A DNA stretch of 64,000 nucleotides, taken from positions 310,001 to 374,000 of the forward strand of contig NZ_JACYFG010000038.1 in assembly GCF_014803405.1 (NCBI RefSeq). Direction: 5' to 3'. The translations under genes and the position numbers were made by a program. The stretch is from Pelagicoccus enzymogenes (GTDB lineage: Bacteria > Verrucomicrobiota > Verrucomicrobiia > Opitutales > Opitutaceae). Of the stretch, positions 1 through 64,000 are shown piece by piece. Every line of letters starts with the position of its first letter. Position 1 is the stretch's first letter. A model generated the notes under the pieces. That model worked only from the letters and a program-made list of their open reading frames with translations. It was not told where the DNA came from and ran no database searches.

Positions 1-439
1 CGACAGGGAGTGGGGTGAGCAGGGTGTAGTTGGGGTCGTCTTGGGCGTTCGGGGGAAGCTGGCTGGGGTCGAATCGCTCGGGCACTTTTATGCGGACTGA
101 CAGGAGTCGCTGGTTGGAGGCGACGACATGGACGTCGTCGGGCAGGTTCGCCAAAAAGGCGCGATAGTCGGACTCGGCGGCGAAGGAGAGTACGCGTTCG
201 TTTGGGATGGAGTGCCCGGGAGCCGCGTCTTTGGGGTCGGCGGATTCCGTGGTCGGTGCGACGGCTTCTGTTGTCTTGGAGACGAGCCTGCGCGGATTTG
301 CGTGCTCGAAATTCTGAGAGATGGCAGCTGGTTTTTTGCTCTCTTCGAGGTATTGGCGTAGCCAGAGCCCCGCGGTCGCTGCAACGATCAGCAGACTGAG
401 CGTGACGGCGATGTAGGGTGGTAGTGGGCGGCGTGGCAT
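1..439 (-). CDS. Membrane-anchored protein, N-terminal part (possible S8 subtilase)
   Basis: The frame is open from an ATG at 439 to the window edge (146 codons), so the 3' end is missing. Residues 8-27 are a hydrophobic segment preceded by MPRRPLPPY, a signal anchor. A Pro/Ala/Thr-rich linker follows. After about residue 80 comes a globular start with the pattern RVLSFAAESDYRAFL, then VRIKVP and a short strand. This resembles my memory of the N-terminal region of anchored verrucomicrobial subtilases, but the catalytic domain lies outside the window, so the function is a guess. No clear Shine-Dalgarno sequence precedes the ATG. It could be any periplasmic anchored protein. Confidence 0.6.
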   Translation of the reverse strand, partial: MPRRPLPPYIAVTLSLLIVAATAGLWLRQYLEESKKPAAISQNFEHANPRRLVSKTTEAVAPTTESADPKDAAPGHSIPNERVLSFAAESDYRAFLANLPDDVHVVASNQRLLSVRIKVPERFDPSQLPPNAQDDPNYTLLTPLPV

Positions 440-535
440 GGAAGCGAGCTTAGCCGAAATCTTGGCGGAGCCTCCCCTAGGACACTAGCTTGGATTTTGG
501 GTTCGCCCGAAACGGCGCATGGTTGCTTCGCGGGG

Positions 536-2302
536 CTAAAAGAGGTCGATGTTATCGCAGCTTAGGGTTTTGGAGCTGTTGGCGCGGTCGCTTAGGCGGG
601 TGCTGATGCCGAGGTCGAAGGCTTGCGATTGTTGGTCGTTGTGGATGCGGGTGTGCATGGCTCCGCGTTTTTCGGAGAGCAGTGTTTCGACTTCGGCGTC
701 GATGGCTTGGCGGGCGGCGGTCTTGAGCTTGTCGATCTTGGCTTGTTGGCGGAGTTCCTGGGCAAATTGATCGAGCGTGTCGGCTTGGAGGCTGAGCTTG
801 TGGAGGCGTTCCGCATCGTCGTTCGAAAATCCGGTTACCATTTCGCTGAGGCTGGCCACGATTTGGAGGGAGTTAAGGGTGCTGTCGCGCAGGGCGTGCA
901 GCTCGGCCTCGAGCTCGGGGCCCTGTTCTTCGATCGTGGCGAGGTGTTCTTTGCCTGCGTCCCATTCGCTGTCGATGGTTTGCACGAGTTCTTCGACGGC
1001 GGCGTGCAGGGTGTCGATCTGGGTGGCGGTGCTGTCGCCGAGGGCTCTGAGTTCGGAAGAGATCTCGGCGGTGCGGGCGGCGAGGACTTCGAGTCCGCTT
1101 CCTTCTCCGACTTGGATGGAGCGAACTTGGGCGTTGAGGGCGATGAATTGTATTTTTATGGAGACTTCGAAGACGACGGCGGAGAGTTCCTTGGTGAGCT
1201 CGCGTACGGGTTGGATGGCTTCGCGGGAGCCTTGGGAGAGGGCGGTGCTTTGCGCGAGCATGGTGCGGATGGACTCGAGGGATTCGAGCAGCATTTGAAC
1301 CATGCCGTCAGCGGAGGCAGTGATATGCTCGAACTGGTCCATGGTGGTGGCGGCGCGGTAGAGTTCCTTGGCCTGGCTGGATATGGCGTTGAGGCCGGAG
1401 TTGAGCTCGTGGGAGGACTGGCGGATTTCTTCGGCGGCGGTTTCGACTTGGGTGGCTTGGAAGATGAGCCAGCTGGTTTGGGAAATTCCTTCGGGCTTTT
1501 GCTCGAGGTCCTTGAGGATGCTTTCGCAGCGTTGGCGGATGATGTCCTCGTACTGGAGCGACATGACGAGCCGGCCGATGGCGTTCTCGAAGTTGTTGGC
1601 GTGGATGTCGAGGTGGGCGGACTTCTTTGAGTTGGTGTTGATTTGGGTTTTGAAGGCTTGGATGGCGTCGGAAATTTCAGCCTGCTTTTGGGAGATGAGC
1701 TGGGATTGGTGCTCTCGCTCGGTCTTGGTGCGCTTTTCGGCGGTGAGGATGGCGGAGCGGGCGTCTTGCAGGTTCTTGATGTTTTTCTGGAAGGTTTCGT
1801 CGACAAGGATGTGGAGGTGGGAGATTTCCTCGGATACGGAGTGAAAGGTCTGGCGATTTTCTTCGGAGAGCTGGGAGGCTTCTATCTTGAAGAAGACGAG
1901 CATGAATTTGAGGGGCTCGAGGGAGGAGACCATGTCGTTCTGCATCTGCAGCAAGTCGCCGGCGCTTTTTTGGCTGTCCAGCATGAGCTGGTGGTTTTTG
2001 GCGTGGTGCTGGAGGCAGCCGGTGAGAAAGGTCATTGGGCCTTCCAAGGCTTCGGCTACGCGGAAGAGCAGTTGGCTGCTTTCGTCGTGGCCTCCGGCGG
2101 AGGCGAGCAGCACGTTGCAATCTTCCCGCAAGCGCTTGGTCTTCTCGTCGATCAGTTCGAGGTTGTTGCTGATGCCGCGGAAGACGGACTCGACTTCGTG
2201 GATGGTTGTTCGCAGGTGCTGGGAGAGGCCCTGGGTAGAGACGGCTGCGTCGTGGCGTCGCGTCCAGCGGTGGCGGATTCGCTTGGTGAGTCTTTGTATC
2301 AC
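536..2302 (-). CDS. Soluble MCP-like signalling protein with divergent hairpin tip
   Basis: 588 residues, nearly all predicted helix and coiled coil, with no membrane segment, so probably cytoplasmic. The motif QYEDIIRQR at residues 250-258 is typical of soluble chemotaxis-associated helical proteins. Around residues 380-415 the hairpin tip of methyl-accepting proteins is recognisable (FIALNA, then VGEGSGLEVLA), but the canonical IEAARAGE segment is replaced by a VRSIQVGEG-type sequence. Binding to CheA and CheW may therefore be lost or changed. It is the last gene of a three-gene minus-strand operon, 4 bp after the STAS gene, so it may be the output partner of that switch rather than a classical receptor. 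The start is the only good ATG near the preceding stop. Confidence 0.85.
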   Translation of the reverse strand: MIQRLTKRIRHRWTRRHDAAVSTQGLSQHLRTTIHEVESVFRGISNNLELIDEKTKRLREDCNVLLASAGGHDESSQLLFRVAEALEGPMTFLTGCLQHHAKNHQLMLDSQKSAGDLLQMQNDMVSSLEPLKFMLVFFKIEASQLSEENRQTFHSVSEEISHLHILVDETFQKNIKNLQDARSAILTAEKRTKTEREHQSQLISQKQAEISDAIQAFKTQINTNSKKSAHLDIHANNFENAIGRLVMSLQYEDIIRQRCESILKDLEQKPEGISQTSWLIFQATQVETAAEEIRQSSHELNSGLNAISSQAKELYRAATTMDQFEHITASADGMVQMLLESLESIRTMLAQSTALSQGSREAIQPVRELTKELSAVVFEVSIKIQFIALNAQVRSIQVGEGSGLEVLAARTAEISSELRALGDSTATQIDTLHAAVEELVQTIDSEWDAGKEHLATIEEQGPELEAELHALRDSTLNSLQIVASLSEMVTGFSNDDAERLHKLSLQADTLDQFAQELRQQAKIDKLKTAARQAIDAEVETLLSEKRGAMHTRIHNDQQSQAFDLGISTRLSDRANSSKTLSCDNIDLF

Positions 2303-2306
2303 GGTA

Positions 2307-2603
2307 TTAGGGGCCGACGATTTCCGCCTTTTGGTCGAGGCGGGTAAAGGTGCAGATGCGCTTGAGGCTTTGGTTTCCGATGAGGAGGCGCACGCGGGCG
2401 TTCTGGTTGTTGGCGGTCTTTATGGTTTTGACGATCACGTTGAGTCCCACGGAATCGACGATGTTGGCGGCCCGCAGGTCGAGCTCGAGCAGTTCGCTGG
2501 ACTTGACGTTTTGGAGGAGGGGCTCGATGCGGGTCCAGTGTTGGCTGGCGTTGGTGCTGACGATATCGGCGTCGGCCTTGTAGCTGTGAATCGTTGGATG
2601 CAT
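2307..2603 (-). CDS. STAS-domain anti-sigma-factor antagonist
   Basis: 98 residues forming one STAS domain. The hallmark D-S-x-G-L loop is at D50-S51-V-G-L after the strand LLELDLRAANIV, and Ser51 is the expected phosphorylation site. In the SpoIIAA/RsbV family a HATPase kinase phosphorylates this serine and a PP2C phosphatase removes the phosphate, switching partner binding. Both activities are predicted in the single protein encoded immediately upstream (2618-4180). The gene is separated by 14 bp from that gene and 4 bp from the MCP-like gene, so the three are probably co-transcribed. Confidence 0.93.
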   Translation of the reverse strand: MHPTIHSYKADADIVSTNASQHWTRIEPLLQNVKSSELLELDLRAANIVDSVGLNVIVKTIKTANNQNARVRLLIGNQSLKRICTFTRLDQKAEIVGP

Positions 2604-2617
2604 GGTTTTGCGGGCGG

Positions 2618-4180
2618 TTAGTTGGCCCAGTTTAGGTTGGCTTCGCGTTCGAATTCCATGAAGACGGATGCTCCGCGGTCTGAGAGGTCGATGCGGCTGG
2701 GGATGGAGTGCATCATGATGAGACCTCGGTGTTCGGGGATGAGCTCTTCGGCTGCGGTGGCGGCGTGGGCTTCCCAGTCGAAGCTATGGCCCTGGCCTTG
2801 GTCGCGGATTTGGATGGCGATCTTGGAGAAGTCATGGGAGCGGGAGAGTCGAAGGGAGGCGGCGAGGTCCCTTTGGGAGCGGCAGCCGTGCGTGAGAGCG
2901 TTGAGGAGGGCTTCGCGGAGGCAGAGCAGGAGGTCTGCGAGATAGGAGCTGTCGATCTCGGGGGCGACGATGCGGATGCTTTTTTCGCAGTAGGCTTGGA
3001 TTTCGTCGATGCGGTCGGCTTGGTCTCCGGGGATGTCCAGGGAGACCAAGGGAATCATGGGCTGGAAGTCTATCGGGGTACAGGGGGGGGTTACGCGGAT
3101 GACTGCGATGTCGTCTCGGGCGTTGGAGAGTAGGCTGGAGGAGTTGAGCCTTTTATTGAGGAGACGATCTGCCAAGGCGAGTGGATCGACTTCGGTGTTT
3201 TCGGCGAGGTCGCTGAGGCCGTCGGTCCAGGCGCAGACATAGCCAGGCTGCAGCTTGATCTGGCTTTGGAAGAAGGGGTCTTCGAACCAGCCGAGGGGAG
3301 CGAAGCCCTGGGCGTTGCCAATGGGGGCGGCGAATCCGTCGCTTTGGGAGAGGTAGGGCTGTGGTGCGCCCGCGTTGATGAAGGAGAGGAGTTGCTTGTC
3401 TCGGTCGAAGCTGAGGGCGAGGGCGGCGAGAGAGTGGCCGACGAGGTCCTCGTCGTTCCATTCGTGGAGAAGGATGTCGTTGAAGTGTTGGAAGACTTGG
3501 GGAAGGCTGGCCCCGTACTTGAGCATTCCGCGGGCGAGGCCGTGGAAGTAGTTGGACTGGAGGGCGGAGGAGAGCTCGTGGCCGGAGGCGTCGGAGATGA
3601 GGAGGACTTTCTCGCCGCTCTTGAGGGGGATGACGGAAACGAAGTCGCCGCTGGCTTGGGACTTTGAAGTGAAGGTGAACTCGATGTTGGACCATTCTCC
3701 AGTCAGCTGCTTGTGCTGCAGGATACGCTGGTTTTCGCCGAGGGTGTTGGCCTCGGATTCAGTGGCCTGCAAGTGGCGGCGGCGACGTGTCTGAGCGACA
3801 GCGTCTGCGACGCGAGCCCTGAGGGTGTCGCGCTTGATGGGTTTTTGCAGGAATCCGCAACCGTTGATCTGGATGAGGTTTTCGAGGATCTGGCGTTCTC
3901 CGTCGCTGGTCATGAGCATGACGGAGAGAGTGGGGTCCTCCACGCTGATGTACTTGAGGAGCTCGAGCCCGTTTTGGCCGGGCATCCAATAATCGGATAC
4001 GACGAGGTCGAAGTGGTCGAAGCCGAGTGTATGAATATGAGCGCGGGCTTCTTTGGCTGACTGCGCCTCGGTCACGTGGTAACCGAGTCTTTCGAGCACG
4101 AAGCCGAGGAGGCGGCGGGTCGTTTTGTCGTCGTCTACCAGAAGGAGTTGGATGGATTTGGAGCTGGAATGGCCTTCCAT
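2618..4180 (-). CDS. REC-PP2C(SpoIIE)-HATPase partner-switch regulator (RsbU/RsbW type)
   Basis: 520 residues with three domains. Residues 10-130 are a receiver with acidic pair D16-D17, phosphoacceptor D63 in VSDYWMPG and K113. Residues about 175-380 are a SpoIIE-type PP2C phosphatase, with metal-binding Asp in SGDF, ISDASGHE and WTDGLSD. Residues about 395-515 are a RsbW-like HATPase with the N-box REALLNALTHG and the segment RDQGQGHSFD. It therefore carries a phospho-input, a phosphatase and an anti-sigma-type kinase in one chain, with its likely substrate, the STAS protein, next door. ATG at 4180 opens the frame and the gene leads the operon. Domain calls are firm; the direction of signalling is inferred. 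Confidence 0.93.
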   Translation of the reverse strand: MEGHSSSKSIQLLLVDDDKTTRRLLGFVLERLGYHVTEAQSAKEARAHIHTLGFDHFDLVVSDYWMPGQNGLELLKYISVEDPTLSVMLMTSDGERQILENLIQINGCGFLQKPIKRDTLRARVADAVAQTRRRRHLQATESEANTLGENQRILQHKQLTGEWSNIEFTFTSKSQASGDFVSVIPLKSGEKVLLISDASGHELSSALQSNYFHGLARGMLKYGASLPQVFQHFNDILLHEWNDEDLVGHSLAALALSFDRDKQLLSFINAGAPQPYLSQSDGFAAPIGNAQGFAPLGWFEDPFFQSQIKLQPGYVCAWTDGLSDLAENTEVDPLALADRLLNKRLNSSSLLSNARDDIAVIRVTPPCTPIDFQPMIPLVSLDIPGDQADRIDEIQAYCEKSIRIVAPEIDSSYLADLLLCLREALLNALTHGCRSQRDLAASLRLSRSHDFSKIAIQIRDQGQGHSFDWEAHAATAAEELIPEHRGLIMMHSIPSRIDLSDRGASVFMEFEREANLNWAN

Positions 4181-4517
4181 AGGGGCAGGAGATCGGACGG
4201 CACGGTAGATTTTTTAGTAGTAGTGCGAAATAGCGCTTAGTGACCTTGGTATTTATCAATATTTTATGGGCCATCTTCCTTGTTTTAGGGTGAAGTCCTT
4301 AGTGGTAGTCTCGTTGTGTCTACTAGATGGATTAGCTTGTAAAATAAGTAAAAGCTGAGGCGGAGCTTCTCGTTCTCCTTAGTAAAATAAGTATTTAGCA
4401 CTAGCCCTTCGCTGGTTTTTTGGGTCGGGCTGCTTATATTTCGCGGCTCCGATACGATAAAGGGCCCTGGAACATAGCAATTTCACTGAGGAAATAGGTA
4501 CTTACCCACGCACCCAT
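4181..4517. other. Intergenic region between divergent signalling operons
   Basis: 337 bp, AT-rich in its centre and without a convincing gene. It must hold the promoters of the minus-strand switch operon and of the plus-strand chemotaxis operon. The 12-mer GTAAAATAAGTA occurs twice in direct orientation at 4339-4350 and 4382-4393, start-to-start distance 43 bp, which could be a regulator site. No sigma-70 or sigma-28 promoter with correct spacing could be assigned by eye. Confidence 0.5.
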
Positions 4518-4883
4518 ATGAAAACGATAATAACTGTCGATGATGCGTCGACGATCCGCAAAATGGTTGGATTCACCCTCAAGTCCGCAGGCCATCAGGT
4601 TCTTGAAGCCGCTGATGGGCTGGAGGCTTACGAAAAGCTCAAGGGCAAGCCGGTGGATCTGGTTATCACCGACGTCAACATGCCGCGCATGGACGGCATC
4701 GAGCTGACCCGCAAGCTGCGCGCCTTGCCTGCCTACAGCCGGGTGCCGATCGTGTTGCTCACCACGGAAGCGGGCGCTGCCAAGAAGAGCGAAGGCAGAG
4801 CCGCGGGAGCGACCGGCTGGATCGTGAAGCCGTTCAGCCAGGACCAACTACTTGCGCTCGTTTCACGGGTGTTGCCCAACTAA
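4518..4883 (+). CDS. cheY: CheY-like single-domain response regulator
   Basis: 121 residues, a stand-alone receiver. The acidic pair is in TVDDAS (D8, D9), the phosphoacceptor in ITDVNMPRMDG (about D54), the conserved Thr/Thr in LLTTEAG and the Lys in IVKPFS. There is no output domain, as expected for CheY, which carries the CheA signal to a motor or to a phosphate sink. It is the first gene of the chemotaxis operon, 11 bp before cheA. The start ATG follows CCCAT without a strong Shine-Dalgarno sequence. No flagellar genes are in the window, so the motor it acts on cannot be told; a second CheY-like gene lies at 10049. Confidence 0.93.
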   Translation: MKTIITVDDASTIRKMVGFTLKSAGHQVLEAADGLEAYEKLKGKPVDLVITDVNMPRMDGIELTRKLRALPAYSRVPIVLLTTEAGAAKKSEGRAAGATGWIVKPFSQDQLLALVSRVLPN

Positions 4884-4894
4884 CTACGAGCGCT

Positions 4895-7273
4895 ATGAGC
4901 AGCGAAAGCTTCGACGACTTTCAGACCGAGCTCGTCAAGGACTTCCTCTTGGAGAGCGCCGAGGGGCTTGAGACCTTCGATCAGGATCTGTTGGCGATTG
5001 AGAAGGGGGAGTTCGATCCGACTTTGCTCAATCAAGTCTTTAGGGTGGTGCACACCATCAAAGGGACCGCCGGATGCCTTGGCTTCTCGCGCATCGAGAG
5101 TATCGCCCACACGGGAGAGAACGTGCTTTCGCTGATGCGCGACGGGGAGCTGCAGTCCTCGCCCAGCATCGCTGACGCTCTTCTGAAGCTTTCCGATGCT
5201 TTGCGGGCGATGCTGGAAGTGATCGAGACCAGCGGGTCGGACGAAACGGCTGGCGACTACAGCGAGCTCAAGGATGTCTTGGACGCGATCAAGAACGGCG
5301 AACTTTCCGTTGAAGCGACGACTATCGATCTGGAAGCGTCCGATCAGATTGAAACGCAGGAAATCGAAAGCGGTGAGCCGTCGGCAGACCCGAATTCCGG
5401 TTGGGGATTTTTCGAAGACGAAGGCGAAGCGTCTCAATCGGCTGTTGAGCAATCCGCGCCAGCGGAATCCATTCAGGAAGATGTGGGCGATTCGGCGTGG
5501 GGACTCTTTGAAGAAGAGGAGGTTGCTGTCGTTGAAAAACGGGTACATGAACAGGAACGTAAGGACCGGCCAGCTCCCAATCCGCCTGCTGCCGGTAAAG
5601 CAGAATCTATTGCCAACGCCACTGTGCGGGTGGATGTGGAGTTGCTCGATAGCTTGATGAACATGGTCGGCGAGCTTGTCCTCTCACGCAATCAGCTCTT
5701 GCAGCTCGGATACCAGCGAACGGTTTCGCCTTCGGAGGTTTCTGCGATCTCGCAGCGATTCAATCAAGTGACCACGGATTTGCAGCAAGGGATCATGAAA
5801 ACGCGCATGCAGCAGATCGGCACGGTCTGGGGCAAGTATCCGCGAATCGTGCGCGATCTTGCTGCTGACCTTGGCAAGCGCGTCGAGCTTGAAACCTTCG
5901 GAGCGGATACCGAACTGGATCGCACCATCATCGAAGCGATCAAGGATCCGTTGACCCATATCATACGCAACGCGGTGGACCATGGCATCGAACGCCCAGA
6001 GGTTCGCAAGGCCGCAGGGAAGTCCGAGTCGGCCCAGTTGCTGATGCGGGCGTTTCACGAAGCGGGACAAGTAAACATCGAGATCGTCGACGACGGAGCG
6101 GGAATCGACGGAAACAGAATTTGCGGCAAAGCAATCGAGAAGGGCTTGATCGACGTCGAAGAAGCGGCACGGCTTTCCAATCGCGAGAAGATCAATCTCA
6201 TCTTTCTGCCCGGTTTTTCCACAGCCGAGAAGCTGAGCAATGTCTCAGGTCGCGGCGTGGGAATGGATGTGGTAAAGACCAACATTGAGAAGATTGGAGG
6301 TTCCGTGGAAATCCATTCTGTCTGTGGAGAAGGTACGACTTTGCGTATCAAGATTCCGCTTACGCTTGCAATTGTAGCAGCCTTGGTCGTTAAGAGCGGT
6401 TCGCAGCGTTTTGCGATTCCGCAGGTCAACCTCGTGGAGCTCGTCCGCATCAAGTCGGAAGACATGAAGGAAGCCATTGAGATGGTTTACGATGCGCCCG
6501 TGTTTCGTTTGAGAGGCAAGCTTCTCCCTCTGGTCTTCTTGGACAAGTTCCTCAAGCTTCCAGCCGAAGAGCGCGCGATGCGTTCCTCTGTCAGTATCGC
6601 GGTGCTGCGGGCCGACGGTCAGGACTATGGTCTGGTGGTCGATGTCGTGAGCGACACGGAAGAGATCGTGGTGAAGCCCTTGGGCAAGCAGCTCTCTCAC
6701 ATGCCGATCTATGCCGGGGCTACGATCATGGGAGACGGTTCGGTAGCCATTATATTGGATGCGGTAGGAATCGCTTCTCAGTCTGGGGTGCTCAGCAAGG
6801 CTCAGAAGGCGATGGACTCGCGTTCGGACGGCTCGGAAGACCTCCAAGACTTCGGGCAAAAGACGTCTCTTATCCTCTTTTCGCTTCCTGGATGGGAGAA
6901 CTTGGCCATGCCCTTGGATGCCGCGGAACGACTTGAGGAGTTTGCTCCAGAGGTCATCAACAAGTCGGGTGGCGTAGAATCGGTGCAATACCGTGGTGGC
7001 ATCATGCAGCTCTTGCGTCTCGGGGATTTGCTGGGCACGGAAACAAGCTTTGAAGATTCCTTGCGCGAGCAAGTGATCGTCTACAAATGCGCGGATCGCT
7101 ACCTAGGACTGGTGGTAGGCGAAAATCGCGATATCGTCGAGCAGACGCTCCATTTAGAGAATATCGGTTCGCGAGCCTTCATCAAAGGATCTGCGGTGAT
7201 CAACGGCCAGACCACAGACTTGGTTGACGTCGATGCCGTGCTGGAGCGAGCCGGACTTAAGGAAACATTCTAG
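4895..7273 (+). CDS. cheA: Chemotaxis histidine kinase CheA with two CheW-like domains
   Basis: 792 residues. The HPt (P1) domain has H53 in VVHTIKGTAG. An acidic linker at about 130-240 contains two short repeats, GWGFFEDE near W170 and AWGLFEEE near W202, and no evident P2 fold. The dimerization domain starts at about 240 (LLDSLMNMVGELV). The HATPase has an N box HIIRNAVDHGIE, G1 VDDGAGIDG and G2 GRGVGMDV. A CheW-like P5 domain at about 500-640 is followed by a second, more divergent CheW-like module at about 655-792. CheA autophosphorylates and feeds CheY and CheB. The extra C-terminal module makes it longer than enterobacterial CheA (about 650). The gene is followed by cheW after 4 bp. 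Confidence 0.96.
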   Translation: MSSESFDDFQTELVKDFLLESAEGLETFDQDLLAIEKGEFDPTLLNQVFRVVHTIKGTAGCLGFSRIESIAHTGENVLSLMRDGELQSSPSIADALLKLSDALRAMLEVIETSGSDETAGDYSELKDVLDAIKNGELSVEATTIDLEASDQIETQEIESGEPSADPNSGWGFFEDEGEASQSAVEQSAPAESIQEDVGDSAWGLFEEEEVAVVEKRVHEQERKDRPAPNPPAAGKAESIANATVRVDVELLDSLMNMVGELVLSRNQLLQLGYQRTVSPSEVSAISQRFNQVTTDLQQGIMKTRMQQIGTVWGKYPRIVRDLAADLGKRVELETFGADTELDRTIIEAIKDPLTHIIRNAVDHGIERPEVRKAAGKSESAQLLMRAFHEAGQVNIEIVDDGAGIDGNRICGKAIEKGLIDVEEAARLSNREKINLIFLPGFSTAEKLSNVSGRGVGMDVVKTNIEKIGGSVEIHSVCGEGTTLRIKIPLTLAIVAALVVKSGSQRFAIPQVNLVELVRIKSEDMKEAIEMVYDAPVFRLRGKLLPLVFLDKFLKLPAEERAMRSSVSIAVLRADGQDYGLVVDVVSDTEEIVVKPLGKQLSHMPIYAGATIMGDGSVAIILDAVGIASQSGVLSKAQKAMDSRSDGSEDLQDFGQKTSLILFSLPGWENLAMPLDAAERLEEFAPEVINKSGGVESVQYRGGIMQLLRLGDLLGTETSFEDSLREQVIVYKCADRYLGLVVGENRDIVEQTLHLENIGSRAFIKGSAVINGQTTDLVDVDAVLERAGLKETF

Positions 7274-7277
7274 TGTC

Positions 7278-7727
7278 ATGACAAATTCGATACAGCTCTG
7301 TACCTTTCGCCTCGGCGGGCTCCACCTTGGGATCGACGTGCTCTCTGTTCAGGAAGTGATCAAGTGTCCAGCCCTTACGCCCGTTCCTCTTGCTCCCACG
7401 GAGATTGAAGGACTCCTGAATCTTCGCGGCCAAATCCTCACTGCTATCGACCTTCGTAGACAGTTCTCGTTGGGATCAGAAACCAGTGAGGGCAACGAAG
7501 GGAAGATGCTGATCATCGTTCGTACCCGATCCATCGAGGCTGCTCTGCTCGTCGACTCGGTGGGCGATGTTATAGACGTCACCGACGACAGTTTCGAAGA
7601 AACCGCAGCCAACGTGCCTGCCAGCGTGCGGCCCTACATACTTGGCGTGCACAAACTAGAGAAGCGACTGCTTCATGTACTCGATGCAGAGGCGACCGCC
7701 TCGATTGCCTCCCGCTTAACACTTTAA
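7278..7727 (+). CDS. cheW: Chemotaxis coupling protein CheW
   Basis: 149 residues from the ATG at 7278. An in-frame ATG at 7224 lies inside cheA and adds 18 residues that do not look like CheW, so the later start is preferred. The fold is a single CheW domain with the patterns LGIDVLSVQEVI, LLNLRGQILTAIDLRRQF and LLVDSVGDVIDV. CheW links receptors to CheA in the signalling array. It lies between cheA and the operon's own MCP, matching that role. Confidence 0.95.
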   Translation: MTNSIQLCTFRLGGLHLGIDVLSVQEVIKCPALTPVPLAPTEIEGLLNLRGQILTAIDLRRQFSLGSETSEGNEGKMLIIVRTRSIEAALLVDSVGDVIDVTDDSFEETAANVPASVRPYILGVHKLEKRLLHVLDAEATASIASRLTL

Positions 7728-7752
7728 TTGATAGATATAAACCTCCATAGCC

Positions 7753-10014
7753 ATGCGTCTCAGAACAAAACTCGTATTATCCACAGCATCGCTTATAGCT
7801 TTGCCAGCCGTTGCAGTCCTTGTCGCTCTGCAATTTCAAGCCGGAAACGTCACTCTATCACTTCTCTCCGCGATAGCGGTCGCGATCGGTGTGGCGGTGA
7901 TGCACTTCTTCGTCGTCAGTCCGATAGACCGTCGCATCAAGTCGGCGGCGACAGCCATCGAAGCGCTTTCGAAAGGTAAGCTTTCGAGCGAATTGGATAC
8001 TGAAAGCAAGGACGAGCTCGGCGATCTCGGCCGTTCCTTGCAGGCCACCTGCTCCGGCCTGAAGAAGACCTTCGAGTCAGAGGAGATAGACTGGGACAAG
8101 GTGGCGGAGTTAAAAGTGATTTCCAAGATAACCGACATGACGAGCATCGTTTCGGAGGCGGACCTGAAGGGCACGATTGTTTCCTGCAACGACAAGTTTT
8201 GCGAGGTCTCCCAGTACGGTCGCGACGAATTGATCGGGCAGGGGCACAACATGACGCGCCACCCCGACATGCCCAAGAGCGTGTTCAAGGAGCTTTGGGG
8301 AACCATCGGTCGAGGCAACATTTTCAGGGGCATGGTCAAGAACCTCAAGAAGGACGGCACTCCTTACTACGTGGACGCTGTGATCGCTCCGGTGATGGGC
8401 GAAAACGGAAAGCCGCGTAAGTATTTGGGAGTTCGATACGACGTGACGGAGTCGGAGATCGAGCGTCAGAACGCGAAGGGAATCTTGTCTGCGATCGATG
8501 ACGCCTTCGCCTATATCGAATTCGATACGAGCGGGAACATCCTCACTGCCAACAAGAACTTCTTGGAAGCGATGGGCTACCAGTTGGACGAAATCGCAGG
8601 CAAGCACCATCGCACTTTCGTGACAAGCGACTACGCCCGCTCGTCGGAGTACGCAGCGTTCTGGGCAGATCTGAAGGATGGAAAGTCCTATTCCGGAAGC
8701 TACAAGCGCATCGCCAAGGGGGGGCGGGAAGTTTGGATACAAGCTGTCTACGCTCCTGTGATGGACGAAGTCGGTCGTGTGATCAAAGTGGTGAAGATCG
8801 CTACGGACGTCACCGAAGCTAAGATCGAATCGATCAACAACGAGCGTCAGCTCGCGGAAGCGAATCGCAACCAGGCAGTGATCGAATTCGACAACAAGGG
8901 AATGATCCTCTCGGCCAACGACAATTTCCTCTCCTGCGTGGGCTATTCGCTGAATGAGATCCAAGGAAGGCACCACAGTATGTTCGTGGACGAAGAGTAT
9001 GCGAAGTCTACTGAGTACGCGCAGTTCTGGACAGATTTGAACAACGGTCGCTTCCAGACCAGCGACTACAAGCGACTTGCCAAGGGTGGTAGGGAAATTT
9101 GGATACAAGCGACTTATAACCCGCGTTTTGACGCTTCGGGAAATGTGAATAAGGTGATCAAGTTTGCCACGGACATCACCGCCAAGAAGGCGGCGGAAGA
9201 AGGGCTAACCCGCACTCTCGCTCTCGTAGCCGAGCATTCGCAGACCTTGGCCTCTGCCGCGGAGGAGCTATCCGCCACTGCGCAAAGCATGAACACCAAT
9301 ACGGCGGATACGGCGCGTCAGGCTGGTGTGGCCAGCTCGGCTTCCGAGCAGGTTGCCACCAACATCTCTATGGTGGCGACAGCAGCCGAAGAGATGAGCG
9401 CCTCGGTGCAGGAGATCGCCAAGAACGCTGCGGAAGCGGCTCAAGTGGGCGCGTCTGCTGTTGGGGTTGCCGCCTCGACCAATGAGACGGTCTCGAAGCT
9501 GGGAGCTTCCAGCGTGGAGATCGGCGAGGTCATCAAGGTTATCACTTCGATCGCGGAGCAGACGAACTTGCTCGCCTTGAATGCTACCATCGAAGCGGCC
9601 CGGGCTGGCGAGGCCGGCAAGGGGTTCGCGGTGGTCGCCAACGAGGTCAAGGAGCTGGCCAAGCAGACGGCCGCTGCCACGGAGGACATCTCGATTAAGA
9701 TTCAAGCGATCCAGACCGACGCTTCCGGAGCGGTCTCCGCGATTGGCGACATTTCGGAGATCATCCGCCGCATTAACGATATTCAGAACGAAATCGCGAG
9801 CGCGGTGGACGAGCAGTCCGCTACAACCAACGAGATTGCTCGCAACGTATCGGAGGCTTCCCGCGGAAGTTCGGAGATTTCCGAGAATATCGTAAACGTC
9901 TCCAGCGCCGCCCAGTACACGACTGAAGGCGCCAACGATACGCTGACGGCGGCCCAAGGTCTGGCCAAATTGTCCTCGGAATTGAAGGCGATCGTAGAGA
10001 ACTCCCGCAATTAG
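7753..10014 (+). CDS. Methyl-accepting chemotaxis protein with three PAS domains
   Basis: 753 residues. Two hydrophobic helices at about 5-27 and 33-55 leave almost no periplasmic loop, so sensing is probably cytoplasmic. A short HAMP-like segment follows. PAS1 (about 125-235) has the Aer-type pattern GHNMTRHPDMP and FRGMVKNLKKDG, suggesting a redox or oxygen ligand. PAS2 (about 245-355) and PAS3 (about 370-475) are near duplicates sharing REVWIQA/REIWIQA and a conserved HH. The MCP signalling domain (480-750) has the intact tip EQTNLLALNA followed by IEAARAGE near residue 605. It is located directly after cheW and is likely the main receptor of this operon. Aerotaxis is an inference from PAS1. 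Confidence 0.95.
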   Translation: MRLRTKLVLSTASLIALPAVAVLVALQFQAGNVTLSLLSAIAVAIGVAVMHFFVVSPIDRRIKSAATAIEALSKGKLSSELDTESKDELGDLGRSLQATCSGLKKTFESEEIDWDKVAELKVISKITDMTSIVSEADLKGTIVSCNDKFCEVSQYGRDELIGQGHNMTRHPDMPKSVFKELWGTIGRGNIFRGMVKNLKKDGTPYYVDAVIAPVMGENGKPRKYLGVRYDVTESEIERQNAKGILSAIDDAFAYIEFDTSGNILTANKNFLEAMGYQLDEIAGKHHRTFVTSDYARSSEYAAFWADLKDGKSYSGSYKRIAKGGREVWIQAVYAPVMDEVGRVIKVVKIATDVTEAKIESINNERQLAEANRNQAVIEFDNKGMILSANDNFLSCVGYSLNEIQGRHHSMFVDEEYAKSTEYAQFWTDLNNGRFQTSDYKRLAKGGREIWIQATYNPRFDASGNVNKVIKFATDITAKKAAEEGLTRTLALVAEHSQTLASAAEELSATAQSMNTNTADTARQAGVASSASEQVATNISMVATAAEEMSASVQEIAKNAAEAAQVGASAVGVAASTNETVSKLGASSVEIGEVIKVITSIAEQTNLLALNATIEAARAGEAGKGFAVVANEVKELAKQTAAATEDISIKIQAIQTDASGAVSAIGDISEIIRRINDIQNEIASAVDEQSATTNEIARNVSEASRGSSEISENIVNVSSAAQYTTEGANDTLTAAQGLAKLSSELKAIVENSRN

Positions 10015-10048
10015 TTTTGAGTCAAGTATCTAAATATAGGATACGTTA

Positions 10049-10423
10049 ATGAAGTCGATCGTGATAGACGATAGTCGTACTGTTCGTAAGATGCTTTGTC
10101 ACTACATGCAGTCTCTAGACATTGAAACGGTGGAGGCTGAGGATGGCTGCGATGCCTTGTCGCTGCTGGGTGAAGAGGATCCTTCGAGCATCGAGATTGC
10201 CTTGGTCGACTGGGACATGCCTCGGATGTCGGGGATCGAGTTTCTTAAGGAGATTCGATCCTGCTCGGAGTTTTCGCATCTGAAGGTGATGATGGTGACT
10301 TCCCATAACAAGCCGGAAGACTTGATGCGGGCGATCGAGCTAGGAGCGAACGAGTTCCTGATGAAGCCCTTCGACGAGGATATGTTTCGTGACAAGATGC
10401 GTATCCTAGGCATGGCCAATTAA
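10049..10423 (+). CDS. Second CheY-like response regulator
   Basis: 124 residues forming a single receiver: acidic pair in VIDDSRTV, phosphoacceptor Asp in ALVDWDMPRMSG, Thr in MVTSHNK and Lys in LMKPFDE. AGGA sits about 8 bases before the ATG. It ends 5 bp before cheB. Two CheY proteins flank the cheA-cheW-MCP core; in other bacteria such pairs divide into a motor-binding CheY and a phosphate-sink CheY, but which is which cannot be read from the sequence. Confidence 0.93.
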   Translation: MKSIVIDDSRTVRKMLCHYMQSLDIETVEAEDGCDALSLLGEEDPSSIEIALVDWDMPRMSGIEFLKEIRSCSEFSHLKVMMVTSHNKPEDLMRAIELGANEFLMKPFDEDMFRDKMRILGMAN

Positions 10424-10428
10424 GCGTG

Positions 10429-11487
10429 ATGAAGAAGATTCGTGTTCTAGTCGTCGATGACACGGCGGTGATGCGTAAAATCGTTTCAGAGGTCGTCGAT
10501 CGCGACCCGGAAATGGAGACGGCTGGAGTGGCCGCGAATGGGCGGATCGCCTTGCAGCGGGTCAACCAGGTGAGTCCCGACTTGATCACGCTGGACATGG
10601 AGATGCCGGAGATGAATGGCATCGAGATGGTGCGCGAGCTGCGCAAGACGCATCCACGCATCCCGGTCATCATGCTGAGTTCCCTCACGGTGAAGGGTGC
10701 GGAGGCAACCTTAGACGCCTTGCAGGCGGGGGCCAGCGACTATGTTGCCAAGCCCGCGCGATCCATCGGAATTCCCGCAACCTTGCAGCAGCTGCAAACG
10801 GAGTTGCTCCCCAAGATTCGCCACTTCTTTCCGAAGAAGAAGGAAGTCTTGCCGGTGCTAGCGCCACGTTCTACGTCGCTCGCTCCGAAGCGTCGGCAAC
10901 GCATCGAAGTGGTCGCGATTGCTACCTCTACCGGAGGCCCGAATGCCTTAGCCCGCGTTTTCGAGCAGTTGAAGGAGCCCTTGCCGGTACCGGTGGTGAT
11001 CGTGCAACACATGCCCCCTATCTTCACGCGCACCCTGGCGGAGCGGCTTGACGCTTGCTCGGGAATGAAGGTGGTGGAAGGCGAGGAGGGGCAGGCGCTG
11101 CAAGCGGGACATGCTTACCTCGCCCCCGGCGGCTACCACATGGAAACCAAACGAGAAGGGGTGCGGGTGGTGTTGCGGCTGAATGAGAATCCTCCCGAGA
11201 ATTCCTGTCGCCCGGCGGCGGACGTGCTTTTCCGTAGCGTGGCGGCTTGCTACGGTGGTTCAACTTTGGCGGTTGTCATGACTGGCATGGGGCGTGATGG
11301 CTTTTTGGGTACGCAAGTCATTTGCGATCGAGGAGGCGTTGCCGTGGCGCAGGACCAAGCTAGCAGTGTCGTGTGGGGAATGCCCAGCTTCTTGGCGAAA
11401 GAGGGATTGGCGGAAAGCGTGTTGCCGCTCGACCAAATTGCTGGGGAAATCTCGAAGCGGGTAAGCGCTTCCATGCAGCTACGCTAG
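10429..11487 (+). CDS. cheB: Protein-glutamate methylesterase CheB
   Basis: 352 residues from the ATG at 10429 (a GTG three bases upstream is an alternative). The N-terminal receiver has phosphoacceptor Asp in LDMEMPEMNG at about residue 56. The methylesterase domain carries the catalytic Ser in ATSTGGPNAL (about S167), His in VQHMPP (about H194) and Asp in TGMGRDGFLG (about D290), so the triad is complete. CheB demethylates and deamidates receptor glutamates and is activated by CheA. It lies directly before cheR, its opposing enzyme. Confidence 0.96.
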   Translation: MKKIRVLVVDDTAVMRKIVSEVVDRDPEMETAGVAANGRIALQRVNQVSPDLITLDMEMPEMNGIEMVRELRKTHPRIPVIMLSSLTVKGAEATLDALQAGASDYVAKPARSIGIPATLQQLQTELLPKIRHFFPKKKEVLPVLAPRSTSLAPKRRQRIEVVAIATSTGGPNALARVFEQLKEPLPVPVVIVQHMPPIFTRTLAERLDACSGMKVVEGEEGQALQAGHAYLAPGGYHMETKREGVRVVLRLNENPPENSCRPAADVLFRSVAACYGGSTLAVVMTGMGRDGFLGTQVICDRGGVAVAQDQASSVVWGMPSFLAKEGLAESVLPLDQIAGEISKRVSASMQLR

Positions 11488-11498
11488 GCCGAACCAGC

Positions 11499-12353
11499 AT
11501 GACGATCTCGGAAGCCCATTTCGCGTTTATCAGCGAACTCGCGAGAGAGCGGGCGGCGATCGTTTTGAAGCCCGGCAAGGAGTATCTCGTTGTCTCGCGC
11601 TTGGAACCGCTTGCCCGTACTAGCGGTTTCGATTCTTTGGACACGTTCGTCGACGAGATGCGGCGGGAGCTGGGATTTGGAAGGCTGCAAAGGATGGCGG
11701 TGGAGGCGTTGACTACGAACGAGACCTTGTTTTTTCGCGATCTGCATCCCTTCGAAGCGATCGAGCAAAAGCTTATTCCGGAAATCATGGCCCGTCGTGC
11801 TTCGGAGCGGCGTATCGATATCTGGTCAGGGGCGAGTTCCACGGGTCAAGAGGCTTACAGCATTGCGATGCTTTTGCGTGAAAAGTTTCCCGAGCTTTGT
11901 AGTTGGAAAGTGAATATTATTGGCACGGACCTTAGCGGTAAAGCGGTGGAAAAGGCCCGAAGCGGAATTTACTCGCAGCTCGAAGTTAATCGCGGCTTGC
12001 CCTTGCCCTTACTGTTCAAGTGTTTCGACAAGTTGGGCGACGATTGGCAGATAAAGCCGGACTTGAAAAAGATGGTGGAGTTTCGCCAGATGAATTTGAT
12101 CGAACCGTGGCAGGGCTTGCCTCGATTCGATTTGGTGATGATGCGAAACGTGCTGATCTACTTCGATCTGCCGACTCGCAAGAAGATTTTGGACGGTATT
12201 CAAAAGGTGATACATCCAGAGGGGGCTCTCTTTTTGGGAGCGTCCGAAACGACTTTGAACGTGGTCGACTGTTGGCAGGTTGAGAATTGCGGGCGTACCT
12301 TGGTCTACCGCGTGCAAGGACGAAGCAGCGTGAAGCCTGCGGTGTCGCCCTAG
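11499..12353 (+). CDS. cheR: Chemotaxis protein methyltransferase CheR
   Basis: 284 residues from the ATG at 11499. The frame is open upstream to 11373, but that extension overlaps the end of cheB and is not CheR-like. An N-terminal helical domain (about 1-75) precedes the SAM-binding Rossmann domain with IWSGASSTGQEAYS, equivalent to the usual CSTGEEPYS, then IIGTDLS and VMMRNVLIYFD. It methylates receptor glutamates using S-adenosylmethionine. It is the last gene of the chemotaxis operon, 11 bp after cheB. No C-terminal pentapeptide-binding or TPR extension is present. Confidence 0.95.
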   Translation: MTISEAHFAFISELARERAAIVLKPGKEYLVVSRLEPLARTSGFDSLDTFVDEMRRELGFGRLQRMAVEALTTNETLFFRDLHPFEAIEQKLIPEIMARRASERRIDIWSGASSTGQEAYSIAMLLREKFPELCSWKVNIIGTDLSGKAVEKARSGIYSQLEVNRGLPLPLLFKCFDKLGDDWQIKPDLKKMVEFRQMNLIEPWQGLPRFDLVMMRNVLIYFDLPTRKKILDGIQKVIHPEGALFLGASETTLNVVDCWQVENCGRTLVYRVQGRSSVKPAVSP

Positions 12354-12415
12354 AGGCGTGTTCGGAGAACCCGCACCACCTGTATACTCGCTAGTCAGTA
12401 CTCGCTTCGAAATTG

Positions 12416-14488
12416 TTACCAGATGATTTCGGAGCTGTAGTCGATGTTTTGGTTTACCAGATGGGTGAAGCCCAGTGTTTGCAGTTGTTGGCGTTCGGAT
12501 TCGCTCCAGATTGGCAGTTTTATGAGTTCTTCGGTGCCGCTGTATTGGGCGGTTTGCGCCTTGGCTAGCAGGAAGGCTTTTGCGGTGAGCAGGCGTTCCG
12601 AGTCGGGGAGTGATTGAATGCTCGATACAGCTTCGTATGGGCTTTTTTTGCTGAGTTCCCTTCCTTTTTCGATGCGGGCGAGGGCTTGATTGAGCTTTGG
12701 GTCGTCGGCTGGGTAGTCGTCGGGAAGCGAGTTACTGGCGATACTGAGGTAGATGTCGTCGTGGAAGGGGTGGGAGTCGATGGCTTGCTTGAGCTCTTTG
12801 TCTTCGAGGTAGGCACTGAGTTCGATGCTGTTGGCGACGATGAGGGTTTCGCTGGGAGTTTGGGCGACGCCGAGGTATGCGATTTTGTTGGGATCGAAGA
12901 GGGATTGCTGCAGGGCTGCAGTTCTGGCGGACTCCAGGATGTTTTGGGCTTTTTCTGGTGGGAGGTCTTTCAGGAGGTGCGGAAGCTGGTCCAGGTTCCT
13001 GACGCTTGCGTTCGAGGTGAATTCGTAGCTGCCGAGGGTATTGTAAACCCAGGTAGGGTCAGCGGAAGAAATGATATTTTGGATACGGTCGGGGGCGATT
13101 TCGTGGGCGGAGAGGATCATGCCGGGGCTGAGGCTCCAAAGCAGTTGCTCTTCGGAGAGCGAGTTCAGGGTCTCTTTGGCGGCGGCGAGATAGGCGGGTG
13201 GCCAGACTTCGAGTTTGCCGATTTCGAGTACCTGCATGAGACGCTCCGGAGTGGGGGCTTCGCGGGTGGTACGGGTTACGATGGCGTCGCTGAAGTCTTT
13301 GTCCGATTGCAGCATGAACCGCTCGAGGGTCTCTAGGATGGGGTGATCGTTCTGCAGGCTCAGATAGAGGGACTTGATGGATTGGAGGTCTTCGACTTGA
13401 TGGAGATAGGCGGTGAATTCTTCTTTGAGGCGGATGATGTGGCAGTGCTCGGGGGCGGCCTTGATCGTCCTGAAGATGCTGGCGTGGTTTTGTTGTTCGG
13501 AGTCGGCTGAAATCCCCTCGCAGATCCAGAGTCCAGCGTCCTCCCATTGGGCAAATCCTTTGGATGCGAAGAGGTGTTTGAAAAAGGGGGCATGCTCGGA
13601 ATCGAACTCGTAGGAGATGTCATGGAAGTCTCCTTGTTGGCGAACCCAATCTGCTGCGGCCGCGGGATGGGCTGCCGCGTAGGAAACGGCGAAAGTCGTT
13701 CTTTCGTAGCCTTGAAGCTTTGAGGCGTAGCTGAGTAGCTGGTTTTGGGCTATGTAGTCGTGGAGTTCCAGGCCGAAGGATATTTCCTCCCAGTCGGTGA
13801 GTTCCCAAAACTGCAAGGCGAGGTCGAAGAGCGACTTAGCGCTTGCTTCGTCGATTATGGCCTGAGGGCTAGCGATTAGCTCTCTGTTTTCCCAGAGCAG
13901 GCTGGGATCGAGCTCAATGAGTGTACCCAGAAGGTCGCTACGGAGTCGGTTCTTGAGTCTCTGGTTTTCAACCTTTGGCAAAAGCTCCAGAAGCGCCATG
14001 GGCTCCATGTAGGATAGGTGGTAGGAAGGGTAGAGCTTGGTTTGGTTTTCTTCGCTGAGCGTTTTGTATTTCGCTTCCGAATACTCGAGAAAGGAGTCGG
14101 GCGCGGTGCGCATCCATTCGGAGTGGAAGGCTCCGCGCAGGTCGTAGTTGGGGTAGTGCCAAATGTCGGGGGAGAGGATGGCCAAGTTTCCTTTCGGGTT
14201 TTGGCGGGCGGCGTAGCAGCCGATGGCGATCATGCGTCCGTATCGCTCGGTTTCGTCATCGAGCGAGAGAGCGTGGTCGAGTTCGCGGCGTGGATCGAAG
14301 GGTTGGGAAAAGGGGAAGCTCGGAACGGTGAAGGTATCGCGTTGCGGACTGGTTGGCGTCTGAAGCTCGGCGTCGGATGTGTCAGCGGTAGTGAGAGGCG
14401 ACGAGAGCTGTGGTTGTCCAAGCCAGAGTCCTAAGGAAAAAGTGGATACGGTTCCAGCGATCAAGCTTATCCGTTTTAGCGTCTTCAT
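12416..14488 (-). CDS. Membrane-anchored alpha-helical repeat protein, unknown function
   Basis: 690 residues. N-terminal signal or anchor at about 5-24, followed by a Thr/Ser/Pro-rich linker and then a long, mostly helical region without recognised catalytic motifs. Short Trp- and Glu-rich helical units suggest HEAT/TPR-like repeats. The start ATG overlaps the stop of the upstream gene by 4 bp, so the two are translationally coupled. The upstream protein has a similar layout (anchor, Pro/Ser linker, helical repeats, about 670 residues), so they may be diverged paralogues acting together in the periplasm. I recognise no family. Confidence 0.8.
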   Translation of the reverse strand: MKTLKRISLIAGTVSTFSLGLWLGQPQLSSPLTTADTSDAELQTPTSPQRDTFTVPSFPFSQPFDPRRELDHALSLDDETERYGRMIAIGCYAARQNPKGNLAILSPDIWHYPNYDLRGAFHSEWMRTAPDSFLEYSEAKYKTLSEENQTKLYPSYHLSYMEPMALLELLPKVENQRLKNRLRSDLLGTLIELDPSLLWENRELIASPQAIIDEASAKSLFDLALQFWELTDWEEISFGLELHDYIAQNQLLSYASKLQGYERTTFAVSYAAAHPAAAADWVRQQGDFHDISYEFDSEHAPFFKHLFASKGFAQWEDAGLWICEGISADSEQQNHASIFRTIKAAPEHCHIIRLKEEFTAYLHQVEDLQSIKSLYLSLQNDHPILETLERFMLQSDKDFSDAIVTRTTREAPTPERLMQVLEIGKLEVWPPAYLAAAKETLNSLSEEQLLWSLSPGMILSAHEIAPDRIQNIISSADPTWVYNTLGSYEFTSNASVRNLDQLPHLLKDLPPEKAQNILESARTAALQQSLFDPNKIAYLGVAQTPSETLIVANSIELSAYLEDKELKQAIDSHPFHDDIYLSIASNSLPDDYPADDPKLNQALARIEKGRELSKKSPYEAVSSIQSLPDSERLLTAKAFLLAKAQTAQYSGTEELIKLPIWSESERQQLQTLGFTHLVNQNIDYSSEIIW

Positions 14489-16482
14489 AGGGTCGTTCCT
14501 CTGTAGAGTGCGTCGTGGATCTTCAGCTTTTCCTCTTGGCTAAGCTGAGGGGAGGTGAGGAGACGTTGGGCCCGGCTCCGCAGGTTGCTCCAGTGGAATT
14601 GGTCGATAGCGGAAGTGAGGACGTTGACGAAGACCTCGGGGGCCTCTTGCCGCAAGAGGAGGAGTTGATCGGTGTTGTCGGTTTCTTCCTGGAAGGCGTT
14701 TGCGGTGCGATAGAGGTAGTCGTGCTGGGTGGAGAGTTGAGCCAGTTCCTGCGAGGTACTGAGTTCTTGCTCGGGCTCGCTATTGTTCAGGCAAAAGGTG
14801 AGGAGGGCGATTTGGGAGCTCGGGGAGCTAAGGTCGCCTGCTTGAAAATAGGAGAGAGCAGTCTGATGATCTGCCGTGTAGGCAAGCGTTTCGCCGATTT
14901 GAGCGGCTTGCCTAGCATTTATGTTTTGAGGCGATTCGTGTTTGAGGATTTCGGTCGAGAGGTAAGGTTTTTGGCGTATCAGGTTTATGAGTACGTCTGT
15001 TTGTTGCTCGAAGGTCCCGCTTTCGAGGATCATGCCGAGTTCCTCGTCTTCCGCGGAGAAAGCTATCATTTGCAGTTGCCGCTGCTTTTCCGAGCCTTGG
15101 AGTGTTTCTATGGAATGTAGGTAGCGTTCGGGATCGAATTGCCAGAGGGTGGCGGCGCTGCGGGTATCGTTGGGGAGAAAGTCCTGAGCTTCGGGGTAAA
15201 GGTCGCAAAGTGCAGCGAAGGTGGCGGCGTCCTTCGCCGATAGCGATTTTTCGAGGGCGGCGTTGAGGACTTCGGCGCTTCGCAGTTCAACAGGGACTTG
15301 GGAGAGGGTGCTCAAGGCGTCGGTGGAGCTGCCGGTGGCGAGTTTGCTGACAAGAGCGATTTGGGCCGTGCCTTGGTCGTATGCGGAGATCAGGCGGATG
15401 AACTCGCTGTCGTCGTAGAATTGGTTGGCAGTGCTTAGGACGAGGTTGCGAGTCCTAGGGCTAAGGTCGGGGATCTTGAGCAGTCTCTCTGCGATTTCGC
15501 GGTTGATGGCGACGCCCATTATTTCGGCGCTGAAGCCGTTGGCGTTTTGCCGCCAGAAGCTGGGGTGTTGGCTGAGGAAATCGAGCAGCTTGCGCTTTTC
15601 TTCGTCGCTGAGGGAGCGTTCGATGAGGTGCCAGACGAAGAGGGCGGAATCGAGGCGTGCGATGGTTTCGGGGGAGGCGGTTCCGCTTTGGGCGATGGCG
15701 CCGACAATGGTAGCGGCTTGTTGGGGTTCTTTGAGGATGAGATGGGTGGCAGCGTCTAGGTAGCGACGTCCTATCTCGATGGCTAACGGGATGTCAGGTT
15801 GGATGCCCTCCTCTAGGTAACGCTTGGAGTTGGTCCAATAGTTGTGGGCGGCTTGAGGGAGTTCTTTTTCGGAAAGTTTAGAGAAGGCCGCTTGGGGACC
15901 GAGAAGTTGGAGCCGGTACGGGAAGAGGAGCTCGGGGTGTTGTTGAGAGATGCCGTCTATGAATTGATCGGCGAGCAAAGAGCGTAGGTCGGGGTCGCCG
16001 ATCAATTCGACGGTGCGGGCGGCTCCGGGGCGATTTTGCAGGCCGAGGTTGAAGAAGACGCCCGAGAGGTTGTCTAGAAGATCTGGATACGTATGGTTCA
16101 GCTGCTCGGTGAAGAGTGCGAGGCCGGAGCTGTCGAGGCTTGCCCATTCCATGTAGAGAGCGAGCGGGAGGTCGCCGCGGAAACGGGTCCAGCCTTCAGG
16201 ATACATGGCTTCGAGGAAATAGGGCATATCTTCGACGGCGAGCTGCTTGGCGAGGGCGTAGTAGCTGGCGCTTTGCAGGGAGAGCGAAGGCTCTTCGAGC
16301 ATTTGCAAGAAACGGTTTCGCCAGAGGGCCCGCAGTTCAGCCGGGGACGAGCTGGAGTGGAAGGCGGGCGCGGCGGATGGACTTTCTTCAGGGGCCGAGG
16401 GGCGAGAGTCGCGCCATTGGGCGACGCCGTAGCCGAGGGCAAGGCCGAGAGGGAGCAGTAGCAGCGAAGAGTGGCGTTTCAC
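14485..16482 (-). CDS. Membrane-anchored alpha-helical repeat protein, unknown function
   Basis: 665 residues. Residues about 5-22 are hydrophobic (LLLLPLGLALGYGVA), followed by a Ser/Pro/Ala linker to about residue 50 and then continuous helical sequence. No catalytic motif is visible. It overlaps the next gene by 4 bp and resembles it in layout. The nearest regulatory candidate is a pair of GTGGTCAGACCAC-type palindromes about 210 bp upstream of the start. Function unknown; a structural or scaffold role in the periplasm is only a guess. Confidence 0.8.
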   Translation of the reverse strand: MKRHSSLLLLPLGLALGYGVAQWRDSRPSAPEESPSAAPAFHSSSSPAELRALWRNRFLQMLEEPSLSLQSASYYALAKQLAVEDMPYFLEAMYPEGWTRFRGDLPLALYMEWASLDSSGLALFTEQLNHTYPDLLDNLSGVFFNLGLQNRPGAARTVELIGDPDLRSLLADQFIDGISQQHPELLFPYRLQLLGPQAAFSKLSEKELPQAAHNYWTNSKRYLEEGIQPDIPLAIEIGRRYLDAATHLILKEPQQAATIVGAIAQSGTASPETIARLDSALFVWHLIERSLSDEEKRKLLDFLSQHPSFWRQNANGFSAEIMGVAINREIAERLLKIPDLSPRTRNLVLSTANQFYDDSEFIRLISAYDQGTAQIALVSKLATGSSTDALSTLSQVPVELRSAEVLNAALEKSLSAKDAATFAALCDLYPEAQDFLPNDTRSAATLWQFDPERYLHSIETLQGSEKQRQLQMIAFSAEDEELGMILESGTFEQQTDVLINLIRQKPYLSTEILKHESPQNINARQAAQIGETLAYTADHQTALSYFQAGDLSSPSSQIALLTFCLNNSEPEQELSTSQELAQLSTQHDYLYRTANAFQEETDNTDQLLLLRQEAPEVFVNVLTSAIDQFHWSNLRSRAQRLLTSPQLSQEEKLKIHDALYRGTTL

Positions 16483-16854
16483 GGGGAGTGGAGCTTTGGG
16501 GTCCAGTCGCGGGCGAGCGGACGGCGCCGTTTGAGGGAGCGGCCCGGAATCGCGTCACACACAACTGAGTTGATGCCGATTCTCATTAGTTTGCCTACGA
16601 GTGTAGGAGTTCCAATAAAATTCGTACAATCTCTTATTCGCGTCACAAAGCGCTTTCGGATTCCATTCCTGCCCAGAAAAGGTGGGAGCCAGTGATCAGA
16701 CCACTCGCTTAGGTGGTCAGACCACTGGAGTCGAGGCGGAGCCGCGGTTTTGGGAAGGAAGGGAGTGGCTGCCGTTTGGGTCGTTCCTTGGCTGGCGAGG
16801 ATTGCCGACCAAGCCAAGCGCTCGAAGCCGACCCGGCTTTTGAGGAGCTTTGTC
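16483..16854. other. Intergenic region with tandem palindromes
   Basis: 372 bp between the start of the 665-residue helical protein and the end of the ABC permease, both on the minus strand. A 112-codon open frame (16479-16817) runs through the palindromes and has no protein-like pattern, so it is not called. The only clear structure is the palindrome pair described separately. No terminator with a T-run was found for the ABC operon. Confidence 0.5.
16691..16726. promoter_or_regulatory. Tandem GntR/FadR-type operator-like palindromes
   Basis: GTGGTCAGACCAC at 16713-16725 is a perfect palindrome around a central A. A second copy at 16692-16704, GTGATCAGACCAC, has one mismatch. Centre-to-centre distance is 21 bp, two helical turns, so bound dimers would sit on one face of the DNA. 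TGGTCnGACCA is the known core of FadR-subfamily GntR operators. The two copies also form an overall inverted repeat with 16-base arms and an 8-base loop, so an RNA hairpin is an alternative. No GntR gene is in the window. Confidence 0.45.
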
Positions 16855-18201
16855 TTAGCGAAAGAGGTCCCCGGTCTTGAAGCGCCAGGTCGAGATCAGG
16901 TTGAGCGCTAGGGCGATGCCGGCGAGCACGCCGAGTTGGGGAATCAAGGCGAATAGTCCTGCCTCTTCCCAGAGGGCTCCCAGGTAGGACTCGACACCCC
17001 AGTAGACGAGGGTGAACTTGCCGATGACTTGCATGGGCTCGGGCATCATGCTGAGCGGGAACCAGGCACCGCCGAGGGCGCTCATGCTGATGATGAGCAG
17101 GGTGCCGAAGCCTTGGGCTTGTTGGGGCGTTTTGGATACGGAGGCAAGGAACATGCCGAAGGCGGTACAGGCCGCCGAGGCGAAAAGGCTGACGACGAAA
17201 AGGTTGAGGAAATTGGGGAAGACGTCGACTTTGAAAAGGAAGGAGGAGGCAACGAAGAGGGTGAGGGCCTGAACGACGCCGAGGATGGTATTGAAGATGA
17301 ACTTGGACCAGAGGATATGGGTGCGTTTGACGGGCATGGAGAGCAGGCGGAGGAAGATGCCGTCGTTGCGTTCCTCGAAGAGGGAGGCGGCGGATCCGGT
17401 GGTGGCAAAGAGGAGGAACATGATGGCGTAGCCGCCGATCATGCGGGTGAGGTAGGGATTTTTGACTTCTTTGCCGAAGACTTGGTCTTCCTCTATCTGG
17501 ATGAGATCTTGGAGGAGGCCCTCGGATGAGGCAGCCGAATCGGAATCGGAGGAGTCGGAGCTCAGAAGTTTGCTTAAGCCTTCGAAGCCCATGTTTTGCC
17601 GGATCTCTTCGTATTCAACATTCTCGTACGTTAGGCTAATCAGGGCGGCGAACCCGTCCATGAACTCGGTGTATTTTTCTTCGCCCATGAACTGGCGTTG
17701 ATAGCGGTCGAGCTGCCCGGACATGAGCTGGGGCAATTGGGTGAAGACAGCTTTTTGCACGAGCCCGTTTATGATTTGGGCTTCGATCTGGTTCTTTGGA
17801 TTGGATAGAAACTCGAGACGCAGGCCGATGCCATCTTCCTTGAGGTAGTCTTGGGGAATGATGAGGGCGAAGTTGTAGTCGTGGTCCACGATGCCTTGGC
17901 GGATGGAGTCGCGGTCGAGGGGTATGCGCGTTTGCTCGGGGCCGGCGGTATCGCGGATCAATTCGATGCTCTGCTCCGCTTCGAGACCTTCAATCAGGGC
18001 GTTGGCGGTGGGATCGCCCGACTCGTTGTAGATGGCCAGCTTGATGTTGGAGGAGAGGCCTCCGTTGTCGCCGGCGCCGGAAAAGATATTCCCCACGATG
18101 TAGATGACGAAGAAGGGGACCAGAAAGGTGAGCAAGATGGCGGTCTTGTCCTTGAAGAACAGAGTGAAGTCCTTGCGAACGAGAGTGAGGATGGCGTGCA
18201 T
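16855..18201 (-). CDS. ABC-2 type transporter permease
   Basis: 448 residues from the ATG at 18201 (MHAILTLVRKDFTLFFKDK). A TTG start at 18246 with AGGAG five bases upstream would add 15 residues, but it sits inside a REP-like palindrome and is less likely. TM1 (ILLTFLVPFFVIYIVGNIF) is followed by a large extracytoplasmic domain (about 50-240) and five more hydrophobic segments in the C-terminal half, the architecture of ABC-2 exporters of the YhbSR/drug-efflux type. It works with the ATPase encoded just upstream on the same strand. The substrate is unknown. Confidence 0.92.
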   Translation of the reverse strand: MHAILTLVRKDFTLFFKDKTAILLTFLVPFFVIYIVGNIFSGAGDNGGLSSNIKLAIYNESGDPTANALIEGLEAEQSIELIRDTAGPEQTRIPLDRDSIRQGIVDHDYNFALIIPQDYLKEDGIGLRLEFLSNPKNQIEAQIINGLVQKAVFTQLPQLMSGQLDRYQRQFMGEEKYTEFMDGFAALISLTYENVEYEEIRQNMGFEGLSKLLSSDSSDSDSAASSEGLLQDLIQIEEDQVFGKEVKNPYLTRMIGGYAIMFLLFATTGSAASLFEERNDGIFLRLLSMPVKRTHILWSKFIFNTILGVVQALTLFVASSFLFKVDVFPNFLNLFVVSLFASAACTAFGMFLASVSKTPQQAQGFGTLLIISMSALGGAWFPLSMMPEPMQVIGKFTLVYWGVESYLGALWEEAGLFALIPQLGVLAGIALALNLISTWRFKTGDLFR

Positions 18202-18234
18202 GGGAAAGAGGTTCTGGATTTGGGAAGGCTGTGG

Positions 18235-18260
18235 TTTCGCGACCAAGGTCGCTCCTACTT
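18235..18260. repeat. REP-like palindrome
   Basis: GCGACC-AA-GGTCGC at 18239-18252 is a perfect 6-bp-arm palindrome followed by TCCTACT. The pattern recalls REP elements ending in GTAGGAGCG that are widespread in Gram-negative genomes. It lies in the short gap between the ABC ATPase stop and the permease start. Two sequences ending in GCCGCCCTAC, at 25572 and 61882, may belong to the same broad family. Confidence 0.5.
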
Positions 18261-19182
18261 ACTCGCGGAGCTCGCGGCCGGTGAGGTGGAGGAAGAGGTT
18301 TTCCAGTGAGGGGCGAGCGATTTGGAAGTTGGCGGCATCGAGGCCTTGTTCCTCCGTCCAACGGAAGAATTGGGAGAGCTTGAAGCCTGCTTGGGTCTTG
18401 AGTTGCAGGAAACTGCCGTCCTGGACGACTTCGCCGAATTGTTGTAAGGCGGCTTGGTTGGCGAGGTCCAGAGAATGGGCTCGGGCTCGGATGATGTTGG
18501 TACGAGGAAGTTCCTGAAGCAGCGTATCGAGTGTTCCAGTACGCAGAATATTCCCGGCGTCGATGATGGCGATCTGGTCGCAGAGCCGTTCGGCTTCTTC
18601 CATGTAGTGCGTCGAATAGACGATGGTCATGCCTTCGGCTTTCAGCTGGAGCAGGGTTTCGAAGATGGCATTGCGGGATTGGGGATCGACGCCGACAGTG
18701 GGCTCGTCGCACAGCAAGATCTTTGGCTTGTGCATGAGGGCAGCAGCGATGTTGAGGCGCCGTTTCATGCCTCCTGAGAACTCCTTGACCGCGGAGTGTC
18801 GTCGCTCCGTGAGCTGGGCCACTTCAAGAGCGTATTGGATTTGATGCGAAAGCTCTTTGCCGGAAAGGCCGTAGAGCCTTCCGAAGAGCTTGAGGTTACT
18901 TTCTGCGGAGAGTTCCTTGTAGAGGGCAATGTGTTGGGGTGAGAGGCCTATTTTTTTCTTCTGGGCAATATTGTTGGGATCGATGGACTTGCCTTCGAGG
19001 GTGAGGGTGCCGGAGTCTTGTGTCAGAAATCCGGATACAATGCTCATGAAGGTGGACTTGCCGGCTCCGTTCGGGCCGAGGAGACCGTAGAAGCTGCCGG
19101 CTTCGATAGAAAGGCTGAGGTCTTGCAACGCTTGGGTAGAGGCAAAGCGCTTGGAAAGGGATTCGGCTTTAAGGAGGCTCAT
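18259..19182 (-). CDS. ABC transporter ATP-binding protein
   Basis: 307 residues from the ATG at 19182. The open frame continues upstream to 19434, but the extra 84 residues are Ser/Pro/Arg-rich and not family-like. Walker A is GPNGAGKST, the signature EFSGGMKRRLNIA, Walker B ILLCDEPTVGVDP and the switch His in YSTHYMEEAE. The C-terminal 90 residues are the extension common in ABC-2 drug/antibiotic-exporter ATPases. It pairs with the permease encoded next on the same strand, 57 bp away from the chosen start. Confidence 0.95.
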   Translation of the reverse strand: MSLLKAESLSKRFASTQALQDLSLSIEAGSFYGLLGPNGAGKSTFMSIVSGFLTQDSGTLTLEGKSIDPNNIAQKKKIGLSPQHIALYKELSAESNLKLFGRLYGLSGKELSHQIQYALEVAQLTERRHSAVKEFSGGMKRRLNIAAALMHKPKILLCDEPTVGVDPQSRNAIFETLLQLKAEGMTIVYSTHYMEEAERLCDQIAIIDAGNILRTGTLDTLLQELPRTNIIRARAHSLDLANQAALQQFGEVVQDGSFLQLKTQAGFKLSQFFRWTEEQGLDAANFQIARPSLENLFLHLTGRELRE

Positions 19183-19330
19183 GACGGTAGCTTTTAGGGG
19201 TACGTCTATGTACACAGGAACCCTAGCACAGGTTACGGTCGCTGCGCAGTGCCGTTTGGCCTGTCTTGGATAGGCCGATAGTAATGGGACCCTTGAGTCT
19301 CTGGCGAAATTCGCGGCGCTGTCTTGCAGT

Positions 19331-21115
19331 CTAGAAGCTCCAGACTTGCGGGATGACGAGCATGGCCAGCAGGAAGGCGAGGGCGTTGAGGGGAATGCCG
19401 ATTTTGAGAAAGTCGGCGAAGCGGTAGCCTCCAATGCCGTAGACGTAGGTGTTGGTCTGGTAGCCGATGGGGGTTGCGAAGCTGGCCGAGGCCGCGACTG
19501 CCACCGCTACGAGGAAGGGGCGCGGGTCTACGCCGAGGTTTTGGGCTGCTCCGATGGCGAGGGTGGCCATGAGGACTGCGGCCGCGTTGTTGGAGAGAAT
19601 TTCGGTAAGGATGGTGGTGATAAGGTAGATCCCGGCCAAGAGCGCGAGCGGGCGCCAGGCTTCGGCGACGAAGCTTTGGGTGGCGTGGACGAGGGTGGTG
19701 GCTACAAGGTCGGAGGTCCCGCTGGTTTCCAAGGCTTTGCCGACACCGAGCATGGCGAAGATGAGGAAAAGGATGGGCCACTGGATAGAGCGGTAGGCGT
19801 CTTGAGTGGCGAGGCAGCCGGTGATGAGCAGAAAGGCCGCGGCGACGATGGCGGCTCCGGCTATGGGAAGCAATCCGGCAGCGGAGACGACGATCATGGC
19901 TGCGATGGCGAGCAGGGTGAGAAGGCGGTTGCGGCTGGAGGCGGGCGACTCGATTGGCGTCTCGTCGATCACTACGAAATCGGGTTCGCCGCGCAGCTTG
20001 GCGATGGCCTCGTTGCTGCCGAGCAGCAATAGGATGTCGCCGCCTTTGAGTTGGGTTTGGGCGACGTTTTCGTTGAGGTTGCGGCCATTGCGGTGGATGG
20101 CTACGGGGGTTAGTCGATAGCGTTGGAAAAAGTTGAGACCATCGGGAGTATTGCCCGCAAGATGGGTCTCGGAGCGCAGGGCGACTTCCACGAAGCCGCC
20201 CGCCGCGGAAGTGATTTGCTCCATGCCGCATTGCTCCATGAGGGAGGAAAGTGGGTCGCCTTGGGCGAGGGTGCGAGGGCTGGCTGCGATGAGGATGCGG
20301 TCGCCGGTTTGAAGGGGAACGTTATTGGGATCGGAGTCCAGAGCGATGCCGTGTCGGATGACTTCGAGGACGCGCAGGCCGCTGCGTTGGAAATTGGGTA
20401 GAGAGGCGAGGCACTTGTCTTCGATGGGGGAGCCTTCGCTGAGGAAGGCTTCGATGATGTATTCACGCCGTTGCTCTTCGCTCAGGATCGAGCTGATGGT
20501 TTCGCGATGCGGCAGCATGCGGTAGCCGACCAACAGGAGGTAGAGCGTTCCCGCGACGAGGAGTGGGATGCCGACCCATGCCAGCTCGAAGAGGCTGAAG
20601 GCGGGCAGGGAGTGGCTCTCGGCGACGGAGCTGATGACGATGTTGGTACTGGTGCCGACCAAGGTGCAGGTGCCGCCGAAAATGGAGGCGAAGGAGAGGG
20701 GGATGAGCAGCTTGGAGGCAGGGATGTCGAGCTGTTTGGCCAGCGAAAGCACCACGGGCAGGAAGACGACGACGACGGGAGTGTTGTTGATGAAGGCCGA
20801 GATGGCCGCGACGACGAGGATGAGTAGGGGGAGCACCAGGGTGACCTGGGCGTTGGGGAAGGATTGCAGCTTGCGGGCGATGGACTGTATGGCGCCGCTT
20901 TTCTCAAGGGCGGCGCTGATGATGAACATGGCCCCGATAGTGATAGGGGCGGCGTTGGAGAAAGCGTCGAGGGCGTCCTGGGTGTCCAGTATTCCGGTGA
21001 CGAGCAAGAAGGAGAGACCGAGGAGGGCCGTCAATTCTGCCGGGATGCGCTCGTAGGCGAAGCTGGCGAGCATGGCTAGCAGGGTCAGCAGGACGAGGAC
21101 GATTTCCCAGTTCAT
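19331..21115 (-). CDS. SLC13/CitT-type permease with two TrkA-C domains
   Basis: 594 residues, about 12 predicted membrane helices in two halves. Each half has an SLC13/ArsB-like reentrant pattern: INNTPVVVVFLPVV and SNNAAAVLMATLAIG. Between the halves, at about 205-390, two soluble TrkA-C modules are visible (each ending in GDRILIAAS or GDILLLLGS). This matches putative sulfate or divalent-anion permeases of the SAC1-like group. It starts 4 bp inside the Rrf2 regulator gene. Rrf2 regulators often control sulfur or iron-sulfur metabolism, which fits a sulfate or related anion substrate, but this is inferred. Confidence 0.92.
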   Translation of the reverse strand: MNWEIVLVLLTLLAMLASFAYERIPAELTALLGLSFLLVTGILDTQDALDAFSNAAPITIGAMFIISAALEKSGAIQSIARKLQSFPNAQVTLVLPLLILVVAAISAFINNTPVVVVFLPVVLSLAKQLDIPASKLLIPLSFASIFGGTCTLVGTSTNIVISSVAESHSLPAFSLFELAWVGIPLLVAGTLYLLLVGYRMLPHRETISSILSEEQRREYIIEAFLSEGSPIEDKCLASLPNFQRSGLRVLEVIRHGIALDSDPNNVPLQTGDRILIAASPRTLAQGDPLSSLMEQCGMEQITSAAGGFVEVALRSETHLAGNTPDGLNFFQRYRLTPVAIHRNGRNLNENVAQTQLKGGDILLLLGSNEAIAKLRGEPDFVVIDETPIESPASSRNRLLTLLAIAAMIVVSAAGLLPIAGAAIVAAAFLLITGCLATQDAYRSIQWPILFLIFAMLGVGKALETSGTSDLVATTLVHATQSFVAEAWRPLALLAGIYLITTILTEILSNNAAAVLMATLAIGAAQNLGVDPRPFLVAVAVAASASFATPIGYQTNTYVYGIGGYRFADFLKIGIPLNALAFLLAMLVIPQVWSF

Positions 21116-21702
21116 TTGGTCGGGGGGTGAGATTTGGTGGTTGGGGTGGAAAGCTCGCCGGCGAGTTCGGCGAGAAAGCCGTCCCTAGGGTCGGAGGGAT
21201 TGGCGGGGGCGGGTCTTTGCCCCGCGTTTTGGCTCATGCGCAGGAAATAGTTGTCGGCTCCAGTGCGGCGGATCTTGCGCAGGGTGACTTCGACGACGTC
21301 CTTGAGGCTGTAGCGGTCGAGGATGTTGGAAACCGCGTTGCGCACGTCGATCATGATCATGCGCAGGCCGCAATGCTCCTCGTCGGGGCAGGAGCAGCGC
21401 TCGTAGGCGGATTGGCTGGCGCAGCTTATGGGGGCGAGCGGTCCGTCGAGGGCGCGTACCAGTTCCCCTACCTTAATCGTAGAGATGTCGCGGGCGATGT
21501 AGTAGCCGCCAGCTTTGCCGCGCTGGGTTTTGACGAAGCCGTCCTTGCGGAGCTGCAGGAAGATTTGTTCGAGGAATTTGGTGGGCAGGTTTTCTGCCTC
21601 CGCGAGGGTGGAGAGCGGGACGCGATCGTGGTCGAGCGAGTGGGCGATTCCGAGGTCGATCATGGCGCGAAGGCCGTATTCGGCTTTTTTGGGGAGCTTC
21701 AT
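21112..21702 (-). CDS. Rrf2-family transcriptional regulator
   Basis: 196 residues. The N-terminal winged helix has the family patterns KAEYGLRAMIDL, LPTKFLEQIFLQLRKDGFV and RGKAGGYYIARD. The middle segment carries four Cys (SCASQSAYERCSCPDEEHCG), more than CymR and spaced differently from IscR, so an iron-sulfur cluster is possible but unproven. The C-terminal 40 residues are extra. The stop overlaps the permease start by 4 bp, giving a two-gene operon, and an inverted repeat lies 65 bp upstream of the start. Confidence 0.93.
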   Translation of the reverse strand: MKLPKKAEYGLRAMIDLGIAHSLDHDRVPLSTLAEAENLPTKFLEQIFLQLRKDGFVKTQRGKAGGYYIARDISTIKVGELVRALDGPLAPISCASQSAYERCSCPDEEHCGLRMIMIDVRNAVSNILDRYSLKDVVEVTLRKIRRTGADNYFLRMSQNAGQRPAPANPSDPRDGFLAELAGELSTPTTKSHPPTK

Positions 21703-21766
21703 GGAGCAGGGGCTGCGGGTTGGGGGAATAGAAGCACGGCCTGTTTTGCCGCACTTTTTGGAAGTA

Positions 21767-21787
21767 ACTAATTGCTACAAAATTAGT
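21767..21787. promoter_or_regulatory. Candidate Rrf2 operator
   Basis: ACTAATT and AATTAGT form a perfect 7-bp inverted repeat separated by 7 bases, 65 bp upstream of the Rrf2 gene start. AT-rich dyads of this size are usual for Rrf2 proteins such as CymR, and autoregulation is common in the family. TATACT on the minus strand overlaps the left edge and could be a -10 element, but no matching -35 was found. Confidence 0.45.
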
Positions 21788-21845
21788 ATAGAATCAAGCC
21801 GAGACGAATCCCGGAGATTCGTTTCGGGCCTTGCGGCGAGGGCCC

Positions 21846-24728
21846 TTAGTTCGAGAGGTGGCGGTGGATGGTATTGCCGAGGAGTTCGGCGGAGACGGGC
21901 TTGGTCAGGAAGTCGTCGAAACCGTGGGAGAGGCAGGTTTCCCGCATGAGGTTTGAGGCGTGGGCGGTAACGGCGATGCTTTTGGTTTGCTGCTCGAAGT
22001 CGGGGATTTGCTTGAGTCGATTGAGGATTTCGAGGCCGTCCATGTCTTTGAGGGAGATGTCGATGAGGGCAGCTTGGTAGCGTTTCTGCCGCGCTTTTTC
22101 GATGGCTTGGGGACCGTCGCTGGCGAAGTCGACTTGGTAGCCGAGCTGGTCGAGCACGTAGCTGATGTAGCGAGCGTTTTCGGGATTGTCCTCTACGAGA
22201 AGGATTTGGGTATGGGGCCGGGCCCGGGGCGTTGCGGCGGGAGGACTTTTGGCGGAGGGGTCGCTGGGGGTGGAGGGGAGGCTTTTTTTGAGGGTGACGG
22301 GGAAGGTCGCGATGAAGCGGCTACCTTGCGGGGAATTGGGTTCGTAGGAGATCTTTCCGTCGGCTTGGGTTGCCAATTTCTTGCAAATGGCGAGTCCGAG
22401 ACCGAGTCCTTCGTGCTCGCGGGTGAAGGAGCTGTCGGCTTGGGTGAAGGGGGAGAAGAGGGCGTTGCGGAAGGTTTCGGGAACGCCGGGGCCCTGGTCT
22501 TCCACGATGACGTGGAGGGTACAGCTGGTGAGCGTTTGGGAGAGTCCGGTGGTGATCTTGACGGGGGCGCCGCCTGAGTACTTGAGGGCGTTTTCGAGGA
22601 GGTTGAGGAGGATTTGGGCGATGTTGAGCTTGGGGCCGCTCAGGGTGGCGCTGGGGAAGAGGGCTTGCAGGGAGTCGTTGCCGTTTTGGAAGGTGACCTG
22701 GCCCTGCTGGGCGTTGAGCTGGGCGTAGTCGCGGACTTCCTGCAGGAGGGTTTCGTGGGTGAAGCTTTGAGGGTGGGCGGGGGACTCGTCCTGGCTGAGT
22801 TGGGTGAACTGGAGGATGCGGTCCACGACGTTGAGCATGTGGTTGGCTCCAGTGAGGATGCCGCTGGCGAACTCGGCGGCGTCGGCGTTGTCGCCCGAGT
22901 TGGCCTCCAGGAGTTGGGCGTAGCCGATGATGGGATTGAGGGGGGTGCGCAGTTCGTGGCTCATGACGGAGAGGAATTCGTCCTTGGCCCGGCTGGAGGC
23001 TTCGGCCGCTTCCTTGGCCTTGAGGAGTTGTTGCTCGAATTCGACGCGTTTGCTGACGTCGTTGATCATGATGAGGGCATGGGGCCGTTCTTCGATTTCT
23101 ACGGTGCCGGCGTAGACTTGGGCGTCGAAGGCGCTGTTGTCGTCTCGTTGCTGGGGGCTCTCGAACTGCAGGGAGTTGGTTTCGGCGAGGCGTTCGATGC
23201 TTTTCGCGATGGTGTGGCGGGAGCCGGTGTTAGGGGCGTCGAAGCGGGCGAGTTCGCTTTGGCGCAAGTCTTCCACGCTGACTTTGTAGAGGTCGGCGGC
23301 GGCTTGGTTCCCGTCGACGATCTTGCCGTTTTGGGGATCGGCGAGCAGGATGGGCGAGACGGAGTTGTAGAAGAGGCTGGAGAAGCGGGCTTCCGAGCGG
23401 GAGAGGTCTTTAAGGGCGTCCTTGTGGGCTTGGATGATGTCGACGAGGCGACGTCGCATAGCGTTCAGGTTGTCGGCCAGTTGCTGGAGTTCGATGCTGG
23501 GGAGGATTTTCTGGGGGGGCATGCGGTAGGGCGTGCCGAGCTTCTTTTCGTCGAGTTCGGAGAGGTAGGTGGAAAGGCCGATCAGGTTGTGCACGAGTCG
23601 CTTCTGGAAGACGAGCAGGACGAGGAAGCAGAGGAAGGCGAGGATGGCTAGGATGTTGAAGAGGAGGAGGTAGGCGCGGGCCCGCTCGCGGATGTTGTCG
23701 CTGGTGGAGAGGGCTTCCGAGCGGGCGCTCTCGAAGGCGTCGAACTCTTCCACGGCGATGGATTTGAGGCGGGCGTGGGCTTGGGAGAGCCAGTCTTGGC
23801 TTTGGGTGAAGAGGAGGTTGGCGTCGCCGATGCGGCGCTCGCGTTGGCGGAGCTTGTCGAGGATTTGGTCGGAAATGGCGACGGCGGAAGCGGAGTGCTT
23901 GGCCCATTTGTCGTAGAGGTCGTTGACGACGGCGAAGCCGATGCTCTCGGAGCTGTCGAGCAGCTCTTGTGCTTCGTCGAGGCGGCGGGTGATTTGCTGC
24001 ATGTTTTCTTCGTACTCGGCGCGGGTGCGGCGGTAGCGCTGGGCGTCGGGCTCGACGTGCAGCACGATGCGTTGCTCGGAGATGCGAGCTTGGTAGGAGT
24101 CGCGGTCAGCGTTGAGGATGAGGCTGATGGCCCTGCCGATGTCTGCTAGGTCGGATCCTGGCTTGATGTTTTCGAGTTGCTGGTCGGCGCGTTCTCCGAG
24201 GGTGTCGATGGAGGCCCGGAAGGGGATGAAGGCTTGCTCGGCGAGCTCGTGGGAATGGGCGCGGGAGGCGATTTGCTGGGATAGCTCCTCGGTGAGTTGG
24301 ATGATGCGGCGTTCCTCCTCGATCCAGTTGTCGATGGTTTGCTGGTGGTTGTCCCAGTCTTTTCTGAGGGAAACGGGCAGCGTCTTGGTCACGACGCCCA
24401 GGGTGGACTCCATATTTTGCAGGCTGTCGCGGGCGTCGTTGATGAGTCGTTGGATTTCGTCCTGGGAGCGGGTGAGGTAGGTAGACTTTATTTGGGCGAT
24501 GCGGGCCTGGTTGGCGTCGCGGATGGTGTTGAGCAAACCGGTGAGGCCTTCGTAGGTTTCCTGGAGCCGGGGGGCGTTTTCGAAAACGAGCGGGTTGAAC
24601 TGGTGGTCCACGATTTGCTCGGTGTCGGCGACTGCCTCGCTGAGTCGTTGGCGTCCGAGGATGAGGAGGATGCTGAGGCTGCCGAAGGCGAGCAGGAGGA
24701 TGGTGAAGAATTGGGTTCGGAGCTTCAT
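21846..24728 (-). CDS. Hybrid sensor histidine kinase (4-helix sensor, PAS, HK, REC)
   Basis: 960 residues. TM1 at about 7-25 and TM2 at about 350-373 enclose a 320-residue helical extracytoplasmic domain. A HAMP-like linker follows, then a PAS domain at about 450-560, HisKA with the phospho-His in VMSHELRTPLNP (about residue 590), a HATPase with DQGPGVP and GLGLGLAICKK, and a C-terminal receiver with Asp in ALIDISLKDMDG. No HPt domain is present, so a separate phosphotransfer protein or intramolecular control is expected. It stands alone on the minus strand and the signal is unknown. Confidence 0.94.
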   Translation of the reverse strand: MKLRTQFFTILLLAFGSLSILLILGRQRLSEAVADTEQIVDHQFNPLVFENAPRLQETYEGLTGLLNTIRDANQARIAQIKSTYLTRSQDEIQRLINDARDSLQNMESTLGVVTKTLPVSLRKDWDNHQQTIDNWIEEERRIIQLTEELSQQIASRAHSHELAEQAFIPFRASIDTLGERADQQLENIKPGSDLADIGRAISLILNADRDSYQARISEQRIVLHVEPDAQRYRRTRAEYEENMQQITRRLDEAQELLDSSESIGFAVVNDLYDKWAKHSASAVAISDQILDKLRQRERRIGDANLLFTQSQDWLSQAHARLKSIAVEEFDAFESARSEALSTSDNIRERARAYLLLFNILAILAFLCFLVLLVFQKRLVHNLIGLSTYLSELDEKKLGTPYRMPPQKILPSIELQQLADNLNAMRRRLVDIIQAHKDALKDLSRSEARFSSLFYNSVSPILLADPQNGKIVDGNQAAADLYKVSVEDLRQSELARFDAPNTGSRHTIAKSIERLAETNSLQFESPQQRDDNSAFDAQVYAGTVEIEERPHALIMINDVSKRVEFEQQLLKAKEAAEASSRAKDEFLSVMSHELRTPLNPIIGYAQLLEANSGDNADAAEFASGILTGANHMLNVVDRILQFTQLSQDESPAHPQSFTHETLLQEVRDYAQLNAQQGQVTFQNGNDSLQALFPSATLSGPKLNIAQILLNLLENALKYSGGAPVKITTGLSQTLTSCTLHVIVEDQGPGVPETFRNALFSPFTQADSSFTREHEGLGLGLAICKKLATQADGKISYEPNSPQGSRFIATFPVTLKKSLPSTPSDPSAKSPPAATPRARPHTQILLVEDNPENARYISYVLDQLGYQVDFASDGPQAIEKARQKRYQAALIDISLKDMDGLEILNRLKQIPDFEQQTKSIAVTAHASNLMRETCLSHGFDDFLTKPVSAELLGNTIHRHLSN

Positions 24729-24844
24729 CGCTGGGGCAAAGGCGGCTGGGAGGAATCAAGCTGTAAGGGCTGCCCCCTAATTGCAAGCTGTGGGATGCAA
24801 TCGAATCGGGGGAGCTCGGCAAGCGGAAGGGGGTGGATTTTGGA

Positions 24845-24877
24845 TACAAAAAAACGCGAGCCAGTTAGCTCGCGTTT
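24845..24877 (-). terminator. Rho-independent terminator
   Basis: Stem AAACGCGAGC (24852-24861) pairs with GCTCGCGTTT (24868-24877) around a 6-base loop. Read on the minus strand the hairpin is followed by a run of seven T (24848-24854). It lies 28 bp after the stop of the TPR membrane protein gene and ends that transcript. A TTTGGATAC word overlaps its tail. Confidence 0.9.
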
Positions 24878-24904
24878 CGAGGGAAAGGGGTGCGTCGCCT
24901 CCGT

Positions 24905-25552
24905 TTAGGCGTCGGGAAGTTTTTGTTCGATGCTGCGGGCGCGGGACTTCCAGAAGAAGGCCTCGTCACTGATCGCCTCGATGAGGGAGCGGGCGGTGGC
25001 GGCGTCGCCTTCTTCGCTAGCGAGGTAGGCCAGTCGGTACTGGGCTTCGGCTTGGGCGAGGGCGCTGGGGTCGTTGGCGATGCCTTGCAGCAGGCTTTTC
25101 GCTTCGCTTGCCTTGCCTTGGTCCATCAAGGTGACGGCCAAAGCGATCGTGGCAGCTTGGTCGATGGGCGCGGCGGCGCTTTTGGAGGCCTCGCGGTAGT
25201 AGCCTTCGGCCTTGGCGAGCTCGCCGGCGCGGTAAGCTTCGTCGCCGAGTTCCTTGAAGGCGAAACCGCTGAGCGGCTTTCCGGATTCCTCTGCGGCCCA
25301 GGCGGCTTTCGCTTCCGAAGTGTTGGCGGCCAGGTATCCTTCCTTGAGGCTTTCCTCCGCTTTGCTCTGCATGAATTTGATGCCTTGGTAGCCGAGGAAG
25401 GCGGCGAAGATGAAGGCGATGGATCCGATGAGGATGCCTTTGTTCTTTTCCCAGAACATGATGGCCTGATCCTCGAGGTCTTGGATTTCTACTTGGTTGG
25501 GACCGACGATGTTGCGTTCGTCGCTTTTGGGAGAGGTGCTTTTATTTGCCAT
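24905..25552 (-). CDS. YfgM-like TPR membrane protein
   Basis: 215 residues. A cytoplasmic N-terminal 40 residues, one membrane helix at about 41-62 (ILIGSIAFIFAAFLGY) and a periplasmic region with TPR-like repeats rich in Ala (KELGDEAYRAGELAKAEGYYREA and the like). This matches the TPR_21/YfgM-type architecture; YfgM associates with the Sec translocon and periplasmic chaperones in E. coli. The gene stands alone and ends in a strong terminator. The specific role here is inferred. Confidence 0.85.
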   Translation of the reverse strand: MANKSTSPKSDERNIVGPNQVEIQDLEDQAIMFWEKNKGILIGSIAFIFAAFLGYQGIKFMQSKAEESLKEGYLAANTSEAKAAWAAEESGKPLSGFAFKELGDEAYRAGELAKAEGYYREASKSAAAPIDQAATIALAVTLMDQGKASEAKSLLQGIANDPSALAQAEAQYRLAYLASEEGDAATARSLIEAISDEAFFWKSRARSIEQKLPDA

Positions 25553-25571
25553 GTCTGGAAGGAATGATGGT

Positions 25572-25587
25572 GGGCTGCCGCCCTACA
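25572..25587. repeat. REP-like half element
   Basis: GGGCTGCCGCCCTACA, a short GC-rich inverted sequence, lies 20 bp upstream of the TPR protein gene. The end GCCGCCCTAC is identical to that of the element inside hsdM at 61900-61909, suggesting a dispersed repeat. Confidence 0.35.
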
Positions 25588-25818
25588 GGTGTAATTTTGG
25601 GAAAAGGTCCGTCAGTGAAAGCGTTTCGCGGCCGATTTCGAGATCAATTTTTGCGCGGGCATTGGGCGGCGGCGGACGAGGCTTGCGAGGGGGGCTTTCA
25701 AAACGGGGCTTTAGCAGGCTTTTAACCGCAGCCACCCTTGACGAAAGGACCGTTCCAGAGGAGTTTTGACGCCTCTATCCCCCTTGATCGCGTACCGTAT
25801 AAATTTCGCTAGTTTGAA

Positions 25819-28800
25819 ATGACCGAAGACGAAGCAAACTCCAACGTTGCGGGCGGCTTGGAGAGCCTTGGATGCTTGGAGCAGTCGACGGCTGAGGCCT
25901 TGTTGCGGACCTTGGACGAGCATGTGATCGTGGGAGTGACGGACGCGAAAGGCGTGATCACCTACGCGAACAAGCAGTTTTGCGAGATCAGCCAGTACTC
26001 GAGCGAGGAGCTGGTGGGCAAGACGCACCGCGTGATCAACTCCGGCTACCATCCGAGTTCCTTCTGGAAGGCGGTTTGGAGCACGATCAAGTCGGGGACG
26101 AGCTGGAAGGGGCAGGTTTGCAATCGGGCTAAGGACGGGAGCCTTTACTGGGTGCAGACGACCATTCACCCGATCGTGGGAGCCAGTGGCGAGATCGAGC
26201 AGTACGTGGCGTTTCGCACGGACATTTCTTCCCAGAAGGAGGTGGAAAACAAGCTGCGCAATTCTCAGATGCACCTGCAGGAAGCCTCACGGGTGGCGAA
26301 GGTGGGCTCCTGGGAAGTGGACCTGGTGGCGGGGAAGGTTTCCTGGTCGTGGACGACCAAGATGATCCACGAGGTGGCGCCGGACTACGAGCCGACCATG
26401 GAAGCGGGAATCGAGTTCTATCCGGAGGGGCCGCATCGCGATCGTATCACCTATTTGGTGGAGCGAGCGATCTCGACGGGCGAGCCCTTCGACGAGGAGT
26501 TGTTGATCCGGACCGCTGCCGGTAAACCGAGGTGGGTGCGGACGATCGGCCAAGCGGAATCGGTTAATGGGCAGTGCGTGCGGCTGTATGGCGTTTTTCA
26601 GGACATCGACAGCAATCGCAGGTTGCTCGAGGAGAGCGAGCGGACTGCTTCGCTATTGAGCAACTTGGTCGACTCTGCCACGGAGTTCGGACTCATCGCT
26701 ACCGATCCGGAAGGCGTTATCACCCTGTTCAATGCTGGGGCGGAGAAGTTGCTCGGCTACCGGGCGGGGGAGTTGGTGGGAAAGGTCACGCCGGCCGTCA
26801 TCCATCTCGAGAGCGAGGTAGAGCAAAGGTCGATCGAGCTTTCGGAAAGGTTTGGAAAGCCGGTTTCTGGGTTTGAGGCCTTCGTGAAAGTCTCGATTGA
26901 GGAAGGAAGCGAGCAAAGGGAATGGACTTACGTACGCAAGGACGGCTCCCATGTCCCGGTGTTGCTGGTTGTAACTCCCATGCGCGGCAAGCACGGGGAG
27001 ATTTCGGGCTTTTTGGGAATTTCGCGGGACCTCTCCGCTCAACGCAAGGCCGAGAACGAGTTGAAGGACAGCGAGGAACGGTTTCGCCGCTCCTTCGAAT
27101 TCTCGGGCATCGGCATGGCTATCGTGTCGATGGAAGGGCGTTGGATCCAAGTGAACCGCTCTCTGCTCGAGATGCTGGGGTACGAGCGCGACGAGCTACT
27201 GAAGCTTACGTTCCAGGACATCACCCACCCCGACGATTTGGAAGCGGACCTCGAGTTGCTGGAGGAAACGGTCGCTGGAACGCGTCAGAGCTACAGCATG
27301 GAGAAGCGCTACTTCCATGCGAACGGGGAAATTATCTGGGTGAAGCTCAACGTTTCGCTGGTTTCCGACGTGGAAGGCAGGCCGATCCACTTCGTCTCCC
27401 AGATCGAGAATATCTCGGACAGCAAGCGGCTGGCCAGCCAGATGCAGGCGGTGAGCGAACGTTTGGCCCTCGCCACCCGGGCGGGCGGAGTGGGGATTTG
27501 GGATTACGACATCCAGAAGGAGTCTCTTATTTGGGACGAGCAGATGCTCAAGCTCTACGGAGTGACGCGGGATCAGTTCGCGGGCGACATTTCCGACTGG
27601 CGGAAGGGGATCCATCCGGAAGACTTCGCTGCAACAGTGAAACTGGTGGAGGCGGCGGTTGCTGGCGAAAAGGAGTTCAACACGCACTTCCGCGTGGTTT
27701 GGGCGGATGGAACGGTGCGGCACTTGCGGGCCTTGGCGATCGTGCAGCGAGACGAGAAGGGAAACGCGACCCGCATGGTGGGAACGAACTGGGACGTCAC
27801 GGATTCCGTCAAGCAGCGCGAGGAGCTGAGGCAAATGGCGGAGCAGGCGGAGGAGGCCAGCCGGGCCAAGAGCCAGTTCCTCGCCAACATGAGCCACGAG
27901 ATCCGCACCCCAATCAACGGCGTGATCGGCATGACGTCCTTGCTGCTGGATTCCCCTGGGCTAAGCGACGAGCAAATCCGCAAGGCTCGGGTCATCCAGT
28001 CGAGCGGGGAAGCTTTGCTGGCCTTGATCAACGATATCTTGGACTTTTCCAAAATCGAAGCGGGCAAGCTCGACCTCGAGATTCTCGACTTCGACTTGCG
28101 CGAGACCTTGGAGGACTTGAACGCGCTGTTGGCATTGAAGGCCAAGGAGAAGAAGTTGAGGTTTACCTGCCGCGCGGACAGCGCCGTGCCAGACTGCTTG
28201 AGGGGCGACCCTGCACGTTTGCGCCAGATCTTGCTGAACCTTGCGGGCAACGCCATCAAGTTTACGAACGAAGGCAGCGTGAAGGTGGAAGTGTCGCTCG
28301 AATCGCGTGACCTGAGCGAAGCGGAGCTCCGTTTCGTGGTGACGGACTCTGGTATTGGCATCAGCTCGGACAAGGTGAAGACGCTCTTCCAGGAGTTTAC
28401 CCAAGCCGATTCCAGCACGACGCGTCTTTACGGTGGAACAGGGCTAGGCTTGGCGATCAGCAAGCAGCTGGTTCACTTGATGAATGGCGAGATCGGGGTC
28501 GAAAGCGACTTGGGGCGCGGCTCCAAGTTCTGGTTCACGGTTCGCTTTCCGTACAAGGGGGTTGAGCACGAGGAAGGGCTGCATCGCCGTTTGAGGGGAA
28601 AGTCCGCCCTAGTGGTGGGGCTGGGGCAAAGCCAGCGAGTGGAATTGCAGGAGTACCTCGAAGTATGGGAGCTGCGCTCCACGGTCTGCGCGTCTCCGCG
28701 CGAGGCATTGCTGGCGTTGCGGGAGGAGGCGAGCGTAAGAAAGCGCTTCGACTTTCTGTTCTTTGACCCGAAGGACGACCCTGAAATCGTTGTCCAGCTC

Positions 28801-29787
28801 TTGGAAGAGGCGCGTCGCATCCAACCCAGCCCGCTGCCTCGTATGGTCTTGTTCGCGACCGGCGCCTTCGAAACGGCGGACAAGGATTGGGTTTGCCTGC
28901 GCCAGCCTTACCGTAGATTGGAGCTCTACAATGTCATGGTGGCGGGACTGGAGAAAGAGGAGCCCAAGGTGGCCGAATCAGGAAATCCGGCGCCTGCCTG
29001 CTTCTCCTCCCTCAATGCGAGAGTGCTGGTGGCCGAGGACAATGTGGTGAACCAGATGGTTGTGCGCGGAATTCTCGGAAAGTTCGGGATCCATGCCGAC
29101 ACCGTTGCAAACGGCCTGGAGGCCTTGGAAGCATTGCAGCGAATTCCCTACGATCTGGTGGTCATGGACGTGCAAATGCCGGAACTCGATGGGCTCGAAG
29201 CGAGTCGCCGTATCCGAGCCGGGGTGGCTGGAGAGGGGGCGAAGTCGGTCCCAATCATCGCCTTGACGGCTCACGCGCGTCCCGAGGACAAGCAAGACTG
29301 TCTCGACGCCGGGATGAACGAGTATGTTTCCAAGCCTGTCGCGCCCAAGGAGCTGTTCAAGGCCTTAAGCCGTTTCCTGGTCGATGAAAGCGATTCGGAA
29401 GACGGTATCGGGAATTCTGATACGGACACGGTGGACACCAGCGTTTTCGACCGAGCTCAGCTGATAGCGGGAATGATGGACGACGAGGCGCTCGCCCGCG
29501 AAATAGCAGAGCTGTCGCTGGTCGATTTGAGGAGGCATCGAGACCACTTGGAGGCCACGTTTCGTTCTGGCAACATGGGCGAAATTTTACGCAGCGCCCA
29601 TTCGATCAGAGGCGTGTCTGCTCATGCATGCTGCGGCCGCTTGAATCGCTTCTCCACCTCAATGGAGGAGGAAGCTCGCAAGGGGAACCTGCAGGCCCTG
29701 CAAGCGAGCCTTGCGGAATTGATGGAGCTCTTGGAAGAGGGGATGGAAGCGCTTCAGGCGTTTCTCGACGAATCTCGTGCTGGCTAG
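25819..29787 (+). CDS. Multi-PAS hybrid histidine kinase with REC and HPt
   Basis: 1322 residues, no membrane segment, so cytoplasmic. Five PAS domains fill residues about 20-670; PAS1 resembles the Aer-like domain of the MCP at 7753 ([15 protein letters not shown] and [10 protein letters not shown]). HisKA has the phospho-His in [12 protein letters not shown] (about 692), followed by the HATPase ([11 protein letters not shown]). A degenerate receiver at about 925-1050 lacks the acidic signature. A complete receiver has Asp in [12 protein letters not shown] (about 1117). A C-terminal HPt has His in [12 protein letters not shown] (about 1262). The phosphorelay is therefore self-contained up to the HPt, and the final regulator must be elsewhere. 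Confidence 0.95.
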
Positions 29788-30644
29788 TCGAATACGACGG
29801 TCTTGTTTTCGTAGACGAGGATTCGGTTTTCCAGATGCCAGCTGACCGCTTGCGCCAGGGTGAGCTTTTCCAGGTTGCGCCCCTTTCGCACCAAGTCCTC
29901 GACCGAGTTTCGGTGGGTGACGTGGGCGACGCTTTGGTGGATGATCGGGCCCTGGTCGAGGTCAGGCGTGGCGTAGTGGGCGGTGGCTCCGATGAGCTTC
30001 ACCCCGCGGCTGTGGGCTTGGTGGTAGGGTTTGGCTCCGGCGAAGGCGGGGAGGAAGCTGTGATGGATATTGATGACCGGTTTTCCGAAGGTATCCAAAA
30101 AGATGGGACTGAGCACTTGCATATAGCGGGCCATAATCACGAGCTCGATGCCTTCCTGCTTGAGCAAGGCGAGCTGCTTGGCTTCCGCGTCAGCCTTGTT
30201 CGCCTTGGTGACGGGAATGTAGTGGTAGGGGATACCGTAGGTTTTGGATACCTCTTCGAGGTCCTTGTGGTTGGAAACGATAAGGGAGATTTCGCAGGGG
30301 TACTCTCCGGACTTCCAGCGAAGGATCAGATCGTGGAAGCAGTGGTCGAACTTGGAAACGAATATGGCGACCTTTGGCTTGTCTCCGGAAATGGCGACCT
30401 TGGTTTTCATGCCGATCGAGTCGCCGAACGACTGGAAGGCGCTGGCGGTCTCGCGGGGATCCGACCCGTCGTCGATGGACCACTCCACTCTCTGGAAAAA
30501 CACGCCCGCTTGGGCGTCGCGGTGTTGGTCGGCGTGGATGATGTTGCCCCCGTTGTTGAAGATCCATCCTGAAACTTTGGATACGAGACCCTTTTGGTCT
30601 GGGCCGGATAGGAGGGCGACGAGGCGTGAGGGAGATGAGTTCAT
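29784..30644 (-). CDS. purU: Formyltetrahydrofolate deformylase
   Basis: 286 residues from the ATG at 30644; the open frame runs 75 codons further up but that part is Arg/Ser-rich and unlike the family. An N-terminal ACT domain (LVALLSGPDQKGLVSKVSGW) is followed by a formyltransferase-fold domain with NIHHSFLPAFAGAKPYHQA and the active-site Asp in TPDLDQGPI. E. coli PurU has 280 residues. It hydrolyses 10-formyl-THF to formate and THF, balancing one-carbon and purine pools. Its stop overlaps the end of the convergent hybrid kinase gene by 4 bp. Confidence 0.96.
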   Translation of the reverse strand: MNSSPSRLVALLSGPDQKGLVSKVSGWIFNNGGNIIHADQHRDAQAGVFFQRVEWSIDDGSDPRETASAFQSFGDSIGMKTKVAISGDKPKVAIFVSKFDHCFHDLILRWKSGEYPCEISLIVSNHKDLEEVSKTYGIPYHYIPVTKANKADAEAKQLALLKQEGIELVIMARYMQVLSPIFLDTFGKPVINIHHSFLPAFAGAKPYHQAHSRGVKLIGATAHYATPDLDQGPIIHQSVAHVTHRNSVEDLVRKGRNLEKLTLAQAVSWHLENRILVYENKTVVFD

Positions 30645-30773
30645 GGAAACGAATGAAAGGGATCTGGATCGATCCGTTGGCCTCGAAGATCGTCGCCGCA
30701 GGGCGAGAGGCAAGCTTTTGATCGCCTGGCTGCGGTTCCGGGCGTTTCGTGCGTTTCCGAAATATTCGTGAGA

Positions 30774-30801
30774 TTGACAAGTCGCTGTGTCGATGTACTT
30801 T
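30774..30801 (+). promoter_or_regulatory. Candidate sigma-70 promoter of the TonB operon
   Basis: TTGACA at 30774-30779 matches the -35 consensus exactly. TACTTT at 30796-30801 after 16 bases is a weak -10. The pair lies about 78 bp upstream of the first operon gene. Confidence 0.4.
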
Positions 30802-30878
30802 AGGGAAATCTCCTCTTCGTTCCGCCGTTGTTCGGAGCGTTCGAGCTGAAGGTCCCCCACCCACCTCATTGTTCTATT

Positions 30879-31679
30879 ATGTTGTACCGAAACCGAGTCT
30901 CCTCACGTCTACTTCGTTTTAGCCTTGGAGGGATCGCATTGGTCTGGGGAGCGGGCGTCTCCTTTGGGCAGTCGTCCGCGTCAGGGGTGGGCCAACTGGA
31001 ATCGCAAACCGATCGCTGGATCTCGCTCCAGTCCAAGATCGCCAAGGTGGAAGCGGACTGGAAGAGCGAGAAAGCCATGTTGGAAAGCTCGATCAAGCTC
31101 TTGGAAGCGGAGCAAGCGACGCTGCAGGAGAACCTGAAGGCCAACAAGGCAGCCAGCGACGTTTTCGTAGCGAACCGAGACCGCATTCGATCTCGGGTCG
31201 AGGAACGTCGCGCGGGCTTGCGCACGCTGTCGACTCCCTTGGATACAATCGAGTCGACCTTGAGGGAGCTGATGCCGCGTTTGCCGTCCCCTCTACGGAA
31301 CGAAGTGAAGGCCCACCTCAGCCGTATCGATTCTTCGGATGCGGAATCGGCCGCCTCTACTCCCACGCGGGTCCAAGCCTTGGTTGCAGCCTTGTCGGCG
31401 GTGGATCGATTCAGCAACTCGCTGACGAGCGCCCGGATCAGCCGGCCGGGGCCGAGCTCTGGAGAGGTGAGCGTGCGGGTCCTCTATTGGGGCTTGGCGG
31501 GCGCCTACGGGGTGGACGATGCGAACCGCCGCGCCTGGGTGATCTCTCCTGGCGCGACCGGGTGGGAATGGGAGGAGCGCAGCGACATTTACGACGATGT
31601 ATTCGAGCTATTGAAAGGCTACGAAAGCGAGACGGACAGCCCTCGGATGATTTCCTTGCCCGCGTCGATCGAACAATAA
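30879..31679 (+). CDS. DUF3450-like periplasmic coiled-coil protein of a TonB system
   Basis: 266 residues from the ATG at 30879; a TTG at 30828 would add 17 residues. Residues about 10-31 are a signal peptide ending near SFGQ. A coiled coil spans about 45-145, and the C-terminal part has VRVLYWGLAGAYGVD followed by GWEWEERSDIYDDV. This layout matches DUF3450 proteins, which open TonB2/TtpC-type operons in Vibrio and relatives. The gene order that follows (long ExbB, short ExbB, ExbD, TonB, TPR) supports the call. It probably modulates the energy-transducing complex in the periplasm. Confidence 0.82.
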   Translation: MLYRNRVSSRLLRFSLGGIALVWGAGVSFGQSSASGVGQLESQTDRWISLQSKIAKVEADWKSEKAMLESSIKLLEAEQATLQENLKANKAASDVFVANRDRIRSRVEERRAGLRTLSTPLDTIESTLRELMPRLPSPLRNEVKAHLSRIDSSDAESAASTPTRVQALVAALSAVDRFSNSLTSARISRPGPSSGEVSVRVLYWGLAGAYGVDDANRRAWVISPGATGWEWEERSDIYDDVFELLKGYESETDSPRMISLPASIEQ

Positions 31680-31703
31680 TCCCGCCCCTCAAAGAAAGCA
31701 GAC

Positions 31704-33137
31704 ATGACAGATCCCATACCTCTCTCGAAACACTTCATCGCTCTGTTTTCGATAGCGGTGATAGGATCAGAGGCGCTCGCGCCAGCCAACGCGGTGGCCA
31801 AGGATATTGACGAGATTGCTCCCGAGATCGAGCAGTTGGTCGACAGCAGCTTGAAGGAGTACCAATCGCTGGAAGAGTCGATCGCGGAAGAGAAGGTTCC
31901 TATGGTTATCCGTTTGTCGGAGCTGGAGGAAGCGAACCTGCAGTTGCGCTCCGAGGTCGAGAGCTACCGTTTTCTCAGCGACAAGTTGAATCTGGAAATC
32001 GGGGAACTCACGGAGGAAGGAAGGGCTTTGACCAGTCAGGTCGATTACGTCGAATCGGCTTTGGAGAACTTTTTGGTGAAGTTCGAGAGCCGGATCAACA
32101 TGGCCGAGGGCCAGCGCTTTTTCGACGAACTTGAATCCTTACGGGCCAAGACCTCGGATCCACAGGCTGACGTGTCTCAGCGATTCGAGGGATTCGTGAG
32201 CGCCATGGAAATGTCCCTGCAGCGGGCGGAACGCGCGCTGGGCGGGGAGCTGTTTCCCGGCAAAGCCATCGACTCGGAAGGCCGTATCTTCGCTGGACAG
32301 GTAGCGATCTGGGGACCAAGCAGCTATTTCCTGAGCGACGATACGCAGCAAGCAGGGGTGATGAGCTACAACCCGGGAGCCTTGGAGCCGGGAGTGACCT
32401 TTTTGGAAGGCGAGGCGGCCGGCGCCTTAGCCGCCTTCATAACCAACCGATCGGGAGAAGTGCCGCTCGACGCTACTTTAGGCGACGCTCTTACTTTTGA
32501 GGTTTCGCGAGGAAACGTCGTCTCGCACATCAAGCAGGGCGGAATCGTGGGTTACTTCATCTTGCTGCTGGGGGCCATCGCTGCGGGGGTGAGCCTCGTC
32601 AAGCTACGCGACTTGAAAGGCTTCTCCGCGCCTTCAGCCGAAACGATCGAGGAGTTGTCCCGTTTGGCTCAGGAGGATAAGATGCCGGAAGCTGCCTCCA
32701 AGTTGGAAGCGATTCCAGGCGTGGCCAAGGACGTGCTGGCGACCGGTCTGCGCAACATTAATAAGAATGTTCTCTTGCTGGAGGAAACGATGTTGAGCGT
32801 GATTCTGCGGGCCAAGCCCAAGATGGAGCGCTACCTGCCCTTCCTTGCGATCACTGCTGCTGCGTCCCCCTTGCTCGGCTTGCTCGGTACCGTGGTGGGC
32901 TTGATCAAAACCTTTGCCCTCATCACGCTCTATGGAGCGGGGGCTCCCAACGCCTTGTCCTCCGGCATTTCGGAAGCTCTGATCACCACGGAGCTCGGCT
33001 TGATCGTGGCTATTCCCACTCTGATTTTGCACGGGCTCTTCTCGCGAGTGATCCGTACGCGTATCGGAGTATTGGAGCAGGTAGCCTTCGATTTCGTAGA
33101 AACCACCAACGTCGAAGCTCCACGAAAGGAAGCCTAA
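31704..33137 (+). CDS. TtpC-type ExbB/TolQ proton channel with periplasmic extension
   Basis: 477 residues. A signal peptide (about 10-32) is followed by a 250-residue periplasmic coiled-coil region, then the MotA/TolQ/ExbB domain at about 275-470 with three membrane helices. The conserved proton-channel segment ASPLLGLLGTVVGLIKTF and the following ITTELGLIVAIPTLI are intact. The long N-terminal part related to DUF3450 distinguishes TtpC from ordinary ExbB of about 220 residues. Together with ExbD and TonB it should use proton motive force to drive outer-membrane import. Confidence 0.93.
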   Translation: MTDPIPLSKHFIALFSIAVIGSEALAPANAVAKDIDEIAPEIEQLVDSSLKEYQSLEESIAEEKVPMVIRLSELEEANLQLRSEVESYRFLSDKLNLEIGELTEEGRALTSQVDYVESALENFLVKFESRINMAEGQRFFDELESLRAKTSDPQADVSQRFEGFVSAMEMSLQRAERALGGELFPGKAIDSEGRIFAGQVAIWGPSSYFLSDDTQQAGVMSYNPGALEPGVTFLEGEAAGALAAFITNRSGEVPLDATLGDALTFEVSRGNVVSHIKQGGIVGYFILLLGAIAAGVSLVKLRDLKGFSAPSAETIEELSRLAQEDKMPEAASKLEAIPGVAKDVLATGLRNINKNVLLLEETMLSVILRAKPKMERYLPFLAITAAASPLLGLLGTVVGLIKTFALITLYGAGAPNALSSGISEALITTELGLIVAIPTLILHGLFSRVIRTRIGVLEQVAFDFVETTNVEAPRKEA

Positions 33138-33140
33138 GCC

Positions 33141-33695
33141 ATGGAGTCGCTGGGCAATTTCCTACACGCGCTGAGAACCGGGGGGCCGATCATGTACCTG
33201 CTGGCTGCCTTGTCCTATGTGCTCTACTGGCAGGTGATCACAATTTTGCTCTACGTATTGAAAGTTCGCTTACAGACTTTCGTGGACAACAATAAGCTAA
33301 GGGCGGACCTCTCAAGCACGGACGCGTCTCGGGTGGAGCTGCTTCTGATCCGTTATGAAGAGGTGCAGCTGCAGTTCAGGGACTTTATCAAGAACCGCCT
33401 CCGCTTCACGGGAGTGCTCCTCATAGCGGCGCCCTTGCTCGGATTGCTGGGGACCGTGCTCGGCATGCTCGATATGTTCAACGGCTTGTCGTTGAGGGCT
33501 GGCCACCAGACCACGCTGATCGTAGCGGAGGGGGTCAAGAAGTCATTAATTACTACGCAGACAGGGCTGACCATCGCGATCCCGGCCCTGTTCTTCGTCT
33601 ATTGGGTTCGCCGCGTCGCCAATCGCCGCGAGCTCGAGTTGTTGGAGCACAAGGTAATCGCGACTGAAACTTTAACTACCGACAGCGATGCTTAA
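33141..33695 (+). CDS. exbB: Short ExbB/TolQ-family protein
   Basis: 184 residues with three membrane helices and the family core LLIAAPLLGLLGTVLGMLDMF, then LITTQTGLTIAIPALFFVYW. It starts 3 bp after the long channel gene and its end overlaps the start of exbD by 8 bp. Paired long and short ExbB proteins are the rule in TonB2-type systems. Confidence 0.94.
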   Translation: MESLGNFLHALRTGGPIMYLLAALSYVLYWQVITILLYVLKVRLQTFVDNNKLRADLSSTDASRVELLLIRYEEVQLQFRDFIKNRLRFTGVLLIAAPLLGLLGTVLGMLDMFNGLSLRAGHQTTLIVAEGVKKSLITTQTGLTIAIPALFFVYWVRRVANRRELELLEHKVIATETLTTDSDA

Positions 33696-34101
33696 AGAAT
33701 TACTCCGTAGTAGCGAAGACGAGAAGGTGGATATCAACCTCTCGCCCATGATCGATTGTGTATTCATTTTACTGATCTTCTTCATCTTAACCACTGTGTT
33801 TTTGCAGGAAACGGGCATCGAAGTCGATCGGCCGGAGGCTTCCGGGTCTGTGCCGCTAGAGCAAGACAGCATCCTAATCGGCATCAGCTCCGACGAACGG
33901 ATTTTCCATGGCGGGCGCGAAGTCAGCCTGTCGGCGGTGCGTCCACTTGTGCATCGGGCGATGGCGGCGAAGCGGGCGACCGTCATTATCCAAGCGGACA
34001 AGAACATTGGCCTGGACCTGTTCGCGAAGGTATACGGAGAGGCGAAGACAGCTGGGGCCGAGGTCTATTTTTCGACTGACCACGTTGAGAACTACCAGTA
34101 G
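33688..34101 (+). CDS. exbD: ExbD/TolR-family biopolymer transport protein
   Basis: 137 residues. One membrane helix near residues 18-40 contains the essential channel Asp in LSPMIDCVFILLIFFI. A periplasmic domain with VIIQADKNIGLDLF follows. It forms the proton-conducting stator with the ExbB proteins encoded upstream, and the reading frame starts inside the last codons of the short exbB. Confidence 0.95.
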   Translation: MLKELLRSSEDEKVDINLSPMIDCVFILLIFFILTTVFLQETGIEVDRPEASGSVPLEQDSILIGISSDERIFHGGREVSLSAVRPLVHRAMAAKRATVIIQADKNIGLDLFAKVYGEAKTAGAEVYFSTDHVENYQ

Positions 34102-34109
34102 TATTCAAT

Positions 34110-34814
34110 ATGAGTTTTATCGATACAGAATACCGTTCAACCCGCATGACTGTCCGAGCGCATCTCGGGGCGGTGGTGGCGACGGCTGCTGTATTCGCTG
34201 CGATTGCCAGCACGGGGGTGCGCTTGTTCAAGCTCGAGCCCAAGGAGGAAAGGGAGCGTCCGGTTTACTACTTGGCTCCGCCCAAGGAATTCGTGGAAAC
34301 GAAGACGTCCGTTCCAGAGACGCCGAGTACGATCGAACCGCTTTCCATGAACGAAGTTGGTTTGGATTCGGCCCCCGAGCTCAATATCAAGCCGATCGAT
34401 GTTACGATCTCGGCCGACATCTCTTCGGAAATGACCTTAAATCTCGAGATGGGCCGGGCCTTTCGGGCGAGCGCTCCGCAGCTCAGCGAATTTGACGATT
34501 TCACCATCTTCGAGAACCAGGACGTCGACGAGCGTCCGGAGATACGTTATGCGAAGAAGCCGAGCGTTCCTTTCTCTCTGCGGGGGGAGGAGGTCGAGGT
34601 ATTGGTGTTCTACTACGTAACGGCCCAAGGCCGTACCGACAGCGTGAGCGTGCTTTCGTCCAGCTCTGAAAACCCGACCTATGGAGAAGCGGCTATCGAT
34701 GCGATCCAAGGTTGGCGTTTCAAGCCTGCCAAGAAGAACAAGGAACCCGTAGCTTGCTGGATTCAGCAGTCGATCGTTTTCAGTAAAGGCTCAACCAGCC
34801 CCTTTTCCCTATAG
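34110..34814 (+). CDS. tonB: TonB energy transducer
   Basis: 234 residues. An N-terminal anchor helix at about 18-38 is followed by a linker of about 100 residues that is less Pro-rich than in E. coli TonB. The C-terminal TonB domain has VLVFYYVTAQGRTDSV and the closing AAIDAIQGWRFKPAKKN pattern. It carries energy from the ExbB/ExbD stator to outer-membrane receptors. It lies 8 bp after exbD. No TonB-dependent receptor gene is in the window, so the substrate is unknown. Confidence 0.93.
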   Translation: MSFIDTEYRSTRMTVRAHLGAVVATAAVFAAIASTGVRLFKLEPKEERERPVYYLAPPKEFVETKTSVPETPSTIEPLSMNEVGLDSAPELNIKPIDVTISADISSEMTLNLEMGRAFRASAPQLSEFDDFTIFENQDVDERPEIRYAKKPSVPFSLRGEEVEVLVFYYVTAQGRTDSVSVLSSSSENPTYGEAAIDAIQGWRFKPAKKNKEPVACWIQQSIVFSKGSTSPFSL

Positions 34815-34817
34815 CTT

Positions 34818-36188
34818 ATGCGAAACTTACTATCTGCCTTTTTCGTGCTTTCACTTTTGGGCGCCGCTGCCAGCCAAGCGCAAGTGGGCAAGCCGAGTCT
34901 CTCCCGATCCGATTTCGACGCTCGAGTGGAGGAAGGCTACAACTCAGTTTTAAGCCCGGAGCCAGAAGTGACGGTGCTTGAGCGGGAGCTGCTGAAGAAG
35001 ATCTACAGTTTGTTGGATACGGATGTCCAGTTTGCCTACACCTTCCTGCAGGACACCTTGAATTCTGGAAACCCCGTTTCGGGAGCCTTTAACCACGCGA
35101 TGGGCAACGTTTATTTCAAGAACGGAAACTACTTCCAGGCCGAAACGCAGTATTTGGCGGCCATCGACAAGCATCCGACTTTCCAGCGCGCTTGGAATGC
35201 TCTCGGTCTGGCTCGGTATCAGCAGGGCGACTACGAAGGCGCGGCCACGGCCCTTGCCAACAGCGTTCGCTACGGAGCCAACGATGCGATGAGCTACGGT
35301 ATCCTCGGGTTTTGCCACTTGCAGCTGGGACGCTACCGCTCTGCCGAAACGGCATACCACTATGCCATGTTGTTCGAGCCTGAGCAGACCGACTGGGCGG
35401 AAGGCATCGCTCAGGTCTACAATGAGACGGCCCGCTTCGAGGAAGCGATATCTGTCTTCGACGACTTGATTCGCACGGATCCGAGCAATAACGAATTTTG
35501 GCTGCTCAAGGCCAACGCCTGGCTAGAGTTGGGCGAACCCATGAAGACGGCTCGTTGCATTGAAATTGCAAAGCGTATTGGCGATGTCGATACGGATACC
35601 TTGTACCTCTTGGGGAACCTTTATTTGGAGGCAGGCATATTCAACCGGGCTCGCGAAGTTTTCATTTCTGCAGCGGAGAGTTCCGGCGAGTTGAATGAGC
35701 AAGACCTGATCGGCGCGATTCGTTACCTCGTTTTCCAAGAGAAGCACGAATTTGCGGAAGAGATTTTTCAGTTGCTGAAAGGGGAGGGCGATGACTGGAG
35801 CCGGGAGGACAAGAAGCTCTACCGTTTCCTAAAAGCGGAATTCGCGTACTTCCATGGAGAGTTGGACGCCTCGGAGGAGGCTTACGCAAGCGGCCTAGAA
35901 TTGGAGCCCTTCAATGGCTACGCCCTCATGAAAATGGCCAGTATCAAGCTGAACCAAGGCGATGTGGAGCGTTCTATCGTCTACTTCGACCGGGCGGCCG
36001 CCAATCCAGCGTTCCGCTACGACGCCTTGGTTTCCAAGGCCATGGCCCTGATCAACAACAAGCAGTATCGCCTCGCCTTGAAGCCCATCGAACAAGCTTT
36101 GGTTGAGAGGAGCGATGCTCGTTTGACGCAGCTGCACGCTCAGGTGCAGCGAGTGGTAGAGTCTAACGAACTGACGGCCCCTCGATAG
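34818..36188 (+). CDS. Periplasmic TPR protein of the TonB operon
   Basis: 456 residues. A signal peptide (about 1-21, ending AAASQAQ) precedes at least eight TPR-like helical repeats, for example NHAMGNVYFKNGNYFQAETQY and NALGLARYQQGDYEGAATAL motifs. It begins 3 bp after tonB and closes the operon. TPR proteins in this position accompany TtpC/TonB2 systems and are thought to interact with the TonB complex; the partner here is not visible. Confidence 0.9.
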   Translation: MRNLLSAFFVLSLLGAAASQAQVGKPSLSRSDFDARVEEGYNSVLSPEPEVTVLERELLKKIYSLLDTDVQFAYTFLQDTLNSGNPVSGAFNHAMGNVYFKNGNYFQAETQYLAAIDKHPTFQRAWNALGLARYQQGDYEGAATALANSVRYGANDAMSYGILGFCHLQLGRYRSAETAYHYAMLFEPEQTDWAEGIAQVYNETARFEEAISVFDDLIRTDPSNNEFWLLKANAWLELGEPMKTARCIEIAKRIGDVDTDTLYLLGNLYLEAGIFNRAREVFISAAESSGELNEQDLIGAIRYLVFQEKHEFAEEIFQLLKGEGDDWSREDKKLYRFLKAEFAYFHGELDASEEAYASGLELEPFNGYALMKMASIKLNQGDVERSIVYFDRAAANPAFRYDALVSKAMALINNKQYRLALKPIEQALVERSDARLTQLHAQVQRVVESNELTAPR

Positions 36189-36231
36189 AATCAAGGGGCC
36201 GCCAGAAGGTGAATAGCTTGTTATCGGGAGC

Positions 36232-39471
<3,240 letters not shown>

Positions 39472-39674
39472 GGCAAAAAAATTTGTGAGAGTTCACGCAC
39501 AGGTGAGGCTCTCGGCAAGGGTGAAAAGACGAGAATCGAAGGATTGTGCAAGCGGATTTGGGACTGGAGAGGGAGGAAAAGGCGAAATTTGCTTCGCGTT
39601 TGTCCGCGACAAGTTTGCGCCGACCGCAGTTGGAGATCGACGGCTGTTGCGAAGACGGATGAAAACGAAGCCTT

Positions 39675-40658
39675 ATGAGATCACCTGTATCCCTTATCAG
39701 CTCTGTCGTCTTGGGTGTATTGGCTGCTTGTTCCCATAGCGTCGATTTGCAACGCGCCCCTTTGCAGCGCATGGCCTTCGGCTCCTGTTTGCACCAGGAC
39801 AAGCCGGCCCCCATCTGGGAGGCGATCGTTGCGGCGGATCCGCAGGCATGGGTTTGGCTCGGTGACAACATCTATGGGGATTCTGCGGAGGCGGCCGTTC
39901 TGGAGGCGGCGTACGCCAAGGTGAAGGCTCATCCGACCTATGCGAAGCTGCGGGAGTCGGCCGAGGTTTTCGGAACTTGGGACGACCACGACTTTGGCAA
40001 GAACAACGGGGGCAAGGAGTGGCATGGGAAAGCGACGGCGCAAAAGGCCTTGCTGGATTTCCTGGACGAGCCGGAGGACAGCCCCCGAAGAGCGCGGGAG
40101 GGCGTGTACGGAGCCTACTCTTTCGGGTCTGGAGAGGAGCGGGTTAAACTGCTGCTGCTAGACGTGAGGACCCATCGGGATGATCCGGCGGAAGCTGGCG
40201 GCGACCTCTTTGGCGAGGCTCAGCGAGCTTGGATCGAGCGGGAACTCGCGGGCAACGATGCGGCTTTGACGATCGTGGCGTCTGGGACGCAGGTGATTCC
40301 GGAGGACCACCGTTACGAAAAGTGGTCCCAGTTCCCGGAGGCGCGGGAGTGGTTTTTCCAGCAGTTGGTGGAGAGCGGGACGGGGGCGGTCCTGTTCCTG
40401 AGCGGTGACCGGCATATTTCCGAGTTCTCCCAGTTGCAGGTTTCTGGGAGGGAGGCTCTGCTTTACGAGCTGACGACCAGCAGCCTCACGCATTCGTGGA
40501 CGAGTTTCCAGGGCGAGGAGAACCGCCATCGGGTGGGCGAGGTGTTTTCCGATAATAACTTTGGCTTGCTGGAGATCGACTGGGAAGCACGCGAGGCTTT
40601 GGTGACGATCCGGGACGAGGCGGGCGCGGTTCAACGGGAATTGAAGATTCGGCTCTAG
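39675..40658 (+). CDS. PhoD-like metallophosphatase, predicted lipoprotein
   Basis: 327 residues. A signal peptide ends in a lipobox (VLAAC) with Cys at about residue 19. The PhoD-family blocks are all present: FGSCLHQD, WLGDNIYGDS, GTWDDHDFGKNN and LSGDRHISEF, which supply the metal ligands. PhoD-like enzymes hydrolyse phosphodi- or monoesters outside the cytoplasm. The protein is shorter than B. subtilis PhoD and lacks its N-terminal domain, as do many predicted lipoproteins of this group. It stands alone. Confidence 0.93.
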   Translation: MRSPVSLISSVVLGVLAACSHSVDLQRAPLQRMAFGSCLHQDKPAPIWEAIVAADPQAWVWLGDNIYGDSAEAAVLEAAYAKVKAHPTYAKLRESAEVFGTWDDHDFGKNNGGKEWHGKATAQKALLDFLDEPEDSPRRAREGVYGAYSFGSGEERVKLLLLDVRTHRDDPAEAGGDLFGEAQRAWIERELAGNDAALTIVASGTQVIPEDHRYEKWSQFPEAREWFFQQLVESGTGAVLFLSGDRHISEFSQLQVSGREALLYELTTSSLTHSWTSFQGEENRHRVGEVFSDNNFGLLEIDWEAREALVTIRDEAGAVQRELKIRL

Positions 40659-40818
40659 GAAGTGACGTTCCCCTTTGAACTGGGGCGAAGGATGCTCGTG
40701 ACCAACGGACCTCTGCCAAGGACTTGAGTAGAAGAGCGTTTGGCTGGCAAGAAGATGCCGTTCGAGGACGGTTCTCGCCAGTTGCCCTTGTCGGTGTAGC
40801 GGCTGCTTGAGCTCCGCT

Positions 40819-42030
40819 TTATGGAGCGGTACCGAGGATCGATGCGGCTTTCCCTTGGTCGCCTTGGCAGGCTTTGAGAACGGCTTGCTTGTAGCGTTCG
40901 GCTTGCTCGGCGAGGTAGTCCTCGAGGCTCGGCCAGCTGGAGATATCTCGCAGCTTTTCTGGAAGGTCGGCTTCGCGGATGGTCTGGCCTTCGCCGACTT
41001 CGGCTGCTGCGGCGAGGACTTCTTGCAATTCGGTGTAGTTGCCCGGCCAGCGGTAGCCTTGCATGAGGGCGGCTGCTCCCTCGCCGAGGGCGTTGAAGGG
41101 AAGGTGGTTTTGGGCGAAGTAGGCCAAGGCGATGGCGGGAATGTCTTCCGTGCGGTCGCGGAGGGCAGGTACATGCAAGGCGTTGTTGGCGATGCGGAAG
41201 TAGAGCCCGTCTTCGAATTGTCCCTCTTCGACGAGTTGCTCGAGGTCCCGGCTGCTGGAGCAGACGACGCGGATGTCGCCTTTCAGGTCGCGAATCAAGG
41301 TGCCGAGAGTGGCTTGGAGCTCCCGTGGAATCGCGTCGATGTTGGCGAGGAAGAGGAAGCCGTTTTGGGCGGAGCGAACGGTTTCGCTGGGCGCGCCTTC
41401 GCTGTCGAAGAGCAGACCGGGGAGTTCGCTGGAATCGGCCTTCTTGGCGTCGACAGTGACGAAGGGTTCGCCTGCGGAGTCGCTCCGCGCGTGCACGAGG
41501 GCGGCGATGCTTGCCTTTTGGGTGCCGGTGTCGCCGGTGATCAGCAAGGGCGTGGGAAGCTTAGCTGCCCGAGAGAGGCGTTCGTTGAAGGACTTGGCGG
41601 TCTCGGAGTCTCCGGACAGGAGAAGCGAGTTCTGGGCGGAGGCGGCGCTTCCGGACTGTCGACGCTTCTTTCGCTCGGCCGCGGCACGAGCGATGGAGTT
41701 CATCAATTGGTCGACTTTGAAAGGTTTGGTGAGGTAGTCGAAGGCGCCGAGCTTGAGGGCTTGGGTGGCGTTGTCGATATTGGCGTAGCCGGACATCATG
41801 ATGACGATTGCTTCCGGATCGGCCTCCTTGATGGCGGCGAGCAGCGACAGCCCGTCCATGGGCTTCATGTTGATATCGGTCAGCACGATATCGTAGCGCT
41901 CTTCGCGAATCTTTTGCAGGGCTATTTCGCCATCGGTGGCGAACGCGGTGTTGTAGCCGATTGGCTGGATGACCGCGTCGAGCATTTCGTGAATGGACTC
42001 GAGATCGTCTACTATGAGAATGGATTGCAT
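40819..42030 (-). CDS. NtrC-like response regulator with degenerate AAA+ and truncated HTH
   Basis: 403 residues from the ATG at 42030. The receiver is intact, with Asp in LTDINMKPMDG (D52) and Lys in TKPF. The central AAA+ domain is degraded: Walker A reads GDTGTQKA instead of GETGTGKE, and the GAFTGA loop needed to contact sigma-54 is absent. The Fis-type HTH stops at KAASILGTAP, just before the recognition helix. It cannot be a normal sigma-54 activator. The frame is otherwise intact for 400 codons, so it may have become a protein-interaction regulator rather than a dead gene. It lies next to a pilus or secretion gene. Confidence 0.88.
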   Translation of the reverse strand: MQSILIVDDLESIHEMLDAVIQPIGYNTAFATDGEIALQKIREERYDIVLTDINMKPMDGLSLLAAIKEADPEAIVIMMSGYANIDNATQALKLGAFDYLTKPFKVDQLMNSIARAAAERKKRRQSGSAASAQNSLLLSGDSETAKSFNERLSRAAKLPTPLLITGDTGTQKASIAALVHARSDSAGEPFVTVDAKKADSSELPGLLFDSEGAPSETVRSAQNGFLFLANIDAIPRELQATLGTLIRDLKGDIRVVCSSSRDLEQLVEEGQFEDGLYFRIANNALHVPALRDRTEDIPAIALAYFAQNHLPFNALGEGAAALMQGYRWPGNYTELQEVLAAAAEVGEGQTIREADLPEKLRDISSWPSLEDYLAEQAERYKQAVLKACQGDQGKAASILGTAP

Positions 42031-42132
42031 CGATGGGTATGTCGTTGCGGCAGATTGAAGGATCAGTTGGAAGCTTCGCCAGCCTTTTCTCATCCTTTGG
42101 ACGAGGGAGGCATGGGGAAAACTTAGCGTATC

Positions 42133-43305
42133 TTATCCTCCGACGATAGAGGAGAGTTGGAAGATTGGCATGAACATGGCCATCACGATGCCGCCGACCA
42201 CGACCCCGAGGAAGACGATGAGCATCGGCTCGATCAGGGAGGTGAGGGCCGCGATGATGGAGTCGACCTCCGTGTCGTAGAAGTCGGCGATCTTGTTCAT
42301 CATGCCGTCCACGTTGCCGGTTTGCTCGCCGGCGCGTGACATGTGCTTCATCATGGGAGGGAAGAACTCGATCTTCTCGATCGTGTCGGAAACTTGCCCG
42401 CCTTCGGAAATGTTTTTGGAGATCATGCGGCAGGCGTCCTCAACTTGGGTCTTGCCGGAGGAGGCGGCGACGATCTCCAGGCAGCGCAGGATCGGCACGC
42501 CCGAGCGTAGCAGGGTGGCGTAGGTGCGGCAAAAGCGGGAAAGGGTGATCTTCACGATCAAGTTGCCGAAGACCGGCATCCTGACCACCATTTGATCGCG
42601 GAAGCGGCGACCTTTGGGTGTTTTGGTAAAGCGGCTCCAGATTTGGAAACCGACGAATCCGGCTCCGATGATGTAGAGGATGTTGTCCTTCAGGAAGTCC
42701 GAGAGGTCGATGAGGAATTGCGTGGGACCTGGAAGCTCCGCTCCGAAGTCGCTGAACATGCCTGCAAAGGTTGGCACTACGAAGATCAGCAGCACGTTCA
42801 CCAGAATGATGGCGAGGGCGATAACGGCTACCGGGTAAGTGAGGGCGGACTTCACCTTCTTGGTCAGCTTGGTCGTGGCCTCGAAATAGCCGGCGACCTT
42901 GCCGAGGATTTCTGCGAGACCGCCGCTGGCCTCGCCCGCTTCCACCATGGAAATGAAGAGGTTGTTGAAAGCTCGCGGAAATTTGGCGCAGGATGCCGAA
43001 AAGTTGTTACCTTGCGAGACGTCAGCCTTTACCTCGCGGATGATGATACGGAAAACGGGGTCTTCGACTTGGTCCTGCAGGGCGTCGAGAGCGGAGACGA
43101 GCGGGAGGCCGGCTTCTAGCATGGAGGCCAGCTGCTGGGTGAATACGGCCAAGGTCTCGAGCTTGAGCTTATACTTCTTGGCCTTCTTTTCGTATGCCTT
43201 CTCTTTGGCGAGGCGTTGCGACTCCCAGAAGCTGACGGATTTCTGCTTCTCTTTATGGACGAGAGCATTCTTGGTTTTAGCAGACTGAGTGGCGAGTAGT
43301 GGCAT
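42133..43305 (-). CDS. Type IV pilus/type II secretion inner-membrane protein (PilC/GspF)
   Basis: 390 residues from the ATG at 43305; an upstream extension of 36 residues is not family-like. Two repeats of the T2SSF domain are seen: LAVFTQQLASMLEAGLPLV and ISLR-like RTYATLLRSGVPIL, each followed by a GEASGGL or GEQTGNV turn (residues M-x-x-A-G-E). Three hydrophobic helices are present. PilC/GspF assembles the pilus or pseudopilus platform with the PilB-type ATPase, which is not in the window. If type IV pili are present, DNA uptake is possible. Confidence 0.95.
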   Translation of the reverse strand: MPLLATQSAKTKNALVHKEKQKSVSFWESQRLAKEKAYEKKAKKYKLKLETLAVFTQQLASMLEAGLPLVSALDALQDQVEDPVFRIIIREVKADVSQGNNFSASCAKFPRAFNNLFISMVEAGEASGGLAEILGKVAGYFEATTKLTKKVKSALTYPVAVIALAIILVNVLLIFVVPTFAGMFSDFGAELPGPTQFLIDLSDFLKDNILYIIGAGFVGFQIWSRFTKTPKGRRFRDQMVVRMPVFGNLIVKITLSRFCRTYATLLRSGVPILRCLEIVAASSGKTQVEDACRMISKNISEGGQVSDTIEKIEFFPPMMKHMSRAGEQTGNVDGMMNKIADFYDTEVDSIIAALTSLIEPMLIVFLGVVVGGIVMAMFMPIFQLSSIVGG

Positions 43306-43516
43306 GACTGCTTTTACTTCGACCTGAAAACGCCAAACTTTGATGCGTATTGCGCTTAATCCTACGTGAGTATCCCAGACTAACAGGAGCTTTGCGGGGC
43401 TTCTGTTAGTCAAGCGCGACGGATTCGCAGGAAGTCCTGTCAGTTGATGGGATATGTGCGTAGGGGACTTGCTTTTAGTCGTTTGTCGTAGTTGCTGTGG
43501 TCAGGGAATTCCACTC

Positions 43517-45403
43517 ATGAAAATCGCCACCAAGATTCGCATCCTCGCTTCCGCGCTGGCTCTTGTCACGGCCTTGACAGTGGGCTGGGTCATGTACGCG
43601 GGCTATCGCGGCTCTATTGCGAGCTTGGAAAGGGAGGTGTTGCAGCAACGGGTGGAGGCAGACGTCTTTCGGTTGGAGGAGGCCTTCAACGAAATTTCCC
43701 ATGATATCCGATTCTTGGAGGGACTCCCGGAAGTCCGAGGCTTTGCGAACGGGTCGAGTCGCTCGAGGCGGGAGCTGGGCGATGACCTGGCGGGTACCTT
43801 TGTCCAGCTCTTAAAGGCAAAGCCGCACTATGCCCAAGTGCGGCTGATCGGTGCCGCCAACGATGGAGCGGAATTGGTTCGTGTGGATCGAGCAGGAGAG
43901 GAGGTGGTGCGCCGTGGCGAGCAGGAGTTGCAGCGGAAGGGGCATCGCAACTATTTCCAGGAGACGAGCGGCAAGCTCCGCGGGGAAATCTACTATTCGG
44001 AAATCGACCTGAACCGGGAGAAAGGGAAGGTCGAGTTTCCTAAGCGTCCGACCTTGCGCGTTGCCATGCCGGTCTACGACCAGGGTGAAGCTTTTTGGGG
44101 AATCGTCATCATCAACTTGGATTTCCAGGGATTTGCTCGGGAATTCATCGGAACGAGCCGAGAGCGTTTCGCTCACTACCTTTGCAACTCCAGCGGCGAT
44201 TACCTTGTGCACCCGGACGAGGGTAAGGTTTTTGGCTTCGATCTGGGGGAACGCTTTCGGATCCAGGACGACTATCCGGGCTTCGCTGACTTTATCGCCT
44301 CGGGCGACGATGGGATGACCTTGGCGATCGAGAGCGGTGGGCAGTCCGATGGATTGTGGTTCCACCTGCAAAGGGTGAAGCCGCGCGGCAGCGAAAAGAC
44401 TTATTTCTATGGAGTATCGGCGCGCTTCGACGAAGTGGTGTCCGCGTTCAAGTCGACGTTGTTCAGGACCGCTCTGATTGGCATGCTCCTTTGCGTCTTT
44501 GCCTTCTTGGGGGCGGTGGGGCTCTCGCTGCTCATCACCAAGCCGATCGAAAGAGTGGCCTTGGCCGCGCGTCGCCTTGGCGAGGGCCAGGACGATGTAG
44601 ACCTTCCCTACCAGCGAAAGGACGAGATTGGAGTCCTCGCCTCTTCCTTCAAGGACATGCGCCAGTCGATACGTGACCAGGAGTGCGCGATCTTGGATGC
44701 CAACGACAAGCTTACCCAGGCGAACTTGGACCTGAAGCACTTTTCCCACATCTCCTCGCACGAGTTGCGGGAACCGCTGACGCGGATTGCCGGCTTGGCC
44801 AGCTTGTTGGAGCGCGAAGTCGGCGGCGAATCCGGTGCGGCCGCGAATGGCTTGGCGAAATCGGTTAAGCGGGAAGCGGCCAGCGCCCTGCAGCAGATTA
44901 CCGACTTTCGGGTCTTTTCGCACTTGGGGGCCGGGGCCAGCGTGCGGGAGCCGGTCGACTTGGCTGCGTTGGTTCGGGAGGTGTTGAACGAATTTCAGTC
45001 GAAGCTGGAAGAGCGGAAAGTTCTGGTAGCCCTTGAAGACCTGCCGGTAGTCGAAGGCTATCGAAACTTGCTCCGGGTGCTGTATCGGAACCTGGTAGAG
45101 AACGCGCTCAAGTACTCGGAGCGGGATGCGTTCAGTCTCAGGTTTACCTGTGTCGGCAGTGGTAGGGATGCAGTTTTGGGCGTGTTCAACACGGGATCTT
45201 CGATCCTTCCAGAATATCAAGGCAGCCTGTTCCAGATCTTCACGCGATTCCACCGGCATGTAGAGGGAACGGGCATCGGGCTTTCGATTTGCAAACGCGT
45301 CGTGGAATGCCACTCGGGAGAGATCTGGGTCGAGTCCAAGGGGGACAGCGTCCACATCAAATTCAGGCTAGAAGAAAAAGAGAATGACGATACCGAAAAT
45401 TGA
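43517..45403 (+). CDS. dCache-HAMP sensor histidine kinase
   Basis: 628 residues from the ATG at 43517. TM1 at about 8-30 and TM2 at about 310-338 enclose a periplasmic dCache-like domain with VRLIGAANDGAELVRVDR. HAMP follows (KPIERVALAARRLGEG), then HisKA with the phospho-His in FSHISSHELREPLTRI and a HATPase with NLVENALKYS and GTGIGLSICKR. The protein has no receiver. The next gene, a single-domain regulator, overlaps by 20 bp and is its likely partner, resembling phytochrome/Rcp1-type pairs. The ligand is unknown. Confidence 0.94.
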   Translation: MKIATKIRILASALALVTALTVGWVMYAGYRGSIASLEREVLQQRVEADVFRLEEAFNEISHDIRFLEGLPEVRGFANGSSRSRRELGDDLAGTFVQLLKAKPHYAQVRLIGAANDGAELVRVDRAGEEVVRRGEQELQRKGHRNYFQETSGKLRGEIYYSEIDLNREKGKVEFPKRPTLRVAMPVYDQGEAFWGIVIINLDFQGFAREFIGTSRERFAHYLCNSSGDYLVHPDEGKVFGFDLGERFRIQDDYPGFADFIASGDDGMTLAIESGGQSDGLWFHLQRVKPRGSEKTYFYGVSARFDEVVSAFKSTLFRTALIGMLLCVFAFLGAVGLSLLITKPIERVALAARRLGEGQDDVDLPYQRKDEIGVLASSFKDMRQSIRDQECAILDANDKLTQANLDLKHFSHISSHELREPLTRIAGLASLLEREVGGESGAAANGLAKSVKREAASALQQITDFRVFSHLGAGASVREPVDLAALVREVLNEFQSKLEERKVLVALEDLPVVEGYRNLLRVLYRNLVENALKYSERDAFSLRFTCVGSGRDAVLGVFNTGSSILPEYQGSLFQIFTRFHRHVEGTGIGLSICKRVVECHSGEIWVESKGDSVHIKFRLEEKENDDTEN

Positions 45404-45806
45404 GAATTTGGATACAAGTTGTCCCATCGTTATGGTAGACGACAACGAGACGGACTTGGATATCGGGCAGCGGTTTTACCGCTACTCGAAATTGGAGAAC
45501 CCGTTTCTAACGTTTGCTTCAGGACAGGAGCTGCTGGCCTACTTGGCGGAGGTCGAAGCCGGCCAGAAACCCTTTCCGGCGGTGGTGCTGCTCGATGTCA
45601 ACATGCCCCAGCTCAGCGGTTTCGAAACCTTGCGGCGCATTCGCGAGAAGCAGGTCTTCGGCGAAATCCCAGTGATCGTGATGCTTACCAATTCCGATAA
45701 CCCTCAGGATATCGAGAGCGCGATGCAAATGGGAGCCAACGGTTACCAGCCCAAGCACTTCGAGGTGGATGGGTTCGTCACCTTCTTGCAAGGGCTTTTC
45801 AGGTAG
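45384..45806 (+). CDS. Rcp1-like single-domain response regulator
   Basis: 140 residues. Acidic pair in MVDDNETD, phosphoacceptor D71 in LLDVNMPQLSG, Thr in VMLTNSDN and Lys in GYQPKHFE. The extended loop and short C-terminus are of the Rcp1/CheY-like type. It starts within the kinase gene, indicating translational coupling and a dedicated pair. One copy of TTTGGATAC lies over its eighth to eleventh codons. Confidence 0.93.
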   Translation: MTIPKIENLDTSCPIVMVDDNETDLDIGQRFYRYSKLENPFLTFASGQELLAYLAEVEAGQKPFPAVVLLDVNMPQLSGFETLRRIREKQVFGEIPVIVMLTNSDNPQDIESAMQMGANGYQPKHFEVDGFVTFLQGLFR

Positions 45807-45911
45807 CGGCCTGCCGTGTCATCCCGCCTCTGCGGAGGCTTCGCGCGTGGGCCTACAAATTCCACTTGCGCGCCAAGGGATTGTTTCTAGGTTCTGCGGC
45901 TTCACGCTAGG

Positions 45912-45989
45912 GTCCCGTTCGTCTAGCCAGGTTTAGGACACTTGGATTTCATCCAAGAGACAGAGGTTCGAATCCTTTACGGGACGCCA
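45912..45989 (+). tRNA. tRNA-Glu(TTC), attachment site of the element
   Basis: The acceptor stem GTCCCGT (45912-45918) pairs with ACGGGAC (45979-45985), followed by G and an encoded CCA. The anticodon stem CTTGG/CCAAG encloses the loop ATTTCAT with anticodon TTC at 45948-45950. The T arm has the GGTTCGAATCC pattern. The 3' half from 45949 is also read on the minus strand as the last codons and stop of the serine recombinase, so the element's end lies within or at the tRNA. Confidence 0.95.
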
Positions 45990-47607
45990 AAGATTTCAAT
46001 TCTACGAACTTTGGTAGCGCATTCTTGAGAGGCGCGATTTGCTCGGCGTCTGCTGTGAAGCGAAGCTCCATTTCATAAAACGATTTTCTGTGCCCGATGA
46101 TGCACTTGTTCGGTCTAGCGTTTGCTGAATCAATCTTTTGAATACGTATTTGCTGGATCAGCAGCCCGAGTAGCTCCTTTTGCTCTGGGTACTCCAACTC
46201 CTCGAAAATCGCTGAGAAGTTTGTCAATGCAGCCGCAATATCCTTGCTGGAAGCCAGCTCCTGCTCATGAGCACGAATGTCTAGCGTCCTCTTAGCCAGT
46301 TGCACCTCAAGCTCTTGTTTTCGTTGAGCCACCGCTTCGGCCTCGGATTGGAGCTCCTTTGCCAGTGCTCCTTCTACGCTGAAGACCTTTTTCTTCCATT
46401 TTTCCAGTTCACCCAACTTCTGGCGGAGTTCACTCTGCAAGGTTTTTATCTCTTCTCTTATTGGGGTCGTGGAGACTCTCTTCATTTCGGAGAGGTTTTC
46501 GACGCAGGATTCGATCACCTTTTTGTCTCTTCCGATCGCGGAAATGGTATCGATTATGAGAGTTTCGACTTTTCTTGCGGGCAAGGAACAACCGCAGGAG
46601 TTCTTCTCTTTTCGAATTTTGCTAGCACAGTCGTAGTACAGGTGCGGCGTGCCATTTTTTAATGTATTTCCGGACGCCTTTGGCGTGAAATCCCGACCGC
46701 AAGTAGTGCAAACCATCAGTCCTTTGAGGAGGGATTTGTGTTTGTCTGGGCTTTTCAGGCTACCCTTTTTAGTTTTAGGGGGCAGCAATTCATTCGCTTT
46801 TTCCCAGGTCGAGCGATCAACGATCGGTTCGTGCTTCCCTCGGCAAATGATATCGTCCCATTGGACGTCTCCGCAGTAGATCCGGTTGTTTATGATTTCC
46901 CTTACTCGTGATGCTGTGGCTGGTTTTGCAGCGACGGTCCTTCCATTCTTAAAGGTTTTTGACGGGAGTTGTATCTGCTTGTCTTCGAGGTGTCGCTTGA
47001 TCTCAGAGGGAGTTCGGCCCTTAGAAGCCAAGTCAAAAATCATTTGGACGATGTAGGCGTGTTTGCTTGGCTGAATGTGACCGGCTCCCTCCGAAGATTC
47101 GTAGCCAAGAGGTATTTGACCACCATTGTATTTCCCGTTTTTGGCGTTTTGACGCATCGCTCCGAGAGTTCGATCCATGATCCGCTCTCGTTCGTACTGT
47201 GCGAACGAGAGTACCAAGTTGAGCAGCAGTCGTCCTTGCCCCGTAGAAGTGTCGATGCGTTCGACCGCGCTGGAAATCTCTACGTTGGCCTCCTGGAGGT
47301 CCTGATAGAAATTGTAGAATTCGGTTATATTCCTGGTCAGACGATCAATGCTGTAGATGACCACCACGTCTATCTCGCGAGCACGAACCTTGCGTCTTAG
47401 CTGCTCGAGGGCTGGTCGATTGTTGTCTTTCGCAGAGAATCCTTGGTCCTCAAAATGGTAGGTTTCCTCCCAGCCGTTCGGTTTGCCGAGAACGATTTGA
47501 GCACGGCACTGCTCTAGTTGCGTCTCGAGCGAGACCCCCTCCTCGGATTGTCGGGTTGTAGAGACTCTCGTGTAAATTGCACAGCGTAGCTTTTTCCGTT
47601 TTTCCAT
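45949..47607 (-). CDS. Large serine recombinase (integrase)
   Basis: 552 residues. The N-terminal catalytic domain has the nucleophile Ser in YTRVSTTRQSEEG and the motifs YSIDRLTRN and QYERERIMDRTLG. The recombinase domain (GQIPLGYES and on) is followed by a zinc ribbon (CTTCGRDF, then CASKIRKEKNSCGC) and a coiled coil at about 390-450. This is the organisation of phage and element integrases of the phiC31/Bxb1 class. The final residues, SRKGFEPLSLG, are encoded by the tRNA-Glu 3' half, so the reading frame ends at the attachment junction. It carries out integration and, with a partner, excision. Confidence 0.95.
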   Translation of the reverse strand: MEKRKKLRCAIYTRVSTTRQSEEGVSLETQLEQCRAQIVLGKPNGWEETYHFEDQGFSAKDNNRPALEQLRRKVRAREIDVVVIYSIDRLTRNITEFYNFYQDLQEANVEISSAVERIDTSTGQGRLLLNLVLSFAQYERERIMDRTLGAMRQNAKNGKYNGGQIPLGYESSEGAGHIQPSKHAYIVQMIFDLASKGRTPSEIKRHLEDKQIQLPSKTFKNGRTVAAKPATASRVREIINNRIYCGDVQWDDIICRGKHEPIVDRSTWEKANELLPPKTKKGSLKSPDKHKSLLKGLMVCTTCGRDFTPKASGNTLKNGTPHLYYDCASKIRKEKNSCGCSLPARKVETLIIDTISAIGRDKKVIESCVENLSEMKRVSTTPIREEIKTLQSELRQKLGELEKWKKKVFSVEGALAKELQSEAEAVAQRKQELEVQLAKRTLDIRAHEQELASSKDIAAALTNFSAIFEELEYPEQKELLGLLIQQIRIQKIDSANARPNKCIIGHRKSFYEMELRFTADAEQIAPLKNALPKFVELKSLASRKGFEPLSLG

Positions 47608-47627
47608 TTCGAAGGGAGGGTTCGCAA

Positions 47628-47648
47628 AAATTTGAAAACTACAAATTT
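47628..47648. promoter_or_regulatory. Candidate operator between recombinase and regulator
   Basis: AAATTTG and CAAATTT form a perfect 7-bp inverted repeat separated by 7 bases, 21-41 bp upstream of the recombinase start. It could be bound by the divergently encoded winged-helix protein to control excision. The flanks are AT-rich. Confidence 0.4.
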
Positions 47649-47751
47649 AAATTGCGAACTAGTTGCCCCGTTTTTTTTAGAAATATTTTGGAGATTCGCC
47701 TTAGCGGTCCATAGCCTAGGTGTGGGACAGGCCAATGGAGGTAAGCGAGGT

Positions 47752-48045
47752 TTGGAACGAGTAGGGCAGCTACTCGCTCACGGCTTGTCACGCCATAAGG
47801 CCAGGATTGCCGAAGCTGGATACGACGAGGCAAGATTGAGCCCTGATGCAAGGTTGGTGCTTTTGCATGTCTCGGACTCTACGGGAGAAACCTTTGCCTC
47901 GGTCATGAGACACACTGGGCTCAAGCGCCGCGCTTTCGAGAACGCTCTCAAGGAACTCACTGGAGCCGGTCTCGTCAGGGTCCAGAAATCCGGCCGGAGC
48001 AAGCTGTGCTACAAGAGGATCGATTCCTCGAGCCAAGCTGCTTGA
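47752..48045 (+). CDS. Winged-helix DNA-binding protein
   Basis: 97 residues from a TTG at 47752, which has GGAGG about 12 bases upstream; a GTG at 47722 and a TTG at 47632 are other in-frame starts. The centre reads SPDARLVLLHVSDSTGETFASVMRHTGLKRRAFENALKEL (here split over two helices) and ends with GLVRVQKSGR, a MarR/GntR-like winged helix with a basic wing. It is divergent from the recombinase and may be the element's regulator or directionality factor. No exact family recognised. Confidence 0.6.
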   Translation: MERVGQLLAHGLSRHKARIAEAGYDEARLSPDARLVLLHVSDSTGETFASVMRHTGLKRRAFENALKELTGAGLVRVQKSGRSKLCYKRIDSSSQAA

Positions 48046-48575
48046 TCTGGGCCTGCAGGCTCACAGATACGCTCTCTGCGTTTGTGAAAATTGATCGCCT
48101 TCAGTGAAGCTACCCTGTCCCGCAGTTTGGAGCTTTGGAACCTCAATTGGTTTTTTCGCGAGGGATAAATTATGAATTTACCGCATGAAGGGGCGGTTCT
48201 TGTGGTGTAAATCAATCAACCCTCTGATGATTGACTAGGATTATGGGTGCTAAATTCACATGAAGCGTTGAGTCGGAGTGGAATTCCTGCGGTACAGGTT
48301 CAGCGATCATTTGATCTCGATAGCTTCCGAAGGTTCAACCTTCATCTGCGGGCGGCCATACGCGAAGGTTTTTCGGCGAAAACCCCGCACAAATAAGTTA
48401 GAGAAGGTTCAAGCTTACATTAAGCGTCACCATACAACCTTTGGCCCTCAAACTATCCCTATTCGAGTGCAACATTACTATAGCGGGATAGCCTCGGTGA
48501 GCTTTTAGCAAAATAGTCGAAAAATATCCTATCGGCAGCCTTTTTTTCGAAACCTAAAGCCCCATAGGGCTGATC
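48046..48575. other. Intergenic region upstream of mobilization genes
   Basis: 530 bp without a confident gene. A basic 76-codon open frame (GTG at 48278 to 48508) exists but has weak start signals and no known pattern. An inverted repeat TCAATCA/TGATTGA with a 9-base spacer is at 48212-48234. The position directly upstream of an RHH/relaxase pair is where an oriT is often found, but no known nick-site sequence was recognised. Confidence 0.4.
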
Positions 48576-49331
48576 ATGAACATCAATCATGAAAATCCTA
48601 GTGCCTCAGCAGATCACGCTGGAGGCGAAACGAAAAACAACGCAGCCGCATCCGTCGACAAGGATACGCACGAGATAAAGCTTTCTCCTGCGTCCAATGC
48701 CTACGTTCAACGGATAGGGTCCACGACTGGCAAAACCCCGAAGCAAATCGTTGACGGACTTGTCCGAAAGGAAAAGGCACAGGCGAGGAAGCGCGAAGAA
48801 AACAAACTGAAGAAAGGATCCAAATCCTCTGTAACATCATCCTTTCGAGTATCGCCCGAGATAAAGCGTAAGCTCGATAGACGGGCAGACGCAGAGGGTA
48901 AGAGTACGAGCAAACTTGTTGGCGAGTTGATAACTCAAGCCTTGTCCGGCGAAGACACAACACCTGCCAACGCAACCGATGCAGTCTTTTGTGCTCCTGA
49001 TTCTAAACGATACCAGCTCACACTCGGTAAAATGAAAGACCTCCAGTTTTCGGTCTTTTCAATCGAAGATTCGCTCAAAGCGGAGCGGCCCATGGATGAA
49101 GCCGACCTTGAGCGATGGGATGCAGCCTGGACAAAACTCGAAAAGGTGCTTGATGCAGTCCCTCACACTATAAATGCCCTAGGCATCTTTGGGCGCTTGC
49201 CTTGCCTTTTCCTCACTGAAGACGAGCGCACTCGACTTCGTAGAATCGCCCTAAATCCCAAAAATCCGGCGGTCTTGAAAAAGCTTGCCGCTGTCATCTT
49301 GGGTGACTCTAGCTTACTCCCCAAAAAATAG
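48576..49331 (+). CDS. Ribbon-helix-helix protein, probable mobilization accessory factor
   Basis: 251 residues. Residues about 85-128 form a ribbon-helix-helix domain: SSFRVSPEIKRKLDRRADAEG then STSKLVGELITQAL. An earlier segment, VQRIGSTTGKTPKQIVDGLV, may be a second, degenerate copy. The N-terminal 40 residues are low-complexity. The stop codon TAG directly abuts the ATG of the next gene. MobC-type RHH proteins bind oriT beside their relaxase, which fits this position. Plasmid partition or a toxin-antitoxin role are alternatives. Confidence 0.7.
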   Translation: MNINHENPSASADHAGGETKNNAAASVDKDTHEIKLSPASNAYVQRIGSTTGKTPKQIVDGLVRKEKAQARKREENKLKKGSKSSVTSSFRVSPEIKRKLDRRADAEGKSTSKLVGELITQALSGEDTTPANATDAVFCAPDSKRYQLTLGKMKDLQFSVFSIEDSLKAERPMDEADLERWDAAWTKLEKVLDAVPHTINALGIFGRLPCLFLTEDERTRLRRIALNPKNPAVLKKLAAVILGDSSLLPKK

Positions 49332-50273
49332 ATGAAAAAACCGACCGCGATAGTTAAGATCGTAAAGTCAGGGGTCACGACCAGCGGAGGAATCCAAGCG
49401 GAGGTCGACTATTTGAACGACGAGGACCACAAAAACCATTTTGGTGTAGAGATGACGGGAGTCCGCTACAGTGAAGACATACGTTCAAACCGCGGCCTCA
49501 TGGAAGCCGTCCTAATGGGGGAAAAAAACTACCTCGAAAATCGATCCCAAGTTGGGCGTCCCTGGGAAGGCGAGCTCGTCACGCATTATATACTCGCATT
49601 TTACGACGGCATGGACCCGTCTGGCCGAGAAACCGAGCTCATCGAGAAACGCTTCGGAGAGGCGCTAAGCTTTGGCAGTCCCTACGCTTGCACCACTCAC
49701 AAAGGCTACGATGGCCGCGTCGATCAGCATTACCTTGTCAGCAATTTCAGCCCGCGCGATCCGTCCCGTCTGCGCAAGACGCTAATTGCAGAAGCCTTTG
49801 GGGGTGATTTTCTTCGCCACGCTAAGCGCGTCTGGGAAGGTATTGTAGTCGAACTCAATTGCGAACGAGAGATAGAGGGGCGACCCCTGATCGTGAACTC
49901 TGATATCTCCCAAGAGAACATCGACCATGACTCAATATCCAAAGAAGACATCCCGAGGATAATTGCTGCCACCCATCCGCAGGACGCCGAATTTACAAAG
50001 GATAGCGTGCTCGAGGCTTTCGAGGCTGCCGGTGTCGAGGCCAATTCCTACCGTAGCAAAAAAAGCGTTTCGGTCTTTGTCGAGGATCGGAAAATGCCCT
50101 TCCGTTTTCGATGGACAGAACTGCTTGGAGACTTGTCCAAGATTCGGGAGAAACTCACCGACGAAGAAAAAGAGCGACTCCGGAAGCGGCTTGAAGCCTA
50201 CCAAGCCGGTAAAGAGCCGGATCAGGCCCCCGCAAACGATGATAATGATTTTGGCAGAGACCTAACGTTTTAG
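49332..50273 (+). CDS. Putative divergent relaxase
   Basis: 313 residues. Features that recall MobA/VirD2-type relaxases are an N-terminal KIVKSGVTTSGGIQAEVDYL, a central HYILAFYDGMDP strand and THKGYDGRVDQHYLVSNFSPRD, in which the two His around an Asp could be a metal site (H-x8-H). A clear three-His motif and the usual N-terminal Tyr are not obvious, so the call rests on pattern and context. It is coupled to the RHH gene upstream. The C-terminal 40 residues are charged. It may instead be a plasmid-type helper protein of unknown fold. Confidence 0.5.
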   Translation: MKKPTAIVKIVKSGVTTSGGIQAEVDYLNDEDHKNHFGVEMTGVRYSEDIRSNRGLMEAVLMGEKNYLENRSQVGRPWEGELVTHYILAFYDGMDPSGRETELIEKRFGEALSFGSPYACTTHKGYDGRVDQHYLVSNFSPRDPSRLRKTLIAEAFGGDFLRHAKRVWEGIVVELNCEREIEGRPLIVNSDISQENIDHDSISKEDIPRIIAATHPQDAEFTKDSVLEAFEAAGVEANSYRSKKSVSVFVEDRKMPFRFRWTELLGDLSKIREKLTDEEKERLRKRLEAYQAGKEPDQAPANDDNDFGRDLTF

Positions 50274-50550
50274 TTTCACCGCTGTGGGGTTTGGCTGTGC
50301 ATCACAACGAGCAGCGGAGTGCCATACAAGCCGGGCCCTCTCGACGATGTTGCGTATTACCAGGAAGTGGGCGCCCCAGTCCTGCTACTGCATTATCACC
50401 GCAGTGGAGACCATGCCGATGAGAGACTCGCCCTCCCAGGCATCGTAGCGGAAAGCGGATATTCGTTTCGTCCTGCAGTCTTCGAACAAGGACCTGAGCA
50501 CCGGGGGTGGTCGCCTTGAGGGCTCCTGCTAGATTTTTTTACTTGGACGT

Positions 50551-50620
50551 GACAAGGGGCGACTGTGTCGGCTCGACAAGCCGAGGTTGACCTTGTCGGC
50601 AGCGATCCGCTTTTAGGATC
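50551..50620 (+). other. Nested stem-loop structure
   Basis: GACAAGG (50551-50557) pairs with CCTTGTC (50591-50597) around an inner hairpin CGGCT-CGACA-AGCCG (50569-50583). A third hairpin, GATCC-GCTTTTA-GGATC, follows at 50604-50620. It may be an RNA fold or a transfer or replication origin. Position about 280 bp after the putative relaxase gene. Confidence 0.45.
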
Positions 50621-51218
50621 TCTCACGTGTTGAAATCCAAGAACTGTGGTCGCCGTGTTGAGGTCGTTGTATTTTCGATGACGCGAATGGTGAGTTGGAG
50701 CTTGTAGTTGTGTTGTTCGTAATTCGGTCCCGAGGGGGAAGAGGGCGCGCAGTAGCTGTAACACACTTGAGGTTGGCGCTCACTCTTTCGAGGATGGTCA
50801 TCGTGCTGCGTTCGACCCTGGCTTTCTGTGCCTGCCTCGACCTCGATTTGCCAGATGCTTGCGATTGTTGAACATCACCCGAAGTGCCCCAAACGATCCC
50901 AGCTCGAGCATTGCCTCTATCGCTACCATGTACGAAGGCCGAACATGCTTTGGCTGCTCGCTCGGTTCCTGGTCGTGGAGTTGCCTTTTGCCCGAAGTGC
51001 GACAGGTCTCGAACCACACCTCCTCCCAGTCACCGATGCATACGCATCGGTTTGCCTGCGCGTCGCAGGGTGGTGCCAGATCCTCTATGCGTTCCATCCT
51101 CGGAGCTCCGTGGTTGGGTAGAACCGAACCGCCGCTACTGCCCCAAATGCGACGGCTCGGAGCAACCTCCCGGCACCAACCCGATGCCATTTCGGGCACC
51201 GAAAACCGCCCGATTTTG

Positions 51219-51261
51219 GGCCGGCAGAGCCGGCCTTTTTAGAGCGCTTTTCGAGCGCTCT
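51219..51261 (+). terminator. Rho-independent terminator with adjacent hairpin
   Basis: GGCCGGC-AGA-GCCGGCC (51219-51235) is a perfect 7-bp stem followed by five T (51236-51240). Immediately after lies a second perfect 8-bp stem, AGAGCGCT/AGCGCTCT (51241-51261). The first has all marks of a plus-strand terminator although no gene was confidently found just upstream. Confidence 0.7.
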
Positions 51262-51406
51262 CCGAGTCAAATTCCCCCGGAATTTGGCGAGGCAAGAACC
51301 CAAATCCTGTGACACGTGCCATTACGGCACTTTGTCAGATGCTATTACACCCCCTATCACAGGTGTGTAACGCATCCGGATTTGGCTTCTTGGTCAGGGG
51401 GCCGCT

Positions 51407-51652
51407 TTGCTCTACCCCCCGACACCCCCCCCATTTGAAAAAAACGTTTCGATTGAGCAGATAGCTCAACAAAAATCTTGGAAGCCCAGGTTTTCCAAAA
51501 CGGAAAATGCTGCTCCGGATTCGATTTTCATGCCCAAATCGATTGAGGAAGAAGTTCAGAACAGAGGGCTTGGACTCATCGAGCTCGACCCGATGAGTCG
51601 AAATTCAGAGTACAAAATAACGATTTTGAACTATCAAAACCAAAATTCGTAG
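51407..51652 (+). CDS. Small hypothetical protein
   Basis: 81 codons from TTG at 51407 or 41 from ATG at 51530. The C-terminal half (MPKSIEEEVQNRGLGLIEL) has a protein-like composition, but there is no strong ribosome-binding site and no recognised family. It may be a degraded gene end. Confidence 0.25.
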   Translation: MLYPPTPPPFEKNVSIEQIAQQKSWKPRFSKTENAAPDSIFMPKSIEEEVQNRGLGLIELDPMSRNSEYKITILNYQNQNS

Positions 51653-51751
51653 CCACGTTCTGCCCAAGATGCTTGCTATCACGTCGGGTGGAAGGCGAGT
51701 TTTCCACGCCGATTAACTCCCAATGCGGGAGGCAATTTCCCAGTTTCGTCT

Positions 51752-52294
51752 TCAGGCAGCACTCTCATCAATTTCCAAATGCTGTCTTAACAGCCAGACC
51801 GGAACCCAAACAAACTCGGAAATGGTGACGCGTCCACCACGCTTCGAAGCATTTCTGACGCGCCGCGAGACGCTTCTAATCAATCTGTTTTTGTTATAGG
51901 CGAACTCTCTGAGCTGGTCAAAGTCTGCTAGCAACCAACGTTCGGAGTTTTCGCAGATCCAAAGTACCTTGTCGGTCACGGACGTTTTTCGGAAAGGCCA
52001 GCCGGGCTTACCGTTGCGTATGTCGTGCCACGTTTCGAGAGCAAGTGATGGAATTTTTTTCCGAAATGGATCTCGGCTAACAAGCTTAAGATCCACTTTG
52101 ATGATGCGACCGTCCTTGAGTTTTACCCAAAGGTCCGACCCGCGAATGTCCCACCAGGGAGTGGACCAGCCCCACTTCTCAAGCCCCGGGAATGCCTCGC
52201 GGAGGACCTTGCCGATGGGAAGTCGCTGCAAACGGCGAGCGGCCTCTTGTCTGTTTTTGTCGTAATTTACTACAGTTTTAGTGTTTAATGTCAT
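51752..52294 (-). CDS. Hypothetical protein, possible PD-(D/E)XK nuclease
   Basis: 180 residues. The segment WWDIRGSDLWVKLKDG then RIIKVDLKLVS contains an Asp followed about 14 residues later by D-x-K between two strands, which is the layout of a PD-(D/E)XK active site. The C-terminal part is Arg-rich with Trp pairs. It is divergent from the RHH-like gene at 52386, with a palindrome between them. No family is recognised, so the nuclease idea is weak inference. Confidence 0.55.
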   Translation of the reverse strand: MTLNTKTVVNYDKNRQEAARRLQRLPIGKVLREAFPGLEKWGWSTPWWDIRGSDLWVKLKDGRIIKVDLKLVSRDPFRKKIPSLALETWHDIRNGKPGWPFRKTSVTDKVLWICENSERWLLADFDQLREFAYNKNRLIRSVSRRVRNASKRGGRVTISEFVWVPVWLLRQHLEIDESAA

Positions 52295-52323
52295 GTGTTT
52301 TAAATTACGACATTTCTCTCAGA

Positions 52324-52340
52324 TGTTTTAACTTAAAACA
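52324..52340. promoter_or_regulatory. Operator-like palindrome between divergent genes
   Basis: TGTTTTAA-C-TTAAAACA is a perfect palindrome with 8-bp arms. A half-site TGTTTTAA also occurs at 52296-52303. TATACT follows at 52344-52349 and may be the -10 of the plus-strand gene. The RHH-like product at 52386 is a candidate binder. Confidence 0.55.
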
Positions 52341-52385
52341 AGATATACTTGATCTGAGAGTAGGCTGGAGCATTCCCTTAGAGCG

Positions 52386-52766
52386 ATGCCGCCGAAAAAA
52401 GGAAGCAAACCGCCGACAAAACTTTTTCATCTGCGGGTCGAACCAAAGCAGTGTGACGAGCTCGGAGAGATCGCTCGGACACTGCGATTGGACCAAACCC
52501 AGATAATTCGGGAGACCTTAAGATGCCTACCTGCGATCGAAACTGGAAAGCGCCACAAGGCGATTGAAGCCGCCGAAAGCTTCCCAAAGCTGAGAGGTTT
52601 GTCCGTCCAGATTGAACTCGAGACGCTCAAGATGCTAGGCGAGCGCTTGCCCGATCACGATACCAAGCTGCTCATCCGTCTCGCCCTGTACGTCGCGGTC
52701 GAGAACCTTCGCGGCTATGAACAGTTCTTCTGGCCGCCAGATCCTAACGATCTCTACTGGCCTTGA
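52386..52766 (+). CDS. RHH-like DNA-binding protein
   Basis: 126 residues. The N-terminal part (TKLFHLRVEPKQCDELGEIA then RTLRLDQTQIIRETLRCL) has the strand-helix-helix pattern of ribbon-helix-helix proteins. The rest is helical and ends in an aromatic tail (FFWPPDPNDLYWP). It is divergent from the 180-residue gene and may regulate both through the intervening palindrome. Partner unknown. Confidence 0.6.
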   Translation: MPPKKGSKPPTKLFHLRVEPKQCDELGEIARTLRLDQTQIIRETLRCLPAIETGKRHKAIEAAESFPKLRGLSVQIELETLKMLGERLPDHDTKLLIRLALYVAVENLRGYEQFFWPPDPNDLYWP

Positions 52767-52842
52767 TGCAAAAACAAATAACGTGAGACCGATTGCACTG
52801 TCGACCATCGGTTTAAAGTGTAACATAAACCCACTTCAACAC

Positions 52843-53016
52843 CTACCTGCAGACAGCTTCACCCAATACCCCCCGAGGCGGTCGCGGAACCTCAAGTTTA
52901 CGACACCACTTCCCAAACGCGACACTCGACACTCCGTATAGCTCCGCGAGCTTCGTTGCGGGCATCGACCAGATTAATCGATGCATCTCTTCGCGGGATA
53001 ACGAAGATAGCTCCAT
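52843..53016 (-). pseudogene. Small HTH gene with frameshift in a G6 run
   Basis: From ATG at 53016 the frame reads MELSSLSREEMHRLIW, then ATKLAELYGVSSVAFGKWCRKLEVPRPPRG, an HTH of the kind that usually continues as YWVKLSAG. Here a run of six G shifts the frame and the peptide ends VLGEAVCR at residue 57. With five G the protein would end YWVKLSAGRC, about 60 residues. The gene starts 4 bp after the metallopeptidase stop, so it belongs to the restriction operon. The shift may be a sequencing error, phase variation or decay. Confidence 0.6.
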
Positions 53017-53020
53017 CTTC

Positions 53021-53737
53021 CTAATAGCTCCACTCGCGGTGGCTCACCGGGATCCGGTTCAGCACCTTCCGGTGCTCCTTCCACTGTGGAACGAAGAGAT
53101 TCATCAGCGACTTGAAGCGGTCGTTGTGGGTTGGTTCGAGAAGGTGAACAGTTTCGTGGGCCACGATGTAGTCGAGGCACTCCTTCGGTTTCTTGGCTAG
53201 TTCAAGGTTAACGATCACTTTCGCCTTCTGTGGAATGCACGAGCCCCACTTGGTTTTCATCCTGCGAACTTGCCACTCGGATACTTCCACACCGATCGCT
53301 TTCTCCCATTTCGCGATCACAGATGGCAAGGCTTCCGAAAGCTGCTGGCGGTACCAAGCCTCCATGACTTGATGGCGCTTACCGTCGCTTGCTCCAGGAC
53401 GAGCGGTCAGGACGATCTTTCGATGTTTAACCTCGACCTTCGGCTTGGCGTCCACCTCCGCGAGCGACAGTAAATAACGCTTCCCCCACAGGTAGTGGCT
53501 CTCGCGCTCCAGATATTCGCGCTTCGGCTCACGCTTCTGAGCGTTCAGTCTTCGTTGTTGCTTCTTGATCCACGAGAGCTTCGAGAGCGCAAATATGCGG
53601 ATCGTGTCCATCTCCATCTCCGATGGAGCCGCGATGCGGATTCTTCCCGCTGGGGGATAGACGCTCAAGTGGACGTTCTTGATAGCCTTGCGTTCGACGT
53701 CCACCGACATGTCGCCGAGCTTCAAATGCTCAACCAT
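53021..53737 (-). CDS. YgjP/DUF45-type zinc metallopeptidase
   Basis: 238 residues from ATG at 53737 (an extension of 17 residues lies in hsdR). The zinc motif HETVH lies in YIVAHETVHLLEPTHNDRF, with the downstream Glu-region helix, and WGSC precedes it, as in the M48/SprT-like DUF45 family. N-terminal strands include VHLSVYPPAGRIRIAAP, also typical. It begins 1 bp after hsdR and is commonly found next to type I restriction genes; it may degrade or process HsdR. Confidence 0.93.
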   Translation of the reverse strand: MVEHLKLGDMSVDVERKAIKNVHLSVYPPAGRIRIAAPSEMEMDTIRIFALSKLSWIKKQQRRLNAQKREPKREYLERESHYLWGKRYLLSLAEVDAKPKVEVKHRKIVLTARPGASDGKRHQVMEAWYRQQLSEALPSVIAKWEKAIGVEVSEWQVRRMKTKWGSCIPQKAKVIVNLELAKKPKECLDYIVAHETVHLLEPTHNDRFKSLMNLFVPQWKEHRKVLNRIPVSHREWSY

Positions 53738-53738
53738 G

Positions 53739-56700
53739 CTAGTAATCCGTCTGTTGCTTGATGATAGGAAACATTCGTTCCACCTCATCTTGATTTTGCA
53801 GAATCGCGAACATTGCCGCTTTGATCATACGCTCCTTCGCTTCATGTCCACGCCAACCGTGCGGGCTGACCTGCTTAATCGTCTCATCGAGCCTTATGGC
53901 AAGGGCGGCAATCGGATCTACTCCCGCATTGTTCGCATAGTTTCCGGCAGCCTCGGAAGCCGCCTCTGACTTCAAGTTGTTGTAGAGCGCTCGCTGTCCC
54001 GGCGTCCGAAGAACCTCGGGCACATCGTTCGCGTCGCCAGACTGTACGCTCCTTGCGAGCTCGGCGATGCGCCTCAAATACTCCTCGTAGTCGATGGCTT
54101 TGCGGCGGCGAGCCGCGATGATTTCGTCTAGCAGCACCGACATGCGTTCGTAGTAGGCGGGATCGTTGAGATGCTCCTTGATGATGGTCTTCCGCACGTT
54201 GTTCTCGATTGCCTCCGCGACCGACTCCTGGCTCGCCCGCATGCCTTCCGGCATTTGGTTGATCGCATTCGCCATACCTGTCTTCACGATCAGGTCGATT
54301 AGGGGCATATCATCGAACGGCGAGATCTTTCGCGGTTCGTCTGCATCGATGTAGGTATCGATTAGGTGCCGCATGTCTGCTTCGTAGGCCTTGAGATCGA
54401 TTGTCTCGCCACTCGCTAGCCGGACTTCTTCACGAAGCTTCAGGTAGTGATCGATCTGTCGCTTGATCCGCTCTACATCACTCTCGCTGTAGCCCGCTGT
54501 ATCCATTTCGTCCGAAATGTTGGCGTAGGCTCTCACCAAACTGGCGACCCCTTTGTAGAGGGCCACCCGCTGAGGTTCCCGCTCCTCGAGATCGGCGGCG
54601 ATCTCCGTGTTACCACAAAAATACTGGATGTGGGCCAAGGTATCACGTGGAGCTCTGACCGGTTCACAAAGGAGAGATAATTGTTCGAGCGCCTCATCCA
54701 ATCGTTCGCTTCCCTTCTCCAAGCGCTCTTGTAGGACGATCTGCGGATCCCTGCTCTCACTGTCGCCGTCGTCGAGCTCCGAGGTGTATACCTCTATCGC
54801 GTTCTCCACTTTTCGAAACAGATCCTTGTAGTCGATGATGTATCCAAAATCCTTATCCTCTCCGTCCAAGCGATTCGTCCGGCAGATTGCTTGGAACAGT
54901 CCGTGGTCCTGCATCGACTTGTCGATGTAAAGGTAGGTACAGCTCGGCGCATCAAATCCTGTCAGCAGCTTGTCCACCACGATGAGCAGCTTCATGTTAG
55001 CGGGCTCCTTCTTGAAGCGACGCTTCACGTCATCTTCGAACGCTTCCGTTTTCGTCTGCCCGGGTCTGGCCGGCACATCCTTCAGAAGCTCTTGGTAGAG
55101 GTGATAGATGAACTCCTTTTCGGTTTCCGTGTTCGCGCCTGTGTCTTCCTTGTTGATGTCGCTCGTCTGAGGATTGTAGGAAGTCACCACCGCGCACTTA
55201 CCCCTAAACCCAGTGGACGCTTTGTTGAAAAGCTCGTAGTACTTGCAAGCCTCATAGATGCTGGAGGCTACCAGCATGGCGTTCCCGCGTTGGTTGCTGA
55301 GCCGTCGTTTGGTTCCAAAATCGAACAGGATATCGCTCACCACCCGTTCCATGCGCGACCGTGAGCTCAGCACCTTTTGCATCGTTCCCCATTGCTCGCG
55401 AAGGGCCGATCTTTGCCACTCGTTCAAGCCCCGCGTCTTGGCTTCAAACCAAGCATCAACCTTCTCTGTCGAGCCAAGCCTTTGGTCGATGTCCCGGGCT
55501 TCGTAGACGAGATCGAGCACTACCTCGTCCACCACCGCCTCCGCGAACTTGTAAGTGTGTATGTATCTTCCGAATACTTCCAAACTCGTTTGCTTGTCCT
55601 TCTTCAGCAGAGGGGTGCCGGTAAATCCGATGAAAACCGACTTCGGCAGCAAAGCCTTCATCGTACGATGCAGCTTGCCGCTCTGCGTACGGTGACACTC
55701 GTCCACGAATACGAACAACTCGCCCACCGCGGGACTTGGTTGCTCCTCCAGCTCCCGGATAAACGTGTCAAAGTTGTCCACGTCCTTCTTGCCGAACTTG
55801 TGCACCAGAGAGCAAATCAGGCGAGGCTTGGGTTGGGAAAGCTGAGCCATCAAGTCCTTGCCGCTTCGCGTTCGGTAGATTTTCTCTCCTGCGTCGGCGA
55901 AGACGCCTTCGATCTGTTTGTCCAGCTCGTCACGGTCCGTGATCACCGCAACCCGCGCGTTTGGATTATTCTCCAAGGTCCACTTGGCGAGCATTACCAT
56001 GACGATGCTTTTGCCGCTTCCTTGGGTGTGCCAGATGATTCCTCCGTCTTTGCGGCGAATGAACTTCTGAGCCTCCTTAATGCCAAAGTACTGGTGATGG
56101 CGCGGCACCTTTTTGATCCCGCCATCAAAGAGAATGAAGTCGTAGACCAGCTCGAGCAGTCTTCGCTTGTCGCAAAGCTTCAGCAGGTACTTGTCCAGCT
56201 TGTAGCGGCTATTGTCCGACTCTTCTTCCTTCCAGGACAGAAAATACTTCTCCTCGGTACCAACCGTTCCGTAGCGCAGTCCTTCCGTGTCATTGCCTGC
56301 CATCACCAGCTGGATGGTAGTAAAGAACTGTTCTATGAATTCCGGCTGCTGGTTCGTAATGTTCTGTCGGATACCATCGCTAATCGACTTTCGGCTGTTC
56401 TTCAGCTCAATCACGCCTAGGGCGATCCCATTCACGTAAAGCACCAAATCGGGACGTTTCTCGTGCCTGCCGTAGACTGTGACCTCTTCGGCGATGCCGA
56501 AATCGTTCTCCTCCGGATTATCCCAATCGATCAGCTTAACCGTTTCCGTGTTCTGACCTGCCTCGGCCTTCACCTGTACTCCGTACCGCAGAAGCGAATA
56601 CACTTCTTTGTTGTTCTCGTACAGTAGACGCCCCCTGTGAGTAGTCTCACGTTTCAAGGTTTCGATAGCCCGGCTGATTTGCTCGTTGCGATAGCCCGCC

Positions 56701-56849
56701 TTCGTCAGATAGTCGCCAAGGAACGCCTCTTCGACATTGCTGTTGCCTGCTCGATCCTGCCAATGGCCAAGGTAGCGGTATTTCAGCTCATTGACGAATA
56801 GTTCAACAACGCGGTCCTGGGTTTTTCGTTCTGCTTGGCCTATGGTCAT
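53739..56849 (-). CDS. hsdR: Type I restriction enzyme R subunit
   Basis: 1036 residues from ATG at 56849 (an upstream extension of 40 residues is not family-like). The nuclease domain has RPDLVLYVNGIALGVIELKNS with the D...ExK site. The helicase motor has Walker A WHTQGSGKS, DECH in FVDECHRTQSG, motif III GFTGTPL and motif VI QAICRTNR. It drives ATP-dependent DNA translocation and cleaves unmodified DNA with HsdM and HsdS. It is separated from hsdS by four other genes, which is unusual. Confidence 0.97.
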   Translation of the reverse strand: MTIGQAERKTQDRVVELFVNELKYRYLGHWQDRAGNSNVEEAFLGDYLTKAGYRNEQISRAIETLKRETTHRGRLLYENNKEVYSLLRYGVQVKAEAGQNTETVKLIDWDNPEENDFGIAEEVTVYGRHEKRPDLVLYVNGIALGVIELKNSRKSISDGIRQNITNQQPEFIEQFFTTIQLVMAGNDTEGLRYGTVGTEEKYFLSWKEEESDNSRYKLDKYLLKLCDKRRLLELVYDFILFDGGIKKVPRHHQYFGIKEAQKFIRRKDGGIIWHTQGSGKSIVMVMLAKWTLENNPNARVAVITDRDELDKQIEGVFADAGEKIYRTRSGKDLMAQLSQPKPRLICSLVHKFGKKDVDNFDTFIRELEEQPSPAVGELFVFVDECHRTQSGKLHRTMKALLPKSVFIGFTGTPLLKKDKQTSLEVFGRYIHTYKFAEAVVDEVVLDLVYEARDIDQRLGSTEKVDAWFEAKTRGLNEWQRSALREQWGTMQKVLSSRSRMERVVSDILFDFGTKRRLSNQRGNAMLVASSIYEACKYYELFNKASTGFRGKCAVVTSYNPQTSDINKEDTGANTETEKEFIYHLYQELLKDVPARPGQTKTEAFEDDVKRRFKKEPANMKLLIVVDKLLTGFDAPSCTYLYIDKSMQDHGLFQAICRTNRLDGEDKDFGYIIDYKDLFRKVENAIEVYTSELDDGDSESRDPQIVLQERLEKGSERLDEALEQLSLLCEPVRAPRDTLAHIQYFCGNTEIAADLEEREPQRVALYKGVASLVRAYANISDEMDTAGYSESDVERIKRQIDHYLKLREEVRLASGETIDLKAYEADMRHLIDTYIDADEPRKISPFDDMPLIDLIVKTGMANAINQMPEGMRASQESVAEAIENNVRKTIIKEHLNDPAYYERMSVLLDEIIAARRRKAIDYEEYLRRIAELARSVQSGDANDVPEVLRTPGQRALYNNLKSEAASEAAGNYANNAGVDPIAALAIRLDETIKQVSPHGWRGHEAKERMIKAAMFAILQNQDEVERMFPIIKQQTDY

Positions 56850-56959
56850 AACTTGGGGTGGAGGATTGACAAATTGCGTCGTTTGTTTGTTCTTGTGGCT
56901 TACCGGTGGTTGAAATTCGGCTCCATGCCGTGTGTTTCGGGTCTTTTGGCCAGTGAAAC

Positions 56960-57799
56960 CTATACCCACCGGTTTTTTATTTTCTGAGGGTCGGGTGGAG
57001 CCGCCTTACGCGTTAGATAGGTTCCGTAAGCTTTACCATCTGGATCGTCGGCGTCGATGATCAGCGATACTTTGTGCCAGATTGCCCGCAAGAACCGCGA
57101 CTCTCCTCGCTCGTAGCAACGTTGCAATGCCCAGAGGCAATAGTCAGCCACTTGAAGGCATGGAGAGAGCCATGGATAGCTCGGACAGATTTCAAGCTCC
57201 CCTTCGTGATTGATCTCTCTTTCGGACAGAAACCGTTGCTTTGTCTTCAGCAATTCTACCTTGAGGGCTTTGGTGCGGTCCGATTTGCCACGTCGGGCGA
57301 AACAGATTCGATAACGATCCAGCTTGTGTAGACGCTGCTTGAAGAGCATCCGGACGGTGAAGTCATACAATTCGTTAGGATGGTAGCGGTAGTCGGAGTC
57401 CATGCGGTTTCGGCTTTCTACATACTCAAGGACCTTTCGCATGTCCTTGATCACTGCGAAAAACTTGAAATCTAGCTCTACCAGTAACTCGAACACTTTC
57501 GCTCGGATTTCGGGATGGTCATCCTTCGCATGAAAGGCCCGAGCTGTCTTCTTTGCTTCCGGTTGAACTGAAGGAATCGTCGAGTACAAAGGATTACTAA
57601 GGAGTGAATGGCGTAGCTGCTCGAGTTTGCGGGTTGTAGCCGACTCATCAAGACACTCGATCATTCCGAGCATGAAAAACTTGCTGGCAGCTTCGTCGTT
57701 CAACCGATTCCGCCCTTTGGGACCGAACAACACGCCATCCCCCGCTTCATCGACGAAGTAGCTTGTTTCCTTGGTAGAGTCTATGCCTGTTTCGCTCAC
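56960..57799 (-). CDS. DUF3800 family protein
   Basis: 279 residues. The signature YFVDEAGDGVLF near the N-terminus and LQVADYCLWALQR near residue 220 match the RNase H-like DUF3800 family, in which the acidic residues are probably catalytic. DUF3800 genes are common in defence islands and mobile elements. The gene overlaps the upstream nuclease gene by 4 bp and ends about 110 bp before the hsdR start, so it is part of the operon. Biochemical activity in this family is poorly known. Confidence 0.88.
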   Translation of the reverse strand: MSETGIDSTKETSYFVDEAGDGVLFGPKGRNRLNDEAASKFFMLGMIECLDESATTRKLEQLRHSLLSNPLYSTIPSVQPEAKKTARAFHAKDDHPEIRAKVFELLVELDFKFFAVIKDMRKVLEYVESRNRMDSDYRYHPNELYDFTVRMLFKQRLHKLDRYRICFARRGKSDRTKALKVELLKTKQRFLSEREINHEGELEICPSYPWLSPCLQVADYCLWALQRCYERGESRFLRAIWHKVSLIIDADDPDGKAYGTYLTRKAAPPDPQKIKNRWV

Positions 57800-58728
57800 G
57801 AATCCTTAAGCAGCTGGAAGCTTACTTTGTAACGGTAAAAGTCTATGTTCGTCGCCGCTCTTAGGGCACGGCGGAGCTTGAGGTCGTCCTCAAGAGCGAT
57901 GATCACGCCGCGTACGGTTTGATGTGGCTCAGCGAGTTCATCCATTGCGTAGCCCATGTAGCGTTGTATCTGGCCAACGACTACATCGCTGGCTCGGCCA
58001 CGCTTGAGCTCGATGATGAGTATCTCCTTCTGATCCTTGCTGACCGCAAGGATGTCGATCGGTCCCGTGTCGCTCGGATACTGCTGGCCTTTGACTTCGC
58101 CATCTTCAGAGTAGATGTCGTAGTTCTTGCCGAGATCCGTGTATTGCCAATTGGCCACGAGAAAGTCTTCGAGGTGCTTCTCCAGGGCGAACACCGATGG
58201 GTCTTCGACCGTCTCATCGGAAACGATTATGTCTGGCTTAACAGCTCGACCACCAATCAGCTTTTCAAGCTCCTCCGCATATCCAGTGATGTCGCAACAG
58301 GTTCCCGTTGAATTGGTAGAGCGCTGCAGGGCTTCGCTCATATCTGCCCGGTCGAAGAGATCGCTGTACCAAGTGATTGATCGTCGATGAGGCAAGATGT
58401 CGTCGGGAACGTAGTAATAAGGCCCCGTGATTTCGCCCGCTCGGTAACGTCCTGAACCGTTGGGGGTGATGATCACGTCACCTTCCTTGAGGCCTTTGCT
58501 CATTGTCCAGGTGAAGCCGCAGGCCAATCCCGCCGCGATGGCACTCTTGCCCGGATGTTTCTCCAAGTAGATCGGCCTAAACTCCTTGTTGAATTCACGC
58601 CAATTATCAGGGAGCCGTCCCGTAAGGTCCTCGCGGATACCGTAGTCGACTCCGATAAATCCTTCCTTGTAGCAGCGATCCGAATACACACTTTGCTGCC
58701 CAGCCATGACTCTATTGTAGGATTTCAT
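57796..58728 (-). CDS. NucS-like PD-(D/E)XK nuclease with N-terminal reader-like domain
   Basis: 310 residues from the ATG at 58728; 58707 is an alternative. Residues about 70-140 have GDVIITPNGSGRYRAGEITGPYYY and HRRSITWY, a beta-rich module like those fused to Mrr or McrB-type restriction enzymes, possibly a PUA/EVE-like reader. The C-terminal domain has TGPIDILAVSKDQKEILIIELKRG with D...ExK, followed by VVGQIQRYMGYA, as in NucS/DUF91. It may cut modified or branched DNA. The gene overlaps the DUF3800 gene by 4 bp. Confidence 0.82.
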   Translation of the reverse strand: MKSYNRVMAGQQSVYSDRCYKEGFIGVDYGIREDLTGRLPDNWREFNKEFRPIYLEKHPGKSAIAAGLACGFTWTMSKGLKEGDVIITPNGSGRYRAGEITGPYYYVPDDILPHRRSITWYSDLFDRADMSEALQRSTNSTGTCCDITGYAEELEKLIGGRAVKPDIIVSDETVEDPSVFALEKHLEDFLVANWQYTDLGKNYDIYSEDGEVKGQQYPSDTGPIDILAVSKDQKEILIIELKRGRASDVVVGQIQRYMGYAMDELAEPHQTVRGVIIALEDDLKLRRALRAATNIDFYRYKVSFQLLKDS

Positions 58729-58735
58729 GCGAATT

Positions 58736-59806
58736 CTAAACTTTCCAAATTGCTGGATCCGCCTGCACGAATTCACTAAGATAGTCGAATGAATGGACTT
58801 TAGTGGTGCTATGCATTCCTCGCTGCAGCGCCGATCTCAACCTCCTTCTTGCGATCCTATCAGGATTGACTATTACGAGAGAACCAATTGCGTCTTTTTT
58901 TACGCCGAATCGCAGCAGGGCTTCTGCATGTTGGTCACTTGGCGGTAGTGAGTATCCAATTACAACAACTCGACTGGCCGAACGAAGATCCTTGTATGCA
59001 TTCTTCATTACGTTTCCTATGATACCGTCATCGTCATAAGCCTTCGAGGATTCAGGAGGGATGATCTTGAATCGCATATCTCCCCCTCTTGGGTTTGCAT
59101 ACGGTCTTTGTTTTAAGCTGATTTCATCGCCTGAAACCATGAAGTGCAGGGAGCCATGTACTTTGTGCACCCGAATCGAAGCATCTTTACGATTGGGCTC
59201 AAGCGACTCTGGCGTCCATGCTTCATGCCCAGCTAAACCTTTACCTTTTGCCTTGAGCTTGAAACCATACCCGTAGTGAGCATCCCACTTTCCCTTTCCT
59301 TTGCGGGCGAGAGAGTCATCCAAAACACAATCGTAGTTAAAATTGATAAACGCATCGCCGGGTTCAGCTAAGTCGCTCACCAATTTGTCATGCCACGTGC
59401 ATTCACGAGTTCTGTAGCTTCCGGTTCCTCCGTCCTTAACTTCCGTCAAGGACTCTCCGAGTATTAAGGCAATTGATTGTTCAAGGTCTTTCCTTAGGGC
59501 GACTACTTTCTGATGAACCTGCTTATCTTCTTGCCCCAAGTGTTGAGACAACCGCTCTGCATGCTCAAAATGACAAAACACTTGCTCCATGCTGAGAACG
59601 AAATTGGTACCAAACCATTCCGTCAGGCCTGAAATTAGCCGGTTTATTCTATCCGCATGACATCTGTTTGAAACACGCTGAAGCTGGGTAAAGAAGTCTC
59701 CATCCAAGGGAGGCAAGCAGCGACCCTGATTTTTCATCTTGGCTACGAATGAGCAGCCACGCGTCGCACCCGCTCCTAGAATGAAAACTGTCTTGCCTTT
59801 GCTCAT
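58736..59806 (-). CDS. SIR2-like NADase/defence protein
   Basis: 356 residues from the ATG at 59806. The N-terminal nucleotide site VFILGAGATRGCSF, then INFNYDCVLDDSL and KVHGSLHFMV, match SIR2-like (SIR2_2) domains, with His in the last motif as a probable catalytic residue. A Rossmann-like VVVIGYSLPPSDQHAEALL near the C-terminus is also typical. SIR2 proteins in antiphage systems deplete NAD+. The ATG overlaps the stop of a 3' remnant of hsdS (ATGA), indicating former coupling to an hsdS gene. Confidence 0.87.
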   Translation of the reverse strand: MSKGKTVFILGAGATRGCSFVAKMKNQGRCLPPLDGDFFTQLQRVSNRCHADRINRLISGLTEWFGTNFVLSMEQVFCHFEHAERLSQHLGQEDKQVHQKVVALRKDLEQSIALILGESLTEVKDGGTGSYRTRECTWHDKLVSDLAEPGDAFINFNYDCVLDDSLARKGKGKWDAHYGYGFKLKAKGKGLAGHEAWTPESLEPNRKDASIRVHKVHGSLHFMVSGDEISLKQRPYANPRGGDMRFKIIPPESSKAYDDDGIIGNVMKNAYKDLRSASRVVVIGYSLPPSDQHAEALLRFGVKKDAIGSLVIVNPDRIARRRLRSALQRGMHSTTKVHSFDYLSEFVQADPAIWKV

Positions 59807-59855
59807 ACCAATCGCGTCTTGCCGGTTAGGAGTTCTTGCATCATGCCTTGCCGGG
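59803..59855 (-). pseudogene. 3' remnant of an older hsdS allele
   Basis: On the minus strand this segment encodes RQGMMQELLTGKTRLV followed by TGA, matching residues near the C-terminus of the intact HsdS (KQGMMQELLTGKTRLV). Fifteen consecutive amino acids are identical, while 10 of 15 codons differ, all synonymously. It is therefore a diverged homologue rather than a recent duplication. Its stop overlaps the SIR2 ATG. Confidence 0.85.
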
Positions 59856-59857
59856 AG

Positions 59858-59893
59858 CAATGGATAGTGGAAAATTGATAATGGATAGTTTGG
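59858..59893 (+). repeat. Left heptamer-repeat tract of the cassette
   Basis: Four degenerate heptamers on the plus strand followed by GTTTGG. It is the inverted counterpart of 60259-60295, with the two central units swapped. Confidence 0.7.
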
Positions 59894-59900
59894 GTTGAGG

Positions 59901-60251
59901 TCATTGGGAGCGGGAGGTTTTGACGATGCTGATCAGGAGTTTGAGTAGTTCCTCGATGTCGGGGTGGAGCAAGTCGTAGTCCTTAGTGGCGATGTAGTCT
60001 GACTGGTGCAGCAGATCGATCCAGTACTCGGTTTCGTTGGCTTCCTTGAGGGCGATGCTCATCTTGCTAACAAAGTCCGCCCGACTTTGAGCATGTTCGG
60101 ACTCTCGAACCAAAGCACCAATCGCTGTCCCGCTCCGCAAGACTTGCTTCGACAGCACAAACTCCCGCTTCTCTTCCTGCAGGTATTTCGCCAATTTCAC
60201 GATACGCAAGGCAAACACGAACGACTTATCCTTAACCACATTCTCCTTCAT
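59901..60251 (-). CDS. Four-helix-bundle protein (23S intervening-sequence type)
   Basis: 116 residues, all helical. The patterns LRIVKLAKYLQEEK, LSKQVLRSGTAIGALVRE and MSIALKEANETEYWIDLL are typical of the S23/IVP family (TIGR02436) found in rRNA intervening sequences and in many defence loci. The biochemical role is unknown; some members sit between hsdS and hsdR genes as this one does. It lies in a cassette with heptamer repeats on both sides and has its own start within 10 bp of the right tract. Confidence 0.93.
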   Translation of the reverse strand: MKENVVKDKSFVFALRIVKLAKYLQEEKREFVLSKQVLRSGTAIGALVRESEHAQSRADFVSKMSIALKEANETEYWIDLLHQSDYIATKDYDLLHPDIEELLKLLISIVKTSRSQ

Positions 60252-60258
60252 CGCGTAT

Positions 60259-60295
60259 CCAAATTATCCATTCTCCACTATCAATTATCCATTTG
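60259..60295 (-). repeat. Right heptamer-repeat tract of the cassette
   Basis: Read on the minus strand it has four degenerate heptamers then ATTTGG, ending 8 bp before the four-helix-bundle ATG. It overlaps the last codons and TAA stop of hsdS. The TTTGGATAC word at 60255-60263 (minus) overlaps its edge. Confidence 0.7.
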
Positions 60296-61481
60296 ATGCA
60301 GGAGCGACTAGACGGGTCTTACCCGTCAAGAGCTCCTGCATCATCCCTTGCTTGAGTTGGCGGGCTTTGGAGAGCTTGGCTTCGAGGGCGACGATTTCCT
60401 CGTCCATGTCGCTGAGCGTTTCGGCGATGGCGGTTTGCTCATGGAGCTGCGGCAAAAAGATTTCTAGGTTCTCAACGTCCTTATGAGAGAGGTGTTTCAC
60501 TGTCGTGCCAGAGATTGTCGATTCAAGCTTTTCCATTGGCTTGCGAAGTGCGTAATAAAGATATCCGCGGTCCACCTCACGACCATTATGTATACGCCCA
60601 ACCCGCTGATTGAGCAGAGAATCTTCAGCATCCCATAGCTTGAGCAAAAACTCACCGTCCATTCCGACGAGGAGATCTCCTTTCCTAACAATAAAGTTCT
60701 CGGAGTATTCGCCCGCATAATACAGCTTTTGTTCGACTGACTTTAAATCTCGATTCCGAATCAAACGAAAGCCGCTGGCAGACTCTGAAAAGCCAGCCGA
60801 TGAGAACGGAAATCCAACTTGAAGCCTTACCTTGCCATAGAGCGATTGCTCAGTCCATTCACCGGAGAAGCCGGGGAGGCGTTTTTTGCCGGTGAGGAGT
60901 TGCTGCATGGCGCCTTGTTTGATTTGGCGTTTTTTGGCGATGAGTTGCTCCAGGGATTCAATGAGGGCATCCGCATCGCTTAAGGCCTCGGCGATGGCTT
61001 CTTGTTCGGCTTTGGTGGGCGGGAGGGGGACGACAAGCGGGGTTATGTGCTTGTTGTTAATTTGTGGAATCGAAGTCGTATCAGCGATTCGCCAAAGCTC
61101 TAGGTGTTTTAGGGCATAAAACAGGTATTCGGAGTCTATCGTTTCATCAACGGTCAGTGACATCAGGTTGGTGTCGAAGAACGAATCCTCCGAAAGGATC
61201 CTTACTTTGTTTAGAAGGATGGATGCTCCTCTCTTGGGAAAGATTATGCTACCTTTGGGGACACGTTTCGAACTGCGAACTCGGTAAGGAGATTCTTTAA
61301 TAAACTTTTCGCCGAGATTGAGTTGGTCTACTTTGAAATAAGGGATGCCGTTGGAATCGAATTTTTGAAGAGACGGGCTATCGCCGCTCTTTATCACGAC
61401 GTGAGGTCCGAGTTGAGCATCTTTCCAGTCCTCCGGTATTTTGCCAACTTCAGTTTGCTTGTATCCAGTTTTTACTGCCAT
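60285..61481 (-). CDS. hsdS: Type I restriction enzyme S subunit
   Basis: 398 residues. Two target-recognition domains (about 15-160 and 210-350) are each followed by a conserved helical region: AIAEALSDADALIESLEQLI..KQGAMQQLLTGKKRL and AIAETLSDMDEEIVALEAKL..KQGMMQELLTGKTRLV (split here). The half repeats set the spacing between the two half-sites. It determines DNA sequence specificity and docks to two HsdM. The last six residues (APASNG) lie at the cassette junction and are unlike the family end. The start overlaps hsdM by 10 bp. Confidence 0.97.
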   Translation of the reverse strand: MAVKTGYKQTEVGKIPEDWKDAQLGPHVVIKSGDSPSLQKFDSNGIPYFKVDQLNLGEKFIKESPYRVRSSKRVPKGSIIFPKRGASILLNKVRILSEDSFFDTNLMSLTVDETIDSEYLFYALKHLELWRIADTTSIPQINNKHITPLVVPLPPTKAEQEAIAEALSDADALIESLEQLIAKKRQIKQGAMQQLLTGKKRLPGFSGEWTEQSLYGKVRLQVGFPFSSAGFSESASGFRLIRNRDLKSVEQKLYYAGEYSENFIVRKGDLLVGMDGEFLLKLWDAEDSLLNQRVGRIHNGREVDRGYLYYALRKPMEKLESTISGTTVKHLSHKDVENLEIFLPQLHEQTAIAETLSDMDEEIVALEAKLSKARQLKQGMMQELLTGKTRLVAPASNG

Positions 61482-64000
61482 GCGAAGCCCATCCTTTCTA
61501 GGTGCTGGCTGACTTTGGACTCTAGGTCGCCGACGCGGGTGGTGAGTTCGGGAAGCGGTTGGGCGTAGCGTTCGGCGAGGTCATTGACGCGATGGGTGAG
61601 GCTTTGGCTGATGCGGTCGGTTTCGCCGTGGATGGCGGTCGCAAGTGCGGCAAGCCACTTGTCGTCGACGACGAGCGTCTTGATGTCGTCGGAAGTGAGC
61701 TTGGCGTAGTGATCGAGGGCCAGAGCATCGAGTTCGGTCTCGGCTTGCTTGATTTGCTTTTTGAGGGCGGTTTCCTCTTCGGAGGATTCGAGGTAGGCGA
61801 GCAAGGCGTTGGCTTCGTCGGTGGGGGTGTCGGAGCCGTAGGTGGCGGGGGACTCGGCGGCTGCTAGTAGATCGGGTTGTTGCGGCGGTCTCGGCGATGC
61901 CGCCCTACCTTTTATGCCTAACTCTTTGAGTCGGGCGGTGACAGCGGCTTTGTTGACCTTGTCCATTTCGGAGAAGGCGCCGTCGTCGCCGCTGTGTTCT
62001 TCTTCGAGTTCGGCGAGGCGGGCGGTGGCGGCTTCGAGTTGGGACTGAAGGGTGGCGAGCTCGGATTGCTCGGAGGCGAAGTAGCGGGCGACGACCAGCT
62101 CCTTGGGCACGAGCTCGCAGGTCCATCCTTTGTCCACGGTCTGGCCCTTCTTTTTGCCTTTTGTAATTTCTTCTAGGATACGCTCCGGCTTGGCAATCCA
62201 GCCGTCTTGGGTGATGAGGTAGCAGTCGTCCTGCATAGTCGTCTCCCAGAAATCCATGAGGTGTTGGTACACGTCGTAGCGATCGATGAGCGGCGTGGCG
62301 GCGTAGTGCTCGAGCAGGTCTTCCGAGAGCTCGTGGATGAGGGTCTTGGGATGGAAACCGGGATCGAGCTGTTTGAGCTGGGTGGAGGCTTTGTTTCGCC
62401 AGGCGTCGAAGTGTTTCTCGAGGGAGGCGATGAAGGCGGAGAACTCGGCGTGCTCTTGGATGGAGGTCTTGATGGACTCGGGAGCGACGGCGAGGTCGAG
62501 GTAGTTGGCTCGGTTGGCCTTGAAAAGGCTTTGCTTGAGGCTGGGGCAGACTTGCCAGTAGCGGTCGAGGGCGTCGATGTCGCGCTGGGGGATGCCGCCG
62601 CGGAGGTGGGCCTCGATGTCCTGAATGTCCTCCTTGGCTTGGCTGTCGATGTAGCGCGGGAGATTGAGGTTGAAGTCGTTTTTCTCGATCTCCTCGAAGG
62701 GGACTTCGCGGGCGTAGCCGGGCAGCGCGATCCGTTTCTTGAATACGTCTACGATCTTGTGGATGTCCATGCTGCGGAGGCGGTTCTTGTTGCCGTCCTT
62801 CATGAAGCCGGAGGAGGCATCGATCATGAAGATGGGGCGACGCTCCCGGGCCTGCTCCTTGTCGAGCACGATGATGCAGGCGGGAATGCCGGTGCCGTAG
62901 AAAAGGTTGGCGGGGAGTCCGATGATGCCGGCGAGGATGCCACGCTTGACCAGCTCGCGCCGAATGGCGGCCTCGGCATTGCCGCGGAAGAGCACGCCGT
63001 GCGGGAGAATGCAGGCCCCCTTGGCGGTGGACTTCATGGAGCGCACGATGTGCAGGAGGTAGGCGTAGTCGCCCTGCTTAGCGGGTGGGACGCCGAAGCC
63101 GTCGAAGCGATGGAAGTTGCGGGAGGCTTGGTCGACGCTGTCGCTGTCGGCCGGCACCCCTATCTCGTCGGGATGGAGGCCACTGGTCCAGCGCTTGTCG
63201 CTGAAGGGAGGATTGGCGACCACGAAGTCGAAGGTCTGCAGGGCGTCGCCGTGGAGGAACTTGGGATTGGCGAGGGTATTGCCCGGACGCACGGTAGCGG
63301 TTGGCCGGTCGTGCAGAATCATGTTCATGCGAGCCAGCTGGGCGGTGGTGGAATCCTTTTCCTGTCCGTAGATGGTGATGTCGGAATCCGCCTCGCCTGC
63401 GACTTTGAGCAGCAAGGAGCCCGAGCCGCAAGTCGGGTCGTACACGGTGGTGGCGTTGGTCGTCTGGGCTTCGTGGATACCGAGGATGGCGGCCATGACA
63501 CGGCTGACTTCGGCGGGGGTATAGAACTGGCCCTTGGACTTGCCGCTCTCGGTGGCGAAGTGCCGCATGAGGTACTCGTAGGCGTCGCCGAGAATGTCGT
63601 CGCCTTCGGCCCGGTTCTTGGAGAAATCGAGCTCCTTCTTCTGGAAGATGGAGATGAGGTTGGTGAGGCGGTCGACGATCTCCTTGCCGGAGCCCAGCTT
63701 GTTGGCGTCGTTGAAGTCCGGGAAGTCCGCTTGGGAAAGCTGCTCGTTGGCGGCGGCCAGCGGGGCGATGATGCGCTTGTTGATCTGGTCTCCGATGTCG
63801 GTCTTGCCCTTGAGCTTGACCATGTCGGCGAAGCTGGAGCCGTCCGGAATGACGATGGGAGCGTACGGCTGACCGGCGTACTTGTCGGAGATGTATTTCA
63901 GGAAGAGCAGCACCAGCACGTAGTCCTTGTACTGGGAGGCGTCCATGCCGCCGCGCAACTCGTCGCAGCTCTGCCAAAGGGAGGAGTAAAGTTCGGATTT
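61472..64000 (-). CDS. hsdM: Type I restriction enzyme M subunit (5' end outside window)
   Basis: 843 codons are visible and the frame is open at the right edge; an internal ATG at 63958 is not the true start because the preceding codons (LWQSCDELRGG) are HsdM-like. The SAM-binding motif is DPTCGSGSLLLKV and the catalytic NPPF is in VVANPPFSDKRW. The C-terminal third is long, with coiled coils and the segment at 61882-61909 that derives from a REP-like repeat. N6-adenine methyltransferase of the complex. It is longer than EcoKI HsdM (529). Confidence 0.96.
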   Translation of the reverse strand, partial: KSELYSSLWQSCDELRGGMDASQYKDYVLVLLFLKYISDKYAGQPYAPIVIPDGSSFADMVKLKGKTDIGDQINKRIIAPLAAANEQLSQADFPDFNDANKLGSGKEIVDRLTNLISIFQKKELDFSKNRAEGDDILGDAYEYLMRHFATESGKSKGQFYTPAEVSRVMAAILGIHEAQTTNATTVYDPTCGSGSLLLKVAGEADSDITIYGQEKDSTTAQLARMNMILHDRPTATVRPGNTLANPKFLHGDALQTFDFVVANPPFSDKRWTSGLHPDEIGVPADSDSVDQASRNFHRFDGFGVPPAKQGDYAYLLHIVRSMKSTAKGACILPHGVLFRGNAEAAIRRELVKRGILAGIIGLPANLFYGTGIPACIIVLDKEQARERRPIFMIDASSGFMKDGNKNRLRSMDIHKIVDVFKKRIALPGYAREVPFEEIEKNDFNLNLPRYIDSQAKEDIQDIEAHLRGGIPQRDIDALDRYWQVCPSLKQSLFKANRANYLDLAVAPESIKTSIQEHAEFSAFIASLEKHFDAWRNKASTQLKQLDPGFHPKTLIHELSEDLLEHYAATPLIDRYDVYQHLMDFWETTMQDDCYLITQDGWIAKPERILEEITKGKKKGQTVDKGWTCELVPKELVVARYFASEQSELATLQSQLEAATARLAELEEEHSGDDGAFSEMDKVNKAAVTARLKELGIKGRAASPRPPQQPDLLAAAESPATYGSDTPTDEANALLAYLESSEEETALKKQIKQAETELDALALDHYAKLTSDDIKTLVVDDKWLAALATAIHGETDRISQSLTHRVNDLAERYAQPLPELTTRVGDLESKVSQHLERMGFAWQ
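61882..61909. repeat. REP-like palindrome inside hsdM
   Basis: GCGGCGG(TC) and GCCGCCC form a hairpin with the tail CCTACC. The end GCCGCCCTAC is shared with 25572-25587. It is translated as GRAASPRPPQ in HsdM without disturbing the frame, between two charged helices, as if inserted there. Confidence 0.5.

Follow-up and report, generated by a model that had tools for sequence, protein, structure and literature searches.

An hsdS gene on the minus strand of the window, the whole 64,000-nt stretch of DNA analysed here, spans positions 60285-61481 and terminates in QGMMQELLTGKTRLVAPASNG followed by a stop. A second hsdS end, QGMMQELLTGKTRLV plus stop, is located on the same strand at 59803-59850, where its own TGA overlaps the ATG of a SIR2 gene (59806) as ATGA. 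The stops of the two ends are 482 bp apart and the copies are 500 bp apart, forming a 39-nt repeat. The two copies of QGMMQELLTGKTRLV are equal in 15 of 15 residues but differ in 10 of 15 codons; the fifteenth codon is unchanged (CAA/CAA). When all six frames of the window were scanned for QGMMQELLTGKTRLV, the runners-up reached 11/15 residues (the central hsdS repeat) and then only 5/15, so the second QGMMQELLTGKTRLV is not a chance match. These data bear out the preliminary description, which had reported paired hsdS ends, identical in protein but synonymously diverged, and had concluded that two diverged versions of this end are present. Near-identical DNA in both copies, named beforehand as a contrary outcome, was not seen, as the copies are 79% identical over the 39 nt. 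A target-site duplication alone is rejected because the copies are too diverged.

The 500-bp insert, whose features are all on the minus strand, contains a replacement hsdS tail, an IVP gene and a pair of 7-nt repeat arrays in inverted orientation. The body of hsdS (PF01420; 60346-61481) extends to a break at the codon KQG (GCAAGG at 60346-60351), although the true break position may be anywhere within GCAAGG.ATGATGCA, which recurs as a direct repeat (14/15 nt) on both sides of the insert. It is followed by the replacement tail MMQELLTGKTRLVAPASNG with its stop (60285-60345), by which the intact gene carries the GAGCTCTTGACGGGTAAGACCCGTCTAGTC version of the end. Within this tail lies a hairpin (60294-60343) with 12-bp arms at 60332-60343/60294-60305 and 7-bp arms at 60321-60327/60311-60317. 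The left arm (60259-60293), an array of 7-nt units, contains the new hsdS stop (60285-60287). The IVP gene (59901-60251) is the sole sense-strand open reading frame of more than 60 aa inside the insert and encodes a 116-aa four-helix-bundle protein of the 23S rRNA intervening-sequence family (PF05635, E 4.8e-27; TIGR02436, E 3.2e-29; PDB 2rld_A, an uncharacterized protein, E 2.6e-42). The right arm (59859-59893), an inverted array of 7-nt units, has no stop in the reading frame of either ORF33 or SIR2. The 35-nt inverted arms that flank the IVP gene are 80% complementary, and they pair in a predicted RNA fold (z -3.1).

The stranded tail (59803-59851, GCAAGG to GTATGA) forms the 3' end of ORF33, a putative open reading frame of 33 codons (MTSTQTIHYQFSTIHCSRQGMMQELLTGKTRLV and stop; 59803-59904). 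ORF33 overlaps a neighbour at each end as ATGA, its start codon with the stop of IVP and its stop codon with the start of SIR2. The SIR2_2-like gene (58736-59806) matched PF13289 at E 4.1e-5 with 24.1 bits, slightly below the cut-off of 24.5, and was matched in PADLOC by Aga_SIR2 (1.3e-6) and SIR2 (3e-6).

In Pfam and NCBIfam searches, IVP had no integrase domain and the cassette no recognised recombinase. A homing endonuclease was likewise not found in IVP, which matched only PF05635 in Pfam and TIGR02436 plus two weak hypothetical-protein models in NCBIfam. No Rfam match reached the gathering score across 59500-60700, and a Pfam scan of 10 proteins between 51752 and 63958 gave no reverse transcriptase. 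The window's genome has one IVP match at E 0.001, located between hsdS and SIR2 and not in the 23S rRNA gene.

Native and foreign parts of hsdS

As references we used two same-genus hsdS genes without the cassette, L163 and L164. In the 90 nt that precede the break, the window hsdS is 89/90 identical to each of them, whereas the attached tail matches their native tails at only 28-29 of 42 nt; L163 and L164 agree with each other at 90/90 nt before the break and at 37/42 in the tail. The contrast between 59/60 nt before and 28-29/42 after the break held with both references (Fisher p 9e-6 and 3e-5). The stranded tail matches the native tail of L164 at 39/42 nt. With L163 as reference, the difference between the stranded (34/42) and the intact tail (28/42) was not significant (p 0.21), which we count against the insertion proposed below. 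The target domains upstream of the conserved stretch diverge between the window, L163 and L164. Only the last 16-19 codons of the window hsdS are foreign, and the core of this replacement tail was absent from the 182 other genomes of the class sample with up to three mismatches allowed.

The preliminary description was right to take the segment beside SIR2 for a former hsdS 3' end that stayed in place. The accompanying proposal of a swapped specificity gene was not supported, because the 90 nt up to codon KQG are native and the SIR2-side segment is the native tail. A conserved SIR2 leader was set aside as well, the segment being the native hsdS end; no such leader without hsdS came to light in the loci viewed for other purposes.

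The preliminary description had further suggested that SIR2 was once coupled to hsdS. Here, hsdS probably ran straight into SIR2, but the empty hsdS-SIR2 junction it predicted was not found by a SIR2 search of 252 family genomes, 7 of which, including the window's own, had a match. No hsdS end adjoined SIR2 in four of the six other SIR2 loci, those read by eye, and a SIR2 search of plasmids gave no match. In relatives, hsdS genes end with ATGA in at least 8 of 28 cases in one set and in 4 of 7 in another, counts that are tempered by the frequency with which an A precedes TGA by chance.

Cassettes in other genomes

A protein duplicate scan was dominated by low-complexity frames; loci L001, L049, L010 and L037 were followed from there. 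The combination of native body and foreign tail also occurs in three related Accumulibacter loci and in L049. All three cassette-bearing hsdS genes of Accumulibacter match the nearest native gene (L194) at 68-69/72 nt in the body and at 14-15/27 in the tail (p 4e-6 to 2e-5). As the tails of 21 native Accumulibacter pairs span 16-24/27, hsdS tails vary more than bodies anyway, so that the Fisher values overstate the contrast and 14-15/27 is barely outside the native range. The three genes are very different before the tail (120-136/300 aa identical), and the three cases may represent a single event. L049 comes from an unrelated assembly and its architecture is closely similar to that of the window: 22 nt before the break are the same in both copies, with divergence after it. 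In L037, a cassette with hsdS tail and IVP lies inside hsdR, with the native hsdR start still upstream, as in L207, L208 and L214.

A stranded hsdS tail with the motif was found in only two of the eight carriers, the window and L049, within the 1500 nt read downstream. On the IVP tree, the eight carriers of such tails group together, with 3 changes compared to a shuffled mean of 7.9 and none of 500 shufflings as low. The window tail matches those of the other carriers at 12-17/33 nt, so the tails may have been captured by chance. A single tail conserved across the carriers is rejected; only L032 and L035, from different phyla, have a long common run (22 nt). Among native tails, the longest run was 17 in 161 cross-group pairs and 23 in all 435 pairs, compared over 27 nt in native genes and 33 nt in carriers. 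In the window, L035 and L049, the other cassette end also adjoins the right array, and IVP genes of this kind stand behind hsdS in several phyla. Most replacement tails fold into hairpins beyond codon chance (in one set of folds, three of four tails were used and L032 was left out); those of L034 and L049 are without a long stem. Stops in all three frames occur in the left flank of 81 of 135 loci and in the right flank of 26 of 135.

IVP itself matched in 183 of the 252 family genomes. Plasmid matches (25 records) were all below 60% identity, and no IVP relative was confirmed in viral contigs. Close relatives (E 1e-38) were present in 1 of 201 genomes of L049's order, namely the starting genome, and in 2 of 300 of Accumulibacter's order with the starting genome counted, giving one new locus, L161. 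In L037's order, 5 of 62 genomes matched at E 1e-30; three of these loci (L157-L159) were viewed only via the hsdR loci L213, L217 and L218, and L160 was left out.

Origin of the arrangement

Taken together, the window holds a native hsdS body, a foreign attached tail, an array-IVP-array core and a native stranded tail. We consider it likely that a 500-bp IVP cassette inserted into native hsdS with a replacement tail and displaced the native tail downstream. Insertion would have taken place 10-13 codons before the stop of native hsdS, and the cassette would have brought a synonymously different version of the last codons. As the replacement tail would continue without a frame change into the left 7-nt array and find a stop there, HsdS would stay full length, while the native tail would have been pushed to its place between cassette and SIR2. 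Recombination within the conserved codons for KQGMMQE presumably gave rise to the left junction, since breaks occur there in three host lineages (window, L049 and Accumulibacter) and the hsdS tail of L037 starts there too. In the mRNA, the two arrays may form a duplex comparable to the stem of 23S rRNA intervening sequences, and ribosomes leaving IVP may reach SIR2 through the putative ORF33.

It is also quite possible that recombination at the conserved codons of hsdS brought in DNA from another operon (an hsdS end, IVP and the next gene) whose other side was joined illegitimately; the IVP cassette would then be a passenger and no dedicated element. This explanation contests only the element, not the native/foreign/native arrangement, and its likelihood overlaps with that of the cassette insertion. 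Breaks within KQGMMQE, tails that differ among carriers, the different hsdR start that L037 gained besides the hsdS tail, and the scarcity of stranded tails (2/8 carriers) all speak in its favour; the junction of the other end with the right array in three loci and the recurrence of such IVP genes behind hsdS across phyla speak against it.

We regard it as improbable that insertion duplicated the native tail and that the attached copy was later rewritten by selection for the hairpin or against recombination between the copies. The short direct repeat on both sides, stems beyond codon chance and a tail core confined to the window's genome among 183 of the class agree with such rewriting, but 10 of 15 codons changed without a residue change beside a body with 1 change in 90 nt, and all 15 residues were kept in the stranded copy. 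A swap of the whole hsdS allele by recombination, with the old C-terminus left behind, is more improbable still: it is favoured by the differing target domains of L163, L164 and the window, yet the 90 nt adjoining the tail are native, the tail alone is foreign, and similar native bodies with foreign tails exist in Accumulibacter and L049. An artefact of the draft assembly (60 contigs) or a chance similarity can practically be dismissed, given the close resemblance of the unrelated L049 assembly, the native bodies with foreign tails in Accumulibacter and the outcome of the six-frame scan.

Relation to known systems

Mobile open reading frames in fungal mitochondria (atp6, atp9, cox2, nad3) carry a foreign C-terminus; for atp6, the ends are 63.5% identical in DNA and 91% in protein (PMC3630166). 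There, too, the inserted frame supplies an in-phase foreign 3' end and the native end lies downstream (PMC3630166), the layout found in the window, where the host gene is native to the break and a foreign tail precedes the native one. The fungal frames described encode, however, homing endonucleases in organelles (PMC3630166), whereas in the window IVP was found without a nuclease domain, in a bacterial restriction operon and between 7-nt arrays. With 23S rRNA intervening sequences, for which 428 nt is given in Coxiella, the cassette has in common a PF05635-type protein, terminal inverted repeats and a similar size (PMC4990558). In contrast to these, it lies in a protein operon rather than in rRNA helix 9, 25 or 45, and carries a gene end. 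The patchy distribution of 23S intervening sequences has been read as horizontal transfer, and the source treats function and mobility of IVP proteins as unsettled (PMC4990558). In diversity-generating retroelements, Avd resembles PF05635, and the targeted site is the 3' end of a gene and has a 7-10 bp hairpin close by, which matters by its stem structure and not by its sequence (PMC3240598, PMC10053308). The window differs in that its hairpin is part of the coding tail, its loops are other than GRNA and no reverse transcriptase is among the scanned neighbours. An integrase-type island would have its own integrase and att repeats; the insert lacks an integrase in our searches, although the 14/15-nt direct repeat is present. 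We found no description of such an IVP/hsdS-tail layout in the full-text literature, a coverage that excludes most subscription journals.

More speculatively, and in our view rather unlikely, IVP cassettes could be a widespread class of mobile elements that is related to the Avd component of diversity-generating retroelements and either recognises or creates gene-end hairpins; the 7-nt arrays would then act as a direction-dependent translation switch, and operon insertion would cost little because the recoded end repairs the host gene.

From this locus, an anatomy open to testing can be drawn up for IVP cassettes that lie outside rRNA: 7-nt arrays, in some cases a hairpin-bearing replacement gene end, and perhaps coupling to the gene that follows. 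The locus also cautions that the final codons of hsdS can differ in history from the rest of the gene.

The doubled hsdS end and its native relatives

The cluster lies on the minus strand and comprises, in order, hsdM (61472-63958), hsdS (60285-61481), the IVP gene (59901-60251), which encodes a four-helix-bundle protein of 116 aa belonging to the 23S rRNA intervening-sequence family, a SIR2_2-like gene (58736-59806), a NucS/PDC-S02-like gene, DUF3800 and hsdR. The gene at 57796-58776 matched the candidate defence family PDC-S02 (E = 1.6e-150), and together with SIR2 and DUF3800_VII it forms what looks like a defence cluster within the type I operon. As the preliminary description had stated, the end of hsdS is genuinely repeated: the intact copy (60285-60345) and the stranded copy beside SIR2 (59803-59851), 500 bp apart, share 15/15 residues while 10/15 codons differ. 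A six-frame scan of the window gave full matches at these two sites only, followed by the central hsdS repeat with 11/15.

The last 101 hsdS residues were searched against 252 genomes of the family, 41 of which gave matches. The best two matches other than the window itself were the hsdS genes L163 and L164, which come from the same genus and lack the cassette. Before codon KQG, the window hsdS is identical to each of them at 89/90 nt (90/90 between the two natives), and it diverges further upstream, as expected of the target domain. Beyond KQG, 28/42 nt of the intact copy agree with L163 and 29/42 with L164; the stranded copy reaches 34/42 and 39/42, and the natives 37/42 with each other. Body (60 nt) and tail (42 nt) differed significantly in these comparisons (Fisher p = 9e-6 and 3e-5); stranded versus intact copy gave p = 0.21 with L163 as reference and 0.011 with L164. 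These nucleotide identities indicate a native hsdS sequence before the break, a foreign attached tail and a native stranded tail. The earlier proposal that the hsdS allele had been swapped by recombination, leaving its old C-terminus beside SIR2, is therefore not upheld, since the attached tail alone is foreign. We rather infer an insertion that brought a replacement hsdS end. Its exact break is uncertain within GCAAGG.ATGATGCA, because this direct repeat (14/15 nt) is present at both junctions.

Proposed replacement tails at other loci

Among the best 80 of 508 IVP relatives from the genome-contig scan, thus a sample of the closest ones, a QELLTG-type hsdS tail precedes IVP at eight loci, window included. 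Two of these eight carriers, the window and L049 (Chloroflexota), also have a stranded, motif-bearing hsdS tail within 1500 nt downstream. In L049, tail AGMMSVLLSGQLRVYSGE* is followed by the IVP cassette and the stranded QGMMQELLTGRVRLV*, and the 22 nt before the break are identical in both copies. The tail of L035 (Acidobacteriota) has a 22-nt core in common with that of L032 (Accumulibacter); downstream of the L035 cassette there is a short TRLV* alone, overlapping the next ATG. L034 (Pirellula) is positioned between hsdS and an hsdR-like start. In L037 (Brocadia), the cassette and hsdS tail KQGMMQNLLTGKTRLIEN* are situated within hsdR, whose native start stays upstream and matches the starts in the loci L207, L208 and L214; after the cassette comes a different start of hsdR, and therefore more than an hsdS tail came in. 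What we take to be a RAYT-like gene (REP-associated transposase) lies between hsdS and hsdR or before hsdR in L037, L207, L208, L214 and L049.

At the three Accumulibacter carriers (L192, L193 and L196, the same loci as L032, L033 and L031), no stranded tail was found in 1500 nt downstream. Their hsdS genes are distinct, with 120-136/300 aa identical ahead of the tail. Their bodies share 68-69/72 nt with L194, the nearest of seven natives, and their tails 14-15/27 nt (body versus tail, p = 4e-6 to 2e-5). The 21 native Accumulibacter pairs span 48-66/72 nt in bodies and 16-24/27 in tails, so the contrast appears real, yet smaller than the p values suggest. The replacement tails use TTA leucine codons, which account for 3-6 of 268-329 leucine codons per locus, tails counted.

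Locus L010 has a doubled hsdM-like end around its IVP cassette, upstream and at +101 to +230 downstream of IVP, and the stranded copy contains what is presumably a REP-like repeat. Downstream of IVP in L080 we found an hsdR-like 5' fragment, an array-only element without IVP, possibly a non-autonomous form, and another hsdR-like start; some hsdR/hsdS labels in L066, L080 and L105 were assigned by reading rather than by family search.

Arrays, reading frames and tail hairpins

The IVP locus set comprised 149 loci, or 140 without nine repeats; 136 were distinct and 135 measurable, with L157-L161 outside these flank counts. Inverted arrays with 7-nt periodicity surround nearly all of these IVP genes, whatever the host or array sequence (L001-L110, L118-L146, L156): lag 7 was the strongest among lags 4-11 in 123/135 right and 105/135 left flanks. 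Cyanobacterial STRRs are another case of abundant 7-nt repeats. All three reading frames are closed in 81/135 left and 26/135 right flanks (paired Wilcoxon 3e-13, 50-nt flanks). Much of this contrast is due to base composition, because shuffled flanks gave means of 2.22 closed frames on the left (2.45 observed) and 1.78 on the right (1.52 observed). In L060, L066, L074, L084, L092 and L105, the array extends another hsdS-end type in frame, providing its last residues and stop (hsdS labelled by tblastn match in L060, L074, L084 and L092, by eye in L066 and L105).

In the window, ORF33 (59803-59904) overlaps the IVP stop with its start and the SIR2 start with its end (ATGA each); in between it runs through the right array in frame with hsdS and takes in the stranded tail. 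L049 has a similar layout with a GTG start and without overlap into the next gene. In L037 and, judged by eye, in L031/L033, an ORF beginning at the IVP stop continues across the array and leads into hsdR or a gene we assume to be AlbA_2-like. In 30/135 loci a start overlaps the IVP stop and opens an ORF of at least 45 nt beyond it. Of the 103 loci that have a long downstream ORF on the same strand, 59 keep this frame uninterrupted back beyond the IVP stop, little above the half expected from open right flanks alone. An open frame past IVP alone is thus weak evidence for putative coupling, as about half of the right-flank frames are open. The hsdR frame of the loci L213, L217 and L218 extends back through the right array to a start that overlaps the IVP stop, so that the array possibly encodes the N-terminus (MIKNNSPFTTHHSSLSSVGK... 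in L213).

Folded as DNA, the window's replacement tail reaches -23.2 kcal/mol, against -6.7 for shuffles (z = -7.8); the window's stranded native tail showed no folding beyond chance (z = 1.0). In 48-nt windows, perfect stems of at least 7 bp were present in 6/8 cassette tails, three of them non-independent Accumulibacter tails, versus 0/25 native tails (23 from the 29 loci L163-L191, six of which gave no matching tail, plus two stranded tails; Mann-Whitney p = 1.5e-4 for stem, 1.2e-4 for z, 0.046 for energy). None of seven Accumulibacter native tails had such a stem. Under uniform random synonymous codon choice (1500 trials per tail), the observed stem was reached once each for the window and L031, never for L032 and L035, and in 20 and 8 trials for L033 and L037; the stems of L034 (1338/1500) and L049 (354/1500) are ordinary. 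According to these counts and trials, the hairpin characterises most, though not all, replacement tails.

Parallels and possible origin of the cassette

Stems of 7-10 bp close to gene 3' ends also characterise the hairpins targeted by diversity-generating retroelements, the stem structure being the functional part (PMC3240598); the Avd protein of these elements resembles PF05635 (PMC10053308). The 23S rRNA intervening sequences resemble the window cassette in protein family, inverted repeats and size; they are, however, located in rRNA helices and cut out by RNase III (PMC4990558), whereas the cassette sits between hsdS and SIR2. Mobile ORFs of fungal mitochondria supply a foreign C-terminus and leave the native one stranded (PMC3630166), and 7-nt repeats are abundant in other settings (PMC4679880). 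A full-text literature search, with most subscription journals outside its coverage, found no account of an IVP cassette that carries a replacement gene end.

The closest relatives of the window IVP, among the best 80 of 508, belong to other lineages (79-81% identity in Accumulibacter; 72-74% to L034, L035 and L049), and the window's genome has a single IVP match, the window IVP itself. The window tail core is present in this genome alone among 183 of its class. In a tree built from 140 IVP rows, 3 changes account for the eight carriers of an hsdS tail (shuffled mean 7.9, 0/500 as low); support is poor for 71/134 inner branches, and near-copies contribute to the clustering. Relatives in other lineages, the single match and the clustered carriers fit the view that an IVP lineage associated with hsdS ends arrived horizontally. 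IVP itself may drive this movement, or recombination at conserved hsdS codons may carry the cassette passively.
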